The position numbers and the translations under genes were made by a program. DNA of 64,000 bases from Bacillota bacterium (GTDB lineage: Bacteria; Bacillota; Sulfobacillia; Sulfobacillales; Sulfobacillaceae): contig JAJYHT010000002.1 in assembly GCA_021784595.1 (NCBI GenBank), forward strand, positions 1 through 64,000. Direction: 5' to 3'. The notes below the pieces were generated by a model. It had not been told where the DNA came from and did not search any database. It saw only the letters and a list, made by a program, of their open reading frames with translations. Shown piece by piece: positions 1 through 64,000 of this stretch (positions within the stretch are counted from its first letter, which is position 1; each line of letters begins with the position of its first letter).

Positions 1-1
1 C

Positions 2-964
2 GAGCCGGTCATGGCTACTGAACTAGAGTTTTATCTATGGCGGGAAACCTATGAATCGGCCCATGACAAAGGGTATCAGAATCTAGAACGGTCCAGCAGC
101 TATTTGGAAGATTACCATTTTCTGCAAAGTACAAAATTTGAGCCCTTCTATCGGCAAGTGCGTCAACAAATGCAGGACGCGGGAATCCCTATTATTTCAG
201 CCAAAGGTGAAGCTGGGCCAGGCCAGTATGAAATCAACTGGCTTCACGGACCCGCGGTGGCCGCCGCCGACCGCCATGCGATTTTCAAGCATGGGCTAAA
301 AGAAATCGCCATCGCCAACCAATTAGCGGTTACCTTTATGGCTAAGCCGGATCAGCAATTTGCCGGCTCCAGTTGTCATGTTCATGTGAGCCTTATCGAC
401 CGCGCCACGGGAAAAAACGCCTTTGCTCCGATCCAGCACGGATCCACTGAAATGAGCCCAATCGGTCAGAGTTTTCTCGCTGGCCAATTGGCTTTGGCCC
501 AAGAATTCACCCTGCTTTACGCGCCCACGGTCAATTCCTACAAACGCTATGCATCGGCGAGTTGGGCTCCAGTCAATATTGCCTGGGCCTACGATAATCG
601 CACCTGCGGATTGCGCCTAGTGGGTGAAGGCCAGGGCCTTCACGTCGAAAATCGGCTGCCGGGAGCAGATGCCAATCCTTATCTTACCCTAGCCGGCATT
701 TTGGCTGCGGGGTTGTGGGGAATTGAGCATGGACTTCATTGCCCTCCGGAATATCACGGCAATGCGTACAACGATGCCGACTTGCCTAGGGTGCCGACGA
801 AGCTCGACTTGGCGTTAAACTTATTTGAATCCAGCCGTGCCGCTAAAGAGTCGTTGGGCGAATCGGTGGTTGCCCACTATCTGAATGCTGGCCGTGTCGA
901 ACAAAACACCTACGATGCCGTAGTGACCTCGTGGGAGAGGGAACGCTACTTTGAACGCATTTAG
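2..964 (+). CDS. Glutamine-synthetase-like ligase, 5'-truncated by window edge
   Basis: The frame is open from the first complete codon, so the N-terminal part lies outside the window. The 320 visible residues are the catalytic half of a GS fold: ELEFYLW, GPGQYEI, SSCHVHVS (where true GS has GSGMHxHxS), NSYKRY and HVENRLPGADANPYL. GS-like proteins of this type (PuuA, IpuC, GlnA3/4, AtdA1, the C-terminal half of FluG) join glutamate to amines rather than ammonia. That role here is inferred from the altered His-loop and the catabolic neighbours. It is followed after 27 bases by an SDR, an aldehyde dehydrogenase and a FluG-type amidohydrolase on the same strand, so it is probably part of one operon starting upstream. 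Two more GS-like genes lie within 11 kb. Confidence 0.85.
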   Translation, partial: EPVMATELEFYLWRETYESAHDKGYQNLERSSSYLEDYHFLQSTKFEPFYRQVRQQMQDAGIPIISAKGEAGPGQYEINWLHGPAVAAADRHAIFKHGLKEIAIANQLAVTFMAKPDQQFAGSSCHVHVSLIDRATGKNAFAPIQHGSTEMSPIGQSFLAGQLALAQEFTLLYAPTVNSYKRYASASWAPVNIAWAYDNRTCGLRLVGEGQGLHVENRLPGADANPYLTLAGILAAGLWGIEHGLHCPPEYHGNAYNDADLPRVPTKLDLALNLFESSRAAKESLGESVVAHYLNAGRVEQNTYDAVVTSWERERYFERI

Positions 965-991
965 ATTAACCTGTTGCGAGGAGATGAAGGA

Positions 992-1762
992 ATGAACCGA
1001 TTAGAAAACCAAGTAACTCTGGTCACTGGGGCCGGAAGCGGCATGGGACAAGTGGTGGCTGCCATGTTTGCCCGAGAGGGAGCCAAGGTGGTGGCGCTAG
1101 ATACAAAAGCCGACGGACTGCAAGAAACCGAGGCATTAATTAGCGCTGCAGGCGGTGAGGTCTTATCGATGGCCTGTGATGTGACGGATGAATCTGCGGT
1201 GCGAGATGCGGTGCAAGCCAGCATCAAACGGTTTGGGAAGCTGACCGTGCTGTACAACAATGCCGGCATCATGCCAGAAGCCGATCATTCGGTCATTGAT
1301 ACGGAGCCTGACGTATGGGATAAAGTGCAAGAGGTAAATTTAAAGGGTGTCTATTTGGTATGTAAGCACGGAATTCCTGCCTTAATCGACGCCGGGGGAG
1401 GCTCGGTAATCAATATTGCCTCATTTGTGGCGATAGTGGGCTGCACCGTGCCGCAAGACTCGTATACGGCTAGCAAGGGCGCCGTGCTAGCGCTTACCAA
1501 GTCATTGTCGGCCCAATTTGGTCCCAAAGGAGTCCGCTCCAATGCGATTTGCCCTGGACCGATTGAGACCCCTCTGTTGATGGAGTGGCTGTTGACCGAC
1601 CCGGCGGCCAAAGCTCTGCGTTTGGCTAGAATTCCTATGGGCCGATTTGGCAAGTCGGAAGACATTGGCCACTTGGCGATATATTTGGCGTCGCCGGAAT
1701 CTTCTTGGATGACAGGAGCGGAACTGAATATTGATGGAGGCATTACGTCCTTCTATTTCTAA
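992..1762 (+). CDS. Short-chain dehydrogenase/reductase (SDR)
   Basis: A classical SDR of about 256 residues with the NAD(P) glycine motif TGAGSGMG near residue 12, the NNAG motif, and the active-site YTASK (Tyr-x3-Lys). A C-terminal IDGG motif closes the family fold. The frame opens earlier at a TTG inside the ribosome binding site. I chose ATG 992 because GAGGAGATGAAGG sits just upstream and the protein then starts directly at the first beta strand. It probably oxidises a hydroxyl group of an intermediate with NAD. It lies between the GS-like gene and the aldehyde dehydrogenase, which fits an alcohol-to-aldehyde or amino-alcohol step, but the substrate is unknown. Confidence 0.88.
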   Translation: MNRLENQVTLVTGAGSGMGQVVAAMFAREGAKVVALDTKADGLQETEALISAAGGEVLSMACDVTDESAVRDAVQASIKRFGKLTVLYNNAGIMPEADHSVIDTEPDVWDKVQEVNLKGVYLVCKHGIPALIDAGGGSVINIASFVAIVGCTVPQDSYTASKGAVLALTKSLSAQFGPKGVRSNAICPGPIETPLLMEWLLTDPAAKALRLARIPMGRFGKSEDIGHLAIYLASPESSWMTGAELNIDGGITSFYF

Positions 1763-1782
1763 GTGTGGCGGGGGGCTAAAAA

Positions 1783-3234
1783 GTGATGGAGCAGGGGAAG
1801 CGATGGTTGGCCTGGATTGACGGCCAAGAGGTTGCGCCAGCTGAATCGAGGTTTTTTAAGGTAGAGGAGCCGGCTACCGGCACCGTGTTGGCCGAGGTAG
1901 CTCAGTGTGGGCCAAACGATGTGAAAAAGGCGATTGCAGCAGCTCGGCGATCATTTGAAGAAGGCCGTTGGTCCCAGCAATCGGCAACAGCGCGGGGCAA
2001 GGTGCTGTTGCGTTTGGCGCAGTCAATTCGCGACAATGTGGACATGCTGGCACAGTGGGAGACGCGCCAAGTAGGCAAGCCCATTCGTGATTCGCGCGAC
2101 GAAGTGCTTACCGCCGCCGATTGCTTTGAATATTATGCTGGAGCGGCCAACAAGCTATATGGACATACCATTCCCGTCTCCGCGGCAGGGTTCGACTACA
2201 CCTTGCGGGTTCCGGTCGGTGTGGTGGGATTAATTGTGCCTTGGAACTTTCCATTTTTGATCACGGCGTGGAAAGTGGCGCCCGCTCTGGCGGCTGGCAA
2301 CTCGGTGATTGTCAAGCCGGCCAGCTATACGCCATTGACAGCGTTAGTGCTGGGGCGCCTGGGAACCGAGGTGGGATTGCCAGATGGCGTGCTCAATATT
2401 GTTCCGGGACCTGGGCGGGAAACCGGTGAAGCCTTAGCCGCGGACCCCGGTGTGGACAAGGTGGCATTCACGGGTGAAACTACCACTGGAAGCCGCATTT
2501 TACAGTTGGCTGCTCCCAACATCACTCGGGTGTCCTTGGAGTTGGGGGGCAAATCCCCCACTATTGTGTTTGACGGAGTAGACTTGGACCATGTGGCATA
2601 TCTGGCCGCTCAATCAGCTTATGCCAACAGTGGGCAGGATTGTTGCGCCCGTAGCCGCATCATGGTGCAACAGAGCATCTATGAGAAATTTGTGGAGCAT
2701 TATGTGAAGCATGTGCAGCAACTGTCGATTGGCGATCCCTTGAACCCCGAAAATGCCATGGGTCCCTTAGTTTCAGCCAGCCATCGCAATCGGGTGGCCG
2801 GTTATGTGGAACGAGGCCTGGCGGAAGGAGCCGAACTGGTGCTGGACCCGCGAAGCAAAGAGGTTCCTGCTCAGGGATTTTATCTAGCTCCCGCGATTTT
2901 TGCCCAAGCGCGATCCGATATGAGCATAGTGAGGGAAGAAATTTTCGGCCCGGTGACGACAGTGCAAGCGTTTGATTCCGAGCAAGAAGCCATCACTATG
3001 GCCAATGACACCACATACGGGTTGTCCGGTTCGGTATTTACTCGTGATGTAGGTCAAGCACTAAGGGTAGCCAACCAGGTGCGGGCAGGTGTCATGAGTG
3101 TCAATACCATCCGGAGCGTTCATTTGGAAGCGCCTTTTGGAGGATTCAAGCAAAGTGGGATGGGCCGGGAGTTGGGCATGGAGGCTCTTGAAATGTACAC
3201 TGAGGTGAAAAACGTCTTTATCTCCATGGAGTAA
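1783..3234 (+). CDS. NAD(P)-dependent aldehyde dehydrogenase
   Basis: Full-length (483 residues) ALDH superfamily member: VPWNFP at about 152-157, VKPA, FTGETTTGS in the cofactor loop, general-base Glu253 in LELGGK, and the nucleophile Cys287 in GQDC. The C-terminal EEIFGPV and FGGFKQSG motifs are present. It oxidises an aldehyde to the acid and resembles the betaine/aminobutyraldehyde dehydrogenase branch. Next to GS-like ligases this is the arrangement seen in polyamine and alkylamine catabolism (PuuC-like), so a gamma-glutamyl-aminoaldehyde is a reasonable but unproven substrate. Start is GTG 1783 (ATG 1786 equally possible) behind a GGCGGGGGG stretch, 20 bases after the SDR. Confidence 0.92.
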   Translation: MMEQGKRWLAWIDGQEVAPAESRFFKVEEPATGTVLAEVAQCGPNDVKKAIAAARRSFEEGRWSQQSATARGKVLLRLAQSIRDNVDMLAQWETRQVGKPIRDSRDEVLTAADCFEYYAGAANKLYGHTIPVSAAGFDYTLRVPVGVVGLIVPWNFPFLITAWKVAPALAAGNSVIVKPASYTPLTALVLGRLGTEVGLPDGVLNIVPGPGRETGEALAADPGVDKVAFTGETTTGSRILQLAAPNITRVSLELGGKSPTIVFDGVDLDHVAYLAAQSAYANSGQDCCARSRIMVQQSIYEKFVEHYVKHVQQLSIGDPLNPENAMGPLVSASHRNRVAGYVERGLAEGAELVLDPRSKEVPAQGFYLAPAIFAQARSDMSIVREEIFGPVTTVQAFDSEQEAITMANDTTYGLSGSVFTRDVGQALRVANQVRAGVMSVNTIRSVHLEAPFGGFKQSGMGRELGMEALEMYTEVKNVFISME

Positions 3235-3438
3235 TGAGTTTTAGACTATAGTATCGGCATAATGCGCGCACCCAAGGGTCTACATTTCAGCCTTGCGTGC
3301 GCGCATTGTGAAATTACCGAACTCCGGGATTGTGGGCAAAGATGTGGCGCAATATTCCCCAGAGCCAGGAAAGTGGACAAGTCAACGCACATCAAGAAAG
3401 AGGAAAAGAAGCGTTGTAACGAAGAGAGGTCGGGAATT

Positions 3439-4551
3439 ATGAGCTGGACTGGCAAGCTACCGTTATGGGATCATCATTGTCACACCCTGGTAAATCCAGA
3501 GCGCGCCACTGATTTGGAAGGATTGGCCCGTGCTCTAACGGAAGCTAAAGGAGATTATCCATTGTTGGATATCCAACAAACGGTGACCTACCAAGAGGCG
3601 CTTTATGTGGCCGCATCCCATTTAGGAACAAAATCCGATGAACTTGCCGTGCAAAGCGCGCTGGGTTCGGTCGATTACGAGAAATATTGTCACGACTTGT
3701 TTTTCGAGGCTGGCTATCAAAAGTTGCTTATTGATACCGGATATCAACCCCAAAGCGCATGGGACATCCAGGCGTTAAGCGCGGCGCTGAAATTGGACAT
3801 TTTGCCTGTGTTACGGTTGGAAACCATGGCTGAACGCTACCTTTCCGATTGCGAGGACGTTGATGACTGGGTGCAAGCAGTTCGCAACGACTTGCAAAAA
3901 GCCAGAACTCGGGGATATGTGGGAGTCAAGTCGATTATTGCATACCGCTCTGGCTTATTTGTGCATCCGGTGGCGCCCCCGGCGGCAAAAGCGGCCTACC
4001 GCGCCATGCGGGGAGAAGGCAGGACTCGACTGTCCAATGCGGACTTGCTGAACTATCTGTTGTGGGAGGTAACCCCGACTTTGATCCAAGAGGGACTACC
4101 CATCCAGTTTCATACCGGGTATGGCGATCCTGACACTGATCTCACCCAAGGCAATCCCCTTTTGCTTCGCGGATATTTTGAGAAGTACATCAATGAAGGC
4201 TTGCGGGTGGTGTTGCTGCATACCTACCCTTTTCATCGTGAGGCAGGATATTTGGCGTCCGTTTATCCGGGGGTGTATTTTGATGTCTCTCTGGCCGTGC
4301 CGCTAGCAGCCAGCGGAGCGCCGCGCATTATCGCCGAAGCGCTTGAACTAGCCCCGGTAAGCCGTTTCTTGTTTGCATCTGATGCCCATTCCCGTCCGGA
4401 AAGCTTCTTTTTAGGCGCCCGGTTGTGGCGAGCAGGCATTGACCGGTTTCTTGATAAAGTGGTAACAGAGCATCACGTATCGCCTGCGGTGGCTCACCGA
4501 TGGGCCTCGATGATATGCTGGGAAAACTGTCAAAAGCTATATTCCCTGTAA
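3439..4551 (+). CDS. FluG-type amidohydrolase
   Basis: An amidohydrolase_2 (TIM-barrel) protein of 370 residues. Metal-ligand motifs are DHHCHT near the N terminus, QFHTGYGD, LLHTYPFH and FASDAH near the end. The sequence layout matches the amidohydrolase domain that is fused in front of a GS-like domain in fungal FluG. Here the two halves are separate genes of the same operon (GS-like part at 2-964). The frame opens 59 codons earlier without a ribosome binding site. I chose ATG 3439, which follows a GAAGAGAGGT stretch and starts just before the HxH motif. It may hydrolyse a gamma-glutamyl amide or another C-N bond; this is inference. Confidence 0.85.
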   Translation: MSWTGKLPLWDHHCHTLVNPERATDLEGLARALTEAKGDYPLLDIQQTVTYQEALYVAASHLGTKSDELAVQSALGSVDYEKYCHDLFFEAGYQKLLIDTGYQPQSAWDIQALSAALKLDILPVLRLETMAERYLSDCEDVDDWVQAVRNDLQKARTRGYVGVKSIIAYRSGLFVHPVAPPAAKAAYRAMRGEGRTRLSNADLLNYLLWEVTPTLIQEGLPIQFHTGYGDPDTDLTQGNPLLLRGYFEKYINEGLRVVLLHTYPFHREAGYLASVYPGVYFDVSLAVPLAASGAPRIIAEALELAPVSRFLFASDAHSRPESFFLGARLWRAGIDRFLDKVVTEHHVSPAVAHRWASMICWENCQKLYSL

Positions 4552-4602
4552 GAACAAGCGTTAATCGGTAGTTCGGACCATCTCACGTGATAAGTTTGGC
4601 AG

Positions 4603-4634
4603 GCATTGGCGGGAGCATAAACTCCCGCCAATGC
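4603..4634. terminator. Bidirectional terminator hairpin
   Basis: A perfect 13-bp stem (GCATTGGCGGGAG paired with CTCCCGCCAATGC) with a 6-base loop lies between two convergent genes, the amidohydrolase and the MFS carrier. Confidence 0.8.
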
Positions 4635-4639
4635 TGGCA

Positions 4640-5944
4640 TTAGTCGCGGGTTGCCGCCACTTCGGCGCTGGCAGCGCCTTGTGCCACCAGACGGGTATAG
4701 GATGGGCGGTCAATAACAAACAAGATTGCCACCAAGAATAGCAACATAAAGAAGATGGCGCTGCCAAACGCTGCGGGAAATCCCCAACGCGTGGCCAACC
4801 AGGTCAGAATGAGGGCATTAAAGGCCCCCATCACATTCAACACCCCGTTGTAAATACCATAGACCAGGCCAGAGGACTCGGGACTGGGTGCAATATCGAT
4901 GGCGTTGACGGCCCATGAACCCACCGTCAGATTCATGCAAAATTGGGCGAGACCAATAAATACGGCGGTACCGAAGGCGGAATGGGCGCTGGCCGACCAA
5001 AGTGACAAGGATACGGCAACAATCATAGCAGCCATGGGAACTCCGGCACCGATCCGTCGTGCCTTTAAGCGGTCAAAACGGCGGGTTAACGCATCGTTGA
5101 AGGGACCCGATAGAATAAATCCGACGAACCCCGCAGCAAAGCCGATACTAGACCAGGCCGCGCTTTTGATAATACCGATATGGAACGTGTAGTACATGTA
5201 GCTCGGAACCCAGGTGATAAATGTAAAGAGAATATAGCCAAAGGTTAAGAAGGTCAGCAACACGCCTATTCCTGTCCTGCTGAATACGACTCGCAGCGCT
5301 GCTCCCCAATCGCCTTTTTGCGCCGATGCGAAAGGGATGCCGATTTTTTCGCGTTCCGTCTCCGAGACCGTGGGATCTTCTTTAGGCGTGTTGCGGACCA
5401 CGGCCCACCAAATCGGCAGAAACACGATGCCTAGAATTCCAAAGGAGATGAAGGACCATTGCCACCCGAAGCGGACAACAATCCACCCAGCCAACAAGGT
5501 TCCGATGGTAGGCCCTAAATATTGACCCGATCCGGGAATGGTAAAGGCTCGAGAGCGCTCTTGCGGAGCGGCCCAGGTACGTGAGGATTTGCTATTAATG
5601 GCCCAAATGGGGGCTTCGCCAGCACCCATCAAGCCACGAATCCACAGCCAGCCCATAAAAGAACCGGAAAACGCGGTCATGATCGTAAACAGAGACCACC
5701 AGCCTAAAGATGCCACCATCCCCAATCGAATACCCAGACGGTCCGCAATGTAGCCGCCGGGAAAGTTGAACAAGGCATAGACAATCGTAAATACAAACGC
5801 GATGGTACCCATTTGTTCCAGAGAAAAGTTAAATTGGTGACGAATGGCCGGAATCGACACGGCAAAATTGACGCGATCCATGTAATTGATGAAAATAGCA
5901 ACAAACATCAAACCAAAAATCCAGTAGCGTTTATGCGTGGTCAT
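4640..5944 (-). CDS. MFS transporter, anion:cation symporter (ACS)-like
   Basis: A 434-residue protein with about 12 hydrophobic segments. The start region INYMDRVNFAVSIP is typical of the ACS group (GudP/GarP/phthalate-type carriers), and the loop after helix 2 carries GGYIADRLGIR, the major facilitator motif. It should import an organic acid or sugar acid. It begins at ATG 5944, overlapping the stop of deoC by 4 bases (ATGA), so the two are translationally coupled. The pairing with deoC suggests a deoxy-sugar or aldol-derived substrate, but the ACS family mostly carries carboxylates, so the substrate stays open. Confidence 0.88.
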   Translation of the reverse strand: MTTHKRYWIFGLMFVAIFINYMDRVNFAVSIPAIRHQFNFSLEQMGTIAFVFTIVYALFNFPGGYIADRLGIRLGMVASLGWWSLFTIMTAFSGSFMGWLWIRGLMGAGEAPIWAINSKSSRTWAAPQERSRAFTIPGSGQYLGPTIGTLLAGWIVVRFGWQWSFISFGILGIVFLPIWWAVVRNTPKEDPTVSETEREKIGIPFASAQKGDWGAALRVVFSRTGIGVLLTFLTFGYILFTFITWVPSYMYYTFHIGIIKSAAWSSIGFAAGFVGFILSGPFNDALTRRFDRLKARRIGAGVPMAAMIVAVSLSLWSASAHSAFGTAVFIGLAQFCMNLTVGSWAVNAIDIAPSPESSGLVYGIYNGVLNVMGAFNALILTWLATRWGFPAAFGSAIFFMLLFLVAILFVIDRPSYTRLVAQGAASAEVAATRD

Positions 5945-6594
5945 TGGTCCACCCCTTCCTTTACTAATGCTGGTCCAGCACTAGTGCCAATGCGATTAAT
6001 GCCGTGTTGGATAAGCTCAATAGCTTGAACGCGGGTGCGGATGCCACCCGCTGCCTTGACCCCGATATGTGGTGGGGTCATCTTGCGGATCCAGCTCATT
6101 TCTTCGATATCAGCACCTTTAGGGCCAAATCCTGTTGAATTTTTTACATAGTGAGCCTCTGCTTTAGCAATAGCATCAATGGCGAACAGGATGTGGTCGC
6201 GGGTTAGATACCCGGTTTCAATGATGACCTTGACCGGAGCCCCGCCTGCCGAACCGACCACTGCTTTGATATCTTCGGTGACGCCCGCCCAGTTGTTGTC
6301 CAACATCCAACCGATATTGGCCACCATATCAATTTCGCGTGCTCCCAGGCGCATCACATCATAGGTCTCATGCGCTTTGGCGCTAGTTGTTACCGAGCCA
6401 AAGGGAAAGGCTACGGTCGCTGCTACAGGAATCGGCGACGTGGAAAGGGCGCGAACCGCCGTCGCAACATTGGAAGAATTGACACAGTACGCTCCAAAAT
6501 GGTATTCGATGCATAACTGGGCCCCGTGTAAAATTGCCTCCGTAGTGGCATTGGGTTTCAAAATGGAATGGTCGATAGACGATGCCAGACGCAT
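5941..6594 (-). CDS. deoC: Deoxyribose-phosphate aldolase
   Basis: A 217-residue class I aldolase. SIDHSILKP opens the barrel, VKNSTGFG holds the Schiff-base lysine and GVKAAGGIRT the proton-relay lysine, both as in DeoC. It splits 2-deoxyribose-5-phosphate into glyceraldehyde-3-phosphate and acetaldehyde. ATG 6594 is preceded by GAGGGGAGACC. No other nucleoside catabolism genes are nearby, and the partner gene encodes an ACS-family carrier, so a related aldol substrate is possible. The upstream leader contains a strong hairpin and the antiterminator-like glpP gene. Confidence 0.92.
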   Translation of the reverse strand: MRLASSIDHSILKPNATTEAILHGAQLCIEYHFGAYCVNSSNVATAVRALSTSPIPVAATVAFPFGSVTTSAKAHETYDVMRLGAREIDMVANIGWMLDNNWAGVTEDIKAVVGSAGGAPVKVIIETGYLTRDHILFAIDAIAKAEAHYVKNSTGFGPKGADIEEMSWIRKMTPPHIGVKAAGGIRTRVQAIELIQHGINRIGTSAGPALVKEGVDQ

Positions 6595-6688
6595 AGTCGA
6601 GGTCTCCCCTCAAAACGATTTTTACCTACCCCGCAATATTTTGGTCAGGAGTGCGGGTTTCCCGCATACAGATTTCGTTTCACAACAA

Positions 6689-6724
6689 AGGCCCTTCCCA
6701 CAGCAACGCTGCGGGGAAGGGCCT
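6689..6724 (-). terminator. Hairpin in the glpP-deoC intergenic region
   Basis: An 11-bp stem (AGGCCCTTCCC paired with GGGAAGGGCCT) with a 14-base loop, followed on the minus strand by a T-rich TTTGTTGT. It ends glpP transcription, or it is an attenuator in the leader of deoC. Confidence 0.65.
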
Positions 6725-6806
6725 CTTTTACTCTAAGCTTCCATGATAGCCTATTCGCTATCAGTGACATTAATTCCTCTCAAAACGTCCATCTGAAGAA
6801 AAAATT

Positions 6807-7352
6807 TTATAGGGACCATAGGGCGGGTTGCCCGATCTCCACACTCGCTCCCATCTCAATGAGATGATCGCGAGTTAATAAAGACCGAACTAAACCCGCT
6901 GCGACGACGGGGATGCCTCGTTGGTTCAACTCATGACGAATGAGAGGATACACCACTGCGGGAAGGCAACATAAAACATCCGGTTTTAAACGATCAACGG
7001 CCGCCAGACTAGAATCCAGACTTTGGGTGTCGTGGATAAAGACCCGCAACACTAACCTTAGCCGTAATTGGCGAACCTGGTGGGCTAGTGTCAGGTTGCT
7101 CGTCGCTATAGCGGCGGGGGCTATCAGTGCGTTAAGTACGTCTAGTCCTTCTCGGTCCTTGGCGAGTCCAGCAATCATGTCGGGGTGAATCCAGATCGTT
7201 TTCTGTGCGTTAACCAGGGGTTGTACAAACTCTTTGATCGTTTTAAGTCCGCCACCCGCTACATGCACTAACGGCCAAGGAGACAGCACGGCGTGGTCCC
7301 TTTGCGCGATGGTCCACACTGAGGGAATAATGGGCGGCAAATCTTGAACCAC
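6807..7352 (-). CDS. glpP: GlpP-family (glycerol-3-phosphate responsive) antiterminator
   Basis: A 181-residue single-domain protein of the GlpP family, a TIM-barrel-like RNA-binding regulator. Recognisable parts are HVAGGG, WIHPDMIAGLAKD, ATSNLTLAHQV, DVLCCLP and the C-terminal GIPVVAAGLV...LLTRDHLIEMGA block. In Bacillus GlpP prevents termination in glp leaders when glycerol-3-phosphate is bound. Here there are no glp genes beside it; instead deoC and an MFS gene follow on the same strand behind a hairpin. Start is GTG 7352. It may sense a phosphorylated three- to five-carbon compound and control the deoC leader (inference). Confidence 0.82.
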   Translation of the reverse strand: MVQDLPPIIPSVWTIAQRDHAVLSPWPLVHVAGGGLKTIKEFVQPLVNAQKTIWIHPDMIAGLAKDREGLDVLNALIAPAAIATSNLTLAHQVRQLRLRLVLRVFIHDTQSLDSSLAAVDRLKPDVLCCLPAVVYPLIRHELNQRGIPVVAAGLVRSLLTRDHLIEMGASVEIGQPALWSL

Positions 7353-7547
7353 AACCCCACGCCCTTTCTTTCTCTTAATGCATTGTGAGACTCTTTAGCT
7401 GTGTGCCCTAAAAAGTGCAAGGTCCGTATTCGCCGCAAGTACCAAATGGCTTCAAAAATATTGGGCTGGTTGGCCCTGGGTAAAACATACTCCGAATTTT
7501 TCGCCTGCCGGCATAAAAAGCGAACACTTTCGTTAAACGCATGATGG

Positions 7548-8885
7548 TTAATATCGAAACCGATGATAGGCGGCGATCTCTTCTTCTGGTTTGCCGCGGT
7601 AAAAGTCGGCTTCCGACCGCTTTACAGCCAGGTAGCTTTCTGTCAACAGCGGTCCTAGGGAATCTATCAATAAGGAATCTTTGGACAGAGCTTCTAAAGC
7701 CTGATCGAGGCTGGTGGGCAGTCTGACAATGTTTTTCATGAGCCGTTCTGCTTCAGTCAATTGCCCGGGGTTGATTAACATCGGGTCACCGGGATCCAAC
7801 TGGCGATCAATCCCATCCAAACCCGCGGCTATCAAACCGCCTAACGCGAGGTAGGGATTGGCGGCTAAATCCGCCGGTTTGAATTCCACATTGATACTTT
7901 GAGAAACGTGCGTTCGCATAGGGGATGCTACGCGCAGGGGAGCTTCCCGGTTGTCAGGACCCCAGCATGCATAGCTCGAACTCCACGTGTTTGGGGTTAA
8001 CCGTTGGTACGAATTGGCGGTCGGAGTGGTCAAACCCAACAGGGCTGGCAGGTGATGCAAAATACCGGCCATAAATTGGTATCCCAGCGAGCTTAAATGG
8101 TAACGGTCCGAGTCGCTATAAAACAAGTTTTGACCGAATTCATCGGATGCACTGAAATGAATATGGCCGCCGTTGCCGGCCTGATCCAAAAAGGGCTTAG
8201 GAGCAAACGACGCCCGCACCCCATGCTTTTGTGCCAGTGCGCGGATAGTCTCGCGAATGTAGAGTTGCTGAGTGGCGGCTTCCATGGCCGGGGCATGTCG
8301 AACGGAAATCTCATGTTGCCCGGCTCCGAGTTCGGGATAATATTGTTCGAGCAGAATCCCTTGCGATTGCAATGCTTGCGCGACATCGGCCACAAAATCT
8401 TGGGATGTCAACATGCCCAGTGAAGCGAAACAGAGCGTGTTGTCCCATGGTTTTTCCTCATTGTCAATAAGGCTGAACTCGTTTTCGATGCTGGCTTGAA
8501 TGGTCAAACCGCGGGACTCAGCCTGTCGCAGCATGCGGTTTAGGAAGTCGCGGGGGCATCCGGGCCAAGGATTGCCGTCCAGGTCAACCATAGTTGTGAA
8601 TGCAGCCGCAGTGGCCGGCGCATAGGGCAATACACGAAAGGTCTGCAGGTCAGGTACGAGTCGGATCTCGCCGACCGGACCCATCTCTGGGACATCTTGC
8701 AGTTGGTCCAGGCTGTTCATGGCTTGCATGGCCACAGTTAAACCAATGCCACTGGCCAGACGCGCTGGCAGTGTAGGATAATAGGCAGATTTGCCCCGGA
8801 TGATGCCGCCGTTGTCGCAGTACAAGAAACGCACAAACTGTATTTTTTGTTGATCGACTGCGCTAATTACGTCCTCGATAGTCAT
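7548..8885 (-). CDS. Glutamine-synthetase-like ligase (second copy)
   Basis: A complete GS-fold protein of 445 residues: N-terminal beta-grasp with FVRFLYCDNGGIIRGK, then the catalytic part with SIENEFSLIDNE, ELGAGQHEIS, NGGHIHFS, NSYQRLTPNTW and NVEFKPADLAANPYL. The His-loop and the arginine region differ from ammonia-using GS (HVSQSINVEFK replaces the Arg-Glu-Arg pattern), so an amine or other nucleophile is likely. ATG 8885 follows GGGAGGATTTT. It is divergent from the third GS-like gene and heads the minus-strand group with glpP, deoC and the MFS carrier. Confidence 0.88.
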   Translation of the reverse strand: MTIEDVISAVDQQKIQFVRFLYCDNGGIIRGKSAYYPTLPARLASGIGLTVAMQAMNSLDQLQDVPEMGPVGEIRLVPDLQTFRVLPYAPATAAAFTTMVDLDGNPWPGCPRDFLNRMLRQAESRGLTIQASIENEFSLIDNEEKPWDNTLCFASLGMLTSQDFVADVAQALQSQGILLEQYYPELGAGQHEISVRHAPAMEAATQQLYIRETIRALAQKHGVRASFAPKPFLDQAGNGGHIHFSASDEFGQNLFYSDSDRYHLSSLGYQFMAGILHHLPALLGLTTPTANSYQRLTPNTWSSSYACWGPDNREAPLRVASPMRTHVSQSINVEFKPADLAANPYLALGGLIAAGLDGIDRQLDPGDPMLINPGQLTEAERLMKNIVRLPTSLDQALEALSKDSLLIDSLGPLLTESYLAVKRSEADFYRGKPEEEIAAYHRFRY

Positions 8886-9031
8886 AAAATCCTCCCGTGT
8901 GTGGTGTCGAGTGCCAGCAATCTATGAGACATTCGGGACATAATTAGAATCTCCTGCTCTTGTCAAAAAAATTTGCTATTCGGTCGACGATTAAAAGGGA
9001 AATGGCCATTGTCTCTCGAATGATCATTAAT

Positions 9032-9045
9032 GGAATCTCAATTTC
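9032..9045. promoter_or_regulatory. Possible IclR-type half-site pair
   Basis: GGAATCTCAATTTC lies in the region between the two divergent GS-like genes and resembles the core of the palindrome found in front of the IclR gene at 13921-13942 (GGAATTGAAATTC). Weak evidence based on one similarity. Confidence 0.2.
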
Positions 9046-9076
9046 ATTTGTGGTAATCCGACAAGGAGTGAAGCGT

Positions 9077-10414
9077 GTGAACATGGACAAAGTCAATCAA
9101 CTCATCGAAGAACATGATATTGAGATAGTGCGTGTGGTGTTCAATGACAACGCCAACGTTGCCCGTGCGCGCAATATCCCGGTCAAGTTCTTTCGCGACA
9201 CCGTGGCGGAAAAAGGTGTGCAGTATCCCTCTGCAATGCTGTCAGTAGATACCTCGGCTAACTTTGTGCTGGCGGCTGGGGAAGGATTTGCAGGCGGCTA
9301 CGGCAGTTGGCTTCTTAAAATTGACCCTGATACCTTCCATGTTATTCCATGGGCCAAGAAGAGTGCTCGAGTCATTGCCGATCTGTACACTCTAGAAGGC
9401 GAACCGGTGCAAGTGGCGCCACGCTCAGTACTGAGAAAAGTACTGAACGAATTGGACCGCGAGGGCTTGAAGTCCTATGGGGCGGCTGAACTCGAGTTCT
9501 ATATCTTTAAGCAGTACGACCAATCGGGGTATGAACCCACGTGGACCGGTCTTCAGTGTTATTCCGAGGTTAAGCAGGGTGAGGTTGACGACATCCTTTA
9601 CGACATCACAGTAGGCTTGGCGGCCGTGGGAATTCATGTGGAAGCGGCCAATACCGAGTATGGTCCGGGACAATTCGAAATTACCATGAACCCTCAATGG
9701 GGAGTGGGACAGGCTGATGCTGCGTTTACTTTTAAGGCCGCGATAAAGGAAATGATGGCGCAGCGAGGGCTCTTGGCCACCTTTATGACTAAGCCTTTAA
9801 CGGGACTTAGTGGCAGCGGCAGTCATTTTCATCATTCTTTATATGACAAAGCGACGGGGCAGAACGTCTTTTATAATGCTGCGGCCGCCGATGGGCTTAG
9901 TGATGTAGCCAAACACTTCATCGCGGGACAGCTTTACCACGCCAAAGCCATATCCGCCTTGGCCAACCCCACGATTAACTCGTATCACCGTCTGCGGCCC
10001 TATACCTTTGCACCGAGCAATGTGACTTGGGGTTTGGAGAACCGCATGTGCATGATCCGAATTCCTGGAGCTCGTGGCCAAGGAACGCACTTGGAAAATC
10101 GTTTGCCGGGAGCCGACATGAATCCTTATCTAATGATGGCGGCGATGTACGCGGCCGGCTTGGACGGCATTCGCAGGAAGCTTGCCGTGCCCGCACCAGT
10201 GGAAAATCAAGATGCCTACGCTCTTCAATCAGCGCCTTCATTACCGAGGAATTTAGCTGAAGCATTGGCGGCCTTGAATGCGGATGATGAATTGATCCCG
10301 TATCTAGGAGCCGACTTTGTCAAAAGCTACACCGCTTTAAAGATGAATGAATTGAATCGGTTCGCCGATCATGTGACCGATTGGGAAATTCGAGAGTATC
10401 GCGAGCTCTTTTAG
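9077..10414 (+). CDS. Glutamine-synthetase-like ligase (third copy)
   Basis: A 445-residue GS-fold protein, closest of the three to canonical GS in its motifs: AAELEFYIF, GPGQFEITM, GSGSHFHHS, NSYHRLRP and HLENRLPGADMNPYL. The frame opens earlier, but GTG 9077 sits 9 bases behind ACAAGGAG and gives the same length as the second copy, so I prefer it (ATG 9083 is the alternative). It is followed at once by the AhpD-like and Dabb genes and then an amino-acid permease, forming a plus-strand operon. The likely reaction is ATP-dependent glutamylation of an imported amine (inference from the PuuA/IpuC/GlnA4 families). Confidence 0.88.
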   Translation: MNMDKVNQLIEEHDIEIVRVVFNDNANVARARNIPVKFFRDTVAEKGVQYPSAMLSVDTSANFVLAAGEGFAGGYGSWLLKIDPDTFHVIPWAKKSARVIADLYTLEGEPVQVAPRSVLRKVLNELDREGLKSYGAAELEFYIFKQYDQSGYEPTWTGLQCYSEVKQGEVDDILYDITVGLAAVGIHVEAANTEYGPGQFEITMNPQWGVGQADAAFTFKAAIKEMMAQRGLLATFMTKPLTGLSGSGSHFHHSLYDKATGQNVFYNAAAADGLSDVAKHFIAGQLYHAKAISALANPTINSYHRLRPYTFAPSNVTWGLENRMCMIRIPGARGQGTHLENRLPGADMNPYLMMAAMYAAGLDGIRRKLAVPAPVENQDAYALQSAPSLPRNLAEALAALNADDELIPYLGADFVKSYTALKMNELNRFADHVTDWEIREYRELF

Positions 10415-10430
10415 GAGGTGCCGAACAAGT

Positions 10431-10853
10431 ATGGGTTTAGTTGAGGGTATTCGGGAAGAAGATGCTACCGGTTTAGTCAAAGAGGTTTTTGAGGATATGA
10501 AAAGGGTGCGCGGATGGGATCGCATTCCGGTCATTTGGCGGGTGATGGCGGTGCAGCCCGAGTATCTCAAGGCCAACTGGGATCGTTATCGCAGCATCAT
10601 GCTGCGGGGCAGCATTGATTTGCGGGTTAAAGAGATGTTGGCTCTTGCGGTCAGCATGGTTAACCGGTGCAGCTACTGAATTGATAGTCACTCTTTCGCG
10701 TTGCGAAAGATGGGGGTAACAGATGAAGAGTTGGTGGAGATGGTGTCGGTGATCGATTTCTTTTCGGGCACCAATGCGTTGACCAGCGGTTTGAAAATTG
10801 AATTCGAATGGCCCAAAGAGACCTTGGATAAAGACCCGGGGCTAGGCAGGTGA
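10431..10853 (+). CDS. AhpD/carboxymuconolactone-decarboxylase-like protein, candidate selenoprotein (CxxU)
   Basis: ATG 10431 follows AGGAGGTG and starts a protein that resembles AhpD-fold peroxidases (LRVKEMLALAVSMVNRCSY). The frame meets TGA at 10677-10679 and then continues in the same frame with IDSHSFALRKMGVTDEELV up to a TGA at 10851. AhpD proteins have CxxCxxxH; here the pattern is C-S-Y-TGA-I-D-S-H, so the TGA stands exactly at the second redox cysteine. This is the position where selenocysteine replaces cysteine in CxxU selenoproteins. A SECIS-like hairpin follows at 10692-10710. Read through, it has 140 residues, a normal family length. The alternative is a nonsense mutation or sequencing error of TGC/TGT. 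Role: thiol/selenol-dependent reduction of peroxides or a decarboxylase-like function in the GS-like operon. Confidence 0.72.
10692..10710 (+). promoter_or_regulatory. SECIS-like hairpin (bacterial)
   Basis: A perfect 8-bp stem (TCTTTCGC with GCGAAAGA) and a 3-base loop GTT. The loop starts 20 bases after the in-frame TGA. Bacterial SECIS elements need a short stem-loop about 16-37 bases after the UGA with G (often GU) at the start of the apical loop; all of this is met. Confidence 0.65.
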
Positions 10854-10857
10854 TGTG

Positions 10858-11172
10858 ATGAGTGCCATGCAGCACATGGTTTTAATAAAGTTCTTGCATG
10901 CGCTGAGCGATGAAGAAACAGCCTGGATTGATCAACGGTTGAGCCAATGGCCTCGGAGCATTCCGGGAATTGCTCGGATGCGTTGGGGCGTAGACGTAAG
11001 TGGCCGGGCACGAGGATATCAATGGGGACTGGTCATCGAGTTCTCTTCAGAAGAGGCTGAGTCCCACTATCACCCTCATCCTCTACACCAAGAATTTGCA
11101 CAGTGGGTGGCGGGAAAGGGAGCAGAAGTTCTGGCGTTTGATTTTCCGATTGCTCCAGGGAATGATCCGTAA
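10858..11172 (+). CDS. Dabb-family (stress-responsive A/B barrel) protein
   Basis: A 104-residue protein with the Dabb pattern: N-terminal HMVLIKF strand, GIARMRWGVDVS, then GLVIEFSSEEA and a C-terminal HPLHQEFAQWV helix. Dabb domains are small ferredoxin-like dimers, including enzymes and olivetolic acid cyclase-type proteins in secondary metabolism. It starts at ATG 10858, just 4 bases after the AhpD-like gene, so it is translated with it. Its role in this pathway is unknown. Confidence 0.8.
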   Translation: MSAMQHMVLIKFLHALSDEETAWIDQRLSQWPRSIPGIARMRWGVDVSGRARGYQWGLVIEFSSEEAESHYHPHPLHQEFAQWVAGKGAEVLAFDFPIAPGNDP

Positions 11173-11238
11173 CAAACCCTGTTCTGGGCATCGGCAGCGA
11201 ACCGCCAAATCTCACACTAAGAAAGGAGTACTGAATCA

Positions 11239-12846
11239 ATGAGTGCACCACATTCTGGTTCCGCAAAAGAATCAGCAAATGTCCTGCAGCAAGGCGGTTA
11301 TCGCAAAGAGCTGGGATTTTGGACGGTGGTATTTTTGGCCACTGGAGGGATTTTAGGGCCCGCAGTCGGATTCACCCCGGTGTCAGTCTTGGCGCTCGCC
11401 GGGCCTTCAGGAATCCTCTCCTGGATTATTGCTTTTGTCCTCATCTTCGCCGTAGCCATGGCGTATGTGGAATTAGGGACGATGTGGCCGCGTGCTGGAG
11501 GAGTAGCCTATTATCCGGCCAAAAGCAGCGGTCCTATTGTTGGAGTCATGAACGCCTGGGGCTCGTTTGTGGGGTACGCGCTGGCGGTGCCATCGATTGT
11601 GGTGGCGTTTGTTGAGTATTTGAGTTATTGGTTTCCCTCGTTGTATAAAAACGGCATACTGACCACGACAGGTATTGTGACGGCGATTCTAGTGACTCTC
11701 GTCATCTTCTTCATCAATACGTTGCGAATTCGGTACATGGGACAATTGAACAACGTGTTCACCGTGGTGACCATCGTTGGACTGGTAGTCGTCAGTGTGG
11801 TTTTGCTAGGACATTACCACGCTAACAACTTTACTCGCTTTCATGGCTTTATGCCCTTTGGCACCACGGGCGTGTTTTTGGCTATTTCCGCCACCATTTA
11901 TGGCTATGGAGGATTTCGCCAACCCATCGATTATGCGGAAGAGGTTAAAGACCCGGGACGTACTATCCCCAAGGCCGTGATTTTAACCATGATTATTACC
12001 ATGGTAGTCTATTTCTTAGAGAGTATTTCTTATGCGGGTGCGATAAGCTGGAAGGGACTAGGGTTGACACCCGGCAATTGGGCAGGACTTAATACCTTGG
12101 CATACCCGTTCGTTTCGGTATCCCATGGCATTGGGTTGCCGCTCATTGGCCTGATTGCCATGGTGACCATGTTGGTGGCCTCGTTCAAGGATGGGTATAT
12201 ATACTTTGGCGGTGCCAGCCGCGTAGGATATTCGTTGGGGCAATATGACGGGTATCTTCCAAAAGTATTTACCAAAATGACCAAGAATGGGATCCCGCTG
12301 CCCTCGGTGATATTGGTGTTGGTGGTTTCTTCTCTTTATATCATCTTATTGCCCTCTTTTTCCTCGTTATTTCCCTTGGTGGCCAGTGCGCTGCTGTTGT
12401 CCTACGCGCCCGGCCCTTTGAGCCTTGCCATTTTCCGAGTCAAGTATCCCAACGAGCCCCGACCCTATGTGCTGCCGGCAGTTAAGGTTCTGGCGCCCTT
12501 TGCGTTCATGATCAGCAGTCTTATGATCTATTGGTCTGGATGGGCCTCAGTGCACATTTTAATTCCCTCGGTGTTTGTCGGATTGCTGCTGCTCTTCTTT
12601 TACGTCCGCCACAGCAAGATTACTGGAGAAGACGTCAAGTATGGAATTTGGCTGCCGGTATTCCAAATTGTGCTGATGGCCTTGTCGTATCTAGGAAGCA
12701 GCAATTTCGGAGGTAAAAACGTGATCCCGTCACCCTGGGACAGTGTCCTGGTAGCGGTTGTTGCGCTAATTTTCTATTACTGGGGACTTAGCTCGGGCCT
12801 TAAGTGGAAGGAAAGCGACGTGGTCCAGGAGTCGTCAGCCTCGTAA
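11239..12846 (+). CDS. APC-superfamily amino acid/amine permease
   Basis: A 535-residue membrane protein with about 12-14 helices. The first helix holds TGGILGPAVGF, the unwound substrate-binding segment of APC transporters, and further on the TIYGYGGFRQPIDYAEEVKDPGR block marks helix 6 and the following loop. It should import an amino acid or amine. ATG 11239 follows AAGAAAGGAGTA. It closes the plus-strand operon of GS-like ligase, AhpD-like and Dabb proteins, and the pairing of a permease with a GS-like ligase recalls puuP-puuA. A bidirectional terminator lies behind it. Confidence 0.88.
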   Translation: MSAPHSGSAKESANVLQQGGYRKELGFWTVVFLATGGILGPAVGFTPVSVLALAGPSGILSWIIAFVLIFAVAMAYVELGTMWPRAGGVAYYPAKSSGPIVGVMNAWGSFVGYALAVPSIVVAFVEYLSYWFPSLYKNGILTTTGIVTAILVTLVIFFINTLRIRYMGQLNNVFTVVTIVGLVVVSVVLLGHYHANNFTRFHGFMPFGTTGVFLAISATIYGYGGFRQPIDYAEEVKDPGRTIPKAVILTMIITMVVYFLESISYAGAISWKGLGLTPGNWAGLNTLAYPFVSVSHGIGLPLIGLIAMVTMLVASFKDGYIYFGGASRVGYSLGQYDGYLPKVFTKMTKNGIPLPSVILVLVVSSLYIILLPSFSSLFPLVASALLLSYAPGPLSLAIFRVKYPNEPRPYVLPAVKVLAPFAFMISSLMIYWSGWASVHILIPSVFVGLLLLFFYVRHSKITGEDVKYGIWLPVFQIVLMALSYLGSSNFGGKNVIPSPWDSVLVAVVALIFYYWGLSSGLKWKESDVVQESSAS

Positions 12847-12860
12847 CACGAATAATGGGA

Positions 12861-12903
12861 AATTAAGGCAAGCCGGAATACTACCAGCCGGCTTGCCTTA
12901 ATT
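12861..12903. terminator. Bidirectional terminator hairpin
   Basis: A perfect 16-bp stem (AATTAAGGCAAGCCGG with its complement) around an 11-base loop between the convergent permease and amidotransferase genes. The A/T-rich base gives U-runs in both directions. Confidence 0.88.
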
Positions 12904-12924
12904 CTTTGTGTGGGAGTCAACAGC

Positions 12925-13608
12925 TCAAGGAAGTTCGATGGCCGTGCCGTAAGAGATTTCTTTAATGTTTGTGGCTTGGGGAAAAAGCGCGTCAAACACG
13001 TAATCGTCCAGACTGTGCAAGCCCGTAGAAGATAGATTGATGGAGCCGATCCGAAAGCTATAGCAGGGATTTTCATGGTTTCCAGCATAGACGGCCAGTT
13101 GACCTTGAGCGGATAGGGCCATAAAGTTGGCATGCCCTTTTAGAGCCTGATGGGTGGCAACCAGACTTTTTGCGAACGGCTGTCCGAGGGACAATTGTTG
13201 GAGCCAGTAGAGGTATCCCACTTCACTATCTGAGGTCCCTTTGAGTTGATCACTAAAGTCCGGCCGATATTCGCGATGGCGGCTAAGAAACCCATTGTGG
13301 GCAAATGCGAAAGTCCCTTCTGGGTCGCAATAGGGTTGGGCGTTAAGGTGGCTCTGTGACGACATTAGACTGGGCCGCCTTAGATGAATGAATGCGCGGT
13401 GCGTCGCGACTTGGCCTAAAACATCCCAAGCGTGCTGGTCGTATTTTAGACCTAGAACCGAACGGTAACGATGCAACCCGCTGTCATCAACCCAAGCCAT
13501 GCCCCAGCCATAACTGGCCACGCCTAGTTCTTCCAACAAACGGGCCCAGGTCAAAGTTTGCTTCATATCCAAAGGTTGGTTGGAAGTCAACGCCAACATT
13601 TCACACAT
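12925..13608 (-). CDS. Class II glutamine amidotransferase domain protein (YafJ/EgtC-like)
   Basis: A 227-residue stand-alone class II (Ntn) amidotransferase. It starts MCEMLA, so after removal of Met the nucleophile is Cys2. GWGMAWVDD, THRAFIHLRRPS and the FAHNGFL motif form the glutamine pocket. Stand-alone members such as EgtC cleave gamma-glutamyl amide bonds rather than serve a synthase. Here that could release glutamate from gamma-glutamyl intermediates made by the GS-like ligases (inference). It is a single minus-strand gene convergent with the permease, with only a weak ribosome binding site. Confidence 0.85.
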   Translation of the reverse strand: MCEMLALTSNQPLDMKQTLTWARLLEELGVASYGWGMAWVDDSGLHRYRSVLGLKYDQHAWDVLGQVATHRAFIHLRRPSLMSSQSHLNAQPYCDPEGTFAFAHNGFLSRHREYRPDFSDQLKGTSDSEVGYLYWLQQLSLGQPFAKSLVATHQALKGHANFMALSAQGQLAVYAGNHENPCYSFRIGSINLSSTGLHSLDDYVFDALFPQATNIKEISYGTAIELP

Positions 13609-13987
13609 GATAAGGGAACCTGCCTTTCTATCCAGCTGTTTTCATCTGGCCCAAGGTGTTGAAGCACTTAAGCTCTTTGTCGCCTGAAGACAAACATAGA
13701 ATGAAACCCCTGTTCCAAAGCTTCGTGGGAATGATCTGAGCATTTAAGATGGCTCTATCGTTTAAAAGCTCTGTGAAAACGTCCCCAATGACGATTTCAA
13801 CCAACAGGATCAACACCCGATTGACTAATTCGCGATTGGTTCAGCGGTTCCTGCTTGCAGCAGAAATTTTAGCATCTAAGGCTGGACAGGCAGGAAATTT
13901 GACATCAGTGGCGAAATCTATAGAAATGGAATTGAAATTCTATTTTCCTAAGATGGGTGGTACTAAACGCCCAGGACAGGAGGATTG
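13609..13987. other. Intergenic region upstream of the IclR gene
   Basis: About 380 bases between divergent genes. I see no convincing gene; the only short frames have no family features. It holds the palindrome at 13921-13942 and presumably both promoters. Confidence 0.6.
13921..13942. promoter_or_regulatory. Imperfect palindrome, possible IclR operator
   Basis: A 22-base imperfect palindrome with arms TAGAA...TTCTA and central AATT; 16 of 22 positions are symmetric. It is 46 bases in front of the IclR-family start, where autoregulators usually bind. Confidence 0.4.
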
Positions 13988-14761
13988 ATGGCGGCCCGAC
14001 AGGAATCACCGGCGCCATCCTTGCGTGCTTTGGAGCGAGGATTGCAGATGTTGGATTACCTCATTCGAGTCAAAGAAGGCCGATTGCATCGCATCGCCGA
14101 AGAAACCAAACTTCCGCCCTCTACAGCGCACCGCTTGTTGCAGGCATTGGAGAACCATGGGTATGTGGTTAGTGAGGATCACGGGCTATATCGATTAGGT
14201 GTAAAAGGACTTTGGTTTACTTCGGCACGCGAGCCGATCCGTCAAGTGCTTGAGGAATTGCGCCGACAATCCGGCGAAACCGCCAACTTTGCCATGTTGG
14301 TGCGTGATGAAATGGAGTATGTGGAGCGTGCTGTTTCGGATCATGCACTGTCTTTTGTGGTGTCGATTGGGGAGCGGATTCCTCTCAATTGCAGTGCGCT
14401 CGGTAAGGCGATATTGGCCTATCGACCCGAATTGCTAGAAGGCATTGTGATGGAACGCCGCACGGCCCACTCGATAATGGATCCGGTAGAACTGCACGCC
14501 GATTTGGAAGTAGCGCGCCATCGCGGTTTTACGGTCGACAATGAAGAATATTTTGAGGGCGTGTTTTGTGTTGCAGTACCGGTATTTGACCGCGCCGGAG
14601 CGGCCGTGGGTGGTGTCTCGATCTCGGGGCCGACCGTGCGCTTCTCAAAGGATCAGGCCTTTATGCAGGCATCCGTCTTAAAGGCGGCTGGCGAACGGGT
14701 CAGCCATTTGTTGGATGACACGAGGAGCCAAGATGACAACGGTCTTCAAAAAGGAGATTAG
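13988..14761 (+). CDS. IclR-family transcriptional regulator
   Basis: A 257-residue protein with the IclR layout: winged helix-turn-helix at about 10-70 (ALERGLQMLDYL, then LPPSTAHRLLQALENHGYV) and the effector-binding domain at about 80-250 (LNCSALGKAILAY, GFTVDNEEYFEGVFCVAVPVFD, GGVSISGP). IclR proteins control catabolic operons in response to a small acid. ATG 13988 lies 4 bases behind AGGAGG. It is followed without a gap by a cupin, an aminotransferase, an SDR and another cupin, so it very likely controls this cluster and itself. Confidence 0.92.
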   Translation: MAARQESPAPSLRALERGLQMLDYLIRVKEGRLHRIAEETKLPPSTAHRLLQALENHGYVVSEDHGLYRLGVKGLWFTSAREPIRQVLEELRRQSGETANFAMLVRDEMEYVERAVSDHALSFVVSIGERIPLNCSALGKAILAYRPELLEGIVMERRTAHSIMDPVELHADLEVARHRGFTVDNEEYFEGVFCVAVPVFDRAGAAVGGVSISGPTVRFSKDQAFMQASVLKAAGERVSHLLDDTRSQDDNGLQKGD

Positions 14762-15208
14762 ATGATGGAAAACAGAGAAGGGGCCGGAGGATATTTTTTT
14801 GTTCCCGACAAACGGGTGGTTGACATCGCCGAGGACAATCCGCCGCAATATATCAACATAGATCAGTTGTCAATGGCGATTGTCGCTGAAGGATTGGGGT
14901 TAAAACCGATTTACGGACAGAACATGATGCTGTCGTTTGTTTATATGAAACCGCATTCGGTGGCGGCACTGCACAGCCATCCCGAAGAGCAAATTGGTTT
15001 GGTGCTTGAGGGAGAGTATGAATTTGAGCTGAACGGGGTTAGGAAGATGATTGGCAAAGGCGATGTGTATGTTGTTCCTCCCAATGTGCCTCATGGCGCG
15101 GTGACGTATGACAAGTCATGCGTGGCATTGGATATTTTCTCCCCGCCGCGATCAGGATATCGGGAAATGCTCCAGGCAGCAAAAAAGGTGGTGACCTTCG
15201 ATGAGTAA
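14762..15208 (+). CDS. Cupin-domain protein
   Basis: A single-domain cupin of 148 residues. Motif 1 is HSHPEEQIGLVLEGEYEF and motif 2 is VYVVPPNVPHGAV, giving the usual His/Glu/His metal ligands. Start ATG 14762 directly follows the IclR stop (AAAGGAGA upstream). The end overlaps the aminotransferase start by 8 bases. Such proteins are often metal-dependent isomerases, lyases or dioxygenases; function not assignable. It resembles the second cupin at 16919 in layout (DIFSP...REM/RELI ending), suggesting an old duplication. Confidence 0.82.
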   Translation: MMENREGAGGYFFVPDKRVVDIAEDNPPQYINIDQLSMAIVAEGLGLKPIYGQNMMLSFVYMKPHSVAALHSHPEEQIGLVLEGEYEFELNGVRKMIGKGDVYVVPPNVPHGAVTYDKSCVALDIFSPPRSGYREMLQAAKKVVTFDE

Positions 15209-16169
15209 TGAATCTATGGCTAAAGGGCCCTCGGCTCGCAAGGAAATTGAAGATGGCTTGTGTTTTTTTAAGGGTCAAATCATGCCATTGGCCGAAGCCA
15301 CCGTAGGTGTGGCGACTCATGCTTTGAATTATGGTACGGGTTGTTTTGAAGGCATTCGGGCCTACTGGAACGAGGATGCGGGGCAGCTTTACATTCTTAA
15401 GGGGTTGGAGCATTACCAGCGGTTGCTGCGTTCGGCGAAAATATTAAAAATCTCGGTGCCTTATTCCGCCCAAGAGCTGTTGGAGTGGACGGTTAAGATA
15501 CTCTCCCTAAACGGGTTCCGTCAGGATGTGTACATTCGTCCCTTAGCGTTTAAAGCGGCGCAACTGATTAAGGTTACGTTGACTGGAGTGCGCGACGACT
15601 TGGCCATATTTGCGGTCCCAATGGGAGATTATGTATCGACTCAAGGGCTAAAGGTCACTGTCTCCAACTGGCAGCGCATTGCGGATAACATTATTCCCTC
15701 CCGGGCTAAGGTGACCGGAGCATATATCAACGCGGCGTTAGCCAGCGATGCCGCGACTGCGGACGGCTACGACGAGGCCATTATGCTGGGGCAAGATGGC
15801 CAGGTGGCCGAAGCCAGTTCATCCAACCTCTTTATTGTAAGGGACAATAAGGTCATTACCTCGCCGGTAACAGCCGATATTTTGGAGGGCATTACCCGTC
15901 AGGCTGTGTTTGAGCTAGCACACGACATCGGGTTGGCTACCGAAGAGCGAGCCATTGATCGAACTGAGCTTTATGTTGCGGACGAAGTGTTTTTGTGCGG
16001 AACCGGGGTGCAATTGGCCGGTGTGGTAGAGATTGACCATCGCGCGATAGGCGATGGCACCATGGGGCCTTTAACACGGCGCCTTCAGTCGCTGTATTTT
16101 GATGCTGTCAGAGGAAACGATTCCCGGTATCGTCATTGGTTGACACCAGTATATGGGGGAGGGAACTAA
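15201..16169 (+). CDS. ilvE: Branched-chain amino acid aminotransferase (fold IV PLP enzyme)
   Basis: A 322-residue class IV aminotransferase. NYGTGCFEGIRAYW is the N-terminal signature, RAKVTGAYIN carries the PLP lysine, and EASSSNLFIV plus GITRQAV are family motifs. Known members move the amino group between branched-chain amino acids and 2-oxoglutarate. In an IclR-governed catabolic cluster it might act on a pathway amino acid rather than in general biosynthesis. It overlaps the upstream cupin by 8 bases; the SDR starts one base after its stop. Confidence 0.9.
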   Translation: MSNESMAKGPSARKEIEDGLCFFKGQIMPLAEATVGVATHALNYGTGCFEGIRAYWNEDAGQLYILKGLEHYQRLLRSAKILKISVPYSAQELLEWTVKILSLNGFRQDVYIRPLAFKAAQLIKVTLTGVRDDLAIFAVPMGDYVSTQGLKVTVSNWQRIADNIIPSRAKVTGAYINAALASDAATADGYDEAIMLGQDGQVAEASSSNLFIVRDNKVITSPVTADILEGITRQAVFELAHDIGLATEERAIDRTELYVADEVFLCGTGVQLAGVVEIDHRAIGDGTMGPLTRRLQSLYFDAVRGNDSRYRHWLTPVYGGGN

Positions 16170-16170
16170 C

Positions 16171-16908
16171 GTGGATCTTGGCTTAAAGGGTCAAGTGGCA
16201 ATAGTTAGCGGAGGTTCGCGAGGTATCGGACGCGCTATCGTACAAGAACTGTTGGACGAGGGGGTACAGGTTGCCACCGGTACCCGCCACCCCCAAGACT
16301 TGGACGGATTGCCCCCCCAAGGGAATCTTATGACGGGCCGCCTTGATGTGACCGATGTGTCCAGCATTGACGAATTTGTGGATGCGGTGATGGCACGCTG
16401 GGGACGTGTTGACATGTTGGTCAACAACGCGGGAAAAGCCTATCCCGGATCCTTTGCTATCCTGACCGATGAGGATTGGCAGCGCGACATTGATGTCAAA
16501 TTGATGGCGCAAATTCGTATGGCTCGCAAGGTATTGACCGTGATGCCAGATGGCGGGCGGATAATTAACATGTCGGCGGTCTTTGGCAAACAACCCGATC
16601 CGCGGTTTTTTGCCTCCAGTGTCAACCGCGCGTCCTGTTTGTCGTTAACCAAAACATTGGCCCGTGAACTGGCAGCCCGTAAAATTCGGGTAAACGCGGT
16701 CAATATCGGGTTTGTCTATTCGGGGCAATGGGATGGTAAAACACCGGAGTTTTTTGAAAAAATGTGCCAGACCTTTGAAGTCCCGTTGGCCCGGTTTGGC
16801 GAGCCTAGGGAAGTAGCGGCGGTCGCCGCGTTTTTGTTGTCTGAACGTGCTTCCTATCTTACGGGCACTATAATCGACGTCGATGGCGGAATGGCTAAAT
16901 ATCTTTAA
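16171..16908 (+). CDS. Short-chain dehydrogenase/reductase (SDR)
   Basis: An SDR of 245 residues with the NAD(P) motif SGGSRGIG and NNAGKAYPG. The catalytic Tyr-x3-Lys site looks altered: the expected YxxSK region reads ASSVNRASCLSLTK, with no tyrosine in the usual place, so activity is uncertain. The C-terminal IDVDGGMAKYL is normal. GTG 16171 sits 7 bases behind GGGGGAGGG, better than the in-frame ATG 16153. It lies between the aminotransferase and the second cupin of the IclR cluster. Confidence 0.85.
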   Translation: MDLGLKGQVAIVSGGSRGIGRAIVQELLDEGVQVATGTRHPQDLDGLPPQGNLMTGRLDVTDVSSIDEFVDAVMARWGRVDMLVNNAGKAYPGSFAILTDEDWQRDIDVKLMAQIRMARKVLTVMPDGGRIINMSAVFGKQPDPRFFASSVNRASCLSLTKTLARELAARKIRVNAVNIGFVYSGQWDGKTPEFFEKMCQTFEVPLARFGEPREVAAVAAFLLSERASYLTGTIIDVDGGMAKYL

Positions 16909-16918
16909 GGAGGAACTC

Positions 16919-17326
16919 ATGACCAACCGCGATTATTTCCCAGACCAGGTGATTTGGGATGGCACGATGGAATATCCTTCGAGTTTTGAGTCGATGCCTG
17001 CCGCCAAAGGTTTTGAGGCGGCTCCGGGGGTGGTGCTGCGTCCCTTTTTTGGTCAACGGATGATGGCCAGTTATGTGACTTTCGCGCCGGGGGCTGAGGC
17101 TCCGATTCATCAACACTTGCAGGAGCAGTTCAGTAAAATTGTGTCGGGACGCCTGCTGTTTACAGTGGGTGAAACCACTCGCTGGATGGAGAGTGGGGAT
17201 ATTGTATCGATTCCGTCCAATGTGCCGCATAAAGCGACGGCTGGTGACCAAGGATGTGTGGCCATTGACATGTTTTCACCCATCCGTGACGGATTTAGAG
17301 AACTAATAGCCGCACAAAACCCTTAG
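16919..17326 (+). CDS. Cupin-domain protein
   Basis: A 135-residue single cupin. Motif 1 contains PIHQHLQEQFSKIVSGRLLF and motif 2 contains VSIPSNVPHKA. ATG 16919 follows AAGGAGGAACTC. It resembles the cupin at 14762 in length and in its MFSP...REL end. It is the last intact gene of the IclR cluster; behind it come remnants of an amidohydrolase that still has its own ribosome binding site. Confidence 0.82.
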   Translation: MTNRDYFPDQVIWDGTMEYPSSFESMPAAKGFEAAPGVVLRPFFGQRMMASYVTFAPGAEAPIHQHLQEQFSKIVSGRLLFTVGETTRWMESGDIVSIPSNVPHKATAGDQGCVAIDMFSPIRDGFRELIAAQNP

Positions 17327-17349
17327 CCGACCCTCAAGGAGGCAATTTA

Positions 17350-17606
17350 ATGGCCGTTTTGGCGCTAGATGCGGGGAATTGATGCTCATGCGCATTTGGC
17401 TACGGCGCAATCGCTAATCGAATCGATGGGACCATTTATGCCGTCGCATGGTTAGTACATATCGTCAACATCAGATGGTGGGCGTTCGGTTGGGATGGGA
17501 CGCCGAACGCAACACGGGAAGGCTGACGGTTGGCAACCAGAGAATATCGGATATCATTCAGCAGCATCCTGATGTGTTGTGGGGTCGCCACACTGCGAGA
17601 GCATAG
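17350..17606 (+). pseudogene. Amidohydrolase_2 remnant, frameshifted
   Basis: A good AAGGAGG site leads to ATG 17350, but the frame closes after ten codons. In the neighbouring frame the metal motif GIDAHAHLAT follows, stops at a TAG, and in a further frame the piece VGVRLGWDAERNTG and IIQQHPDVLWG appears. This is the N-terminal part of an amidohydrolase_2 protein with at least two frameshifts and no C-terminal part. It was probably the sixth gene of the IclR cluster. Confidence 0.7.
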
Positions 17607-17848
17607 AAGTCCGGGAATGGCTAAAAAAACGGGGTTGTCCGCCGTAAAACCGGCCCAGTCCCCCGGCTAAAGCCGACCCGATCGCGCAGCAGCTATTCAT
17701 GGATGTCTTCGACTTGGGTGCGTGGCTTGGCTGCTCGTGGTGCCTCAGCCGCGTGCTGTTGCCGACGCCCTCCGGGCGTCAGCGCTTTAATGTGTTCCGT
17801 GCGTGGCACGCGATTGCCGCACGAGGTCATTATGGTCGCCAACGATAC

Positions 17849-18229
17849 CTACATCAACAACGAGGTCACTTCGCACTGTGTGGGCTGCGGCCCGTTGGCG
17901 GACAGCTTCTTGGTATGATTTGAGAGCCAACCGGCAATGGTCTCCACGGATAAATGTCTCTCTGCAACATGAACGACAAAATCCTCAATCTCTTGATGTG
18001 CACCCATAATTGAGATGCCATTTAGGTGCAGGAATAGACTGGCGGCTAAAAACGCGGTACGTTTGTTGGCATCATGAAACGGATGATTGAGTACCAATGA
18101 GTGAAGCATAGCCGATGCTTTCTCAATTGATGTTGGGTAAGCATCGTTTCCAAATACAGTTGTTTGAGGGCGTGCCAGAGCCGATTTGAGCCCACCAATA
18201 TCGCGCACGCTTGCCTCGCGACCCGTCAA
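17849..18229 (-). pseudogene. Doc/Fic-type toxin, N-terminally truncated
   Basis: The frame of 126 residues contains the Fic-fold motif HPFHDANKRTA and the Doc-type context ALARPQTTVFGNDAYP, so it is a death-on-curing relative that would phosphorylate EF-Tu (family knowledge). About 20 residues of the usual N terminus are missing; the frame begins at a TTG exactly where homology to an MFS gene begins on the other strand. No Phd-like antitoxin is adjacent. The catalytic motif is intact, but I regard the gene as a truncated remnant. Confidence 0.6.
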
Positions 18230-18839
18230 CCACGTCAGATCCCGCGCCGAACCCCTGGCGCTTCTTATGGAACAGTCCGATCCTGTTGATCATCGGCATG
18301 GTCACCCTACTTTTCAATCTCACGTACGGGCCGTTGGAGCCGGCTTTGCCCGTGATGGTCGATCGGGTCTACCATTCGGGAGCCGGGACTCTCGGTCTCG
18401 TTTGGAGTAGTTTTGCCGTCGGCTCGCTCCTGGGTACACTCCTCTGGACCCGTCTGAGGCCCCAGTGGAGCCTACGATGGTTGATAGCCGGCGTCATCAT
18501 CGGGTGGGGACTGTTCAGTGGGTTAACGGGGTTCACGACCCATCCGTGGGAGGCTATGCTCACCTTGTTCGGCGGAGGCCTGGTGTACTCTCCATACAAT
18601 ATCGTGGCGGCCACATGGCAACAGCGACTCATCCCGGATCACCTGCGGGGCAGTGTCTTTTAGTCCGTGACGAGTTCCGGCCTGCCGGTGGGGCAACTGA
18701 TTGGGGGGTGGTAGTCAGCGTCTACGGTGCCGGTGCCATGATCGCCATTGGAGGCGCTGCCACGATGGTTCTCGGACTCGTAGTCGCCTCTCTTCGCGCT
18801 CCTTGGAGTCGGCTGCCTGACACATCCGTGTCTCAATAG
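18211..18839 (+). pseudogene. MFS transporter remnant (C-terminal half)
   Basis: Homology begins in the middle of an MFS protein (helix 7 region: SPILLIIGMVTLLFN) and runs through GTLGLVWSSFAVGSLLGTLL to RLIPDHLRGSVF, where a TAG interrupts. It then continues in frame with SVTSSGLPVGQLIGG and after a frameshift with YGAGAMIAIGGAATM up to 18839. The N-terminal half is absent; the junction abuts the truncated Doc gene. Confidence 0.75.
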
Positions 18840-19003
18840 CAAACTGTTCGAGCGTTCGGCATGGGCTGAGGGGGAATTAAAGGTCCAGCGGGCGGTAGTC
18901 GTTCCATAACCTCCGGACTTAGTTGGTATCGTCATAGACGTCTAACCGACTATTCACCCGTTCGGCGGCCGTGCGATGGGGGTTTTCGCCAACACTATAA
19001 GAT

Positions 19004-19114
19004 TCATCTCCTGGTCGATTTATGGGCACCTTCAGTCAAAGCTAAGTGGGCTGCGGCCAAGCTAATGCCGGAACTCCCACCCACGACGAGGACAGATTGA
19101 TTTTGCAATGTCAT
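19004..19114 (-). pseudogene. SDR N-terminal remnant
   Basis: ATG 19114 has a fine AGGAGGTCTCTT upstream and begins MTLQNQSVLVVGGSSGI, the first strand and glycine loop of an SDR, but homology ends after about 30 residues and the frame closes at 19004. Only the gene start has survived. Confidence 0.6.
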
Positions 19115-19729
19115 AAGAGACCTCCTAGGACTGGGTTCTGTTTTTCGCTTGCCTATGCGTCTGATGCAATCGGAGCATACTCCTGGAGGCGACGGGATGG
19201 GAGTACGCACTTTAAAGTGCGTATATTCGCACGGTTTAAAAAATTGGAGGACACAAACATCGAAAGCTCGCTATGCAGTAGAGCGTCTTTCAGGAGTTGC
19301 TTGAACGCTGGCCGTCGGAAGTGCCAATCTCCCGATAAATCACTGAGAGCCAGTTGTTGTTGAGGGCCACCATGGACGCGAGCGTGCCCGTAAAGAGGAC
19401 TCCGCTCCACTTATCTATGGGTGTAAAGTTGAGACGCCGGTTTTGATGACGTCTCTATCCTATCGACACCTCATCAAGGGCCAGCTCCCGTGTACATACT
19501 TGACCGCGTCTAGCGGGGCTTTTGACCCAAGCCGCTGACGGTGGTTTGAACTCTCCTCCTGTAAGGCGATTTCGAGGGGCCGTCCCTCATCCTTGCTCCC
19601 ATGCCTTGCGCCTTCGCAGCGCACCAAAATCCAGATACCCGTTTTTCCGATTGCAGCCGTTTCGTCAAAGCCTGCCTTGTGGCACAATCCATTTATGGCA
19701 TAAGGCAGTATGGGGAGGATGGGAAGAAC
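19115..19729. other. Region without recognisable genes upstream of the cobalamin operon
   Basis: About 615 bases. Short overlapping frames on both strands have no family features. I searched for the conserved B12-box of a cobalamin riboswitch in front of cobB and did not find one. Confidence 0.5.
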
Positions 19730-21124
19730 TTGCGGATACCGCGCATTATGGTGGCAGGAACACATAGCGGAGTGGGGAAAACGACCGTGGCAGTGGCCCT
19801 GATGGCTGCATTAAAACGACGGGGCTTTGTGGTTCAAGGATTCAAGGCGGGTCCAGACTATATCGATCCCGGTTATCACACGGCTGTTACGGACCGGCCA
19901 TCGCGTAACCTGGATACCTGGATGACGGGTTCTGACGGCGTTCTGGAAATATTGGAAAGGGGCAGCCGGGGATCTGAAATCTCCGTGATAGAAGGCGTGA
20001 TGGGATATTATGATGGGAAGGACGTGGATTCTCTCATTGGCAGTACGGCCGAAGTGGCGCAATTAACGGCAAGCCCCGTATTGTTAGTGGTTGATGTTTC
20101 CGGGATGGCACAGAGTGTGGCGGCGGTGGTCAAAGGATTTAAATCGCTTGATGCCACTGGGCGTATCGTGGGAGTGCTGGCCAATCGCGTGGGCAGTGAG
20201 GGGCATTATGCGATGGTGAAAAGAGCCATTGAAGCATTAGCACATGTTCCGGTAGTAGGGTATATGTCCTCAAATTCTTCCGTCGAGATGCCCGAGAGGC
20301 ATCTTGGTTTGCTTCCCGCGATCGAGCGCGGGGAACTCACCCCGCTGTGGGATCGGTTGGCTAGTGCTGTCGAGAAGACCGTCAACTTGGATCAGATTGT
20401 CAAGTGGGCCCAGATGGCCGGACCTCCGCCGAGTCCTGGACAGCGCGTGTTCAGTGGAACCCGGCAGCCGGCGACAGCGTTATTGGCAGTAGCGCGTGAC
20501 GCCGCATTCAATTTTTATTACCCAGAGAATCTGGAACTATTGGGAGAGGCGGGATTGGAAATTCGGGAATTTAGTCCGCTGGCGGGCGAGCCACTGCCAA
20601 GCGATGCCGATGCTCTCTATTTGGGGGGAGGATTTCCGGAAGAATATCTGCGTGACCTCAGCCAACCTTTGTATCTTAACGATGTCCGCAATCGCCTGGC
20701 ACTTGGCCTGCCCACTGTCGCTGAATGTGGAGGATACATGTATTTGGGCGATGCCATCCAGGATCATGAAGGAACAGCGTTTCCCATGGTAAGCAGCATT
20801 CCGGTCCGAACCACCATGCAGCAACGTTTGGTGGCCCTGGGTTATCGGGAGGTTCTGGCTTTGGTCGACAACCCTATTTTGACCGTCGGGCAAAAAGCCC
20901 GTGGCCATGAATTCCATTATTCGTCTGTCGAATTTCTGGACGGCCAAGAACCATCAGCCTATATGACGCAAGGATGGCGTCGAGTGGGCCGCGATGGGGT
21001 AGCGCGCGCTTACTTGACAGCCGGCTATACGCACTTGCATTTCTTCTCCAATCCATCTATAGCAGAACGACTGCACCAATTCGCCACCGCCTATCGTTCG
21101 ATTCGACAAACAAGGGGGACTTAA
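19730..21124 (+). CDS. cobB: Cobyrinate a,c-diamide synthase (CobB/CbiA)
   Basis: A 464-residue protein with an N-terminal dethiobiotin-synthetase-like P-loop (AGTHSGVGKTTV) followed by KAGPDYIDPGYH, and a C-terminal class I amidotransferase domain with GGFPEEYL and the Cys in AECGGYMYLG. It amidates the a and c side chains of cobyrinate with ATP and glutamine. The frame is longer upstream; TTG 19730 is preferred because GGGGAGGATGGGAAG precedes it and it gives the usual start LRIPRIMVAGTHSG. First gene of a seven-gene cobalamin operon. Confidence 0.93.
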   Translation: MRIPRIMVAGTHSGVGKTTVAVALMAALKRRGFVVQGFKAGPDYIDPGYHTAVTDRPSRNLDTWMTGSDGVLEILERGSRGSEISVIEGVMGYYDGKDVDSLIGSTAEVAQLTASPVLLVVDVSGMAQSVAAVVKGFKSLDATGRIVGVLANRVGSEGHYAMVKRAIEALAHVPVVGYMSSNSSVEMPERHLGLLPAIERGELTPLWDRLASAVEKTVNLDQIVKWAQMAGPPPSPGQRVFSGTRQPATALLAVARDAAFNFYYPENLELLGEAGLEIREFSPLAGEPLPSDADALYLGGGFPEEYLRDLSQPLYLNDVRNRLALGLPTVAECGGYMYLGDAIQDHEGTAFPMVSSIPVRTTMQQRLVALGYREVLALVDNPILTVGQKARGHEFHYSSVEFLDGQEPSAYMTQGWRRVGRDGVARAYLTAGYTHLHFFSNPSIAERLHQFATAYRSIRQTRGT

Positions 21125-21126
21125 GC

Positions 21127-21945
21127 ATGTATCCTGAACGGATTGTATGCTTGGCAGCGGAAATGCCGGCCATTCTTGATCAGCTTGGGGTGCTAGATAG
21201 GGTGGTGGGGATCTCGGCTTATACCACGGAGCCGCCGCAAGCGCTTAGTTTACCCAAAGTCAGTGGGTTTCGCTCCGGCAGTATTCGTCGCATTCTGGAG
21301 CAAAAACCAGATCTGGCAATTTTAACTTCCGGGGTGCAGCACGAGCTCGGTTCGCGACTGGCCGCGCAAGGGGTGTCTCTATTGCATGTCAATCCGCATC
21401 GACTGGCCGATGTGTATCATACGGTCAGTTTACTGGGCAATGTGACGGGAAAGCCGGAGCGGGCGGTGGCCATCAATGCCGAACTGCGCCAAACATTTGA
21501 CGCCATTGAAACCATGGGGCGGGGCTTGCCCTGGCATCCACGCGTCTATTTTGAGGAATGGATGGACCCGATGATTTGTGGCACGGGATGGGTGAGTGAC
21601 ATTATTACGATGGCAGGCGGGATCGATATCTTTCGCCATGTATCCATTCATGGGCGAACTGCCGCCAGCCGCCAGGTGACGCAAGATCAGGTGGCTGCGG
21701 CAAAACCCGATGTGTTTTTGGCTTCCTGGTGCGGCAAGCCGTTTGAAGAAGACACGGTACGAGAGCGGCCTCAAGCATACACGATTCCCGCATTGCACTA
21801 TGACGCGGTCTATGAGTTAGATGGCGGCATTCTTCAATGCGGTCCCAGCTTGGTAGAGGCGGCTCGCCAAGTGCACCGCATTCTGAGGGAATTTACCACC
21901 CATCATCTGGAACCCAAGGACCAGGAGGGACAAAATGGCTCGTAG
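21127..21945 (+). CDS. BtuF-like cobalamin/corrinoid-binding protein without signal peptide
   Basis: A 272-residue helical-backbone binding protein of the BtuF/FepB type: RIVCLAAEMPAILDQLG at the start, PDLAILTSG, then a central helix and the second lobe with GTGWVSDIITMAGG and LDGGILQCGPSLVEAA. No signal peptide or lipobox is present: ATG 21127 comes 2 bases after the cobB stop, and the mature fold begins at once. It is therefore cytoplasmic, or exported by another route. In many genomes such signal-less BtuF homologues lie in cobalamin operons. It overlaps cobQ by 11 bases. Confidence 0.82.
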   Translation: MYPERIVCLAAEMPAILDQLGVLDRVVGISAYTTEPPQALSLPKVSGFRSGSIRRILEQKPDLAILTSGVQHELGSRLAAQGVSLLHVNPHRLADVYHTVSLLGNVTGKPERAVAINAELRQTFDAIETMGRGLPWHPRVYFEEWMDPMICGTGWVSDIITMAGGIDIFRHVSIHGRTAASRQVTQDQVAAAKPDVFLASWCGKPFEEDTVRERPQAYTIPALHYDAVYELDGGILQCGPSLVEAARQVHRILREFTTHHLEPKDQEGQNGS

Positions 21946-23473
21946 TCTGATGGTAGTGGGCACAGCTTCTGACGTCGGAAAAAGTGTTGTATGTACGGCA
22001 CTGTGCCGAATTTTTTCTCAAGATGGGTACCGGGTGGCTCCTTTCAAAGGTCAAAACATGTCATTGAACTCGGCAGTGACGCCATCAGGAGCGGAGATTG
22101 GGAGAGCGCAGGCAGTACAGGCGGAAGCGTGTGGCATTCTGCCCAATGAGCATATGAACCCAGTGCTGCTTAAACCCACTAATGAGCACCGGACTCAAGT
22201 TATTGTTCAGGGACGGGTGCATGCCACCATTTCCGCGCGGGATTATTTCCACAGTGAGAAATCAGAGTTGTGGAAAGCGGTGGTGGAATCACTAAGGTAT
22301 CTGCAGGACCACTATGACCTGGTCGTGATGGAGGGCGCCGGAAGTCCGGTAGAAATGAACTTAAAAGAGCGCGACATTACGAATATGCGGGCGGCAGAAA
22401 TGGCTGACGCGGCAGTGCTGTTGGTGGTTGACATTGAGCGCGGCGGGGTCTTTGCTGCTGTCGTGGGGACATTGGCACTCTTGGCGCCGCACGAACGAAA
22501 CCGCGTTAAGGGCATTATCATCAATAAGTTTCGGGGAGATCCGCGCCTATTTGACGAAGGGGTGACCATGCTGCAAAATCTTGCGGGCATCCCGGTGTTG
22601 GGGGTGATACCATTCATGGCGGATCTGGGCATCGAGGCCGAGGACTCATTGGCATTGGCTAAACCGAGATATCAACGAACTGAAGTGCGAAGGTCGGATA
22701 TTCTCCGCATTGTGGTTGTCAACTTGCCGCATCTGGCCAATTTTACCGATTTGGACCCCTTGTTTCTCGAATTCGATGCAGAGGTTTCTTTCACCCAGAA
22801 ACCTTCGGATCTAGAAGGCAGTGACGCCGTGGTGCTGGGTGGCACGAAAAATACCATGGACGATTTAGTCTGGCTAGAGCAGACTGGGTGGATGACGGCA
22901 TTGCAGAAGTTTGCTCTCCATGGCGGCGCGGTGCTTGGCATCTGCGGGGGATTTCAGATGATGGGGCAACGGGTTGTGGATCCGACTGGTCAGGAATCAA
23001 ACCGTTTGGAGTCCCCAGGGATCGGCCTGTTTTCTTATCATACGGTATTGACTGCGCAAAAACGAACCCGGTTAGTAGAGGGCGTCATCCATGCGAGACC
23101 TTACCAGGGAATTTCGATAAGCGGCTACGAGATTCATATGGGCGAGACCACGGACGTGATGCCCGACCAGGTATTTGCGGTGGTCGGGAGCCATCCCGTG
23201 GACCTGTGGTCCGATGGAGTGATTACTGACGACGGCGCAATTGTTGGGACTTATCTGCACGGAATTTTCCATAACGATGCATTTCGCACTGCATGGTTGA
23301 ATCGCCTGCGTCTGCGCAAGGGAATGCCGGAGGGACCTGTCGAAATCCGCACGGCAGAGGTAAAGGCCAAGAACTATGACCGATTGGCCCATGTTGTGCG
23401 GAGCCATTTGGATATGCAAAAGCTTTATCACATTTTAGCGGATAATAGGGTACCGGAAAGAGGCGCATTGTGA
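21935..23473 (+). CDS. cobQ: Cobyric acid synthase (CobQ/CbiP)
   Basis: A 512-residue protein. The N-terminal domain has MVVGTASDVGKSVVCTALCR and PFKGQNMSLNSAVT; the C-terminal glutamine amidotransferase domain has Cys in LGICGGFQMMG and His in GTYLHGIFHN. It amidates the b, d, e and g side chains of adenosylcobyrinate diamide. Starts at ATG 21935 within the end of the btuF-like gene and overlaps cobU by 4 bases (GTGA). Confidence 0.95.
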   Translation: MARSLMVVGTASDVGKSVVCTALCRIFSQDGYRVAPFKGQNMSLNSAVTPSGAEIGRAQAVQAEACGILPNEHMNPVLLKPTNEHRTQVIVQGRVHATISARDYFHSEKSELWKAVVESLRYLQDHYDLVVMEGAGSPVEMNLKERDITNMRAAEMADAAVLLVVDIERGGVFAAVVGTLALLAPHERNRVKGIIINKFRGDPRLFDEGVTMLQNLAGIPVLGVIPFMADLGIEAEDSLALAKPRYQRTEVRRSDILRIVVVNLPHLANFTDLDPLFLEFDAEVSFTQKPSDLEGSDAVVLGGTKNTMDDLVWLEQTGWMTALQKFALHGGAVLGICGGFQMMGQRVVDPTGQESNRLESPGIGLFSYHTVLTAQKRTRLVEGVIHARPYQGISISGYEIHMGETTDVMPDQVFAVVGSHPVDLWSDGVITDDGAIVGTYLHGIFHNDAFRTAWLNRLRLRKGMPEGPVEIRTAEVKAKNYDRLAHVVRSHLDMQKLYHILADNRVPERGAL

Positions 23474-24018
23474 GTGCAATCTTAGTTTTAGGGGGCGCAC
23501 GCAGTGGGAAAAGCCAATTTGCCGTGCGACTGGCAGAACATAAGGCACAAGCAATGAAGCTGCCGGTGACCTTTGTCGCTACGGCCCAGCCGTTTGATGA
23601 GGAGATGTCCGATCGCATCGGGCGCCACCAATCCGAGCGTCCTAGTGAGTGGACTACAGTCGAGGAACCTAGTGCAGTGGCCTTATGGCTCGAGCAGCCG
23701 CGGGCGCCAGAGATTGTAGTGATTGATTGCCTTACCCTGTTGCTCAATAACTGGATGTTTTTGGATCGATATCAGGAATCTGATTATTTAAGGGAGACGC
23801 GCCGTTTGACAGAGGCATTGCAAAGATTTCCCGGTCTGGCTATTGTGGTGAGCAACGAAATTGGCTTAGGACTTGTGCCTGGAGACCCGCTTTCGCGGCG
23901 CTATCGGGATTGGCTGGGCATATTGAATCAGTCGGTGGCGGCTATTGCGGATCCGGTCTACATGCTGTTTGCGGGGATACCCGTTGACTTGAAGCGGATG
24001 GGAGTTCACTGGCAATGA
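23470..24018 (+). CDS. cobU: Adenosylcobinamide kinase/guanylyltransferase
   Basis: A 182-residue P-loop protein: LGGARSGKS at the N terminus, RIGRHQSERP with the guanylylated His, and VVSNEIGLGLVP near the end, all as in CobU. It phosphorylates and guanylylates adenosylcobinamide in nucleotide loop assembly. GTG 23470 overlaps the cobQ stop and the end overlaps cbiB (ATGA). Confidence 0.94.
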   Translation: MSAILVLGGARSGKSQFAVRLAEHKAQAMKLPVTFVATAQPFDEEMSDRIGRHQSERPSEWTTVEEPSAVALWLEQPRAPEIVVIDCLTLLLNNWMFLDRYQESDYLRETRRLTEALQRFPGLAIVVSNEIGLGLVPGDPLSRRYRDWLGILNQSVAAIADPVYMLFAGIPVDLKRMGVHWQ

Positions 24019-24989
24019 ATCCGGTCTGGTGGATGACATTGCTAGCAATATTGGTCGATCGGGCGGTGGGGGACCCGCCTCATTGGCCTCATCCGGTGAT
24101 GTTGATCGGGAAATGGATTAATTGGTGCGACGGACGGTGTAATCGAGCGCCCAATTCGACGTACACGCAATGGTGGGGAATGGCTCTGACGGTCTCGACC
24201 GTGGGGATGACTTTTTTCATTACCGGCGGGTTGATCTGGGCGGCCTCTCTGATTTCTCCGATTTTGGCCATCTTTCTTCAAATATGGCTGATTTCCACTA
24301 CTATTGCATGGAAAGGGCTCATGGATAGCGGAACCCAGGTATATCGCACGTTGGTTCGGGAAGACTTGGCGGCCGCGCGACGCCAGGTGGGGCACATTGT
24401 GGGACGAGACACGATGGACTTATCAGAAACCGAGGTGGTCCGGGCGACGGTGGAAACTTTGGCGGAAAACATTGTCGATGCCATTGTGGCTCCGGTATTT
24501 TATGGTGCTCTGGGGGGAGCCCCATGGGCGATGGCATATCGCGCGTCCAATACCCTGGACTCTATGGTCGGATATAAAAGTGAAAAATATTTACGGTTTG
24601 GCATGGTGTCGGCACGCTGGGATGATCTCTTGAACTTCATTCCCGCTCGTTTGACCGCACTCTTGTTGTGGGTGGCCATTGGCCTAACCCGGGGGGACTC
24701 CAAAAGAGCTTGGCGGATCATGCAGCGTGATGCGAAAAAACATCCAAGCCCCAATGGTGGGATTCCGGAATCGATGGTGGCCGGAGCCCTTTTGGTTGAA
24801 CTAGGGGGAACCAATTTTTATAAGGGGATACCATCCTATAGGGCGATCATGGGGGATAGGGCCAGGGCTCTGGCGCCCCCCGATATTCTTCGCACCGTGC
24901 AGTGGGTGGATTGGACCACATGGCTGACCGTAGGCCTCATGGCAACGGGAGGGGGGATCGTATGGGCACTGGCTATTTTTCACGTATAG
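24015..24989 (+). CDS. cbiB: Adenosylcobinamide-phosphate synthase
   Basis: A 324-residue membrane protein of the CbiB family: LVDRAVGDPPHWPHPVMLIG at the start, GRDTMDLSETEVVRATVETLAEN in the middle and SPNGGIPESMVAGAL. It attaches aminopropanol (or its phosphate) to cobyric acid in the membrane. Overlaps cobU by 4 bases and cobS by 28 bases. Confidence 0.94.
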   Translation: MNPVWWMTLLAILVDRAVGDPPHWPHPVMLIGKWINWCDGRCNRAPNSTYTQWWGMALTVSTVGMTFFITGGLIWAASLISPILAIFLQIWLISTTIAWKGLMDSGTQVYRTLVREDLAAARRQVGHIVGRDTMDLSETEVVRATVETLAENIVDAIVAPVFYGALGGAPWAMAYRASNTLDSMVGYKSEKYLRFGMVSARWDDLLNFIPARLTALLLWVAIGLTRGDSKRAWRIMQRDAKKHPSPNGGIPESMVAGALLVELGGTNFYKGIPSYRAIMGDRARALAPPDILRTVQWVDWTTWLTVGLMATGGGIVWALAIFHV

Positions 24990-25732
24990 GAAAGCGGTTT
25001 GTACTAGCCGTACAATTCTTGACCATATTGCCAGTGGCCGCCGTGCGGTCGGTCTCGGACGCGGACATGAGGCAAAGTGTGGTCTTCTATCCGGTGGTGG
25101 GACTATTTCTCGGTGGTGCGCTATGGACCTTGCAATCGATTTTGACGCGTGTTTTGCCCGCCACGGCGGCCACCGCCATCAGCCTGGCTGTTTATACCGT
25201 GATGACAGGGTTTTTGCACCTCGACGGCATGATTGATATGGCGGATGCTCTTGGGAGTCGCAAGCCTCGCCAAAAAGCCCTTTTGATTATGCGCGACAGT
25301 CGGGTGGGAGCCATCGGCGCAGCGAGCGGCGTTTTAGTGCTGCTAGGAAAGTTCGCGGTACTATCCAATCTTTCTATACACATGGCAGGAGCCTTTATAG
25401 TCATCCCCGCCCTGTCCCGTTGGTCGATGGTTTTAGCTATGAGCATGGCACCTTATGCACGGGTTGACCAGGCGGGACTGGGATCGCTATTTGCCAACCA
25501 AATTTCATGGGTGTCGGTAGGGATCGCTTCCCTGATTGCCATGGGAGCTGCCGTCGTCTTGCTTCCTATGAGAATGGCCGTGGCGCTATGGCTGTTTGTC
25601 TTTTTAGGTACGGTGCTCTTTGTGCGACTGCTGACGCGCCGGTTTGGCGGAATGACCGGTGATATCTATGGCGCGTTAAACGAATTGATGGAGTGGTTGG
25701 GATGGACGTTGGTGCTGCTGTGGCATGGATAG
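24962..25732 (+). CDS. cobS: Cobalamin synthase (adenosylcobinamide-GDP ribazoletransferase)
   Basis: A 256-residue membrane protein with VQFLTILPV, FLHLDGMIDMADALGS (Mg-binding acidic motif) and MRDSRVGAIGA, diagnostic for CobS. It joins adenosylcobinamide-GDP to alpha-ribazole. ATG 24962 follows GGGAGGGGGGA and lies inside the end of cbiB; the earlier in-frame start would give an unusual extension. Confidence 0.93.
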   Translation: MGTGYFSRIGKRFVLAVQFLTILPVAAVRSVSDADMRQSVVFYPVVGLFLGGALWTLQSILTRVLPATAATAISLAVYTVMTGFLHLDGMIDMADALGSRKPRQKALLIMRDSRVGAIGAASGVLVLLGKFAVLSNLSIHMAGAFIVIPALSRWSMVLAMSMAPYARVDQAGLGSLFANQISWVSVGIASLIAMGAAVVLLPMRMAVALWLFVFLGTVLFVRLLTRRFGGMTGDIYGALNELMEWLGWTLVLLWHG

Positions 25733-25751
25733 TGGGGGGGAGGGGAAACAC

Positions 25752-26837
25752 GTGGACATGGTTCATGGAGGGCGGGTCTATGAGTATGCCGAGCGTGTGG
25801 GGCGGACAGTAGACCGAATCATGGATTTTAGCGCCAACATCAATCCCTTAGGTCCTCCCGTTTCGGTAATGCGTGCCATAGAGAGAGGGCTTGGGGACAT
25901 TCGCCATTATCCCGATAGCCGTCATGACGGAATAAAACGGGTGCTGCAATCTCGGCTGGGAGTCAATGGCGACCAGATTTTATGCACCAATGGTGCCGAG
26001 GAGGCATTGGAACTCTTATTTCGGACCATACGGCCACCGCGTACCGTGGTGTTGACCCCCGCCTTTATGGAATATGCGACCATTGCTTCTCGCTATGGGT
26101 CCCAAGTGTGTGCGATCCCTCTTTCGATTGATGTCGATGTGCGGCTGCCAATGGACAAGCTTGACGGGATCCTAAGAGCTGGCGATGTCCTGGTATTGAA
26201 CAATCCGCACAACCCGACCGGTGTTAGTTGGCCGCGCCATCAGTGGCGAAAATATGTAGAAAAATGGAGCGCACAGGGATCGTATGTAATCTGTGACGAA
26301 TCGTTCATTGATTTTTTGCCCCAGCCACTAGCATACAGCGCGTTGCCGCTGGTTTTAGCGGGGGAGCACGTGATTATTGTGCGCTCAGCCACTAAAATGT
26401 TTGCCATACCGGGGTTGCGATTTGGGTTTGCTATCGGCGCCCCGCTTCTGTTTGCTGAAATTAGTTCCAATCGGGATCCTTGGAGTGTCAATCATTTAGC
26501 ACAGGTCGCTGCCATGGCCGCTTATCAAGATGTCGAGTTTGAATTGGCTACGGCCAGGTGGCTGGAACAGGAGCAAGACTACATTCGCTCGGTATGGGGC
26601 CAACAGGAGGACTTTCACTTGTTTCCCTTTTCGGCTAACTTTTTTCTCGTTCGGGCCAGTTCTGCTGCCTTAGCTCAAAGAGTGGAAAAGGAGTTGCGAA
26701 AAGAGGGAGTCTTTGTCCGCAATTGCGAGCAATTTTCTGGACTCGGTGCTGATTATCTTAGAGTGGCGGTGCGACACCATTGGGAAAATATTCGACTTTG
26801 GACCATGGTTCGAGACTTGGCGATAGCCAGCAGGTAA
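25752..26837 (+). CDS. cobD: Threonine-phosphate decarboxylase-like PLP enzyme (CobD/CobC)
   Basis: A fold-type I aminotransferase of 361 residues. VHGGRVYEYAERVG and DFSANINPLGPP are the CobD-type start, NNPHNPTG binds PLP, and SATKMFAIPGLRFGF holds the Schiff-base lysine. CobD makes aminopropanol phosphate for CbiB from threonine phosphate. GTG 25752 follows GGGGGGAGGGG; the earlier ATG 25725 overlaps cobS. Last gene of the operon; cobT and the corrin-ring genes are not in this window. Confidence 0.88.
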   Translation: MDMVHGGRVYEYAERVGRTVDRIMDFSANINPLGPPVSVMRAIERGLGDIRHYPDSRHDGIKRVLQSRLGVNGDQILCTNGAEEALELLFRTIRPPRTVVLTPAFMEYATIASRYGSQVCAIPLSIDVDVRLPMDKLDGILRAGDVLVLNNPHNPTGVSWPRHQWRKYVEKWSAQGSYVICDESFIDFLPQPLAYSALPLVLAGEHVIIVRSATKMFAIPGLRFGFAIGAPLLFAEISSNRDPWSVNHLAQVAAMAAYQDVEFELATARWLEQEQDYIRSVWGQQEDFHLFPFSANFFLVRASSAALAQRVEKELRKEGVFVRNCEQFSGLGADYLRVAVRHHWENIRLWTMVRDLAIASR

Positions 26838-26989
26838 GAACGTAAAATACCTTAACCATGACAAAATTGACGAACAACAGAGTGGCTGTAGCCATGATAC
26901 TTACATTCCGCGCCCACAAATTGGTAGTTGCGGAACCACGGTTCTAGTACGCAGTGGCGGTATCGCAAAAGCGCTGACCGGTATATCAA

Positions 26990-27850
26990 CCGCCATGAAA
27001 ATGGGGTCGAAGGCGGGATGAAACAAGGGATCCAAGGCAATGTGGCGCTGACTCTGCGGACCAGTGCACGGATTCCAGCAACCGGACCACTTCGTGCCCA
27101 GTCGGATGTGTCAACACGCGGCGGGACGGCGGGGGAATGGGTACGCCCGACCGACGGTGCACGGTTTTTTCGAAAATCGTCGTGCCGGCACTATACACCA
27201 ACCCGACTGCCCCCTGTCTTGCCGTCGTTGCACGGTGGCCTCGGCGACACAGGCAAATCGCTCTGGCTGCAGAACCTGGGCTGCACGTTCCCATGGCGGT
27301 GCGGGATCGATAATGTCTCGATCCAAGGTATGTGTACGCCGCCGATCGGTAGACGACCAAAGCGTACGGACGGCCTGCAATCTCCCCCATGTGTTCCGAC
27401 GCCCAATAATTGCGCCGCGTCTGTCAATGTCCCCAGAGGCTGCCATCGATTTACTTCCCGCGCGGCTTGTTTGACCGTGGCGACAATGCCAAATGTCTGC
27501 GGGCACCGGGAGACAAAACGGATCTGTTGTCGGTCTCAGCATTTCGGCATTGAGCAGATCCAGGATGAGCGCCAAAAGGCGTTCCCCGGATGAAATCCGA
27601 CATTGATCCGGATCCCATGAGACCCATGCGATTGATCAAATCCACGAGGCCGATGCCATCGGCCAAGTGGCGAAAAGTGGCCAGACCATTTGCGATTGCC
27701 CTCACGAGATGTTGAGCTGGCGGCACAATCGCCAAACCTTGGGTTAAGCGTCCTTTTCTTTTCCTCCAGTGCAGGGGCGGGAAATCTTATCCAGGCAGAC
27801 GGGCGCATAGCGCTGGGTGGCGAAGAACTACGATTCGCGGGCAATGGGTT
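26990..27850 (-). pseudogene. Degraded transposase (IS1634/IS4-like)
   Basis: No single long frame, but pieces in three minus-strand frames read like one transposase: LADGIGLVDLINRMG near 27650, then LALILDLLNAE near 27560, GEIAGRPYALVVYRS near 27370 and DPAPPWERAAQVLQPERFAC near 27280. The order fits the start of an IS1634-type transposase and the frames shift repeatedly. I could not find terminal inverted repeats. The 221-residue plus-strand frame over the same DNA is a shadow. Confidence 0.45.
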
Positions 27851-28077
27851 CAACTAGACCACACTGAGATCACCGCTGAATCCGCCTTCTCGTCCGAGAG
27901 GGATGGACTTTTCGCGTGCTTTGTTGGAAATGGTATAAGGCGATTCGGTTTATACCCAGGGTTGACTGAGGGAAGTTACCTTTATTTGATGGTTTTCAGA
28001 ATGAACGAATTTTGACGAAAACGAAAGATATTTTGTTTCCGCCAGACTTCATTCTCATAGAGAACAAAAATTTAGAC

Positions 28078-28106
28078 TTGTCGTACGTAATATTAAATAT
28101 GATAAT
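28078..28106 (+). promoter_or_regulatory. Promoter of the molybdenum hydroxylase operon
   Basis: TTGTCG at 28078-28083, a 17-base spacer and GATAAT at 28101-28106: four and five of six matches to sigma-A boxes. It lies about 70 bases in front of the first gene. Confidence 0.55.
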
Positions 28107-28111
28107 ACGTA
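28084..28111. promoter_or_regulatory. Palindromic operator over spacer and -10
   Basis: A 28-base imperfect palindrome with arms TACGTAATAT and ATAATACGTA (9 of 10 pairs symmetric). It fills the spacer and the -10 box exactly, which is the place for a repressor. The PaaX-like regulator at the end of the operon is a candidate binder. Confidence 0.6.
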
Positions 28112-28172
28112 TTGCACACGCATAGAGAAAATATGTACAATATTGGTGGACCGAATAAAAGGAGAGCGAGCG

Positions 28173-29069
28173 ATGAAATTCCCCCCCATCCGTTATCTTC
28201 GACCCTCGGCTCTGCCGCAGGCATTGGACGATTTAAAGCAGCATGATGGGTCGATTAAAGTGCTAGCTGGCGGCCAAAGCCTATTCCCGTTGATGGCCAT
28301 GAGATTAACCGAACCTGAAATCATTTTGGACATTAATGCGCTCGATGAGTTAAAAGAGATTCGGGATATGGGGGATTGCCTGGCAATTGGAGCCCTAATC
28401 CGCCACCAACAGCTGATCGAGGATGTGACAATCCAACAACAAACGCCTGTCCTGTCGCTGGTGGCCAGACATATTGGACATTTGGCTATCCGCTGTCGCG
28501 GTACCATCGGAGGCTCTCTGGTGCATAGCGACCCCTCGGCCGAACTGCCTTTGGCTATCTGTGCGCTGGATGGCGAGCTTATTGTGCAATCGGCCGATGA
28601 AACTAAAGTCGTACCGGCTGAAGAATTTTTCCTTTCTTATTTAACTAGCGCGGTGGCGGCAAACGAGATGCTGACCACTATTAGAGTGCCTAAAATGGCT
28701 AACCAGACCAAAATAGCGTTCGACGAAGTGGCATCGAGGGCAGGAGATTTTGCGCTGGTGTCAGTGTTGGCCATTGTGACGTTTAGAGACGATGGCGCTA
28801 TTCAACGCGCTCGGTTGGCGATCGGCGGGGTGTCTGATGTTCCATTTCGCGCCCGCGATGCCGAATTGCTCATGAATGATGCGGCGCTGACGCCGGAGTT
28901 GGTTACCCGAGTGGCTAGGACTGTGAGCGAGGCGATTGAGCCTGTAGGAGACCTGCATGCCTCTGCCGATTTTCGCCGCCATTTAGCGCGTGTGTTAACC
29001 GGGCGAGTGCTAAACAAAGTTATTGCGGGAGCTAAAGGAGATCTGTCATGGAACCCATCAGTTTGGTAA
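28173..29069 (+). CDS. Molybdenum hydroxylase, FAD-binding medium subunit (CoxM/XdhB type)
   Basis: A 298-residue FAD subunit. AGGQSLFPLMAMRL and RGTIGGSLVHSDPSAELP are the two FAD-binding motifs of the CO dehydrogenase/xanthine dehydrogenase family. ATG 28173 follows AAAGGAGAG, preferred to the upstream in-frame start. It passes electrons from the iron-sulfur subunit to an acceptor. First gene of the operon; overlaps the [2Fe-2S] subunit by 22 bases. Confidence 0.93.
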   Translation: MKFPPIRYLRPSALPQALDDLKQHDGSIKVLAGGQSLFPLMAMRLTEPEIILDINALDELKEIRDMGDCLAIGALIRHQQLIEDVTIQQQTPVLSLVARHIGHLAIRCRGTIGGSLVHSDPSAELPLAICALDGELIVQSADETKVVPAEEFFLSYLTSAVAANEMLTTIRVPKMANQTKIAFDEVASRAGDFALVSVLAIVTFRDDGAIQRARLAIGGVSDVPFRARDAELLMNDAALTPELVTRVARTVSEAIEPVGDLHASADFRRHLARVLTGRVLNKVIAGAKGDLSWNPSVW

Positions 29070-29536
29070 TGGTAGACGTTTTGGTCAATGGCCATCGTGA
29101 ACAGCACCAGGTACAGGCACGACAGAGTTTAGCCGATTTCCTTCGGGACCAATTAGGACTTTTGGGTACGCATATCGGATGTGAGCATGGAGTGTGCGGT
29201 GCCTGTACCGTGCTGATTGACGGCGAACCAGTCCGCAGCTGTCTGTCGTTGGCCGCATCCGTTTCAGGTCACGAGGTGGTAACTATTGAAGGATTGAAGG
29301 ACTTACCCTGGGGACAACGTTTGCAAAAGGCATTTTTGGAACATCATGCCTTGCAGTGCGGATTTTGCACACCCGGCATATTGACGACCATGACATATTT
29401 TGCGACTCGCCATCCCAAAGCAACCGAAGCCGACTTTCGGGACGCACTATCCGGCAACCTGTGCCGCTGCACGGGATACCAAAGTATTGTCACCGCGGTG
29501 GTTTCAGCGGTTTCATCGGAACACAACGATGCATAA
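29048..29536 (+). CDS. Molybdenum hydroxylase, [2Fe-2S] small subunit (CoxS/XdhC type)
   Basis: A 162-residue iron-sulfur subunit. The plant-type cluster ligands are in CEHGVCGACTVLIDG plus the Cys of VRSC; the second, C-terminal cluster is in CGFCTPG and LCRCTGY. It links the molybdenum centre to FAD. ATG 29048 follows AAAGGAGATC. The large subunit does not follow directly; an MBL hydrolase gene lies between. Confidence 0.95.
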   Translation: MEPISLVMVDVLVNGHREQHQVQARQSLADFLRDQLGLLGTHIGCEHGVCGACTVLIDGEPVRSCLSLAASVSGHEVVTIEGLKDLPWGQRLQKAFLEHHALQCGFCTPGILTTMTYFATRHPKATEADFRDALSGNLCRCTGYQSIVTAVVSAVSSEHNDA

Positions 29537-29579
29537 AGCCGTGAGCCGCACTAACCTGAATTGTTAAGGGGGATTTTCT

Positions 29580-30557
29580 TTGAAATTAACCGTTGATGAC
29601 ATCAAATTGCTGCAAGTGCCTGTGCCCTATCCTGTGCGTGCCACCAACTGTTACTTGATGCCCGGTGCGGATGGGTGGGACCTAATCGACACCGGAGCTC
29701 ATACCAAAGAAGCTGAGGACGTATGGCAAAAGGCGCTGGATCAGTACGGCATTAAACCTGGCATGCTGCGCAACATTTACATCACGCATTACCATCCGGA
29801 CCATATTGGCATGGCGGGGTGGCTATTGGACCAGGTCGGCGGTGCCATCTACATGCATCGGGTGGAAGCGCAGTGGGTTCCCCAAGTGTGGGCGCCCGCT
29901 ATGCCTCAGGCGATTGCAGTGGCCGACGAGTTCCGACGCAATGGCATGAGCGAGCAATGGGCAGGTGCTATCGAAACACAATTCGGTGAGCAGTTCTTAG
30001 ATGTCAGTCCATTGCCCGAACACATCGAACTGCTGGAAGACGGGGACTTGGTCGATTATGGCGACGCTGAACTGCGGGTGGTCTGGACGCCGGGACATTC
30101 CGACGGGCATATGTGCTTATGGCAAGAAGACATTCAGACGGTGTTCACCGGAGACCATATTTTAACCAAAATTACGCCCAATATTGGGCTGTGGCCGGGC
30201 TGCCAACCAGATCCTCTAGATTTGTTCCTAGCCTCTTTGGAGAAGATTCAGCGTTTGTCTGCTGAACACTATTTACCAGGACATGGTCGGTCGTTCTCGC
30301 GTGACGATCATCGCATCGAAGAATTGCTGGCCCATCATCAAGAACGTTTGGATCTAGTGGAGGGTTTAGCATCTGAGCCAAAAACAGGATTTGAAGTGTG
30401 CGTCAGCTTGTTTGGAACCAAATTGAGCGCGCACCAAATGCGGTTTGCGATGGCGGAAACTCTTTCCCATTTAGAGCGGCTGCGGCAATTGGGACGCGTA
30501 TCCGTGGTCGACGATGGGACTGTGGTGCGTTATTGCACGACGCGTTTGGGCTCATAG
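29580..30557 (+). CDS. Metallo-beta-lactamase-fold hydrolase
   Basis: A 325-residue MBL protein. Zinc ligands are visible in THYHPDHIG (HxHxDH), TPGHSDGH and FTGDH, with a late PGHG histidine. The C-terminal 70 residues look like the winged-helix tail of the hydroxyacylglutathione hydrolase/LACTB2 type (GFEVCVSLFG, then LSHLERLRQLGRVS). It may hydrolyse a CoA thioester or lactone of the pathway. TTG 29580 follows AAGGGGGA. Its place between the [2Fe-2S] and the molybdenum subunit genes is unusual. Confidence 0.85.
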   Translation: MKLTVDDIKLLQVPVPYPVRATNCYLMPGADGWDLIDTGAHTKEAEDVWQKALDQYGIKPGMLRNIYITHYHPDHIGMAGWLLDQVGGAIYMHRVEAQWVPQVWAPAMPQAIAVADEFRRNGMSEQWAGAIETQFGEQFLDVSPLPEHIELLEDGDLVDYGDAELRVVWTPGHSDGHMCLWQEDIQTVFTGDHILTKITPNIGLWPGCQPDPLDLFLASLEKIQRLSAEHYLPGHGRSFSRDDHRIEELLAHHQERLDLVEGLASEPKTGFEVCVSLFGTKLSAHQMRFAMAETLSHLERLRQLGRVSVVDDGTVVRYCTTRLGS

Positions 30558-30581
30558 AAAACACCAGCCAGGGGGCAATGT

Positions 30582-33035
30582 GTGGTGACGACATCAGCAA
30601 CAGAAAATTCTCAATGGACTGGGACCTCCGTGCCGCGCAAAGAGGACATCCGACTCCTTTCGGGCCAGGGTCAATTCATGGCGGATGTCGCGACGCGAGC
30701 CGGAACCCGGCAAGCCGCAATCTTGCGCAGCCCGCACGCTCATGCGCGAATAGGCGCCATCAATGTCGACGCCGCGCTGAAGTGTAGAGGCGTTTTGGCT
30801 GTGGTCACCGGGAACGACATATTGGCAGCCGGTGCGCGTCCGCTGGCGGTAGCCGCTCCAGTACCCGCCGATTATTATCCCATTGCGACAGACAAAGTGC
30901 GTTATGTTGGCGAACCGGTAGCGGTGGTGGTGGCGCGCACACGCGCCGAAGCCGAGGATGCGGCTGCCAAAATTGTGGTGCAATATCTGCCCTTGCCGCC
31001 GGTGGTAGCCATAGAAGACGCTCTGAATCCGGATTCACCAGTGCTGCACGACACTCTGGGACACAATGTGGCGGTCAACCGCCGACTTCGTTATGGGGAT
31101 CCTGACCAAGCTTTTGCCGCTGCCGATCATGTAATTGCTGGCCGCTACTGGTATCCCAAAGTGACTTCTACCCCGATTGAAACGTATGGCGTGATTGCCG
31201 AATGGGGTGAGGGCGGCGCTGTCACGATATGGGCTAATTTCCAGGGACCGTTTAGCATGCATCCCGTGATGGCGAGGGCTCTTGGGATAGACCAGAATCA
31301 ACTGCGGGTTATTGTGCCGCCCGATATCGGTGGGGCGTTTGGCATCAAAATCAGCATTTACCCCTACATGGTCCTGATGGCTCTAGTAGCCAAGTGTGTC
31401 GGCACTCCGGTTCGGTGGATCGAGGATCGGTTGGAAGCTTTAGCTGCTAGCTCGAGCGGCACCGACCGCCTAACAGATTTAACAGCAGCGGTCAGCGACA
31501 CCGGGGAGGTTTTAGCCTGGCGGATGCGGCTAGTGGACAATGTGGGCGCCTATATTCGCGCTCCCGAGCCCGGGTGCCTGTTTCGGGCCACCGGCAATCT
31601 GGTGAGCGGTTACAAGACACAACATCTCGATGTCGAAGCGATAGCCGTGATGACCAATAAATGTCCCACGGGCCCCAACCGAGGATACGGAGTGTCGGCA
31701 CTGTACTTTGCCATGGAACGCCATATGGATAAGATTGCCGCTCAACTAGGCAAGGATCCAGCTGACATTCGGAGAATTAATCTGATCTCGGCAGATCGTA
31801 TGCCATATCGCACGCCTTCAGGGGGCTATTATGATTCGGGTGACTATCCAGCAACCCTGGAACGTGCCTTGGTGCGGGCGGGATATGACGCGCTGCGTCA
31901 AGAGCAGCTGTCCGCGCGCAAGGAAGGTCGGCTGTTTGGCATCGGCATTGCGGTTGGGGTGGATCCTTCGGTTTCCAATATGGGATACATTGATATTGTT
32001 GAACCCAAAGAGAATCGCCAGCTTCATCGTTCCAAAAGCGGCGCTGGACAGGCAGCTCATGTCCAAGTGGATGCTGGCGGGGGTGTCACGATTACCCTTA
32101 GCACCTGTGCCCAAGGGCAAGGACACGAAACCGTAGCGTCCCAAGTGGCGGCAGACGTCCTCGGGGTGCATCCCAAAGACATTCGGGTGATTGGTGGCAT
32201 GGATTCATCCACCCGTGACTGGACGATTGCGACTGGCGCCTATTCCAGCCGATTTGCAGCCACCGGGGCCGTGGCGACTCAGCAAGCTGCCCAAACAATC
32301 CAAGACAAGCTGCTTGATATTGCTAGCCATGTGCTAGAGGCCGACCGCGCTGATATTGAATGGATTAAAGGTACAGCGCAAGTTAAAGGAGTACCCTCGC
32401 GTGCGTTGAGTTTACGCCAATTGGCCGGACTCGCTCACTGGGACGTCGCCTCACTGCCTTCTGAAATGGAACCCGGATTGTCTGCTCAAGCCTATTTCAC
32501 ACCGCCTACGCTAAGAGAATCGCTGGACCAGGAGGACCGTGTCAACTCCTCCGGTACTTATGGATTTATGGCCGATGTGGTTGCGGTCGAAGTGGATCCG
32601 GGGACATTTGCTGTGAAGGTATACCGGTACGCCACGGTCCATGATATTGGCAAAGTACTTAACCCTGCAATCGTGGAGGGACAGATTTATGGGGCCACAT
32701 TACATGGCATCGGTGCTGCTCTATTGGAAGAGATGGTGTATGACGACCAGGGACAATTGATCACCGGGACATTGATGGATTATTTGGTGCCGTCAGCGAC
32801 TGATGCGCCCAGTTTAATCATTGACCATATGGAGTACACCCCAGGCTCCTCCCTTACTACGCCGCTCGGAGCCAAAGGAGTTGGGGAGAGCAGCACCGAA
32901 ACGGCGCCTGCAGCTTTGGCTAATGCGGTGGCCGATGCCTTAGGCATCGACATCAATCAGCTTCCAATGACACCGAGTCGTTTGTTTGATTGGTATCGCA
33001 AGACAGAACCGACATCCCCTCAGGAGGTGCAGTGA
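30582..33035 (+). CDS. Molybdenum hydroxylase, molybdopterin-binding large subunit (CoxL/XdhA type)
   Basis: An 817-residue large subunit. Domain a/b hammerhead at about 20-130 (RKEDIRLLSGQGQF, RSPHAHARI), then the Mo-cofactor domains with PDIGGAFGIK, GPNRGYGVSALYFAMER, GQGHETVASQVAADVLG and the base Glu in GAKGVGESSTETAPAALANA. The loop PNRGYG lacks the AYRCSFR signature of true form I CO dehydrogenase, so this is a hydroxylase for another substrate. An unusual feature is a lysine-rich insert near residue 475 (VEPKENRQLHRSKSGAGQ). Starts at GTG 30582 (or 30585). Confidence 0.92.
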   Translation: MVTTSATENSQWTGTSVPRKEDIRLLSGQGQFMADVATRAGTRQAAILRSPHAHARIGAINVDAALKCRGVLAVVTGNDILAAGARPLAVAAPVPADYYPIATDKVRYVGEPVAVVVARTRAEAEDAAAKIVVQYLPLPPVVAIEDALNPDSPVLHDTLGHNVAVNRRLRYGDPDQAFAAADHVIAGRYWYPKVTSTPIETYGVIAEWGEGGAVTIWANFQGPFSMHPVMARALGIDQNQLRVIVPPDIGGAFGIKISIYPYMVLMALVAKCVGTPVRWIEDRLEALAASSSGTDRLTDLTAAVSDTGEVLAWRMRLVDNVGAYIRAPEPGCLFRATGNLVSGYKTQHLDVEAIAVMTNKCPTGPNRGYGVSALYFAMERHMDKIAAQLGKDPADIRRINLISADRMPYRTPSGGYYDSGDYPATLERALVRAGYDALRQEQLSARKEGRLFGIGIAVGVDPSVSNMGYIDIVEPKENRQLHRSKSGAGQAAHVQVDAGGGVTITLSTCAQGQGHETVASQVAADVLGVHPKDIRVIGGMDSSTRDWTIATGAYSSRFAATGAVATQQAAQTIQDKLLDIASHVLEADRADIEWIKGTAQVKGVPSRALSLRQLAGLAHWDVASLPSEMEPGLSAQAYFTPPTLRESLDQEDRVNSSGTYGFMADVVAVEVDPGTFAVKVYRYATVHDIGKVLNPAIVEGQIYGATLHGIGAALLEEMVYDDQGQLITGTLMDYLVPSATDAPSLIIDHMEYTPGSSLTTPLGAKGVGESSTETAPAALANAVADALGIDINQLPMTPSRLFDWYRKTEPTSPQEVQ

Positions 33036-33037
33036 AA

Positions 33038-33496
33038 ATGAGTTTTACCGAAAAAATGACTGTTAATGGACGCAATGTGATTATTGAACGACCGACTAGC
33101 CCGATTGAGGTGGATCATGTTGACTCGGCTGGGCTGCAATTGACCGTCATTGATGTGTTTTCCAAAGCATTGATCCCGGACAATTACGACAAGGCGGAAG
33201 GGACGCCCCAAACGTTGTTTATGGCTGATGGTTTGAAGGTTGATCTGTCCAAACGCACTAAACAGGCCATGGGCTTTTGGCACCGCAACTGCGATTATGA
33301 AGAGCTGATTTTCTGTGTTAAGGGATCGATTCACTGGGAAACCGAATTGGGTGAGTTGACTTTACAAGCCGGGCAAATGTTTGTGATTCCGCGCGGTATT
33401 GCTCATCGTTCTATGCCGGGTCAAACCGATACGGAAAACGTCGTGCTAGAGCTTAAGGTTGGAAGCGAACTTCGCCGCGTCATAGCAGGAGCTTAA
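33038..33496 (+). CDS. Cupin-domain protein
   Basis: A small protein of about 152 residues with one cupin: YEELIFCVKGSIHWETELG and MFVIPRGIAHRSMPG with the metal histidines partly changed (no H-x-H pair in motif 1, CDYEE instead). ATG 33038 is spaced 8 bases from AGGAGGTG; GTG 33032 is also in frame and overlaps the upstream stop. The resemblance to homogentisate-dioxygenase-like cupins is weak. Function not assigned. Confidence 0.75.
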   Translation: MSFTEKMTVNGRNVIIERPTSPIEVDHVDSAGLQLTVIDVFSKALIPDNYDKAEGTPQTLFMADGLKVDLSKRTKQAMGFWHRNCDYEELIFCVKGSIHWETELGELTLQAGQMFVIPRGIAHRSMPGQTDTENVVLELKVGSELRRVIAGA

Positions 33497-33514
33497 GGAA
33501 AGGTAGGGATTTCA

Positions 33515-34918
33515 ATGCCCGAACAGGTCACTCTGCTGTTGGTCGATGCCGATTGGATTTTGACGATGGATAGTGAGCGCCGGGTGATTAAACACGGAGC
33601 GGTCGCCATAAACGGCGACAAGATTGTTGCGGTGGGCCCCACGGCTGAAATTGTGCACCAATACCAGGCGCCGGCAGTGAGATCTTTGAAAGGTCGTCTG
33701 GTCATGCCCGGGCTGATAGACGGACACATCCACAGTAGTTTTCAACTAAGCCGAGGTCTGGCCGACGAAGTCGGCAGTCAAAAATTCTTGTTTCAACGCA
33801 TGTATCCTTACGAAGGTTATCTTACTCCGGAGCAGTCCTATTGGTCGACCGCACTGTGTGCGTTGGAAGAATTGCGCCATGGCGTCACCTGTATGATTGA
33901 TCCCGGCAACTATAGCCCAGACGAAACGGTGCAGGCCTTATCAGCTTCCGGGATTCGCGCGGTAATTGCTAAAAGTGCGATGGATATCGCCAAGTCGTCA
34001 TTTGGGTCGCTCCCCGCGACATTCATTGAAACCACCGAAGAAGCATTACAACACAGCGAGGCAGTGGTCAAGAAGTTCCACCAAAGTGAAAACGGACGCA
34101 TCCGTGTCAGTCTTAGTTTTCGCGGCGTCAACAATGCTTCCGACGACTTGATTTCGCGCATGCAGCAAATGGCCCACCATTATCAAATTGGATTTCAGGC
34201 GCATGCCTGTTTTGCCAAGGAGACTCGCGACAGTTCGGTCGGAGGCACCGGATATACCGAGGTCGAACGCTTGCACCGGCTGGGTGTGTTGGGACCAAAT
34301 TTGTTGCTGATTCATATGGGATGGGCTACTCCCGGGGAACTGCTGTTGTTGCGCGATCATGATGTGAAGATTGTCGCGGCGCCGAGTTCAAGCTTTCACA
34401 ATGGGTATGGCAACGTCGCCATGGGCAAAATCCCCGAATTATTAGCCATGGGAGTGTCTGTGGGTTTAGGTTCGGATCATGCTTCATCGGGGGTCGTGGA
34501 TTTGGTTCAAGAAATGCGAATGGTGGCTGGAGGCTATAAAGAGGTGCGAATGGATGCCGCTATCATGTCCCCGGAAACAGTGGTTGAGATGGCGACTCTT
34601 CATGGAGCGCGTTGTGCATGGTGGGAAGACGAGATCGGGTCCTTAGTTCCTGGAAAGAAAGCAGATTTGGCTATTTTTGACACAAGACGTCCCGAGTGGC
34701 AGCCCCTTTATAATCCGGTTGCCAACCTGGTGTATAGCGCCACCGGGTCAAGCGTGGACATGGTATTGGTCAATGGTCGCATTGTGGTCGACCAGGGCCG
34801 TGTATTAACTCTCAATGCCGATGACATCTACGACAACGTCGAACGGGTAATGCCCAAGATTTTGGAACAAACCGGACTCGCTGGGCTGGCCAAATCGCGG
34901 TGGCCAATTTCCGGATAG
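33515..34918 (+). CDS. Amidohydrolase of the ATZ/TRZ-SsnA deaminase type
   Basis: A 467-residue metal-dependent hydrolase with the urease-like fold: MPGLIDGHIHSS supplies the first metal ligands, QAHACFAKE and LIHMGW follow, and GLGSDHASSG gives the catalytic Asp. The C-terminal part closes the beta sandwich (VPGKKADLAIFD, LVNGRIVVDQGRV). Relatives deaminate or dechlorinate N-heterocycles and purines (TrzN, AtzB, guanine or 8-oxoguanine deaminase). Together with the molybdenum hydroxylase it suggests an N-heterocyclic substrate (inference). ATG 33515 follows AAGGAAAGGTAGGG. Confidence 0.86.
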   Translation: MPEQVTLLLVDADWILTMDSERRVIKHGAVAINGDKIVAVGPTAEIVHQYQAPAVRSLKGRLVMPGLIDGHIHSSFQLSRGLADEVGSQKFLFQRMYPYEGYLTPEQSYWSTALCALEELRHGVTCMIDPGNYSPDETVQALSASGIRAVIAKSAMDIAKSSFGSLPATFIETTEEALQHSEAVVKKFHQSENGRIRVSLSFRGVNNASDDLISRMQQMAHHYQIGFQAHACFAKETRDSSVGGTGYTEVERLHRLGVLGPNLLLIHMGWATPGELLLLRDHDVKIVAAPSSSFHNGYGNVAMGKIPELLAMGVSVGLGSDHASSGVVDLVQEMRMVAGGYKEVRMDAAIMSPETVVEMATLHGARCAWWEDEIGSLVPGKKADLAIFDTRRPEWQPLYNPVANLVYSATGSSVDMVLVNGRIVVDQGRVLTLNADDIYDNVERVMPKILEQTGLAGLAKSRWPISG

Positions 34919-34976
34919 GATTCTGCTAGGGACTTTAAACAGTGAGGCACATTAGAGCTTTTTAGGGGGGATCTCA

Positions 34977-36626
34977 TTGCAACCGTTCACTTTCCGCCCT
35001 CTGGGGCAGGGATTTGCCAAGGTGTATGGACCCGACTGGACTAATTGGCGGGATCCCGAACTGCTAAATCCCTTCAATCCTACGGCACGCCTTTTAGATC
35101 GGCATGCTGACAGTGCCGTGTCTGACAAGCCTGCACTGATTGCGGATGGCACTTACGTATCCTATCGCATGTTGCGCGATGTGGTCTGTCAGGCCAGTCA
35201 GGCATTGACCCGGAGCGGTATCGAGATCAATCAGCGGGTGCTGTTTTTTGGCACAGACAGTTTAGAGTATTTATCAGCGTGGCTGGGCGCAATCCGTGCG
35301 GGCATTGTACCTGTGGTCATTTCGGATTTGTTTAAGGCCCACAATCTGGAGTACTTTCTTCAAGACCTGGAAGCTTCCGCTTTGTTTATTGATGCCGAGA
35401 ATGTGCCAAAGCTATTGGAGATCAAGTCGACCCTGCCCAAAAGCCTCAGCCATGTATTTGTGCGCGGACGCCATGCGGGAGGACTAATTCAGGTGCCGAT
35501 GTCAAACTGGAACGATTTGTTAGCACAACAATCCACAACTTTTGAGGCGGTGCTGCGCAATTGTGACGATATCTGCTACATGTTTTATTCTGGCGGCACT
35601 ACTGGCACTCCTAAAGGAATATGCCATCTGGCCCGCGACTTTGAGCTGGTCCCGTCGCGCCATGGCGCGTATTGGCACTATGAAAAGGACGATGTGGTGT
35701 ATGCTACGTCGAAAAAGTACTTTACTCATGGGTTATGGCCCGGGGTATTGATTCCTCTTTATCATGGCGCGACTTCAGTCATCCACCGGGAACCTGCCTC
35801 CCCAGACCGGGTGCTTGATACCTTAGAGCGTTATCAGGTAACCAAGTGGATCACGGTTCCCACTGCCATCAAAGGAGTCCTAGCACGATGGGGGAGTGAG
35901 TCGGGCGCTATCAATCTGCCCGCTTTAAAGATGGCGGTGTCGGCATCGGAAAAGATGCCTCCCGAATTATTCGAGCGATTTCACCAAGTTTTTGGTCTAG
36001 AGGTACTCGATTCGATAGGAAGCTCTGAAATCACTTACGAGTGGATTGCCAATCGCCCAGAAGAATTCAAGCGAGGAAGCTTGGGCAAGCCGGTCTTTGG
36101 GTGCGATGTTCGGCTGGTCTCGCCTGATGGCCAGGAGATTGACCGGCCCTATGAGCCCGGTGAGGCGTGGGTGAAGAGTGCGACGAGCCCCCTATTTTAT
36201 TGGAGAAAATTCGAAAAGTCGCAAGAAACGTTTATTGGGTCTTGGACCAGAACGAAAGACTCTCTTTATTTTGACGATGAGGGATTTTTCTGGTTCGCCG
36301 GCAGAGTCGATGATCTTTTTAAAGTTCATGGTTTGTGGGTGTCACCGGTAGAGGTGGAGGCCGCAGTGACAGAGCATCCGGCTGTGCTGGAAGCGGCAGT
36401 GACGCCATGGGAAACCTCGCAGGGAACTGAAGTCAAAGTGTGGGTAGTGTTAAGACCGGGTTACACTCCCTCGGACGACTTGACCCAACAAATCTGCAAG
36501 AACGTGAGGAAAATTGGCGGGTATAAGGTTCCCAATCAATGTGAGTATTTAGAGCAGTTGCCGCGTACGCCATTGCTTAAAATTGACCGCCGCGCATTGC
36601 GCCACTTGGCAGAAGACGGGTCCTGA
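34977..36626 (+). CDS. Acyl-CoA ligase, benzoate-CoA-ligase-like (AMP-forming)
   Basis: A 549-residue ANL enzyme. YSGGTTGTPKG is the ATP motif, SIGSSEITYEW the A5 region, DEGFFWFAGRVDDLFKVHG the hinge with Asp/Arg, and the catalytic lysine lies in TPLLKIDRRALR. The sequence pattern is that of benzoate- and aryl-CoA ligases. It would activate an aromatic or heterocyclic acid to its CoA ester. TTG 34977 follows TTAGGGGGG. It sits directly before the PaaX-like regulator. Confidence 0.88.
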   Translation: MQPFTFRPLGQGFAKVYGPDWTNWRDPELLNPFNPTARLLDRHADSAVSDKPALIADGTYVSYRMLRDVVCQASQALTRSGIEINQRVLFFGTDSLEYLSAWLGAIRAGIVPVVISDLFKAHNLEYFLQDLEASALFIDAENVPKLLEIKSTLPKSLSHVFVRGRHAGGLIQVPMSNWNDLLAQQSTTFEAVLRNCDDICYMFYSGGTTGTPKGICHLARDFELVPSRHGAYWHYEKDDVVYATSKKYFTHGLWPGVLIPLYHGATSVIHREPASPDRVLDTLERYQVTKWITVPTAIKGVLARWGSESGAINLPALKMAVSASEKMPPELFERFHQVFGLEVLDSIGSSEITYEWIANRPEEFKRGSLGKPVFGCDVRLVSPDGQEIDRPYEPGEAWVKSATSPLFYWRKFEKSQETFIGSWTRTKDSLYFDDEGFFWFAGRVDDLFKVHGLWVSPVEVEAAVTEHPAVLEAAVTPWETSQGTEVKVWVVLRPGYTPSDDLTQQICKNVRKIGGYKVPNQCEYLEQLPRTPLLKIDRRALRHLAEDGS

Positions 36627-36727
36627 AGTGCGGGTAAAATAAACTGATGTCTTCCCAATCCTAGCGTGGCAGTGTACCCTAGGAAAGACTAGGCAGGACC
36701 AGTTCAAGATCTTTGGGAGGCACAGCG

Positions 36728-37516
36728 TTGCGATCACAATCCTTGATCTTCACGATATTCGGGGACTACATTCTGCAACATGGGGGGACCATTCGGGCGG
36801 CCAGTTTAGTGCGGTTGATGGCGGAATTTGGGATTACCGAAACGGCAGTGCGAGCTGAGCTTTTTCGCATGCGTCAAAAGGGCGTAGCCGTGGTGCAACG
36901 GACCGGCAAGCACAGTCATTATACGCTGTCGCGTGCCGGGCTGCGCAGGCTGAAGGATGGCACCCACAGACTGTATTACCCTGAACCGCATCCATGGGAT
37001 GGTAAATGGCGTGTCTTTGTCTATAATGTGGCAGAAACCCGGCATGCTCTGCGCGATCAACTGCGCAAAGAGTTGGTTTGGTACGGAATGGGGCAGGTTG
37101 CTCAATCCACTTGGTTATCGCCGAATGCTATTGAAGCCATGCTGCAAACGGTGATTGACGAATACCTAGGGCAAGACGAAGCCAGTCTGTTTTTGGCCGA
37201 ACATTTAGGGGATCCGGTGCAATTGGTGGGACGCTGCTGGGATCTCGGCATGATACAGTCGTTATATCAGCAGTTTATTGACCAATGGCAGCCGGTGCAC
37301 CAACAAGTGATGGATTGGGGAGACAACCAAGCATTTGCCCACCGCATTCAACTGGTTCATGAGTTTCGGAAATTTTTCAATGTCGATCCTCAACTGCCTC
37401 AAAGCCTCCTGCCCCAAGAATGGGCGGGTTATGCGGCGGGAAGATTGTTTCGCGAATTGCGTGAAGCGCTAAGCCCGGGCGCGGACCGATTTTTTCAAGA
37501 GATATTTGAAGCCTAG
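36728..37516 (+). CDS. PaaX-family transcriptional regulator
   Basis: A 262-residue protein with the PaaX layout: N-terminal winged helix (SLIFTIFGDYILQHGG, then FGITETAVRAELFRMRQKGV, followed by GKHSHYTLSRAG), a central Cas2-like domain beginning WDGKWRVFVYNV, and a C-terminal helical domain. PaaX represses phenylacetate catabolism and is released by an aryl-CoA. Here an aryl-CoA made by the neighbouring ligase would be the natural inducer. TTG 36728 is 7 bases behind GGGAGG. Confidence 0.88.
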   Translation: MRSQSLIFTIFGDYILQHGGTIRAASLVRLMAEFGITETAVRAELFRMRQKGVAVVQRTGKHSHYTLSRAGLRRLKDGTHRLYYPEPHPWDGKWRVFVYNVAETRHALRDQLRKELVWYGMGQVAQSTWLSPNAIEAMLQTVIDEYLGQDEASLFLAEHLGDPVQLVGRCWDLGMIQSLYQQFIDQWQPVHQQVMDWGDNQAFAHRIQLVHEFRKFFNVDPQLPQSLLPQEWAGYAAGRLFRELREALSPGADRFFQEIFEA

Positions 37517-37552
37517 CAGGTCATGAATGAAGCAAAAAGGAGACGATGGACG

Positions 37553-38002
37553 ATGAAACTGGACGGTCATAAAGTCATTCCAACGACCCCCGCAAAAGCC
37601 TACGGTCTACTAATCGATCCCGAGGTGCTGGTACGTACCATGCCTGGATTGAAATCTCTCATCCCAAGCGGCGAGAATGTCTATAAGGCCGAAATGGAAA
37701 TGGGGGTGGCTGCCATCAAAGGAAAATACTCTGGGGAGATGCGGATGGAAGACATGGTAGAAGGTCTCTCCTACCGATTGCGGATGCATGGTCAGGGTCC
37801 CGGCGGCTTTGTCGATGTGAACATGACGGTATCTTTATCTCCAGCTTCGGGGGGAGCAGATCTCCATTATCAAGGAGACGCTAATGTCGGGGGTACCGTG
37901 GCCGGAGTAGGTCAACGCGTCCTATCAGGGGTAGCCAACATTATTATCGGCCAGTTCTTCACGGCCATGGCCAAAGAAGCTGGCAAGTTGGACGCGCAAT
38001 AA
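37553..38002 (+). CDS. coxG: CoxG-like SRPBCC protein
   Basis: A 149-residue START-like protein of the CoxG (CO dehydrogenase subunit G) family: MKLDGHKVIPTTPAKAYGLL, MPGLKSLIPSGENVYKAEMEMGVAAIKGKYSGEM spread over two strands and a C-terminal helix. CoxG proteins recruit Mo hydroxylases to the membrane or quinone pool. It is found with non-CO hydroxylases too. ATG 37553 after AAAAAGGAGACG. Last gene of the operon. Confidence 0.88.
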   Translation: MKLDGHKVIPTTPAKAYGLLIDPEVLVRTMPGLKSLIPSGENVYKAEMEMGVAAIKGKYSGEMRMEDMVEGLSYRLRMHGQGPGGFVDVNMTVSLSPASGGADLHYQGDANVGGTVAGVGQRVLSGVANIIIGQFFTAMAKEAGKLDAQ

Positions 38003-38082
38003 GCAACCCGTGACGGAGAAACACGCGCCAGGAGAGCATCTGTTATCCGAAATGGCCTCGTTGGCGCGCAGGTGGTGATGGG

Positions 38083-40164
38083 CTAACGTTTCTTGGCGCG
38101 TTTGGTGGTGGAGGGCGGCGCAAACACAAAACTGATATTGCCAGTCGCCCGATCCATGACCAGACGAGCGCTAAAAGACTTGCCTGCTTTACTGGTAAAC
38201 CCTTTAAGCGGACTAGTGGTCTTGCCGGCCAAAAGAGTTTTGACCTGATTCTCGGTGAGCTTTTTTCCGGCCACCTCTTTCCAAATGGTAAAGTGACATC
38301 CTTCTTTCCATCGGGTGCACCCCCAACCTTTTTTACCTGCAATGATGCGTCCTGTGGCGCACGCGGGGCAGGGGCCAAGATCGCTGGACACAACGTGAGG
38401 GGCTTGTTCCTTGGCCACATTCACCAGCGCCACAGTATATTGACGGATATCGGATAGAAACTGTTTGTCATCATTACTTCCGCCAGCGATTTCCTCCAAG
38501 CGGGCTTCCCATTGGCCGGTCATCTCAGGACTTTGAATATCCCAGGGAACCACGGTTAAAAGAGCTTGTCCCTTCTCTGTAGTCACCAAGGTTTTTTTAA
38601 TGCGTTCTACATATCCGCGCAACAGCAGAACTTCTAAAATGCGGGCCCGGGTGGCGGGAGTGCCCAGTCCATGCTTTTCCATTAAGGCGAGAAGACTGGC
38701 ATCATTGATCTTAGGGGGAGCCTTGGTTTCCTTTTCTTCCACGGTACTTTTTATCACTGTGACAGATTCTCCTGCTTTTAAGCCGGGGGGAATCAGAGCG
38801 TCATCGGTTTCTGGATCCTCTTCGTGGGTCGGTTTCAGTGTATGAAGAGCCAAACGCCACCCAGCAGTCAGTACGGTGGTGCCGCGTGTGCGAAACGTCT
38901 CACCTCCAGCCACCGTAATGACCAAGGTGCGCTCGTCAGTTCCTTTGGGCATCAACGAAGCGATAAAGCGGCGCACAACGATGTCGAACACTTTAGCTTC
39001 GCGATCTGGCAAAGACTTAGACAAGTGGCCGGTCGGAATGATGGCATAATGTCCTGCTGCGGCCACCTTTTTGTCGTCGACCAACCGCTTTGTGGGCAAC
39101 GGTTGAGGCATAGCCTGGATCAGGGCGGCATAATCATTTTGAGCGCGCAAGCCACTTATGCGTTGATGGATAGTGGACGCGATTTCTTCTGTAATATGCT
39201 TAGCGTCAGTACGAGGATAGCTGATGAGATGTTTTTCATAAAGCGACTGAGCGGTATCCAACATTTGTTGGGCTGTCAGGCCAAAGCGTCGGTTTCCCTC
39301 TTTTTGAAGGTCGTTTAACGAAAACAATAACGGGGGATGAATGGCTACACGCTTTGTTTCGACGCTCTTGATGACACCCTGGGTACCGGGCGGCACCTTT
39401 AATGCCAGTGCCGTGGCCTCTGCTTTTTGCAAGATGCGGTCACTGGTGTCCTTGTCCTCAACATTAAACCAATGGCCAACATATTCTCCTGGGGAGGATT
39501 GAAAGGTGACCGCCAATTGCCAGAACGGGGTCGTCTGAAACTCCGCTATTTCTTTGTCGCGATCTGCAATCAGGCGCAAAGTCGGGGTTTGCACCCGACC
39601 GACCGATAGGGCGCCTTGACCGGTCTGTCCATGCTTTAAAGTAAAGGCTCGGGTGGCATTGATGCCTACCAGCCAATCGGCTTGACTGCGAGCCTCGGCG
39701 GCTCGGGCCAGCGCATCATAAGCGCTCGACGGTTTCAACGCCTGCAGCGCGGATTGGATGGCCTGCGGAGTGTTTTCCGATAACCAAAGGCGTTTGACAG
39801 GGATGTTTATGCCGGCGAGTCGATAAATATATCGAAAGATCAGCTCGCCTTCGCGGTCAGCATCGGTAGCGCAGACAATGAGGTCAGCCGCGCGCATTAA
39901 ACGTGTTACGGTTTTTAATTGGGCGGCCGTTTTCTTGACCGGCTCCAACCGGAATTCATCGGGCAACATGGGAAGGCTGTTTAAGTTCCAGTGCCGCCAA
40001 GCGGCTTGATAGGCTTCGGGTGCGGCCAAGGCCACCAGGTGGCCGAAACCCCAGGTAATGGTTGTAGCGCCCACCGTCAAGTACCCTTCGTGCCGGGCTA
40101 CGGGTTGGCCTAAGGTATGGGCAATGTCTCTGCCGACCGAAGGTTTTTCTGTCACAATTAGCAT
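38083..40164 (-). CDS. topB: DNA topoisomerase III (type IA)
   Basis: A 693-residue type IA topoisomerase. TEKPSVGRDIAHTLG begins the Toprim domain, ATDADREGELIFRY carries the metal aspartates, and YPRTDAKHIT contains the nucleophilic tyrosine. The tail has one Cys4-like zinc ribbon (CPACATGR...CTRWKEGCHF) and a short basic end RAKKR. It relaxes or decatenates DNA through single-strand passage. ATG 40164 after AAAGGA. It is convergent to coxG and alone, so possibly of plasmid or integrative-element origin, as is common for such TopB copies. Confidence 0.95.
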   Translation of the reverse strand: MLIVTEKPSVGRDIAHTLGQPVARHEGYLTVGATTITWGFGHLVALAAPEAYQAAWRHWNLNSLPMLPDEFRLEPVKKTAAQLKTVTRLMRAADLIVCATDADREGELIFRYIYRLAGINIPVKRLWLSENTPQAIQSALQALKPSSAYDALARAAEARSQADWLVGINATRAFTLKHGQTGQGALSVGRVQTPTLRLIADRDKEIAEFQTTPFWQLAVTFQSSPGEYVGHWFNVEDKDTSDRILQKAEATALALKVPPGTQGVIKSVETKRVAIHPPLLFSLNDLQKEGNRRFGLTAQQMLDTAQSLYEKHLISYPRTDAKHITEEIASTIHQRISGLRAQNDYAALIQAMPQPLPTKRLVDDKKVAAAGHYAIIPTGHLSKSLPDREAKVFDIVVRRFIASLMPKGTDERTLVITVAGGETFRTRGTTVLTAGWRLALHTLKPTHEEDPETDDALIPPGLKAGESVTVIKSTVEEKETKAPPKINDASLLALMEKHGLGTPATRARILEVLLLRGYVERIKKTLVTTEKGQALLTVVPWDIQSPEMTGQWEARLEEIAGGSNDDKQFLSDIRQYTVALVNVAKEQAPHVVSSDLGPCPACATGRIIAGKKGWGCTRWKEGCHFTIWKEVAGKKLTENQVKTLLAGKTTSPLKGFTSKAGKSFSARLVMDRATGNISFVFAPPSTTKRAKKR

Positions 40165-40585
40165 GGAAATAAAATCCTTTCGTCAAAATATGCAGAGCCT
40201 AGATGCTATTTTGTCTGGCCGAAGTCTTCAGCAGGATCCTAACATCGATTGCGCCAAATGGCCACCCTAAGAGGAAGCAGCGTGGTCGCAATATGCAGAT
40301 GCATCGTACAAAAATTCTATCCAAAGAGGCTATCACGAAAAACTATGAGCGTTCTCCAACACGGAGTTATACAGGTTTCAAAGAGGTTTTGTATCACATG
40401 GGTAGGAAGCGACAAAAAGACAGCATGCGGTATTTGTAGAGCGACTTATGGCTCTTAATAATTGGTCAAACGGCCCTAGATTGGGCGGAGCCGTTCACTT
40501 AAAATGTTAATATAGGACGTAGATGCCATTATGGCTTTTTGTCATGAACAAAGGCTTTTCATGTCGGAGAGGGCGGTGAGCTCAC
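40165..40585. other. Divergent intergenic region
   Basis: About 420 bases between topB and the methyltransferase-UspA gene. Short frames are present but none has a ribosome binding site together with family features. A TTAATATAGG stretch near 40508 may belong to a promoter for the fusion gene. Confidence 0.4.
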
Positions 40586-41701
40586 ATGGACGGAACTCCA
40601 GAACTCTTTAATCATATTGCAGAAGGTTATGACCGATGGAGTCTCATTTTATCAGCAGCGGGAATTCATTTTTGGCATCATAGCGCAATGGATGCATTGG
40701 CCATACAGTCTGGCCAGACAATATTAGATGTTGGATGTGGCACGGGAACTGAAACCAGGGCCCTGGCTTCTCGCGTTGGCAAACATGGCCGAGTGGTCGG
40801 TTTAGATCCTGCGCGAGAAATGTTGGATGTCGCTCGTAGCATGGCCCATCTAAAGGACGACTCGGCACCTATCGATTGGACTCTGGGAGACGCCGAACAC
40901 ATGCCTTTTTCGGATCAGAGTTTTGATGGAGTGACCGCCCAGTTTTCCTTGCGCAATATGGAAAATTGGCGGCAAGGCTTAAGGCATATGATTCGGGTAT
41001 TAAAACCAAATGGACGATTAGTGATCTTGGAAATGGTCCAGCCTGTCACAACGGAAGGATCGCTGGCGTGGCGAAGCTTGAGTAAAGTAACCCAGGCGTT
41101 GCCATCGTCTTCTTTAACGCCTTACCAGTGGTTGGGAGAGTCCTTATGGCATGCTCCCACCGCTCACGAATTAACGGTGGCCGCCAAAGAGTATGGTTTG
41201 GTTCTTCAAGTAACGCAAAGCTGGTTGGGAGGACTGGTAGTGGTGCTTACCGGCACTCCCTCACTTGAAAAGAAGATCCCAAAGTCGAACGATCCCATCG
41301 CGGTCTGGGCAGTGGATGGCTCTTTGACAGCGCAGCAGGGTGGACGATGGATGAGCCAATTGCTGCCCCATCAATTCACCATCCATCTGGTGACCGTCAT
41401 TGCATCCAAAAGCGCCGGTTCTGCCATGCGCGATGCTAATATTGAGGCTTGGCATCGTGCCCAAAGGCACGCCTTGGCAGATTGGCCATCGGATTCACAA
41501 AAGCTTGTACCCATTGTTCTAGATGGGGAGCCGGCCAAGCAAATTGTGGACTACGCCCAAAAAGTTGGCGCTGACTTGATTGTGATCGGACATAAGCGCC
41601 GGGAACCCTACGCAGAGCGCATGGCGGGTGGATTGACGCAATATGTTTTGGACCATGCACCCTGTCCAGTATTAACGGTAGGTCTCCCTGATGTAAGATA
41701 A
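40586..41701 (+). CDS. Fusion of UbiE-like methyltransferase and UspA domain
   Basis: A 371-residue two-domain protein. Residues 1 to about 225 are a class I SAM methyltransferase (ILDVGCGTGTETRAL, VVGLDPAREMLDVAR, GDAEHMPFSDQSFDGV, the UbiE/MenG-type pattern). Residues about 235-371 are a universal stress protein domain (IAVWAVDGS, LIVIGHKR, LDHAPCPVLTVG). The UspA ATP loop G-x2-G-x9-G is only partly kept (GHKRREPYAERMAGG), so nucleotide binding is uncertain. I see no stop or frame break between the parts. It may methylate a quinone or small molecule under stress control (inference). Confidence 0.85.
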   Translation: MDGTPELFNHIAEGYDRWSLILSAAGIHFWHHSAMDALAIQSGQTILDVGCGTGTETRALASRVGKHGRVVGLDPAREMLDVARSMAHLKDDSAPIDWTLGDAEHMPFSDQSFDGVTAQFSLRNMENWRQGLRHMIRVLKPNGRLVILEMVQPVTTEGSLAWRSLSKVTQALPSSSLTPYQWLGESLWHAPTAHELTVAAKEYGLVLQVTQSWLGGLVVVLTGTPSLEKKIPKSNDPIAVWAVDGSLTAQQGGRWMSQLLPHQFTIHLVTVIASKSAGSAMRDANIEAWHRAQRHALADWPSDSQKLVPIVLDGEPAKQIVDYAQKVGADLIVIGHKRREPYAERMAGGLTQYVLDHAPCPVLTVGLPDVR

Positions 41702-41817
41702 TCTGTCGATGAACCTCGGGTCGGCTTTGAGAATACAGGCCAAATGTTCTTGCGTTCTTAATGGGATGTTCTCTCCGCCTTAATGGCGTACTGCTACATT
41801 GAGGCGGGGGGTGTGGC

Positions 41818-41961
41818 ATGAAGCCGATGCTGGTGGTTATGGCCGGCACTATGGTGATGATGCTGGCGGCAGGATCGCAATGCCTTACAGCGTTCATGGC
41901 AGGAGTTGTGGCTTCACTGACTGTTGTTGGGTTGAAAGCTGCGGGAATCGTGGGGGACTAG
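41818..41961 (+). CDS. Small hydrophobic protein, 47 residues
   Basis: ATG 41818 has GAGGCGGGGGG upstream. The product has two hydrophobic stretches (MLVVMAGTMVMMLAAG and FMAGVVASLTVVGLKAAG) and ends with IVGD. It resembles no family I recognise; it may be a small membrane protein. The support is the strong ribosome binding site and the composition. Confidence 0.4.
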   Translation: MKPMLVVMAGTMVMMLAAGSQCLTAFMAGVVASLTVVGLKAAGIVGD

Positions 41962-42090
41962 TGGACCAGAGCGTGTGGGGAAAGTGGCCTTGCCCATCGT
42001 CAGCTCAATGAACGCCCATGACGTGACTGCAAAGCCACCCAGGGCTCCGGCCGTACATCTGCGCCCGCCAACACAGCCATTCACTAGAGC

Positions 42091-42756
42091 TTAAGAGGCG
42101 GGGGTGTTTTTGGGCACGGGAAAAGGCGCGATCCCGCCTACTTGGGTAATCTCGAACTCGCTGGACAACTGGGTCGTGCCATCGGTAGTGTGCTGTCCGA
42201 GTGAAAGCAGCCAGCCGTGTTGGGTATCAATGCAGGCTTGCCAATTTTGTTGCAGTCCAGCCCCCGAAAATCCGATCCTGTAGAGGGTGCCAGCCTGATG
42301 AGCCACGACGCATCCCCCCGCCTGATGCACCTTGTCACCGGTGACGTGCAACAGACCCAAAAGTTGTTGGCTCACCTGGGCTAAAGGATTGATAGGATTG
42401 TTTTGGACAACGCTCGCCCACCCCAAACTTCCTAGGTTGGTATAGATGCGTCCGTTCACATTGACTTGGGTCAACCCATTGAGGGTTTGGGTGTAGTTGC
42501 TCAAACTGGCAAATCGGAAGGTCATACCCGAATAGGTCGCTGCATAATTGGTTAAACCAGACAAACTCTGCAACGAATTCGGGTTAGGAAAAAACGACGT
42601 TGTAGAGCGAGATGGGGTACTAGTGTGTTGGGCTGTTGGAGAATGCGCCGATCCAGCGGCTGCTGAGTGGGTTCCACATCCAGCAACAGTGCCAGCCAAA
42701 CCACAGCACAGGAGTATCTTTACTATTCTCATTATCGTATGCACGCTCTTTCTCAT
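42091..42756 (-). CDS. Lipoprotein of unknown function
   Basis: A 221-residue secreted protein with signal peptide (ILLCCGLAGTVAGC) and lipobox VAGC, so it is lipid-anchored at Cys27, followed by a Ser/Thr/Ala-rich linker and a domain of about 160 residues. The latter looks like the LolA/LppX-type half barrel (TYSGMTFRFASLSNYT, INPLAQVSQQLLGLLHVTG) but I am not sure. No ribosome binding site is clear; ATG 42732 is an alternative start. The unusually long leader contains the structured RNA at 42830-43022. Confidence 0.7.
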   Translation of the reverse strand: MRKSVHTIMRIVKILLCCGLAGTVAGCGTHSAAAGSAHSPTAQHTSTPSRSTTSFFPNPNSLQSLSGLTNYAATYSGMTFRFASLSNYTQTLNGLTQVNVNGRIYTNLGSLGWASVVQNNPINPLAQVSQQLLGLLHVTGDKVHQAGGCVVAHQAGTLYRIGFSGAGLQQNWQACIDTQHGWLLSLGQHTTDGTTQLSSEFEITQVGGIAPFPVPKNTPAS

Positions 42757-42829
42757 GTTAATTATTGGGTATATTGAAATTTAATGTCAGGACCAGACAT
42801 ACTGTACCACAAATTAAATTTCAGTCAAT

Positions 42830-43022
42830 ATGGTGTGCGCCGTATATTAATGCGAATTAACAGACTGCCCGAGCCGCCTATGGCGGCGGGAGACAGCCCT
42901 GCTTGATAAGGGTTTTTCCCCGTGCCGACACGCGGTAGCCATAATCGGCGGTTACGCTTAAAATCGGGCTGGGGAACCCTAGTAGATAGCGCGTAGGCAG
43001 GTGTTAGCGCCCGCCTACCCAC
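42830..43022 (-). ncRNA. Structured RNA resembling HEARO / IscB-type omega RNA, no nuclease gene nearby
   Basis: A GC-rich stretch folds densely. Seen directly: arms 42993-43001/43010-43018 (8 of 9 pairs), 42935-42940/42950-42955, 42921-42924/42929-42932 and 42873-42878/42882-42887 (GCCGCC with GGCGGC, loop TAT), plus long-range pairs CAGCCC 42894-42899 with GGGCTG 42966-42971 and AGGGTT 42909-42914 with AACCCT 42975-42980. Minus-strand pieces such as AGGGTTCCCCAGCCCG and GTGTCGGCACGGGGAAAA look to me like the conserved core of the HEARO RNA that guides IscB nucleases; this comes from memory, not from a search. No IscB/IsrB frame is adjacent, so it would be a solitary copy. Confidence 0.45.
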
Positions 43023-43045
43023 TTTAAACAGACTAGCGTCTTACA

Positions 43046-43073
43046 CCCGCTGAGTGAGCAAGACTTCAGCGGG
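43046..43073 (-). terminator. Hairpin at the end of the membrane protein gene
   Basis: CCCGCTGA pairs with TCAGCGGG (8 bp, 12-base loop). The stop codon of the membrane protein gene lies inside the stem. No strong U-run follows. Confidence 0.45.
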
Positions 43074-43812
43074 CGGCAGGTGTTGTCACCTCATAAGCGG
43101 CAAACGCCCAAATGCCTCCCACCACTTCTATCACGATGTCCAACGCCAACACCAGTAGGAACCCAATCAAAGGAATGTGGCCGAGTACTATGGATACCAG
43201 TAAAAGCACGATGAATGCGATGACGGCATAGGCGGCCAACGCAAGCCACAGCTCGCCCCATCCGGTTAACGTCAAGCTTTGCCTGACGCTTTCGCTCCAA
43301 GATAAGCGGCGACTGAACAACCCCCCCGTCATACGCATGATGACAGGCAGTGTGGCAATCACCCAGGCGAAGCCCAGCACAATGCCCAACGCGTGCAACA
43401 GGAGCCCAAAGACCAGCATGATGATATCTATTGAGAGGGCCCAAAGCGCAGAAAATCCTATAAGCCCCCAGCCCCGGCCATAGAGAATACGGGCATTGCG
43501 CCAGAATGTGCTCCAGGTAATGGTTTGGCCATTAACGGCATCCGCTAGTGTGCCATAGATGCCGGCGATCCAAAAAGGGCCCGCTAATATGGCAACCAAC
43601 ATTAATAACAGCATGGCACCGCCTACCCGGCTTAAGGCAGCCATTCCTGTCAGTCCGACCGGTGACATCATCAAAGGAATCAGACTGCCGCCGATCATTG
43701 CTCCGCCTAATAACAAAATGATGGCGATCAGCACGGCGGACCATACTGCCACGCTCCATACAGCAGTTTGTTTCAAGGCATTCTCGCTTCTTCGTATAAT
43801 TTCACTAAACAT
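43066..43812 (-). CDS. Integral membrane protein of unknown function
   Basis: A 248-residue protein with about six hydrophobic helices, including WSAVLIAIILLLGGAMIGG and LALAAYAVIAFIVLLLVSIVLG. A loop WSTFWRNARILYGRGWGLIG and the later LSWSESVRQSLTL resemble the repeats of membrane proteins of the DUF4013/GlpQ-membrane-domain kind. I cannot name a function. No partner is obvious in the operon; the structured RNA follows downstream. Confidence 0.65.
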   Translation of the reverse strand: MFSEIIRRSENALKQTAVWSVAVWSAVLIAIILLLGGAMIGGSLIPLMMSPVGLTGMAALSRVGGAMLLLMLVAILAGPFWIAGIYGTLADAVNGQTITWSTFWRNARILYGRGWGLIGFSALWALSIDIIMLVFGLLLHALGIVLGFAWVIATLPVIMRMTGGLFSRRLSWSESVRQSLTLTGWGELWLALAAYAVIAFIVLLLVSIVLGHIPLIGFLLVLALDIVIEVVGGIWAFAAYEVTTPAAR

Positions 43813-44097
43813 CTTGTCGCCCCTTTAACATACCCGCTCTTGCAAAATCTACCCACTAACTGGGAAATTTACCAATCAAACCACTTCGACAGTGTAAAAA
43901 CAGTTGGGTTCGCTTTTTACAATACATCGTATGACGGAGTGCGCAAAAATTTATAGGCAGTTATAGCGACAATTTTATTTCGCGGGCTGACCATAGCTCG
44001 GAGGCGACCCAAGTATAGTTGATGATGAAAAGGCTAAAAGGGAGGACAATCGCCCGGGTCGTAAGGCTAGAACGCCGGGCGAGCATCGAGATTAAAG

Positions 44098-45231
44098 CTA
44101 AAACAATGCTTGCTGGAAATCCTCTATTAAGTCATCGACGTCTTCGATTCCTGCGGAGATCCTTAGCAACTGGTCTGTTACTCCTATCGCTTGCCGGTCT
44201 ATAGGCGCCATTTTGGCGTGAGACATGGTGGCCGGATGGCTTACGATAGTCTCCACTCCACCCAGGCTTACGGCATAAATCGCATAATGAAGGCGCGACA
44301 CAAATTCTTTGACGGGCAGTTGGGGGTCCAGTTCAAATGACAACACGGCGCCTGGACCAAGGGCTTGGCTTTCATGCAAGGATTTTTGAGAATGGGTAAA
44401 AAGGCCAGGATAGTACACGCGGTTGACTAGCGGATGGTGGGAGAGAAACTGTGCCAGGGTCATGGCGTTGGATTGGGCGCGGTCTAGACGGATAGCCAGG
44501 GTTTTAATGCCGCGAATGGTGAGCCAACTGTCATCCGGGCCCAAGATGGCGCCCCAGGTCACTTGAATTTGCTCCAGTTGAGTTTTGATAGCAGGGGAGT
44601 TCACTACCACTAAACCCGCTATGACATCACTGTGTCCGGCGAGAAACTTAGTAGCACTATGAATTACGATGTCCAATCCTAATTTCAGCGGCTGTTGCAG
44701 ATAAGGAGACATAAAGGTATTGTCCGCGATGGTGACTAAATGGTGCTGGGCCGCCAAGGCCCCAATAGCGCGCAAGTCGGTGATGGTTAGAGTGGGATTG
44801 GACGGCGTTTCGATATAAATAGCGCGTGTGCGCGGACCAATCTGTGAAGCGACGTTCACTAGATCCGTCATATCAACATAGGTCACCTCTAACCCAAATC
44901 GTTGTGACAGTTGTTTTAGTATTTGGTCAGTACCGCCATATAAATCCTTGGCCACAATGAGGTGATCTCCTGAGGAAAACAGCATTAATACGGCAGCAAT
45001 CGCTGCCATCCCGGAGGCAAAGGCAAATCCCGCTATACCTTCCTCCAATTCCGCAATGGTGTCCTCTAAAATGGACCGGGTAGGATTTTTGCTGCGGCTA
45101 TAGACGAAACGAGCAGCACCATTAGCGGGATCTTGATGGAAGGTGGATGCATGGTGAATGGGTGGGCTCGCCGCTCCGGTTGCTGGGTCAATGGTAGACG
45201 CATTATGAATCAGTTTTGTCGAAAAACGCAT
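44098..45231 (-). CDS. Cys/Met-metabolism PLP enzyme (cystathionine gamma-synthase/lyase family)
   Basis: A 377-residue trans-sulfuration enzyme: FSTKLIHNAS at the start, YSRSKNPTRS, LYGGTDQIL, ADNTFMSPYLQQPL and the PLP lysine in HSATKFLAGHSDV. The end SLGGVETIVSHPATMSHA is typical for cystathionine gamma-synthase, cystathionine gamma-lyase and methionine gamma-lyase, which sequence alone does not separate. I chose ATG 45231 behind GGGAG; the frame is open 18 codons further up. It lies downstream of a MocR-type regulator on the same strand. Confidence 0.92.
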   Translation of the reverse strand: MRFSTKLIHNASTIDPATGAASPPIHHASTFHQDPANGAARFVYSRSKNPTRSILEDTIAELEEGIAGFAFASGMAAIAAVLMLFSSGDHLIVAKDLYGGTDQILKQLSQRFGLEVTYVDMTDLVNVASQIGPRTRAIYIETPSNPTLTITDLRAIGALAAQHHLVTIADNTFMSPYLQQPLKLGLDIVIHSATKFLAGHSDVIAGLVVVNSPAIKTQLEQIQVTWGAILGPDDSWLTIRGIKTLAIRLDRAQSNAMTLAQFLSHHPLVNRVYYPGLFTHSQKSLHESQALGPGAVLSFELDPQLPVKEFVSRLHYAIYAVSLGGVETIVSHPATMSHAKMAPIDRQAIGVTDQLLRISAGIEDVDDLIEDFQQALF

Positions 45232-45308
45232 ACGGCAGCACTCCCTACAGTAGTTACTGCACCATAGCATAAACTTCCGATGCATACGCTACTAGAGCCA
45301 AACTCCGG

Positions 45309-45336
45309 CCTTTGGTCCCTCGTTAGGGACCAAAGG
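45309..45336 (-). terminator. Terminator hairpin after the MocR-type gene
   Basis: A perfect 11-bp stem (CCTTTGGTCCC with GGGACCAAAGG) and a 6-base loop, directly behind the regulator stop and in front of the trans-sulfuration gene. Confidence 0.65.
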
Positions 45337-45341
45337 AACCA

Positions 45342-46748
45342 CTAGAGAAGATCGTCGATAAGGCGCGCCAAACGTCGTATTCCTGTTTCAATTTGGGCGG
45401 TGGGCTGAGCGCTGACAGCCAGTCGGATCCATTGACTGAAATCACCATGGGGACTGAATGGTTCACCGGGTGCAAACAAGATATCGCGTTCGGATGCCCG
45501 GTTGTGCAGCCTCTGTGCGGAAATCCCCGCAGGAAGTTGAGCAAATACATAAAATCCATGGGACGGTTCAGCAAAGGGTGTGAGTTCCGACACGCTCTTC
45601 AGTACTTTGGACACGGTCTTTAATCGCGCGCCGTAGACCGTGCGGGCTCTTTGGATATGCGCGTCCACGCGCCCTTGGCGCAACCATCCTTCGGCAACCA
45701 ACTGGCTCAAGGTGCCAGTATGCAAATCGCTCAGTTGTTTTAGGGAGACGAGTTGACGGATAAGGTCGGAAGGTGCTGTCAGGAAACCCACTCGGATGCC
45801 CGGCGCCAGAATCTTGGAAAAAGTGTTTAAGTACACGATGGGGACTCCGACTGCGTCTGCACTCAAAGGCGGAGCCCCGGTTTCCGCGAGAAAGCCATAG
45901 GCGTCATCTTCCACCAGAGGGACACCCGATTTTTTGGCCCACGCCATAAGTTGCGCCTGCCGCTCCCGGGACATGGTGACGCCCGTAGGGTTTTGGCCTA
46001 CCGGTTGAACGTAAACAAACCGGGGCTGGATGGTTCGTAGCGAAGATTCCAATACATCCACCCGGATTCCGGATGCATCGATGGGAATTCCGATCACCTC
46101 CGCTCCGTGAGAGCGAAAAACGTGAAGCGCTCCTGCAAAAGTTGGCGATTCGGTGACGATCACGTCGCCTCGGCGCACCCAGAGCCGGGTCAACAAGTCT
46201 AGTCCTTGGAGTGAACCAGCTGTCACCAGCACGTTGGCCGGCGGGACGGCAAATCCGCGGCGCATTATGAACTCCTCGACGATGGCGCGTCTGACGCGCT
46301 CCAAGCCTAGTGTCGGGGAATAGCCAAACACCTCACGAGAGGGATACGAAAATAGTTCTCGAAGAATTTGCTGAAAGTCTTGGATCGGCAACAAGTCGGG
46401 ATCGGGCATGCCGATTTCGAAATTGTACCGAGCAGAACTCACGGCTGCTTGCATCAAGTCACCGAGAAAAGTGGGGGAAGTGTCGTAAGCCAGCCGCCCG
46501 GCCGCTGAGCGTTCAACGCGCTGGGGCCATTGCGGGGGACGAACCACTATCGGTGTAGATTGGTCGGACCACATGATGTATCCCATCGCTTCCAACTCTC
46601 GCCAGGCCCGTCGCACCGTCGACCGACTTACAGCATACTGGCCGGCGGTCGCCCGTTCTGGCGGCAGCTTGGATCCAATACCGAAGTGCCCTTGCAAGAT
46701 GTTCTCGGCAATCGCGTGGGCAACCACTTCGTACTGCCTTGTTGCCAT
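45342..46748 (-). CDS. MocR-type GntR regulator (winged helix plus aminotransferase domain)
   Basis: A 468-residue fusion: winged helix at about 5-75 (SKLPPERATAGQYAVSRSTV, then RAWRELEAMGYI) and an aminotransferase fold at about 110-468 with VQPVGQNPTGVTMS, VEDDAYGFL and the PLP lysine in NTFSKILAPGIRVGF. MocR proteins sense amino compounds or PLP. The minus-strand neighbour is a PLP enzyme of sulfur amino acid metabolism, which may be its target, or it may control the divergent aldolase operon at 46985. Confidence 0.92.
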   Translation of the reverse strand: MATRQYEVVAHAIAENILQGHFGIGSKLPPERATAGQYAVSRSTVRRAWRELEAMGYIMWSDQSTPIVVRPPQWPQRVERSAAGRLAYDTSPTFLGDLMQAAVSSARYNFEIGMPDPDLLPIQDFQQILRELFSYPSREVFGYSPTLGLERVRRAIVEEFIMRRGFAVPPANVLVTAGSLQGLDLLTRLWVRRGDVIVTESPTFAGALHVFRSHGAEVIGIPIDASGIRVDVLESSLRTIQPRFVYVQPVGQNPTGVTMSRERQAQLMAWAKKSGVPLVEDDAYGFLAETGAPPLSADAVGVPIVYLNTFSKILAPGIRVGFLTAPSDLIRQLVSLKQLSDLHTGTLSQLVAEGWLRQGRVDAHIQRARTVYGARLKTVSKVLKSVSELTPFAEPSHGFYVFAQLPAGISAQRLHNRASERDILFAPGEPFSPHGDFSQWIRLAVSAQPTAQIETGIRRLARLIDDLL

Positions 46749-46984
46749 AATGGCACCCTCCCTGGGCCCGCTAATGTCGTGCTGTCCTCACCTATAGGGA
46801 CGCCCCTAGAGACTTGATGGGCAGTTTCATTATAACGATACCTGAAAAATTCAGAGCTTCTTTGGAGAAGATCTTGAAAAATGGGTCCTTAGATCTGCAA
46901 ATACTGACCTAATGGCCGTAGGGAAAATTGACCAACGCGTAGTATATTAAATGATGAGTCTGTCAATTTTGAAGGAGGAGAATC

Positions 46985-48085
46985 ATGACCACCTATGCTT
47001 GGGTGCCATCTGCCAATTTGGACGCTTTTGAGGCTCGCGACTTTGTGAGTGCTATGGATCGTGCCTTGTTGGAAGAAAATTTTGTTCCCAGTCCACTGGA
47101 AGAGGCACGATTGGCCATACAGCAAGTAGATGACCAGTCGCGGCCGTTTCGACGAAAGAATCATGCAGTTTATGTCCTAGGGATTCATTTCGTGGAAAAG
47201 ATTGATCCAACCAAGCCTTTGCTGGTGCAATTTTACCCATATCTCATACGGTCATTGTCTAATTTGCTGGTAGTCGTGGCAGGTCCAGCGGCATCTCCTC
47301 GCCTTTACGTAACTACGCTGGAGCGTGGCGTTTATGAGATTTCGGCCTCCAGTGCAGACTCTGCCTCGGCCGAGTCCTTATATCGCCAATTGACGCGACG
47401 TATCGCGCCTTTGGCGCGTTCGCACCTGATTGTAAAAAACCGTTTTGATCCCGATTTGCCGTCCTCGCTATGGACCGGCACCGAGGCGTCCGACAGCCTG
47501 CGCGAAGGCGGCCGGGCACTGGACAGTTGGGACCTGCTGCCCACGCCATTTCCCATGGCCGAATTATTGTCGGCTGAAGATTTCCGCCACGTTCAGCGAA
47601 TGTTTAACATTGGTGGTCTCAGTTATGGCAATTTAAGCGCGCGGCATGATGAAGAAAGTTTTTGGATGAGCGCCAGTGGTGTCAACAAGGGACGGCTCAA
47701 CGAGATCGGGCGCGACATCTTATTGGTCAAAGACTATGATGAAGAAGAACAGGGAATGGTGCTCAGTGTGCCGGAGCATGTAAGCCCGCGCCGAGTGTCC
47801 GTGGATGCGATTGAGCACTGGCGCATTTATCGGGCTCACCCAGAAGTCGGGGCCATTATACACGTTCATGCGTGGATGGCTGATGTCCCGTCCACGGACA
47901 TCAATTATCCGTGCGGAACAATCGAATTGGCCAAGGCGGTCAGTGATACCATCGACCAGGCGCCAGACCCCTCAAGAACTGTAGTGGGACTGAGAAATCA
48001 TGGATTGACCATCACCGGGCGCAGCGTAGAAGACATTCTGAATCGGATTGATGGGCAAATTATTCGGGAGGTACCCATGTCTTGA
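46985..48085 (+). CDS. Class II aldolase/adducin-like protein with N-terminal extension
   Basis: A 366-residue protein. The C-terminal 180 residues are a class II aldolase/adducin fold: GGLSYGNLSARH, MSASGVNKGRL, the zinc histidines in IIHVHAWMADV and RNHGLTITG. The N-terminal 185 residues (ANLDAFEARDFVSAMD, FYPYLIRSLSNLLVVVAG) do not fit the usual aldolase and I do not recognise them. ATG 46985 follows GAAGGAGGAGA. Its stop overlaps the start of the zinc dehydrogenase, so both enzymes are made together. Substrate unknown; a sugar-acid or polyol route is likely. Confidence 0.82.
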   Translation: MTTYAWVPSANLDAFEARDFVSAMDRALLEENFVPSPLEEARLAIQQVDDQSRPFRRKNHAVYVLGIHFVEKIDPTKPLLVQFYPYLIRSLSNLLVVVAGPAASPRLYVTTLERGVYEISASSADSASAESLYRQLTRRIAPLARSHLIVKNRFDPDLPSSLWTGTEASDSLREGGRALDSWDLLPTPFPMAELLSAEDFRHVQRMFNIGGLSYGNLSARHDEESFWMSASGVNKGRLNEIGRDILLVKDYDEEEQGMVLSVPEHVSPRRVSVDAIEHWRIYRAHPEVGAIIHVHAWMADVPSTDINYPCGTIELAKAVSDTIDQAPDPSRTVVGLRNHGLTITGRSVEDILNRIDGQIIREVPMS

Positions 48086-49290
48086 GTTCTGACCAACGGT
48101 TTAAGGCCTTGCGCTACTCGTTGAATCTGGCCAGATTAGGCGTGCAGCGAAGCATGCCGCGTGCCCGAAAACCCTTGGCTACAGGCGCTCTTCATTATGG
48201 TGAGCAACGCTTGGCCTTGCCAACGTTCAAAACGCCATGGATACGCCTTAAACCAATTATGTCGGGAATTTGCGGTTCGGACCTCAGCTTGCTGCAAGGG
48301 GCTAGCTCACCTTACCTAGCTCCTTTAACATCATTTCCTATGGTACCTGGTCATGAAATTGTCGCGGAAGTCGACGAGGAGGGCACACCTTGGCCGCGTG
48401 GCACCACGGTCGTGGTTGAACCCAGTCTATCGTGCGCCGCTCGCGGCTTGGAGCTCTGTCCCATGTGCAAACTTAAGCGCCCTGACGCATGTGAAAACCG
48501 GGCCCACGCAGACTTGGGTCCCGGCTTATTGCTAGGATTTAATCATCGGATGCCTGGCGGGTGGTCGGAGCGAATGTGGGCGCCTGCCAGTCAAGTGATT
48601 GCGATTCCTCCCCAGATGAGCACACGGCGTGCGGTATTGGCGGAACCGGCCAGCATCGTGGACAATGCGCTCAAGCAAGTTGATTGGACCGCTGTATCGA
48701 CAGTACTGGTGATTGGCGCTGGAACCATCGGGCTCTTGGCGACGGCGCGCTTGCACGACTTGCGTCCAGATCTGACTATCGCAGTACGCGGACGTTATAC
48801 GAGCCAGACAACATTGGCCCGTGAGTTGGGGGCATCGACGGTATTTGATGATGCTGGTGACGCTCAATTTTTGCGTAGCAAGAGTTTGGATACATGGGCG
48901 GGGAGAGCTTTGACCGCAAAATTTGGAGCCGCTCCATTTCGCTTGGAAGGGTTTGATCTGGTGATTGATGCGGTGGGTAATCGAAGTTCGTTGCGACTCG
49001 GGCTCGGCTTGACGCGGCCGCTAGGACAATTGCTGCTAATCGGCGGAGCGGGAGAGGTATCGGTCGACTGGACACCGCTGTGGTCGCGTCAGATTAAGGT
49101 CGTCGGCAGCTACGGCTATGGCGAGGATGGCGTGCAAACATTTCGCGATGTCTTAACCTGGTTAAATGTTACACCTCTTCCCATGGATAATTTGGTCACG
49201 CACCAATTTCGTCTCGATGCCTTTCGACAAGCTCTTCAAACATCATTTCACCATGAATCCGGCGCAATAAAAGTGGTTTTCACGCCCTAG
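48082..49290 (+). CDS. Zinc-type alcohol/polyol dehydrogenase (MDR family)
   Basis: A 402-residue medium-chain dehydrogenase. The catalytic zinc site is in SGICGSDLS and the PGHEIVAEV motif; structural cysteines are visible in LCPMCKLKRPDACEN. The Rossmann loop is VIGAGTIGLLATARL and VIDAVGN follows. TTG 48082 overlaps the aldolase stop (TTGA). The likely role is oxidation of a polyol or sugar with NAD(P). The N-terminal 45 residues are longer than in typical sorbitol dehydrogenase. Confidence 0.87.
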   Translation: MSSDQRFKALRYSLNLARLGVQRSMPRARKPLATGALHYGEQRLALPTFKTPWIRLKPIMSGICGSDLSLLQGASSPYLAPLTSFPMVPGHEIVAEVDEEGTPWPRGTTVVVEPSLSCAARGLELCPMCKLKRPDACENRAHADLGPGLLLGFNHRMPGGWSERMWAPASQVIAIPPQMSTRRAVLAEPASIVDNALKQVDWTAVSTVLVIGAGTIGLLATARLHDLRPDLTIAVRGRYTSQTTLARELGASTVFDDAGDAQFLRSKSLDTWAGRALTAKFGAAPFRLEGFDLVIDAVGNRSSLRLGLGLTRPLGQLLLIGGAGEVSVDWTPLWSRQIKVVGSYGYGEDGVQTFRDVLTWLNVTPLPMDNLVTHQFRLDAFRQALQTSFHHESGAIKVVFTP

Positions 49291-49305
49291 TGCTAGGGTA
49301 AACGA

Positions 49306-49339
49306 GAGCGCGTGCACCAGTCGGTTGACGCACGCGCTC
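49306..49339 (+). terminator. Terminator hairpin after the aldolase-dehydrogenase operon
   Basis: A 10-bp stem (GAGCGCGTGC with GCACGCGCTC) and 14-base loop starting 16 bases after the dehydrogenase stop. The following DNA has no strong U-run. Confidence 0.6.
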
Positions 49340-49543
49340 CCTCTCACTGCAAAGACTAGTTCGCCGCGAAGGCGCACGGCTTGGGAGCAGGCCTTCGTCA
49401 TGCGGAGGCAAATCCGGATTATGTGATTGATTCGGGTGCCTATTTGGCCGACGGCACGAATTCGATGCTAGCAATCATCCTTAGCGGATTGAACGGGCCG
49501 GATAGCAAGTTAGCCAAATAGTCTGAGAAAACGCGAGGAAACC

Positions 49544-49571
49544 TTGATTTGCTGGGCGCACGCCGTATGAT
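49544..49571 (+). promoter_or_regulatory. Promoter of the MntA/HepT pair
   Basis: TTGATT at 49544-49549, 16-base spacer, TATGAT at 49566-49571, followed by GTAGGAGGG and the start of mntA 20 bases further on. Confidence 0.5.
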
Positions 49572-49591
49572 AAGAGTAGGAGGGACGTTGT

Positions 49592-49921
49592 ATGCCGCAG
49601 ACCGTGAATATTCCTGAACGCTTACCGATCTCGATCGATCCGGACGGCTTGACGGCACTGTGTCATCGCTATGGGATTCGGGAGTTGGCGCTCTTTGGGT
49701 CGGTCTTGCGCGACGATTTTACGTCCCAGAGTGACGTCGACGTGCTCTATGAAATGGGCCCCAAGTCACCCATCCGGTCGCTGTTTGACGTGGGGCGTTT
49801 GGTCGGAGACCTCGAGGATCTGTTGGGACGCCGTGTCGATGTGGCCAACAAGCAACGGCTCTATCCCGTATTGCGGGAGGAAATTCTTTCGACTCGGCGC
49901 GTGATTTATGCCGAAACGTGA
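49592..49921 (+). CDS. mntA: MntA-type nucleotidyltransferase antitoxin
   Basis: A 109-residue minimal nucleotidyltransferase with the motif LFGSVLRDDFTSQSDVDVLYE (GS-x-n-DxD; the fragment shown in part as GSVLRDDF and SDVDV). In HepT/MntA systems this protein adds AMP to the tyrosine near the HEPN active site and so silences the toxin (family knowledge). ATG 49592 after TAGGAGGGACG. It overlaps hepT by 14 bases, the normal arrangement. Confidence 0.9.
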   Translation: MPQTVNIPERLPISIDPDGLTALCHRYGIRELALFGSVLRDDFTSQSDVDVLYEMGPKSPIRSLFDVGRLVGDLEDLLGRRVDVANKQRLYPVLREEILSTRRVIYAET

Positions 49922-50276
49922 TAACTTCAGCACGTTGACCCATATCGCGGAGGCTGTCGAACGTATCAAGCGCTGGACGGAGGGGATTGCGCCCGAAGAG
50001 TTCCGGGATGATGAACTCCGGCAAAGCGCTATAATGCGCCAACTGGAAATCATCGGGGAAGCGACAGGCCGGCTGACGGCGGAATTCCTGCAGACTCATG
50101 CGGACGTCCTACCCTGGAACGTCATGAAGAACATGCGAAACGTGCTTATTCATGGGTACGATGAGGTCGATATCGACATTGTATGGATGACAGCCACGCA
50201 GGACATTCCCGGGATTCATGCGCCACTCCAAGATCTTCTCTCGGAGGTCGCAGACGCATCGCGCGACGACCAGTAA
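49908..50276 (+). CDS. hepT: HepT-type HEPN toxin
   Basis: A 122-residue HEPN protein: four-helix pattern, with the RNase motif R-x4-6-H in RNVLIHGYDEVD and the tyrosine that is AMPylated by MntA in the same segment. AIMRQLEIIGEATGRL is the family core. It would cleave RNA unless modified. Together with mntA it makes a complete toxin-antitoxin operon, inserted between the dehydrogenase operon and a broken hydrolase. Confidence 0.9.
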   Translation: MPKRDNFSTLTHIAEAVERIKRWTEGIAPEEFRDDELRQSAIMRQLEIIGEATGRLTAEFLQTHADVLPWNVMKNMRNVLIHGYDEVDIDIVWMTATQDIPGIHAPLQDLLSEVADASRDDQ

Positions 50277-50552
50277 GCACTCTTCCCACCGCATTGATGT
50301 CTTGTCCGACATACAACCGGCCGCAAACTGAAATCCGTTGCAGCGGGCTGACACATGGGCTGCGGGGAGTGGGAGTTAAGGCGTTCTTGGGGACAATAAT
50401 GCATCTAGACCAATGATGTTCCGGCGCCGGGTGGTCCCCGGCCATACACAACTGAACTTGGCCTTTCTTCCAGTGCCAGCTATAATGGTGGACCGCCGCC
50501 TGTGCTGGTGACACGGAGACAGGATACGGGCGCAAGGGCGGAGGAGACCAAC

Positions 50553-51251
50553 ATGAAGGCAGCTCCCATCATTCTGGTTCCGGGTTTTTGGCTCGGTGCA
50601 TGGGCTTGGGACCAGGTGGAGGCGATATTGCGATCACAGGACCACCGGGTACGCTCCCTGACACTGCCGGGTTTGGAGACGCTCGAGGACAATCGGTCAG
50701 CAGTGTCTTTGACCAGCCATATTGACGCCATTTGCGACGCGTTGTTGGAAGCCGTGGAACCCGCGGTGCTGGCTGTGCACAGTGCGGCGGGTTTTTCCGG
50801 GTATGCGGCCAGCGACCGCATGCCAGAACATGGTCTACGTCGACACCGCCCCCGGGAAAGGCGCCCTGAATCCCGCCTTTGATGCGGTTGACTACCCGCT
50901 TCCACCGTGGGAGGGCATGGATCCCGCAAGACATTGCCCTTCTCAACCCGGACGAACGACGCCTTCTCCGCGATCGGGCTGTTCCCGAGCCTGGTGCGGT
51001 TTTGCGCGAAGCCGTTCAACTGACCAATTCGAAACGGCAGGATATCCCGAGTATTGTGATCTGCACCAGTCGCCAGCAAGAGGAGATAAAGGCGGGGGCC
51101 AATCAAGGCTATAGTTTTTCTGGCGGGCCTGCCGGAATTGCACCGCGTCGCCTATATCGATCTACCCACGCACCATTGGCCGATGTGGTCACGGCCGGAC
51201 GACATCGCGCACATTCTCGCGGAGGCGGCGCAGGGACACCTGCCTCGCTGA
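50553..51251 (+). pseudogene. Alpha/beta hydrolase, at least three frameshifts
   Basis: ATG 50553 has GGAGGAGA upstream and begins MKAAPIILVPGFWLGAWAWD, a typical alpha/beta hydrolase (EstC-like) start; the nucleophile elbow is VHSAAGFSG. The frame then changes near 50830 (NMVYVDTAPGKGALNPAFD), again near 50926 (DIALLNPDERRLLRDRAVPEPG) and again near 51110 (YIDLPTHHWPMWSRPDDIAHI, including the late His), ending at 51251. All parts of the protein are present, so decay is recent. Confidence 0.8.
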
Positions 51252-51716
51252 GAAACTTTCTTCGAGGCCAGTGGGACCGAGCGTGATCGTCGCGGGGGTG
51301 CACGCCAATGCGCATGACCGGCGCGACGTTTCAGGACATCTCACCTAGCCAACGCACGAATCGTCTCGGAATGTTCACTGTAAGCGTCCTATATTCCCCA
51401 GCCTTCGGCGGCAACCGATATATAATGGCTTGCCGCATACATGCGGGTGTTCCATGCGGCCCCTGGCATCTGTTCAGGATGCGATCAGGGAGATGCGGGG
51501 GCGTTAATACCGTATTAGTTGCCCCCGATGTGCATTGTTGCGTTGCCTCATGATTAACACCCACCGTTGCGGCCTGGGTTTGGCCGAGTCGCGGCCATGC
51601 TATTAGCGCGTCGCATGGAGACTGGCAGCAGACTCGTCCATTGATGAATCCCCTCATTGCGCGGTACCGAAGGGCAGGGTAAATTGTTCATAAACGCGTG
51701 AAAGGAATGATGTTCT
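51252..51716. other. Region without recognisable genes
   Basis: About 465 bases. Short frames on both strands have no family features. Presumably holds the promoter of the acetyltransferase gene. Confidence 0.4.
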
Positions 51717-52199
51717 GTGGACAATACCGTGACGGTGACGCTGCGAGATGTAGTCGAGAGCGACCTAACGGTCTTCTTTCAACACCAGCAGGACTCCGTG
51801 GCCCAACAGATGGCGGCGTTCACCGCCGAGGATCCCAGCAATTGGGTCGCCTTTCAGAACCACTGGTCGCGCATTCTGGCCGATGAGGGCATCATGACGC
51901 AATCCATCCTGCTGGATCAGGAGGTGGTGGGCCACGTGGGGACGTTCGAGCAGTTGGGCGAGCAAGAGATTACCTATTGGATTGCACGCGAGCATTGGAA
52001 CAACGGCATTGCCACCGCCGCCCTGTCGCAATTTCTGCCGCGGATACCGACCCGCCCGCTACATGCCCGGACCGCCAAAGACAACATCGCATCGCGGCGA
52101 GTGCTAGAAAAATGCGGGTTTGCCATTACCGGCAAGGACCACGGATTCGCGAACGCCCGCCAGGCGGAGACGGAGGAATTCATTTTTACCTTAGTGTAA
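51717..52199 (+). CDS. GNAT-family N-acetyltransferase
   Basis: A 160-residue acetyltransferase of the RimJ/RimL type: VTLRDVVESDL at the start, ITYWIAREHWNNGIATAAL as the acetyl-CoA loop region, and RTAKDNIASRRVLEKCGF near the end. It acetylates an amine; the target is unknown. GTG 51717 follows GAAAGGAATG. Single gene. Confidence 0.85.
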   Translation: MDNTVTVTLRDVVESDLTVFFQHQQDSVAQQMAAFTAEDPSNWVAFQNHWSRILADEGIMTQSILLDQEVVGHVGTFEQLGEQEITYWIAREHWNNGIATAALSQFLPRIPTRPLHARTAKDNIASRRVLEKCGFAITGKDHGFANARQAETEEFIFTLV

Positions 52200-52300
52200 C
52201 GTCGTGATCTCGCCCGTGCAGCCCTCCGGGTTGGAGGATGCGGTTTGACAATGAGACCACAACTAATGCCGCTAAAATGGGCAATTCCGACTTTGATTGA

Positions 52301-52513
52301 TCAATCACAGAATCCGAATACCAAAAAAATGATTAATAATCCGGCTCCGAAATAACTCCGGTGGCCGCTGCGGCAGTAGAGCACAATGTCAGCGGGCATT
52401 GGGCAGCATACCAGTTTCCGCAATTCATCGGCATCCCTGACGTCGATGACGACGGGACTGTTTGCTTGGTTGTTAAGCAATTGGGCTAATTGAGGAAGAT
52501 TGATGGAAGACAC
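52301..52513 (-). pseudogene. Rhodanese-domain remnant with internal deletion
   Basis: The 70-residue frame has both ends of a rhodanese (SPVVIDVRDADELR and DIVLYCRSGHRS, the latter with the active-site Cys), but about 30 residues between are missing, which removes the central fold. The C terminus runs into IIFLVFGFCD. It lies behind a palindrome of the CsoR/CstR type, so it was probably part of a persulfide-responsive unit. Confidence 0.55.
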
Positions 52514-52600
52514 TTAAGCATGGAAAAACGTTTGCTCGAGATAACGGGGAATCATCCCGAACTTTTTTGGGACGGTTTGGGAAAAAGCAAACACTGATCA

Positions 52601-52625
52601 ATATACCCTAGTGGGTTGGGTATAT
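52601..52625. promoter_or_regulatory. CsoR/CstR-like palindromic operator
   Basis: ATATACCC at 52601-52608 and GGGTATAT at 52618-52625 form a perfect 8-bp inverted repeat with a spacer that itself contains TAGTGGGT. CsoR- and CstR-family sites have the form ATACCC...GGGTAT. It lies about 90 bases upstream of the rhodanese remnant. Confidence 0.5.
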
Positions 52626-52796
52626 GTTCGATGGCGCAGGCAGTCTGCAAAAGAATGTGTCGTCACGTGCAGGAAAACTACGGTAAGATACAGTTGTTTT
52701 TAGCACCAAGTTAGGCTCTACCATGACTTTGTGGATCGTAGTGATGATAATGCCGATAGTGTACCAATAGATGGAGACAATGAAAGGCGGGAGCGT

Positions 52797-54302
52797 GTGT
52801 CCGGGATCGGCGCGAGTAATGGCTGGATTCTCGATATCATTCATGGCACTTTGTTGGCCGGGCTCTTAGTGGGCGTGTGGGAATGGGACGGCCTGGTTCT
52901 CAAGGACCGCTGGCCATTCGTGGATTCGTATGTGTTGGCGTTTGGAGGTCCAACCACACTCTTGGTGGTTGTCCTCTGGGGCCACATGATGGTGCCCTTC
53001 GGAGTCTTTGTGATCTCCCTGGTTTCCATGTGGTATCTTCTGGCCTCTTGGAGATGGTCTTTGATTGGCAGCCTCGCCGTATGGGCGGCCACTGCAGTGA
53101 CTTCACTCACAGTCCATGGCTACTCTAGCCATATGGTGTTTGATGTGTCAATAATGTTGGGGTTTCTATTAGGGTTGGCGATCACCAGCCACCGGGTGGC
53201 GAATTTCCGCCGCATGATGGCATTGTACGGTGGGGCAGTGGTGGTCGCAGCAACGGCCATGATATTGAATCGCGATGGTGTGCATGACATTGTGGTGTCA
53301 CTCACCGCTGCCGCATTGGCAGGCGGTTACCTAGTGGGTCGGGCTCGTCGTGAATCGCGGTGGGCCAAAGATATTGAACGAGCGGAACATGACCCGCTGA
53401 CAGGAGCTTTGACGAGGTATGGACTTGGCTCGTGGCAGCGGAAATTTGCTGGCAAAGACGTATTGGGGCTGATTGTGGCCTGTGATCTTGATGATTTCAA
53501 GTCTTTTAATGACACCTGGGGCCATCACTTAGGCGATGAAGTCCTAAAGATGTTTACTGACCGGCTACGGACAGCGTGTCGTCAAGATGATGCTATCGTG
53601 CGCACGGGCGGTGATGAATTTGTGGTATGGATGCCAGGACTTATGGAGGAGACGTCGGCCCAAGTGGTGGCCGAAAAACTTCACCAGGCCGTGATCGGCC
53701 TTCCCTATGACGTGTCTATCGGATCTGTCAGACTAGGAGTGTCCATGGGCTGGGCCCTGGGGATTTTGGGCGAGGAAACTGCTAAGCGAGCCGACCGTCG
53801 TTTGTTAGTGGCTAAACGGCGTGGAAAAAATCGGGTGATTGCTAAGGAGCCTAACCATGCACCGCGCGACTCAGGAAACAGAAATCCTGAGCTATCGACT
53901 GCGGAGCTGGGCTGGCTCGGCGACGCCGCTCGCGTGTTGTGGAAAGACTGGCCAGTGGCAGCGTTGTTGACTAATCGCAACGGTCGTATTGTGGCTGCTA
54001 ATGACGCCTACCAAAAACTCACCGGTCGTACCTGGAGTGAACTTTCTGATCGAAAACCGTCTATTAACAGCGCCGGCACCACACCTCCAAAAACATATGA
54101 AGATTTATGGCACACTTTGGACCAAGGGTTGCCCTGGGAAGGCACACTTCAGAACCAACGCCCGAATGGGGATCGATGGTGGGCGCACGAGCAGATTGTT
54201 CCGGTACGAATAGGCTCGCAAGTGGTTGGCTACTGGGCTGCAATTGAAGAACAATTGGACACATCTTCTAAGACTGGTAATGAGATGATGTCAGAGACAT
54301 GA
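52797..54302 (+). CDS. Membrane diguanylate cyclase with C-terminal PAS domain
   Basis: About 500 residues. The N-terminal part has five to six hydrophobic segments (ILDIIHGTLLAGLLVGVW, LLASWRWSLIGSLAVWAA, then two more). It is followed by a GGDEF domain with the intact active site RTGGDEFVVWMP and the start HDPLTGALTRYGLG. An inhibitory I-site (RQDD, five residues before GGDEF) is present. A PAS domain follows (VAALLTNRNGRIVAANDAY and the PAC part). It makes c-di-GMP. PAS behind GGDEF is less common than in front. GTG 52797 is behind GGCGGGAG; the frame opens at 52731. Confidence 0.85.
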   Translation: MSGIGASNGWILDIIHGTLLAGLLVGVWEWDGLVLKDRWPFVDSYVLAFGGPTTLLVVVLWGHMMVPFGVFVISLVSMWYLLASWRWSLIGSLAVWAATAVTSLTVHGYSSHMVFDVSIMLGFLLGLAITSHRVANFRRMMALYGGAVVVAATAMILNRDGVHDIVVSLTAAALAGGYLVGRARRESRWAKDIERAEHDPLTGALTRYGLGSWQRKFAGKDVLGLIVACDLDDFKSFNDTWGHHLGDEVLKMFTDRLRTACRQDDAIVRTGGDEFVVWMPGLMEETSAQVVAEKLHQAVIGLPYDVSIGSVRLGVSMGWALGILGEETAKRADRRLLVAKRRGKNRVIAKEPNHAPRDSGNRNPELSTAELGWLGDAARVLWKDWPVAALLTNRNGRIVAANDAYQKLTGRTWSELSDRKPSINSAGTTPPKTYEDLWHTLDQGLPWEGTLQNQRPNGDRWWAHEQIVPVRIGSQVVGYWAAIEEQLDTSSKTGNEMMSET

Positions 54303-54324
54303 TGGACTGCGCGCCATTGATGAC

Positions 54325-54903
54325 ATGATGTGGGGGGCCATTTTGGAGTACGAAATAGGATTGGGATTCGCAGCGGGATTCGCGAGCTTCTTAGCAGTGG
54401 CGGCAATTTTGGGTCTTACCCATCAAGTGGAACAGAAAACACCCGATCGGACGATGCCGTTTGGGCTGTTTTTGGGCTTGATCGTCCTGATTGTGTTTAT
54501 GGCCTTTGTGGAAGAAGGCATTTTTCGTTGGCTGCTGGTTGGCGTGGCCAGCCGCTGGGTCGGGTTTCTTCCAGCTCTCACGGGTTCTTCCATATTGTTT
54601 ACAATTGCCCATCGTCCCAACGGGGCTCTCTCATTCCGTGCCATTCTTAATCTCATGTTAGTCGGTGTCATATTGGGAGTTGTTTTTTGGTGGTGGGGAT
54701 TTTGGGTGGCTGTGGCTGCCCATGCTGGATGGAATCTTGCCGAATGGGGACTTGGCTACACGGTGAGCGGAGAAAAAACACGGAACGTTTTGCCTTCGCC
54801 CGCGATCCGCATCATTACGGGAGAGCCTTTTGGGCCGGAAGCGCACTGGGCAGCGACCGTGGTATTGTTTGTAGTGGCTTTGGCGCTGCATTTTCGTGTA
54901 TAA
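54325..54903 (+). CDS. CPBP-family intramembrane metalloprotease
   Basis: A 192-residue membrane protein. The Abi/CPBP catalytic motifs are VEEGIFRWLLVG (EExxxR), FTIAHR and AAHAGWNL. Members cleave in the membrane or serve in immunity to bacteriocins. ATG 54325 has no clear ribosome binding site. It is followed by lspA, a second membrane protease. Confidence 0.87.
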   Translation: MMWGAILEYEIGLGFAAGFASFLAVAAILGLTHQVEQKTPDRTMPFGLFLGLIVLIVFMAFVEEGIFRWLLVGVASRWVGFLPALTGSSILFTIAHRPNGALSFRAILNLMLVGVILGVVFWWWGFWVAVAAHAGWNLAEWGLGYTVSGEKTRNVLPSPAIRIITGEPFGPEAHWAATVVLFVVALALHFRV

Positions 54904-54944
54904 GGCAGTGCCCTAAACTGATGGCCGAAAAAGGTGGGAGAGAC

Positions 54945-55430
54945 GTGGGCAATTCCAGTCGTTTAACCAAGTTGTCGGTTATCGGTCTTCTGGCACTTGT
55001 GGATCAGGGAGTGGGATGGTGGGCTAAGATACACTTAAAGCGACATGCCGTGTTATGGGTAGTGCGGCCTTGGCTTGGGTGGCATTTGTTATACAACTCA
55101 GGAGCTATGCTAAGCTTGGGTTCTCAAAGGCCGGATTTGGTGACCGCGATCGGGGTGATAGGCACGTTAGTGCTGGCCGGTCTATCACTATATTCCAAGA
55201 AATTTGGGTTGCCGGCGGCTTTGATGGCCGGGGGCGCACTGGGAAACCTGTTGAATCGCTTGGCTTTGGGTCATGTCATCGACTACGTGCAAGTGTGGGG
55301 CTGGCCCGGGATTTTTAATTTGGCTGATGTATGTTTGCGGTTGGGGGTTTTGTGGATGGTGTGGGTGATGTGGCGGCAACGAACACCGCGCCCGCCACAG
55401 TGGTCAAAAATTGTTACTGATCCTAAATAG
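54945..55430 (+). CDS. lspA: Signal peptidase II (lipoprotein signal peptidase)
   Basis: A 161-residue membrane protein of four helices. The two catalytic aspartates are visible in GNLLNRLALGHVIDYV and FNLADVCLRLG, exactly in the LspA spacing. It removes signal peptides from prolipoproteins such as those at 42756 and 61850. GTG 54945 after GGTGGGAGA is preferred; ATG 54921 is an in-frame alternative. The known first-helix DQ motif is present as ALVDQG. Confidence 0.9.
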   Translation: MGNSSRLTKLSVIGLLALVDQGVGWWAKIHLKRHAVLWVVRPWLGWHLLYNSGAMLSLGSQRPDLVTAIGVIGTLVLAGLSLYSKKFGLPAALMAGGALGNLLNRLALGHVIDYVQVWGWPGIFNLADVCLRLGVLWMVWVMWRQRTPRPPQWSKIVTDPK

Positions 55431-55465
55431 CCACGTGCCACCATTGAGTCGCGGCGGCACATGGC
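55430..55465. terminator. Hairpin between convergent lspA and dps
   Basis: GCCACGTGCC pairs with GGCACATGGC (9 Watson-Crick pairs and one C-A mismatch), loop 16 bases. It sits between the two convergent genes. Confidence 0.5.
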
Positions 55466-55480
55466 TCGGTTGCTCCGGAA

Positions 55481-55957
55481 CTAGTCGATGTGAGCTTCTA
55501 AAAACCAAAGATCCTTATCCAATTGGCGTGACACCTCTGTGAACAAATCCGCGGTGTCGGCATCTTCGAGCTCTGCGGCTTGATCAATTCCGCTGCGAAT
55601 GGCATTGCCTACTTGTCCGATAAGATCGGCGAGTCGTGCGATTACTGCCCGGTCTTGGCGATGTTCTCCTGACCAGGCGGACAATTGGGTGGTGCCAGCA
55701 ACCGTTTGCACAGATGTATTAACGGCTCCACCTAGAGCTGTAACCCGTTCAGCCATGGTATCAATGGCCTCTAAAACGTGATCGGCAATGTCATCAAAGA
55801 GTTCATGATAGGCGATGAAATGCGGGCCGATAACATTCCAGTGCGACAGCTTGGTTTGCAAATAAAGGTCAGTCATCATAACCAAATCTTCGTTAAGCAG
55901 TGCGGTTAAAGTCGTGCGGTGTGCTTCGGAAAGGCCGATGCGTGTATGACGTAACAT
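55481..55957 (-). CDS. dps: Dps-family DNA-protecting/ferritin-like protein
   Basis: A 158-residue ferritin-like protein. KLSHWNVIGPHF, HELFDDIADHVLEAIDTMAERV and the conserved DLFTEVSRQLDKDLWFLEAHI tail contain the di-iron and DNA-protection family residues. It stores iron and protects DNA from peroxide. I chose ATG 55957 rather than 55990 because it starts at the family N terminus. A good promoter with a palindrome lies directly upstream. Confidence 0.94.
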   Translation of the reverse strand: MLRHTRIGLSEAHRTTLTALLNEDLVMMTDLYLQTKLSHWNVIGPHFIAYHELFDDIADHVLEAIDTMAERVTALGGAVNTSVQTVAGTTQLSAWSGEHRQDRAVIARLADLIGQVGNAIRSGIDQAAELEDADTADLFTEVSRQLDKDLWFLEAHID

Positions 55958-55995
55958 GGGATGATCATCCTCTCTATAGGGATTTAACACTATGA

Positions 55996-56024
55996 ATTGT
56001 ATCCTATATAGGACGATGTGTCAA
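55996..56024 (-). promoter_or_regulatory. Strong sigma-A promoter of dps with palindrome in the spacer
   Basis: Minus strand: TTGACA (56024-56019), 17-base spacer, TACAAT (56001-55996). The spacer holds the perfect 12-base palindrome TCCTATATAGGA at 56002-56013, a plausible operator of a metal or peroxide sensor. Confidence 0.8.
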
Positions 56025-56133
56025 CTAATCAACAGATAGTGATTATCCAATCCAATAGTAACACCGTGATTCGTTGGAGATCTGTTCATATGGGTGTTAG
56101 AATAAGATAATTTGTATGGTTTTGGGGGAACTC

Positions 56134-57747
56134 GTGGCAAAGATTAGATGGCCTGAACGCATGATGGCATTCTTTTTTTGTTTTGCGCTCGGACTCGTGT
56201 GGATGGGAGTTATGCCGTTGTGGCAGGGGCCTGATGAACCCGCCCATTTCGCTTATGTCCAATATATGGAGGGACATGGTGTGCCGCCGAGGCAAATTAT
56301 TGTGGCTCCGGGTCGCGCCGCATGGCAATTTAGCCCATCCCCAGCGGAACTTGCATCCATTGATTTGACCCAACGAAACCAAATCTTAACTAATCCGCAA
56401 AGGGGGCTGTCGATAACGGCCCACGAGCGCGCGCGAGTCCTGGAGCAGATTGCGGCAGCCAGTCACAACCGGTACGCCAATCAACCTGGTAGCCAGAACT
56501 ACGTAGCCATTTACCCTCCGTTGTATTACCAGACGATAGCGCTCGCCATTCGAGGCTTCGATATTGTTAATGTGACTACCCAAGCCTATCTGGCCAGGAT
56601 GATCACGGCTCTGTGGTTGGGGATGGCTGGAGTACTCTGGGATATCGTGTTAGCATTTATTGTTTTCTCACGTCCCCTACGACTAGCTATGTTAAGTTTT
56701 TTTGTGCTGATGTTTCCCACATTCCAAATGCTCGGTGGTGTGATCGGTAATGACATGCCGGCAGATGCGGCAAGCCTAGCCATTTTTGCGCTGGCTCTGT
56801 GGGCAATCGCTAAACCAAAAACGCTAGTGACGCCAAAATCGGCCATCGTCTTTGGAGTGGTGACCGGATTGGCGATCTTGACCAAAGAAGAGGCCTACAT
56901 TGCTCTGGTGGTTTCGTTGCCTTTTGTAATATGGAGTGTATGGTCTGAACACTTGAGTTCGGCAAGGAAATGGCTCTGGTTGGGCACAGTGGCTGTTAGC
57001 GCATCGATTTTGGCCGGTCCCTGGTTGGCTTTGACCTTCTATCGCTATCATGCCTTGGTGCCTCCATTAACTTATCAAGGTCTGGGGTCCTCTCCCCATT
57101 CATTAGCCTGGGTGTTGGGAAGTGAATTTTTGAGTGGGTCTTTCGAGCTCAATCTGTTGGTGACGCAAACGGTATTTGGCGTTGACTTTCCTTGGTGGGT
57201 GCCATGGCATGCGTCATTATGGCGTTATCGAGGTTTGGCCATGATATGGATAGTGCTTTTGGTCGGCGGGTTTTATGTATCCCGAAAACAAAAGGGCTGG
57301 GGGCTGTCATTGGCATGGATTGTCGTTGGGGTGATGTTTTTGTGGGGTGTGCAATGGCAGTATGACATGACGACAGGCGCTCCATTTCTCCAAGGGCGTT
57401 ATTTCTTTTTTTTACTAGCTCCAGTTGGTTGGATAGGGGGGCAATTAATGATTCGCCTGCCCCACTGGGGACGCACTGTACTGTTTGTTTTAGCCTTCGT
57501 GCTGTCGGGTCTGGTCATAAACCATACTCTTTGGAGATATTACCATGCATCCATCGGCGAATTCGTATTAGGACGGATCGTCATGTTCGCTCCTCATGGC
57601 ATTCTTTTAATAAGTCGGATAGGGGTCTTAACGTCGGTCGGGATAATGGCCACTATTATGGTTCAGAATGTGTTTTCGAAATCGAATAAGCAGGAATTGG
57701 ATCGAGAAAGCGCGAATACCCTCTCAAATAGTAATGGCGAGCATTAG
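56134..57747 (+). CDS. DUF2142/GT39-like membrane protein (putative glycosyltransferase)
   Basis: About 537 residues, with roughly 11 hydrophobic segments. Near the first helix is WQGPDEPAHFAYVQYME, the acidic loop typical of the DUF2142 and GT-C/PMT superfamily, followed by the extracytoplasmic region with NYVAIYPPLYYQTI. It would use polyprenyl-phosphate sugar on the outer side of the membrane. GTG 56134 is behind TTGGGGGAA; ATG 56116 is an alternative. It overlaps the GT2 gene by 14 bases. Confidence 0.8.
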   Translation: MAKIRWPERMMAFFFCFALGLVWMGVMPLWQGPDEPAHFAYVQYMEGHGVPPRQIIVAPGRAAWQFSPSPAELASIDLTQRNQILTNPQRGLSITAHERARVLEQIAAASHNRYANQPGSQNYVAIYPPLYYQTIALAIRGFDIVNVTTQAYLARMITALWLGMAGVLWDIVLAFIVFSRPLRLAMLSFFVLMFPTFQMLGGVIGNDMPADAASLAIFALALWAIAKPKTLVTPKSAIVFGVVTGLAILTKEEAYIALVVSLPFVIWSVWSEHLSSARKWLWLGTVAVSASILAGPWLALTFYRYHALVPPLTYQGLGSSPHSLAWVLGSEFLSGSFELNLLVTQTVFGVDFPWWVPWHASLWRYRGLAMIWIVLLVGGFYVSRKQKGWGLSLAWIVVGVMFLWGVQWQYDMTTGAPFLQGRYFFFLLAPVGWIGGQLMIRLPHWGRTVLFVLAFVLSGLVINHTLWRYYHASIGEFVLGRIVMFAPHGILLISRIGVLTSVGIMATIMVQNVFSKSNKQELDRESANTLSNSNGEH

Positions 57748-58756
57748 GGAGGCCTGCGGCTTGGTTACGGCAAAGAGATTGTCTTATGGGAAAGAGGACA
57801 GCCAATCTTGGCCAAAGATTGCCGTGCTTGTGCCATGTTATAACGAGGCGGCCACTGTGGGTCGGGTTGTGCACGATTTTTTAACGTTCCTTCCCCAAGC
57901 ACAGGTCTTTGTTTATGACAATAATTCGACGGACCGCACGGTGCAAGTGGCGCTGGAAGCCGGAGCGACCGTACGGTCCGTAATGAAGCAAGGGAAAGGC
58001 CATGTAATAAGGCGCATGTTCTCCGATGTCGAGGCGGACATTTTTATCCTAGTGGATGGGGACGATACCTATAGTGCCCATGAGGCACCATTAATGGTTG
58101 AGAAGTTGGTGGTAAATCGATTGGACATGGTCGTCGGGGTGCGAACGACTGAGGATGGCGATGCGTATCGCACAGGTCACCGCTTTGGTAACAAGGTATT
58201 GACGTGGATGGTCACGAGGATATTTGGCAATGCGTTTAGCGATATTCTATCCGGATATCGTGTCCTCTCGCGTCGTTTTGTGAAATCATTCCCAGCTTTG
58301 GCCAATGGATTTGAAACTGAAACCGAGATTACTGTTCATGCACTGGAACTGAACATGCCGGTAGGCGAGGTTCCCACCAATTATCGCAGTCGTCCAACAG
58401 GATCATTGAGCAAGTTGCATACTTACCGGGATGGTTGGCGAATATTCCGAACGATAATTTCACTCATTAAAGCTGAACGACCGTTGGTGTTTTTTTCGTT
58501 TTTGGCTGGGTTGCTGTCCGCTGTCGCCATCGTGCTCATCATACCGATTCTGATTACCTACCAAAAGACTGGGCAAGTGCCTCGGTTTCCCACCGCGATC
58601 TTGAGCATGGGCTTGTTTCTGGCAGCATTTTTGAGCGTAACCTCGGGGCTTGTGCTAGACACCATCACACGGGGGCGGCGTGAGATGAAGAGGCTGTTTT
58701 ACCTGTCAATTCCGCATCACGGGAGCATGGTTGAATACGAAAGAGACGAGCGATGA
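57734..58756 (+). CDS. Family 2 glycosyltransferase, polyprenyl-phosphate type
   Basis: A 340-residue protein. The N-terminal GT-A domain has VLVPCYNEAATVGRVV, FVYDNNSTDRT and the metal motif LVDGDDTY, with a later ILSGYRVLSRRF block. Two hydrophobic helices close the C terminus (FLAGLLSAVAIVLIIPIL and MGLFLAAFLSVTSGLVL). Such proteins load a sugar onto polyprenyl phosphate. It is coupled to the GtrA gene by a 4-base overlap and supplies the neighbouring GT-C enzymes (inference). Confidence 0.9.
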   Translation: MASIREACGLVTAKRLSYGKEDSQSWPKIAVLVPCYNEAATVGRVVHDFLTFLPQAQVFVYDNNSTDRTVQVALEAGATVRSVMKQGKGHVIRRMFSDVEADIFILVDGDDTYSAHEAPLMVEKLVVNRLDMVVGVRTTEDGDAYRTGHRFGNKVLTWMVTRIFGNAFSDILSGYRVLSRRFVKSFPALANGFETETEITVHALELNMPVGEVPTNYRSRPTGSLSKLHTYRDGWRIFRTIISLIKAERPLVFFSFLAGLLSAVAIVLIIPILITYQKTGQVPRFPTAILSMGLFLAAFLSVTSGLVLDTITRGRREMKRLFYLSIPHHGSMVEYERDER

Positions 58757-59163
58757 AGGTTTCGCTGTCCAGGATTCAAAGGGTCTTTCCTAAATTTATT
58801 AAATATGGAATGGTGGGAGGGGTCGCCGCAAGCCTGGCCTGGATCAGCGGGATTTTGACGTATTCTAATCTCGATTGGCCTTATGCTGTCAGTCAACTGG
58901 CGGGATTTTTAGTTGGCACGGCAACGAGCTACCCCCTGAGCCGATTGTGGGCATTTCGCAATCAATACCCAAAAATCCCTAAACAGGCCATGGTATTTCT
59001 CGTGGTTTCAATTGGGGGATTGGTAGTGAATGAACTGAGCTTAATATTCGCCGTGCGTATTTTGCATTTATGGGTTTGGCTTAGTATGGGAGTAGGGTTA
59101 GGGGTTGGATTTCTTTGGAATTTTTCGATCCATAATTGGATAACGTTCGGTAAATTATCGTGA
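58753..59163 (+). CDS. GtrA-family membrane protein
   Basis: A 136-residue protein with four helices. FPKFIKYGMVGGVAASL opens it and LSRLWAFRNQYPK is the family loop; NFSIHNWITFG closes it. GtrA proteins are proposed flippases for polyprenyl-linked sugars. Overlaps the GT2 gene by 4 bases (ATGA). Confidence 0.88.
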   Translation: MKVSLSRIQRVFPKFIKYGMVGGVAASLAWISGILTYSNLDWPYAVSQLAGFLVGTATSYPLSRLWAFRNQYPKIPKQAMVFLVVSIGGLVVNELSLIFAVRILHLWVWLSMGVGLGVGFLWNFSIHNWITFGKLS

Positions 59164-59628
59164 TCCATCAAGATGGAAGCCGTGCACCATCAGCTATCGC
59201 ACCGATCCAGTGATTTACCGCCGGATTTGGTCACCGGGTGGTGAATTCGTGCGATGGGTCGGGTCAACCCCAACAATTTGCATGATGATGCTTCCTGTCA
59301 CTTTGAATGCGGGTCCCTTAGAATCCTAAAGAACTATCCAATATAGAGCGTACAATCCAAATGTCAAGAGAAGTCGATTGCGGATTCGTCAGGTAAGCAC
59401 CGCTGAGTCAGGAGTCAAAGTGACGTTCTCCTCACATGTTCTGTACTCGTATGGGGTTGTGTTGCATGCTCGGCCAATACATGGACATATTTTAGGTTTC
59501 TTGCCCCCGCAATTCAGGTCTAGGATGACGGCAATTTCTGACAGCATTCTCTATAATGGGGTATGGGGTGGCTGATAATTGCACTCATGAGGCACTTATC
59601 TTATCCAGACTACATTTGCGGGGCCATA
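59164..59628. other. Region between GtrA and PIG-V-like genes
   Basis: About 465 bases. I see no supportable gene. A TATAAT at 59551-59556 may be the -10 box for the downstream gene; a matching -35 is poor. Confidence 0.4.
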
Positions 59629-60750
59629 ATGAATTTCTTGACAGATTTTCGTCGCAGAAATATTTATCGATATGTGATGATTGCTTTGCTCCATGATGCT
59701 TTGCTTTTGTTGGCAACGGCAATTGCAGGGCGCGTTCATCCGTCGTTGCAATACCTGACGCATTCGGAGAACTGGTACTGGAGGGCCCATTTTTGGTTTC
59801 AATGGGATGTTCTCTGGTACCAACACATTGCGCAAAGTGGCTACACGGCGAGCAGCACGGCGTTTTTTCCGTGGATCCCGTTGACTCTTCATGTGATTCC
59901 TAATTTATGGGTATGGCTTGGAATAATGCAAATAGTATTTGTTGGAATTTTGTGGGGACTAAATCAGACTTTAGCGTATTATGGAATTCGCGACGAGGTG
60001 CGAGTCCTGACAATGGTAATGTGGGCATTAAATCCTGCAGCCATTTTTTTCACTACGTTATATCCCGAACCTTGGACACTTTTTTGGGGGCTCCTGTCAT
60101 TTGTTGGTTTTGTGCGCGGCAACCTTTGGGTTTCCTTTTTTTCCGCTTTGCTTGCTAGTCTGACCCATGGCACAGCCATGCTGTGGGGCATTTTTCCCTT
60201 AGTAATAGCAATCGGAACCATAATCAACCGACATTGGAAACAATTTACGGCGGCTCTGATTTGGGGAAGTGGATTTGGAGCGGGGTTTTTATCCTATATG
60301 GCCTATTGCTGGTGGAAATTTGGCAAACCACTAATCTTTTTGGAAGTTGAACACTCTCAGTGGGGCAATCATTGGGTGTGGCCGTGGCATCAATGGGTTG
60401 CACTAATAGTAACACCAGGATTGTCCGCTTTATCTGTCTTTTTCGGATTGCTGGCCGCGATTATGGTTTTCGGCTGGTTGAGCTTGATTCAAGTGCCTAA
60501 AAACACAGACCGAACGATGTGGCTAGCCCTGCAAATCTTTGGTGGGATGGCAGCTTTGGTATCATTGGGGTTTGATAGGACAGGGATACCATTTCACAGC
60601 ACGCTTAGATTATTGGGTGGTGATTTTCCTTTATATTTAGGGTGGGCAAAATTGCCGTCACTTCGCATTAAGCGAATCATCGTAGTCATTTTTGCGTTAG
60701 CCGCTTTTTTGGGAGCGTATTGGTTTTCCCACGGATTTTTCTATCAATAG
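59629..60750 (+). CDS. PIG-V/Gpi18-like mannosyltransferase (GT-C)
   Basis: A 373-residue membrane protein with about ten helices. FQWDVLWYQHIAQSGY followed by AFFPWIPLTL is the signature loop of PIG-V and related GT-C enzymes, and LNPAAIFFTTLYPEPWTLF is a second family region. It transfers a sugar from a polyprenyl carrier. I prefer ATG 59629 behind GCGGGG, because ATG 59563 lies only a few bases behind a TATAAT box. Probably works with the GT2/GtrA genes upstream. Confidence 0.82.
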   Translation: MNFLTDFRRRNIYRYVMIALLHDALLLLATAIAGRVHPSLQYLTHSENWYWRAHFWFQWDVLWYQHIAQSGYTASSTAFFPWIPLTLHVIPNLWVWLGIMQIVFVGILWGLNQTLAYYGIRDEVRVLTMVMWALNPAAIFFTTLYPEPWTLFWGLLSFVGFVRGNLWVSFFSALLASLTHGTAMLWGIFPLVIAIGTIINRHWKQFTAALIWGSGFGAGFLSYMAYCWWKFGKPLIFLEVEHSQWGNHWVWPWHQWVALIVTPGLSALSVFFGLLAAIMVFGWLSLIQVPKNTDRTMWLALQIFGGMAALVSLGFDRTGIPFHSTLRLLGGDFPLYLGWAKLPSLRIKRIIVVIFALAAFLGAYWFSHGFFYQ

Positions 60751-60919
60751 GTCCGACCCATGGATAACATCGAGCAATCCATGAACTAACCCTACTGGCC
60801 GCGGTATTACTAAAGCATCATTAAACTAAACCGGGTTGAGTGGTTGACTAGTATGTTGTGGAAAACGGTGACGGACAATTCGCCCAGTCTCCTGGTCGGG
60901 AAATAAACCCACGCCATCA

Positions 60920-60960
60920 CCCCCAGTCCATCTGTCCGAGACAATGGCTGGGGGTTTTTT
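60920..60960 (+). terminator. Rho-independent terminator
   Basis: CCCCCAGTCCAT pairs with ATGGCTGGGGG with one bulge, followed by TTTTTT. It ends the plus-strand glycosyltransferase genes and is just in front of the convergent O-methyltransferase stop. Confidence 0.85.
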
Positions 60961-60974
60961 GATAGGTCTGCATG

Positions 60975-61613
60975 CTATGAATTGCTGTTGACGCGTGCAA
61001 CGGCTAAACCATCGCCCATGGTAATCAACATGGCGGTTAAGAGGGGATGATGGGCCATGGTTTCATTAAATTTTCGCATCGCCAGAGCACTTGCGGACAA
61101 ATCCTCATGATTCGTCACTCGTCCATGCAATAACGCATTATCCGCAGCAATAATGGCGCCAGGATTGGCCAACGCGATAGCGTAGGTCAAATAGGCAGGA
61201 TAGTTTTCTTTGTCGGCATCAATCAAAAAGAAGTCGTAGCGCTTTTGTTCTTGCTCTAGGTGCTTTAAGGATTCTAAAGCAGGTCCAGTCAGATACTGAA
61301 CTTTGTCACCGAGATTTGCCCGTTGCAAGTTATTCATGGCGACATTGGCATACTCTGGATTGAGTTCCAATGAGGTCAAATGCCCGTCTAAAGGCAATCC
61401 CCGAGCCAGCCATATTCCCGAATAGCCTCCTAACGCACCAATTTCCAGCGCTTCACGGCTATGGTTCATCTTAATCAGCAAAGACAATAGTTGGCCAATA
61501 TGGGGCGGCACAAAAATTGGCGGCATTCCCCGTTCGACAATATCGCGGCGCACTGCCGCCAAAGTTTCATCTTCATGCACAAATAACTGCTGGACATATT
61601 CTTCCGCATTCAT
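60975..61613 (-). CDS. Class I SAM-dependent O-methyltransferase (caffeoyl-CoA OMT-like)
   Basis: A 212-residue protein: ALEIGALGGYSGIWLARGLP binds SAM, LTSLELNPEYA and FFLIDADKENY with the metal aspartates follow, and ADNALLHGRV is the typical late motif. It methylates a catechol or similar hydroxyl with a divalent metal. ATG 61613 after GAGAGGGGACCTCT. The palindrome GTGATA-N6-TATCAC at 61689-61706 lies upstream. Confidence 0.9.
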   Translation of the reverse strand: MNAEEYVQQLFVHEDETLAAVRRDIVERGMPPIFVPPHIGQLLSLLIKMNHSREALEIGALGGYSGIWLARGLPLDGHLTSLELNPEYANVAMNNLQRANLGDKVQYLTGPALESLKHLEQEQKRYDFFLIDADKENYPAYLTYAIALANPGAIIAADNALLHGRVTNHEDLSASALAMRKFNETMAHHPLLTAMLITMGDGLAVARVNSNS

Positions 61614-61688
61614 AGAGGTCCCCTCTCCAGATATGGATCACTCACGGTCTGAGGTGCATGCGATCATCCAAATGCCATTATATACCTG

Positions 61689-61706
61689 GTGATAAAGCTA
61701 TATCAC
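61689..61706. promoter_or_regulatory. Inverted repeat upstream of the O-methyltransferase
   Basis: GTGATA and TATCAC separated by six bases, 76 bases in front of the O-methyltransferase start. It could be an operator. Confidence 0.3.
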
Positions 61707-61786
61707 AACCTTTGGCGATTGTTTGCAGGTACGCTTGGCCCTATTCGGATGCGTGGCATAACCAGCCAGAAGTAGCTATTTATTAG

Positions 61787-61803
61787 TACTACAGCACGTA
61801 GTA
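61787..61803. promoter_or_regulatory. BlaI/CopY-type operator candidate
   Basis: TACTAC-N5-GTAGTA, a perfect inverted repeat, 47 bases in front of the lipoprotein gene. BlaI/MecI sites are built as ACTACA...TGTAGT; a BlaI-type repressor is encoded 1.8 kb downstream. Confidence 0.5.
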
Positions 61804-61849
61804 ATATGAAACTAGCGAATTAAATTCATGATCAGGAGGTTTCAGTGAT

Positions 61850-62746
61850 ATGGTTAAAGCGACCCACATGAGTTTAGCGGCGCTAGCTACCCTAGCGCTG
61901 GCAGGATGCGGCGCCAGTGCTGCGCCGACTGCAAGCCAGTCCTCAAGCCCCAAACCTAGCCCAAGCGCTAGTTCAACGATGACTTCTTCGACAACGCCCG
62001 CGAGCACGACTTCTCAAAGTGCCACGGCTCCCGAGGTATATTCGATAGAGGCGAATAAAACGGCTCAAATGGTTCAGGCGGGCCAAGAGGCCACCTTTAC
62101 CATTACGGCTGCGACTAGTTCCGGACAACCAGCAGCAGATCAAGCGGTCACCTTTTATATTGGTCCCATGGTTCCTTTAAGTGGGAATCCCCCGAAAGCC
62201 TGGTACCAATCGGGAACTACCACCGGAAGTAATTATATTGCTTCATACTCGAAGACGACGAACAGTCAAGGACAAGCCACTTTGGTTTTGCGTGGCCAGC
62301 CGACTAAGAGTATGGAAATGGTTGGCATTTCAGTGGGAGATCTTAGCAGCTACGTGGCGGGCAAGGGAGCTTTGGGCAGTATGGATGCTTGGTGGACCAC
62401 ATCATCCACGATGCCGTCGGGTCCAGTGGGCGATTATGTGACGGTTTCACCCTTCATAACTCGGGTTTCCTCCGCCAGCAGTTCTCCACAGCTTTCGGTG
62501 ATGGCTGGTTCCCCAACAGGTGCGATTCCCAACGCCTCCGTGGATTTTATCCCCAAACCGACATCAATGGGTGCTGGCATGTCCTCTTCGGGAGGCATGA
62601 TGGCCACCACCGGCAGTACCGGGAAGGCCGCTTATTCGGTGATGATGCCGTCCCAGGGGATGTTGCCGATCCGCATCGTGGTCACGCAAGGATCCGCGAT
62701 GACCAGGGTAGCGGGCGGTATGAATGCCCTTTTTGTGGGGCCCTAG
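61850..62746 (+). CDS. Lipoprotein, putative Ig-like (Big-1-type) surface protein
   Basis: A 298-residue lipoprotein with signal peptide and lipobox LAGC (Cys20), then a Ser/Thr/Pro-rich linker to about residue 60 and two beta-rich repeats (ATFTITAATSSGQPAADQAVTF, shown as TFTITAATSSGQPA, with NSQGQATLVLRG; later PQLSVMAGSPTGAIPNASV with GSTGKAAYSVM). Such repeats are Ig-like surface modules. ATG 61850 after AGGAGGTTTCAG. Convergent with the M56 gene and preceded by a BlaI-like site. Confidence 0.75.
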   Translation: MVKATHMSLAALATLALAGCGASAAPTASQSSSPKPSPSASSTMTSSTTPASTTSQSATAPEVYSIEANKTAQMVQAGQEATFTITAATSSGQPAADQAVTFYIGPMVPLSGNPPKAWYQSGTTTGSNYIASYSKTTNSQGQATLVLRGQPTKSMEMVGISVGDLSSYVAGKGALGSMDAWWTTSSTMPSGPVGDYVTVSPFITRVSSASSSPQLSVMAGSPTGAIPNASVDFIPKPTSMGAGMSSSGGMMATTGSTGKAAYSVMMPSQGMLPIRIVVTQGSAMTRVAGGMNALFVGP

Positions 62747-63576
62747 TGGCACCAGAAAATAATGCCTTGGCCTACGGTGAGCGCTAGCGCTAAGAGCGGG
62801 GATGTGGCAGTATGAGCCCAAAGGCGCCTACCATCCATGGGTACGGTGCCTTTGGCCATGTAATCAATGCGGGATTCCAAAGACCCAGACCATCCCGGGA
62901 GAGGGAGCGCTGTCGACTGTTTGCTGGTGGCTACTAACATGGCTTCGGCCAAGGCGGTGAAGTCGCCGTTTGCCGCTCGAATGGCGAAAGCATCGGCTCG
63001 AATCTCCCGTAGAGCGATGTAGTGGCGGAAAAGAGCATGAAAGGGCGGCAGTGGAACCGCATGGGTGATGCTTTGAATAATGCTTTGACGCAAGGGATCG
63101 TGTGCCAGGATATGATGATATTCATGGTAGCATACTGCTCGGCGCTGTGAAGCGGTCAGAGAGTTCCACAAGCCATTCGAGATAATGACCATGGGTGAGA
63201 AGATCCCCATGCTGAAAGCATACCTTTCATTATCCGGCGATATAAACCACTGGTTGGCTTTAGTCAAACCCGCTTGGTCTGCAAACGGTAAAGGCTCCAA
63301 GACGGGCGCCAGTTGTTGGAATAAGTGACGGATTGCACGATGCTGGTGCCACCAGGATTGGGTCAATCGAGCCCAAAACCAGAGAGCTAAGGCCAGTTCT
63401 GCCATTAGCAACATTTCAGTTGACAAGGGAGTTGGTCCCATCGACCTCATTTTCTGCCATGCCAAATGATGCCAAGTGATGCTAATTGCCACAATGACAG
63501 CCACGCCAGCCAGGCCAGCTAAAACGAAAACCAGTTCTGACAGCACCTGGGATATCCAAAGTGTTTTAGTTTTCAT
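62743..63576 (-). CDS. M56-family (BlaR1-like) membrane metalloprotease
   Basis: A 277-residue protein with two N-terminal helices, a zinc motif HEYHH (in RRAVCYHEYHHILAHDPLR) and the third ligand region REIRADAFA. It has one more hydrophobic stretch at the C terminus. In such pairs the protease is activated by a signal and removes the BlaI-type repressor. It lacks an extracellular beta-lactam sensor domain. ATG 63576 overlaps the blaI stop by 11 bases; 63603 is the upper start of the frame. Confidence 0.87.
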   Translation of the reverse strand: MKTKTLWISQVLSELVFVLAGLAGVAVIVAISITWHHLAWQKMRSMGPTPLSTEMLLMAELALALWFWARLTQSWWHQHRAIRHLFQQLAPVLEPLPFADQAGLTKANQWFISPDNERYAFSMGIFSPMVIISNGLWNSLTASQRRAVCYHEYHHILAHDPLRQSIIQSITHAVPLPPFHALFRHYIALREIRADAFAIRAANGDFTALAEAMLVATSKQSTALPLPGWSGSLESRIDYMAKGTVPMDGRRLWAHTATSPLLALALTVGQGIIFWCH

Positions 63577-63970
63577 GGGAATGCTTTTCCTCTTGGACAG
63601 CACGTTGATTTTCCTCGCGCCGCAGGGCCAGCAAAGATTCTAGTTTTTGAATCGATTCGGGCTGAATCCGATCAACCGCTTCCACAAAATGAACGAGACC
63701 AGCTTCTCCTGCTTCACTTAAGAGGGCTTTCACGGTGCGCACTGCACGATCCTGAATAACGGTTTCCGATGGGTTAAAATGATATAGGTAATGGCGAGCC
63801 TGTCCTTGACGCAACAAAATTTCTTGTTCGACCAATCGATTCATCACGGTGGCTACGGCATTAAGAGAGATGGCCCGCTGTTGATTCAACAGCTGGTGGA
63901 CATCTCGCACCGTTAGGGGCCCGTTGTCTCGAATGATGTCGAGTACCTCATATTTGAGGCTGGCTGACAT
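63566..63970 (-). CDS. BlaI/MecI/CopY-family transcriptional repressor
   Basis: A 134-residue winged-helix repressor: KYEVLDIIRDNGPLTVRDVHQLL, then NAVATVMNRLVEQEILLRQGQARHYLY; the C-terminal dimerisation helices follow (TVKALLSEAGEAGLVHFVEAV). It is coupled to the M56 protease gene behind it, the classic repressor-protease module. The site at 61787-61803 suggests that the lipoprotein gene belongs to its regulon (inference). Confidence 0.92.
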   Translation of the reverse strand: MSASLKYEVLDIIRDNGPLTVRDVHQLLNQQRAISLNAVATVMNRLVEQEILLRQGQARHYLYHFNPSETVIQDRAVRTVKALLSEAGEAGLVHFVEAVDRIQPESIQKLESLLALRREENQRAVQEEKHSHEN

Positions 63971-64000
63971 GATGTGGCAACCCCTTTCGCGTGGGTTATA

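Follow-up and report, generated by a model that had tools for sequence, protein, structure and literature searches.

A very probable AhpD-like selenoprotein encoded in a conserved γ-glutamyl-ligase gene cluster of Sulfobacillaceae

AhpD-like selenoproteins entered the catalogues in 2006-2008 and appear again in a 2026 review, in three types: AhpD-like 1 (COG2128, CxxU), AhpD-like 2 (pfam02627, CxxU) and a TIGR01926 type, also CxxU (PMC1794560, PMC2398784, PMC13188914). Among Cys-containing AhpD proteins, that of Mycobacterium tuberculosis has a proton relay to which Glu118, Cys130, Cys133 and His137 belong (PMC3141380). For Sulfobacillus, a genome paper mentions formate dehydrogenase as the only selenocysteine (Sec) protein (PMC4378227).

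Here we describe an ahpD-like gene with an in-frame TGA, found in a 64,000-nucleotide stretch (the window; contig JAJYHT010000002.1) of a genome from the Sulfobacillaceae. Judged from sequence comparison, it is with high confidence a genuine selenoprotein gene whose UGA is very probably read as Sec at the active site, and it very probably represents a new subfamily within a known kind, the AhpD-like CxxU selenoproteins. The computed basis comprises the Sec machinery, the conserved TGA, the conserved hairpin, selection past the TGA and the conserved cluster; from these we infer Sec incorporation itself, together with the redox chemistry, substrate and reductant. Like the catalogued examples, the protein has a CMD/AhpD domain with Sec replacing the second Cys of CxxC, Cys homologues, and a hairpin just downstream. 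It differs from them in its length of 140 residues, in belonging to a clade from the bacterial family of the window, set in a γ-glutamyl-ligase cluster, and in scoring below the TIGR01926 cut-off. The initial annotation placed its novelty too high, given the long-standing catalogue of CxxU AhpD-like selenoproteins. Literature searches, with most subscription journals outside their coverage, retrieved no paper on this AhpD-like subfamily, nothing relevant on Sulfobacillus selenoproteins and no paper combining AhpD with a γ-glutamyl system. The protein type is known, while the subfamily and its γ-glutamyl-ligase setting seem to be undescribed so far.

The protein and its active site

The coding sequence (Table 1) reads MGLVEG...SMVNRCSYU-IDSHSFALRKMG...GLGR and contains a single internal TGA, which takes the place of the second redox Cys in the context CSYU-IDSH. 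Both the frame and the alignment to the AhpD model TIGR00777 confirm this placement of the TGA in a CxxU...H context, as proposed in the initial annotation. The open reading frame list shows just an 82-residue piece of the gene, the frame being cut at the TGA. When the TGA was taken as a residue in the profile search, the PF02627 (CMD) match spanned it, covering residues 43-122 (E 4e-18) and exceeding the gathering score (65.6 vs 23 bits). The 'normal stop' said to end the downstream reading turns out to be another TGA, albeit one that is followed by no SECIS-like hairpin.

Residues 68-108 aligned without gaps to positions 118-158 of TIGR00777, placing E68, C80, U83 and H87 on Glu118, Cys130, Cys133 and His137, respectively, which are the relay residues of the M. 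tuberculosis protein (PMC3141380). The AhpD active-site pattern E-x11-C-x2-C-x3-H is thus satisfied, with Sec as the second Cys. His132 of the M. tuberculosis enzyme corresponds to Tyr82 here, much as PA0269 has Tyr50 (PMC3141380). Unlike M. tuberculosis AhpD, the window protein has Sec for Cys133 and is shorter, and no AhpC partner was recognised in its cluster. It scored 62.1 bits against the TIGR01926 peroxidase-related enzyme model (cut-off 81.8 bits) and reached no named NCBIfam protein or selenoprotein equivalog above cut-off. The AlphaFold2 model is all-helical, with a mean pLDDT of 81.5 and mostly low values at residues 120-140. Its best fold match is the AhpD core of Rhodospirillum rubrum (PDB code 2ouw; Z 13.2, rmsd 3.1 over 116 residues, 35% identity), which is also the nearest solved structure by sequence (E 3.8e-28).

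Table 1. Features of the ahpD-like locus, with positions numbered from the start of the window
Feature	Position	Strand	Remarks
Amidohydrolase linked to cluster	3439..4551	+	PF04909; near the ligases in most relatives
Second GS-like ligase, nearest γ-glutamylputrescine synthetase	7548..8885	-	NF045547 467 bits, cut-off 650
GS-like γ-glutamyl ligase	9083..10414	+	directly upstream in operon; PF00120 E 9e-102; under all named GS equivalog cut-offs
ahpD-like gene, very probable selenoprotein	10431..10853	+	140 aa, Sec at residue 83, terminal stop TGA 10851-10853; PF02627 match and orthologues
UGA very probably read as selenocysteine (U83)	10677..10679	+	second Cys of CxxCxxxH; basis, orthologue comparison
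SECIS-like hairpin	10692..10710	+	8 bp, loop GTT 10700-10702; conforms to published bSECIS model (PMC13188914)
Dabb (stress responsive A/B barrel) protein	10855..11172	+	PF07876 E 1e-15; alternative start 10858
APC amino-acid/amine permease	11239..12846	+	PF13520 E 4e-51
Class-II glutamine amidotransferase-like protein, candidate γ-glutamyl hydrolase	12925..13608	-	PF13230 E 3e-7
IclR-like regulator	13985..14761	+	ORF, named by sequence resemblance; conserved in cluster
Cupin 1	14762..15208	+	PF07883; conserved in cluster
Class-IV aminotransferase	15201..16169	+	PF01063 E 2e-45
Short-chain dehydrogenase/reductase (SDR)	16153..16908	+	PF13561 E 4e-51
Cupin 2	16883..17326	+	PF07883

Orthologues and the hairpin

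Orthologues were sought in 154 genomes of the class and by a scan of a named genome collection. Strong matches occurred in nine of the class genomes, and eight of these contain one in-frame TGA: that of the window, G004, G006, G009, G019, G020, G029 and the more distant G424. Among same-family orthologues, the window counted, seven of eight have TGA at the site, all seven with a hairpin; the eighth (G026) has TGC and lacks the hairpin. The named collection, in which one TGA orthologue was identified as Sulfobacillus benefaciens AMDSBA4, added further hairpin-less Cys orthologues from Alicyclobacillus mengziensis (TGT), DX2.bin20 (TGC) and Clostridiales PH28_bin88 (TGC), so that the same codon is TGC or TGT in four Cys loci (L057, L058, L059 and L062). 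Identity of the orthologues to the window protein is 67-93% over most of its length. The close orthologues carry either TGA with a hairpin or Cys without one, and it is this comparison that decides the case. None of them has any other stop in the gene; the presence of such stops was what the initial annotation had named as counting against it. Past the TGA, the window and the S. benefaciens-type G004 differ by 15 synonymous and two nonsynonymous changes; judged from such substitutions, the codons after the TGA are under purifying selection, as expected of translated sequence.

The hairpin, TCTTTCGC-GTT-GCGAAAGA, has a stem that starts 12 nt and a loop that starts 20 nt after the TGA. Its stem, loop and distance, all as originally described, satisfy the published bacterial SECIS constraints (PMC13188914). 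The folding energy is -8.6 kcal/mol for the hairpin alone and -10.3 with its flanks, compared with just -6.7 for the G019 hairpin alone. With wobble pairs allowed, a hairpin of at least 8 pairs accompanies 2.8% of all TGAs in the window, and recoding the peptide with synonymous codons yields one of this length or longer in 4.9% of cases; the z-score of the fold stands at only -0.92. Since 3-5% of controls equal it and its z-score is low, the hairpin by itself was rejected as proof of Sec: alone it is weak evidence, and its weight comes from its conservation.

Each of the seven TGA genes of the family retains the element CTTTCGCGTTGCGRAAG; a double substitution turns one U-A pair into A-U, in G009 and at the outermost position, and a single one turns a U-A into U-G. 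Contiguous pairs at the identical offset number 7 or 8 in every one of these genes and at most 4 in each of the four Cys genes. Among the 59 codon columns in which a degenerate amino acid is unchanged, six have an invariant codon, and these fall on 4/5 hairpin columns vs 2/54 others (Fisher p = 1.6e-4, a guide only as the genes share descent). The invariant hairpin codons are those of F89, A90, L91 and K93, while most synonymous sites in the TGA genes vary. Covariation was slight, one pair being altered on both sides, a level matched by 62 of 500 shuffles, and with so little variation it was discarded as proof.

Beyond the family, the 48% identical homologue of G424 combines TGA with a -9.7 kcal/mol hairpin, and the 39% identical Sec homologue of G405 likewise has TGA and a hairpin, both at the same 20-nt offset and both with stem sequences differing from that of the window. 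A tree of the orthologues requires at least three changes between Sec and Cys. Its root and inner forks are poorly supported, so dating of Sec gain or loss was abandoned and no direction is claimed.

Other AhpD-like genes with TGA at the second Cys were encountered. In two order relatives (loci L033 in G041 and L042 in G040) a second AhpD-like family has the sequence CEPU-AVSH and a 6-bp hairpin at 17 nt; these are probable further selenoproteins. Longer AhpD proteins of the peroxidase-related kind, from other families in the phylum (L082, L084, L085), contain CHYU or CQYU, with hairpins of GGAGC-GGC-GCTCC or similar, also at 17 nt.

Selenocysteine genes and the surrounding cluster

The search for selA, selB, selC and selD suggested in the initial annotation located all four in the genome: selA (541 bits), selB (347) and selD (352) exceed their curated cut-offs, and a tRNA-Sec with anticodon TCA (UCA) is present. 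The selD gene itself has a Sec TGA (motif SGUGC), and in FdhA a TGA comes after ...DSCNRT, with a hairpin of -12.8 kcal/mol behind it. About 2.4 kb downstream of this FdhA piece (L100, contig C54 of the window genome, G000) lies a second one matching FdhA positions 1-52; the N-terminal part may thus be a separate gene. The selA gene (L002/L092; G000 contig C33, within 64640-65902) comes close to one of the refuting findings that the annotation had foreseen, having an in-frame TAA. The affected stretch reads KVH*SNF, against KVHQSNF (codon CAA or CAG) in six relatives, and the TAA is one base from CAA. It is either a sequencing or assembly error or a recent loss through a real nonsense mutation. 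Other above-cut-off selA matches in 60 relatives contain no stop. All genomes carrying a TGA orthologue have selA, as do those of all four Cys orthologues; the idea that the Cys forms are explained by missing machinery was accordingly dropped, and the use of Sec is not decided simply by machinery loss.

Matches to PF00120, PF07876 and PF13520 bear out the operon of GS-like ligase, Dabb protein and permease recognised at the outset. The wider gene set recurs in nearly all relatives compared, with no match for Dabb, aminotransferase or second cupin in G020 and G029. In A. mengziensis and DX2.bin20 the Cys-type AhpD gene sits between the SDR and second cupin genes, and in G424 the AhpD gene comes after the aminotransferase gene of the same cluster. 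In PH28 the cluster is absent and the Cys orthologue stands alone from it. A promoter and terminator scan gave results at chance level. Beside the cluster, at 4640-7352 on the minus strand, an MFS transporter, a DeoC-type aldolase and a glycerol-3-phosphate-responsive-antiterminator-like protein are encoded in a row, a trio found among the relatives compared only in G004. A short ORF at 17849-18229, also on the minus strand, has by eye a Fic/Doc-type look (motif HPFHDANKRTA).

The closest described parallel to the cluster is the glutamylation of aniline and 1-naphthylamine by AtdA1-A2 and NpaA1-A2 (PMC11335346), with which it shares a GS-like γ-glutamyl ligase and a glutamine-amidotransferase-like γ-glutamyl hydrolase. 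In contrast to those systems, the cluster shows no recognisable gene for a Rieske dioxygenase; the aminotransferase, SDR, cupins, AhpD and Dabb proteins are encoded instead. The two GS-like ligases score 296 and 467 bits against γ-glutamylputrescine synthetase (NF045547), below its cut-off of 650. With both ligases short of every named equivalog, and with no cluster gene recognisable as a Rieske oxygenase, that the pathway handles amines or amino acids is something that we infer. The tie to amine catabolism suggested initially finds partial support, in that the cluster is conserved; an amine as its substrate is conjecture.

Alternative readings and proposed role

Several other readings of the TGA were weighed. 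As Cys orthologues exist and a single base separates TGC or TGT from TGA, the codon might be a plain nonsense mutation, or a sequencing error, in a Cys-type ahpD pseudogene. Yet the same TGA is present in seven family genomes, at 67-93% identity to the window, and in G424; its carriers include the near-complete G020 and G029, each in 2-3 contigs; and the codons downstream are conserved. Such conservation refutes the pseudogene reading at the family level and leaves it highly improbable for the window gene. The open frame beyond the TGA would also suit a UGA read as Trp or Cys, through near-cognate decoding or a code change. This too is most improbable, for TGA serves as a stop in the organism, even ending this very gene, is restricted here to the redox Cys site, and goes together with a hairpin absent from the Cys orthologues, in a genome with a full Sec gene set. 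Less readily set aside, if still unlikely, is a Sec pathway dead or dying in this particular strain, so that UGA would terminate translation and leave an 82-residue fragment of what is a true selenoprotein gene in the relatives. It is the TAA in the only convincing selA, at a position where six relatives have Gln, that speaks for this. Against it, selB, tRNA-Sec, SelD, FdhA and AhpD all keep their Sec features, the other selA matches of relatives have no stop, and the TAA may equally well stem from a one-base assembly error or, should the genome be a metagenome bin, from a mixed population. The selA nonsense, if real, is probably recent, since the Sec genes show no decay.

The remaining alternative accepts the selenoprotein and concerns its task: rather than a dedicated pathway enzyme, it could be a general peroxide-detoxifying enzyme merely riding in the cluster. 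Peroxidase and adaptor roles are known for the AhpD family (PMC3141380), and both the PH28 Cys orthologue and the G405 Sec homologue lie outside the cluster, making this an appreciable possibility. Against it, in every family genome, in A. mengziensis, in DX2.bin20 and in G424 the gene remains among the same set of cluster genes, although their order varies.

Under the selenoprotein reading that we prefer, the gene product would be a 140-residue thiol-selenol oxidoreductase of AhpD/CMD fold. At UGA 10677, SelB with Sec-tRNA(UCA) would bind the hairpin and insert selenocysteine, the hairpin-less terminal UGA acting as an ordinary stop. In a relay formed by E68, C80, Y82, U83 and H87, Sec would stand where AhpD of M. 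tuberculosis has its second redox Cys, Cys133. A peroxide, or another electrophilic substrate made by the pathway, is the probable target of reduction by the selenolate, which would be regenerated via a C80-U83 selenenylsulfide. The cluster, for its part, probably serves to import an amine or amino acid, to attach it to glutamate and to transaminate or oxidise it. Participation in the catabolism of amines or amino acids is plausible, the enzyme role and the substrate being drawn from fold and neighbourhood only. It is a more tentative proposal, and on the doubtful side, that this is a dedicated Sec-dependent AhpD-fold enzyme serving a specific step, as opposed to general peroxide defence, in a new catabolic pathway for γ-glutamylated amines or amino acids in acidophilic Bacillota, and that its Sec and Cys forms are interchangeable.

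Standard gene prediction ends such genes at the TGA, and their function is lost from view. The locus offers an AhpD-like selenoprotein tied to a specific metabolic cluster in acidophiles, and the matched Sec and Cys orthologues of its clade, within one conserved cluster, amount to a natural experiment on the reasons for using selenocysteine.
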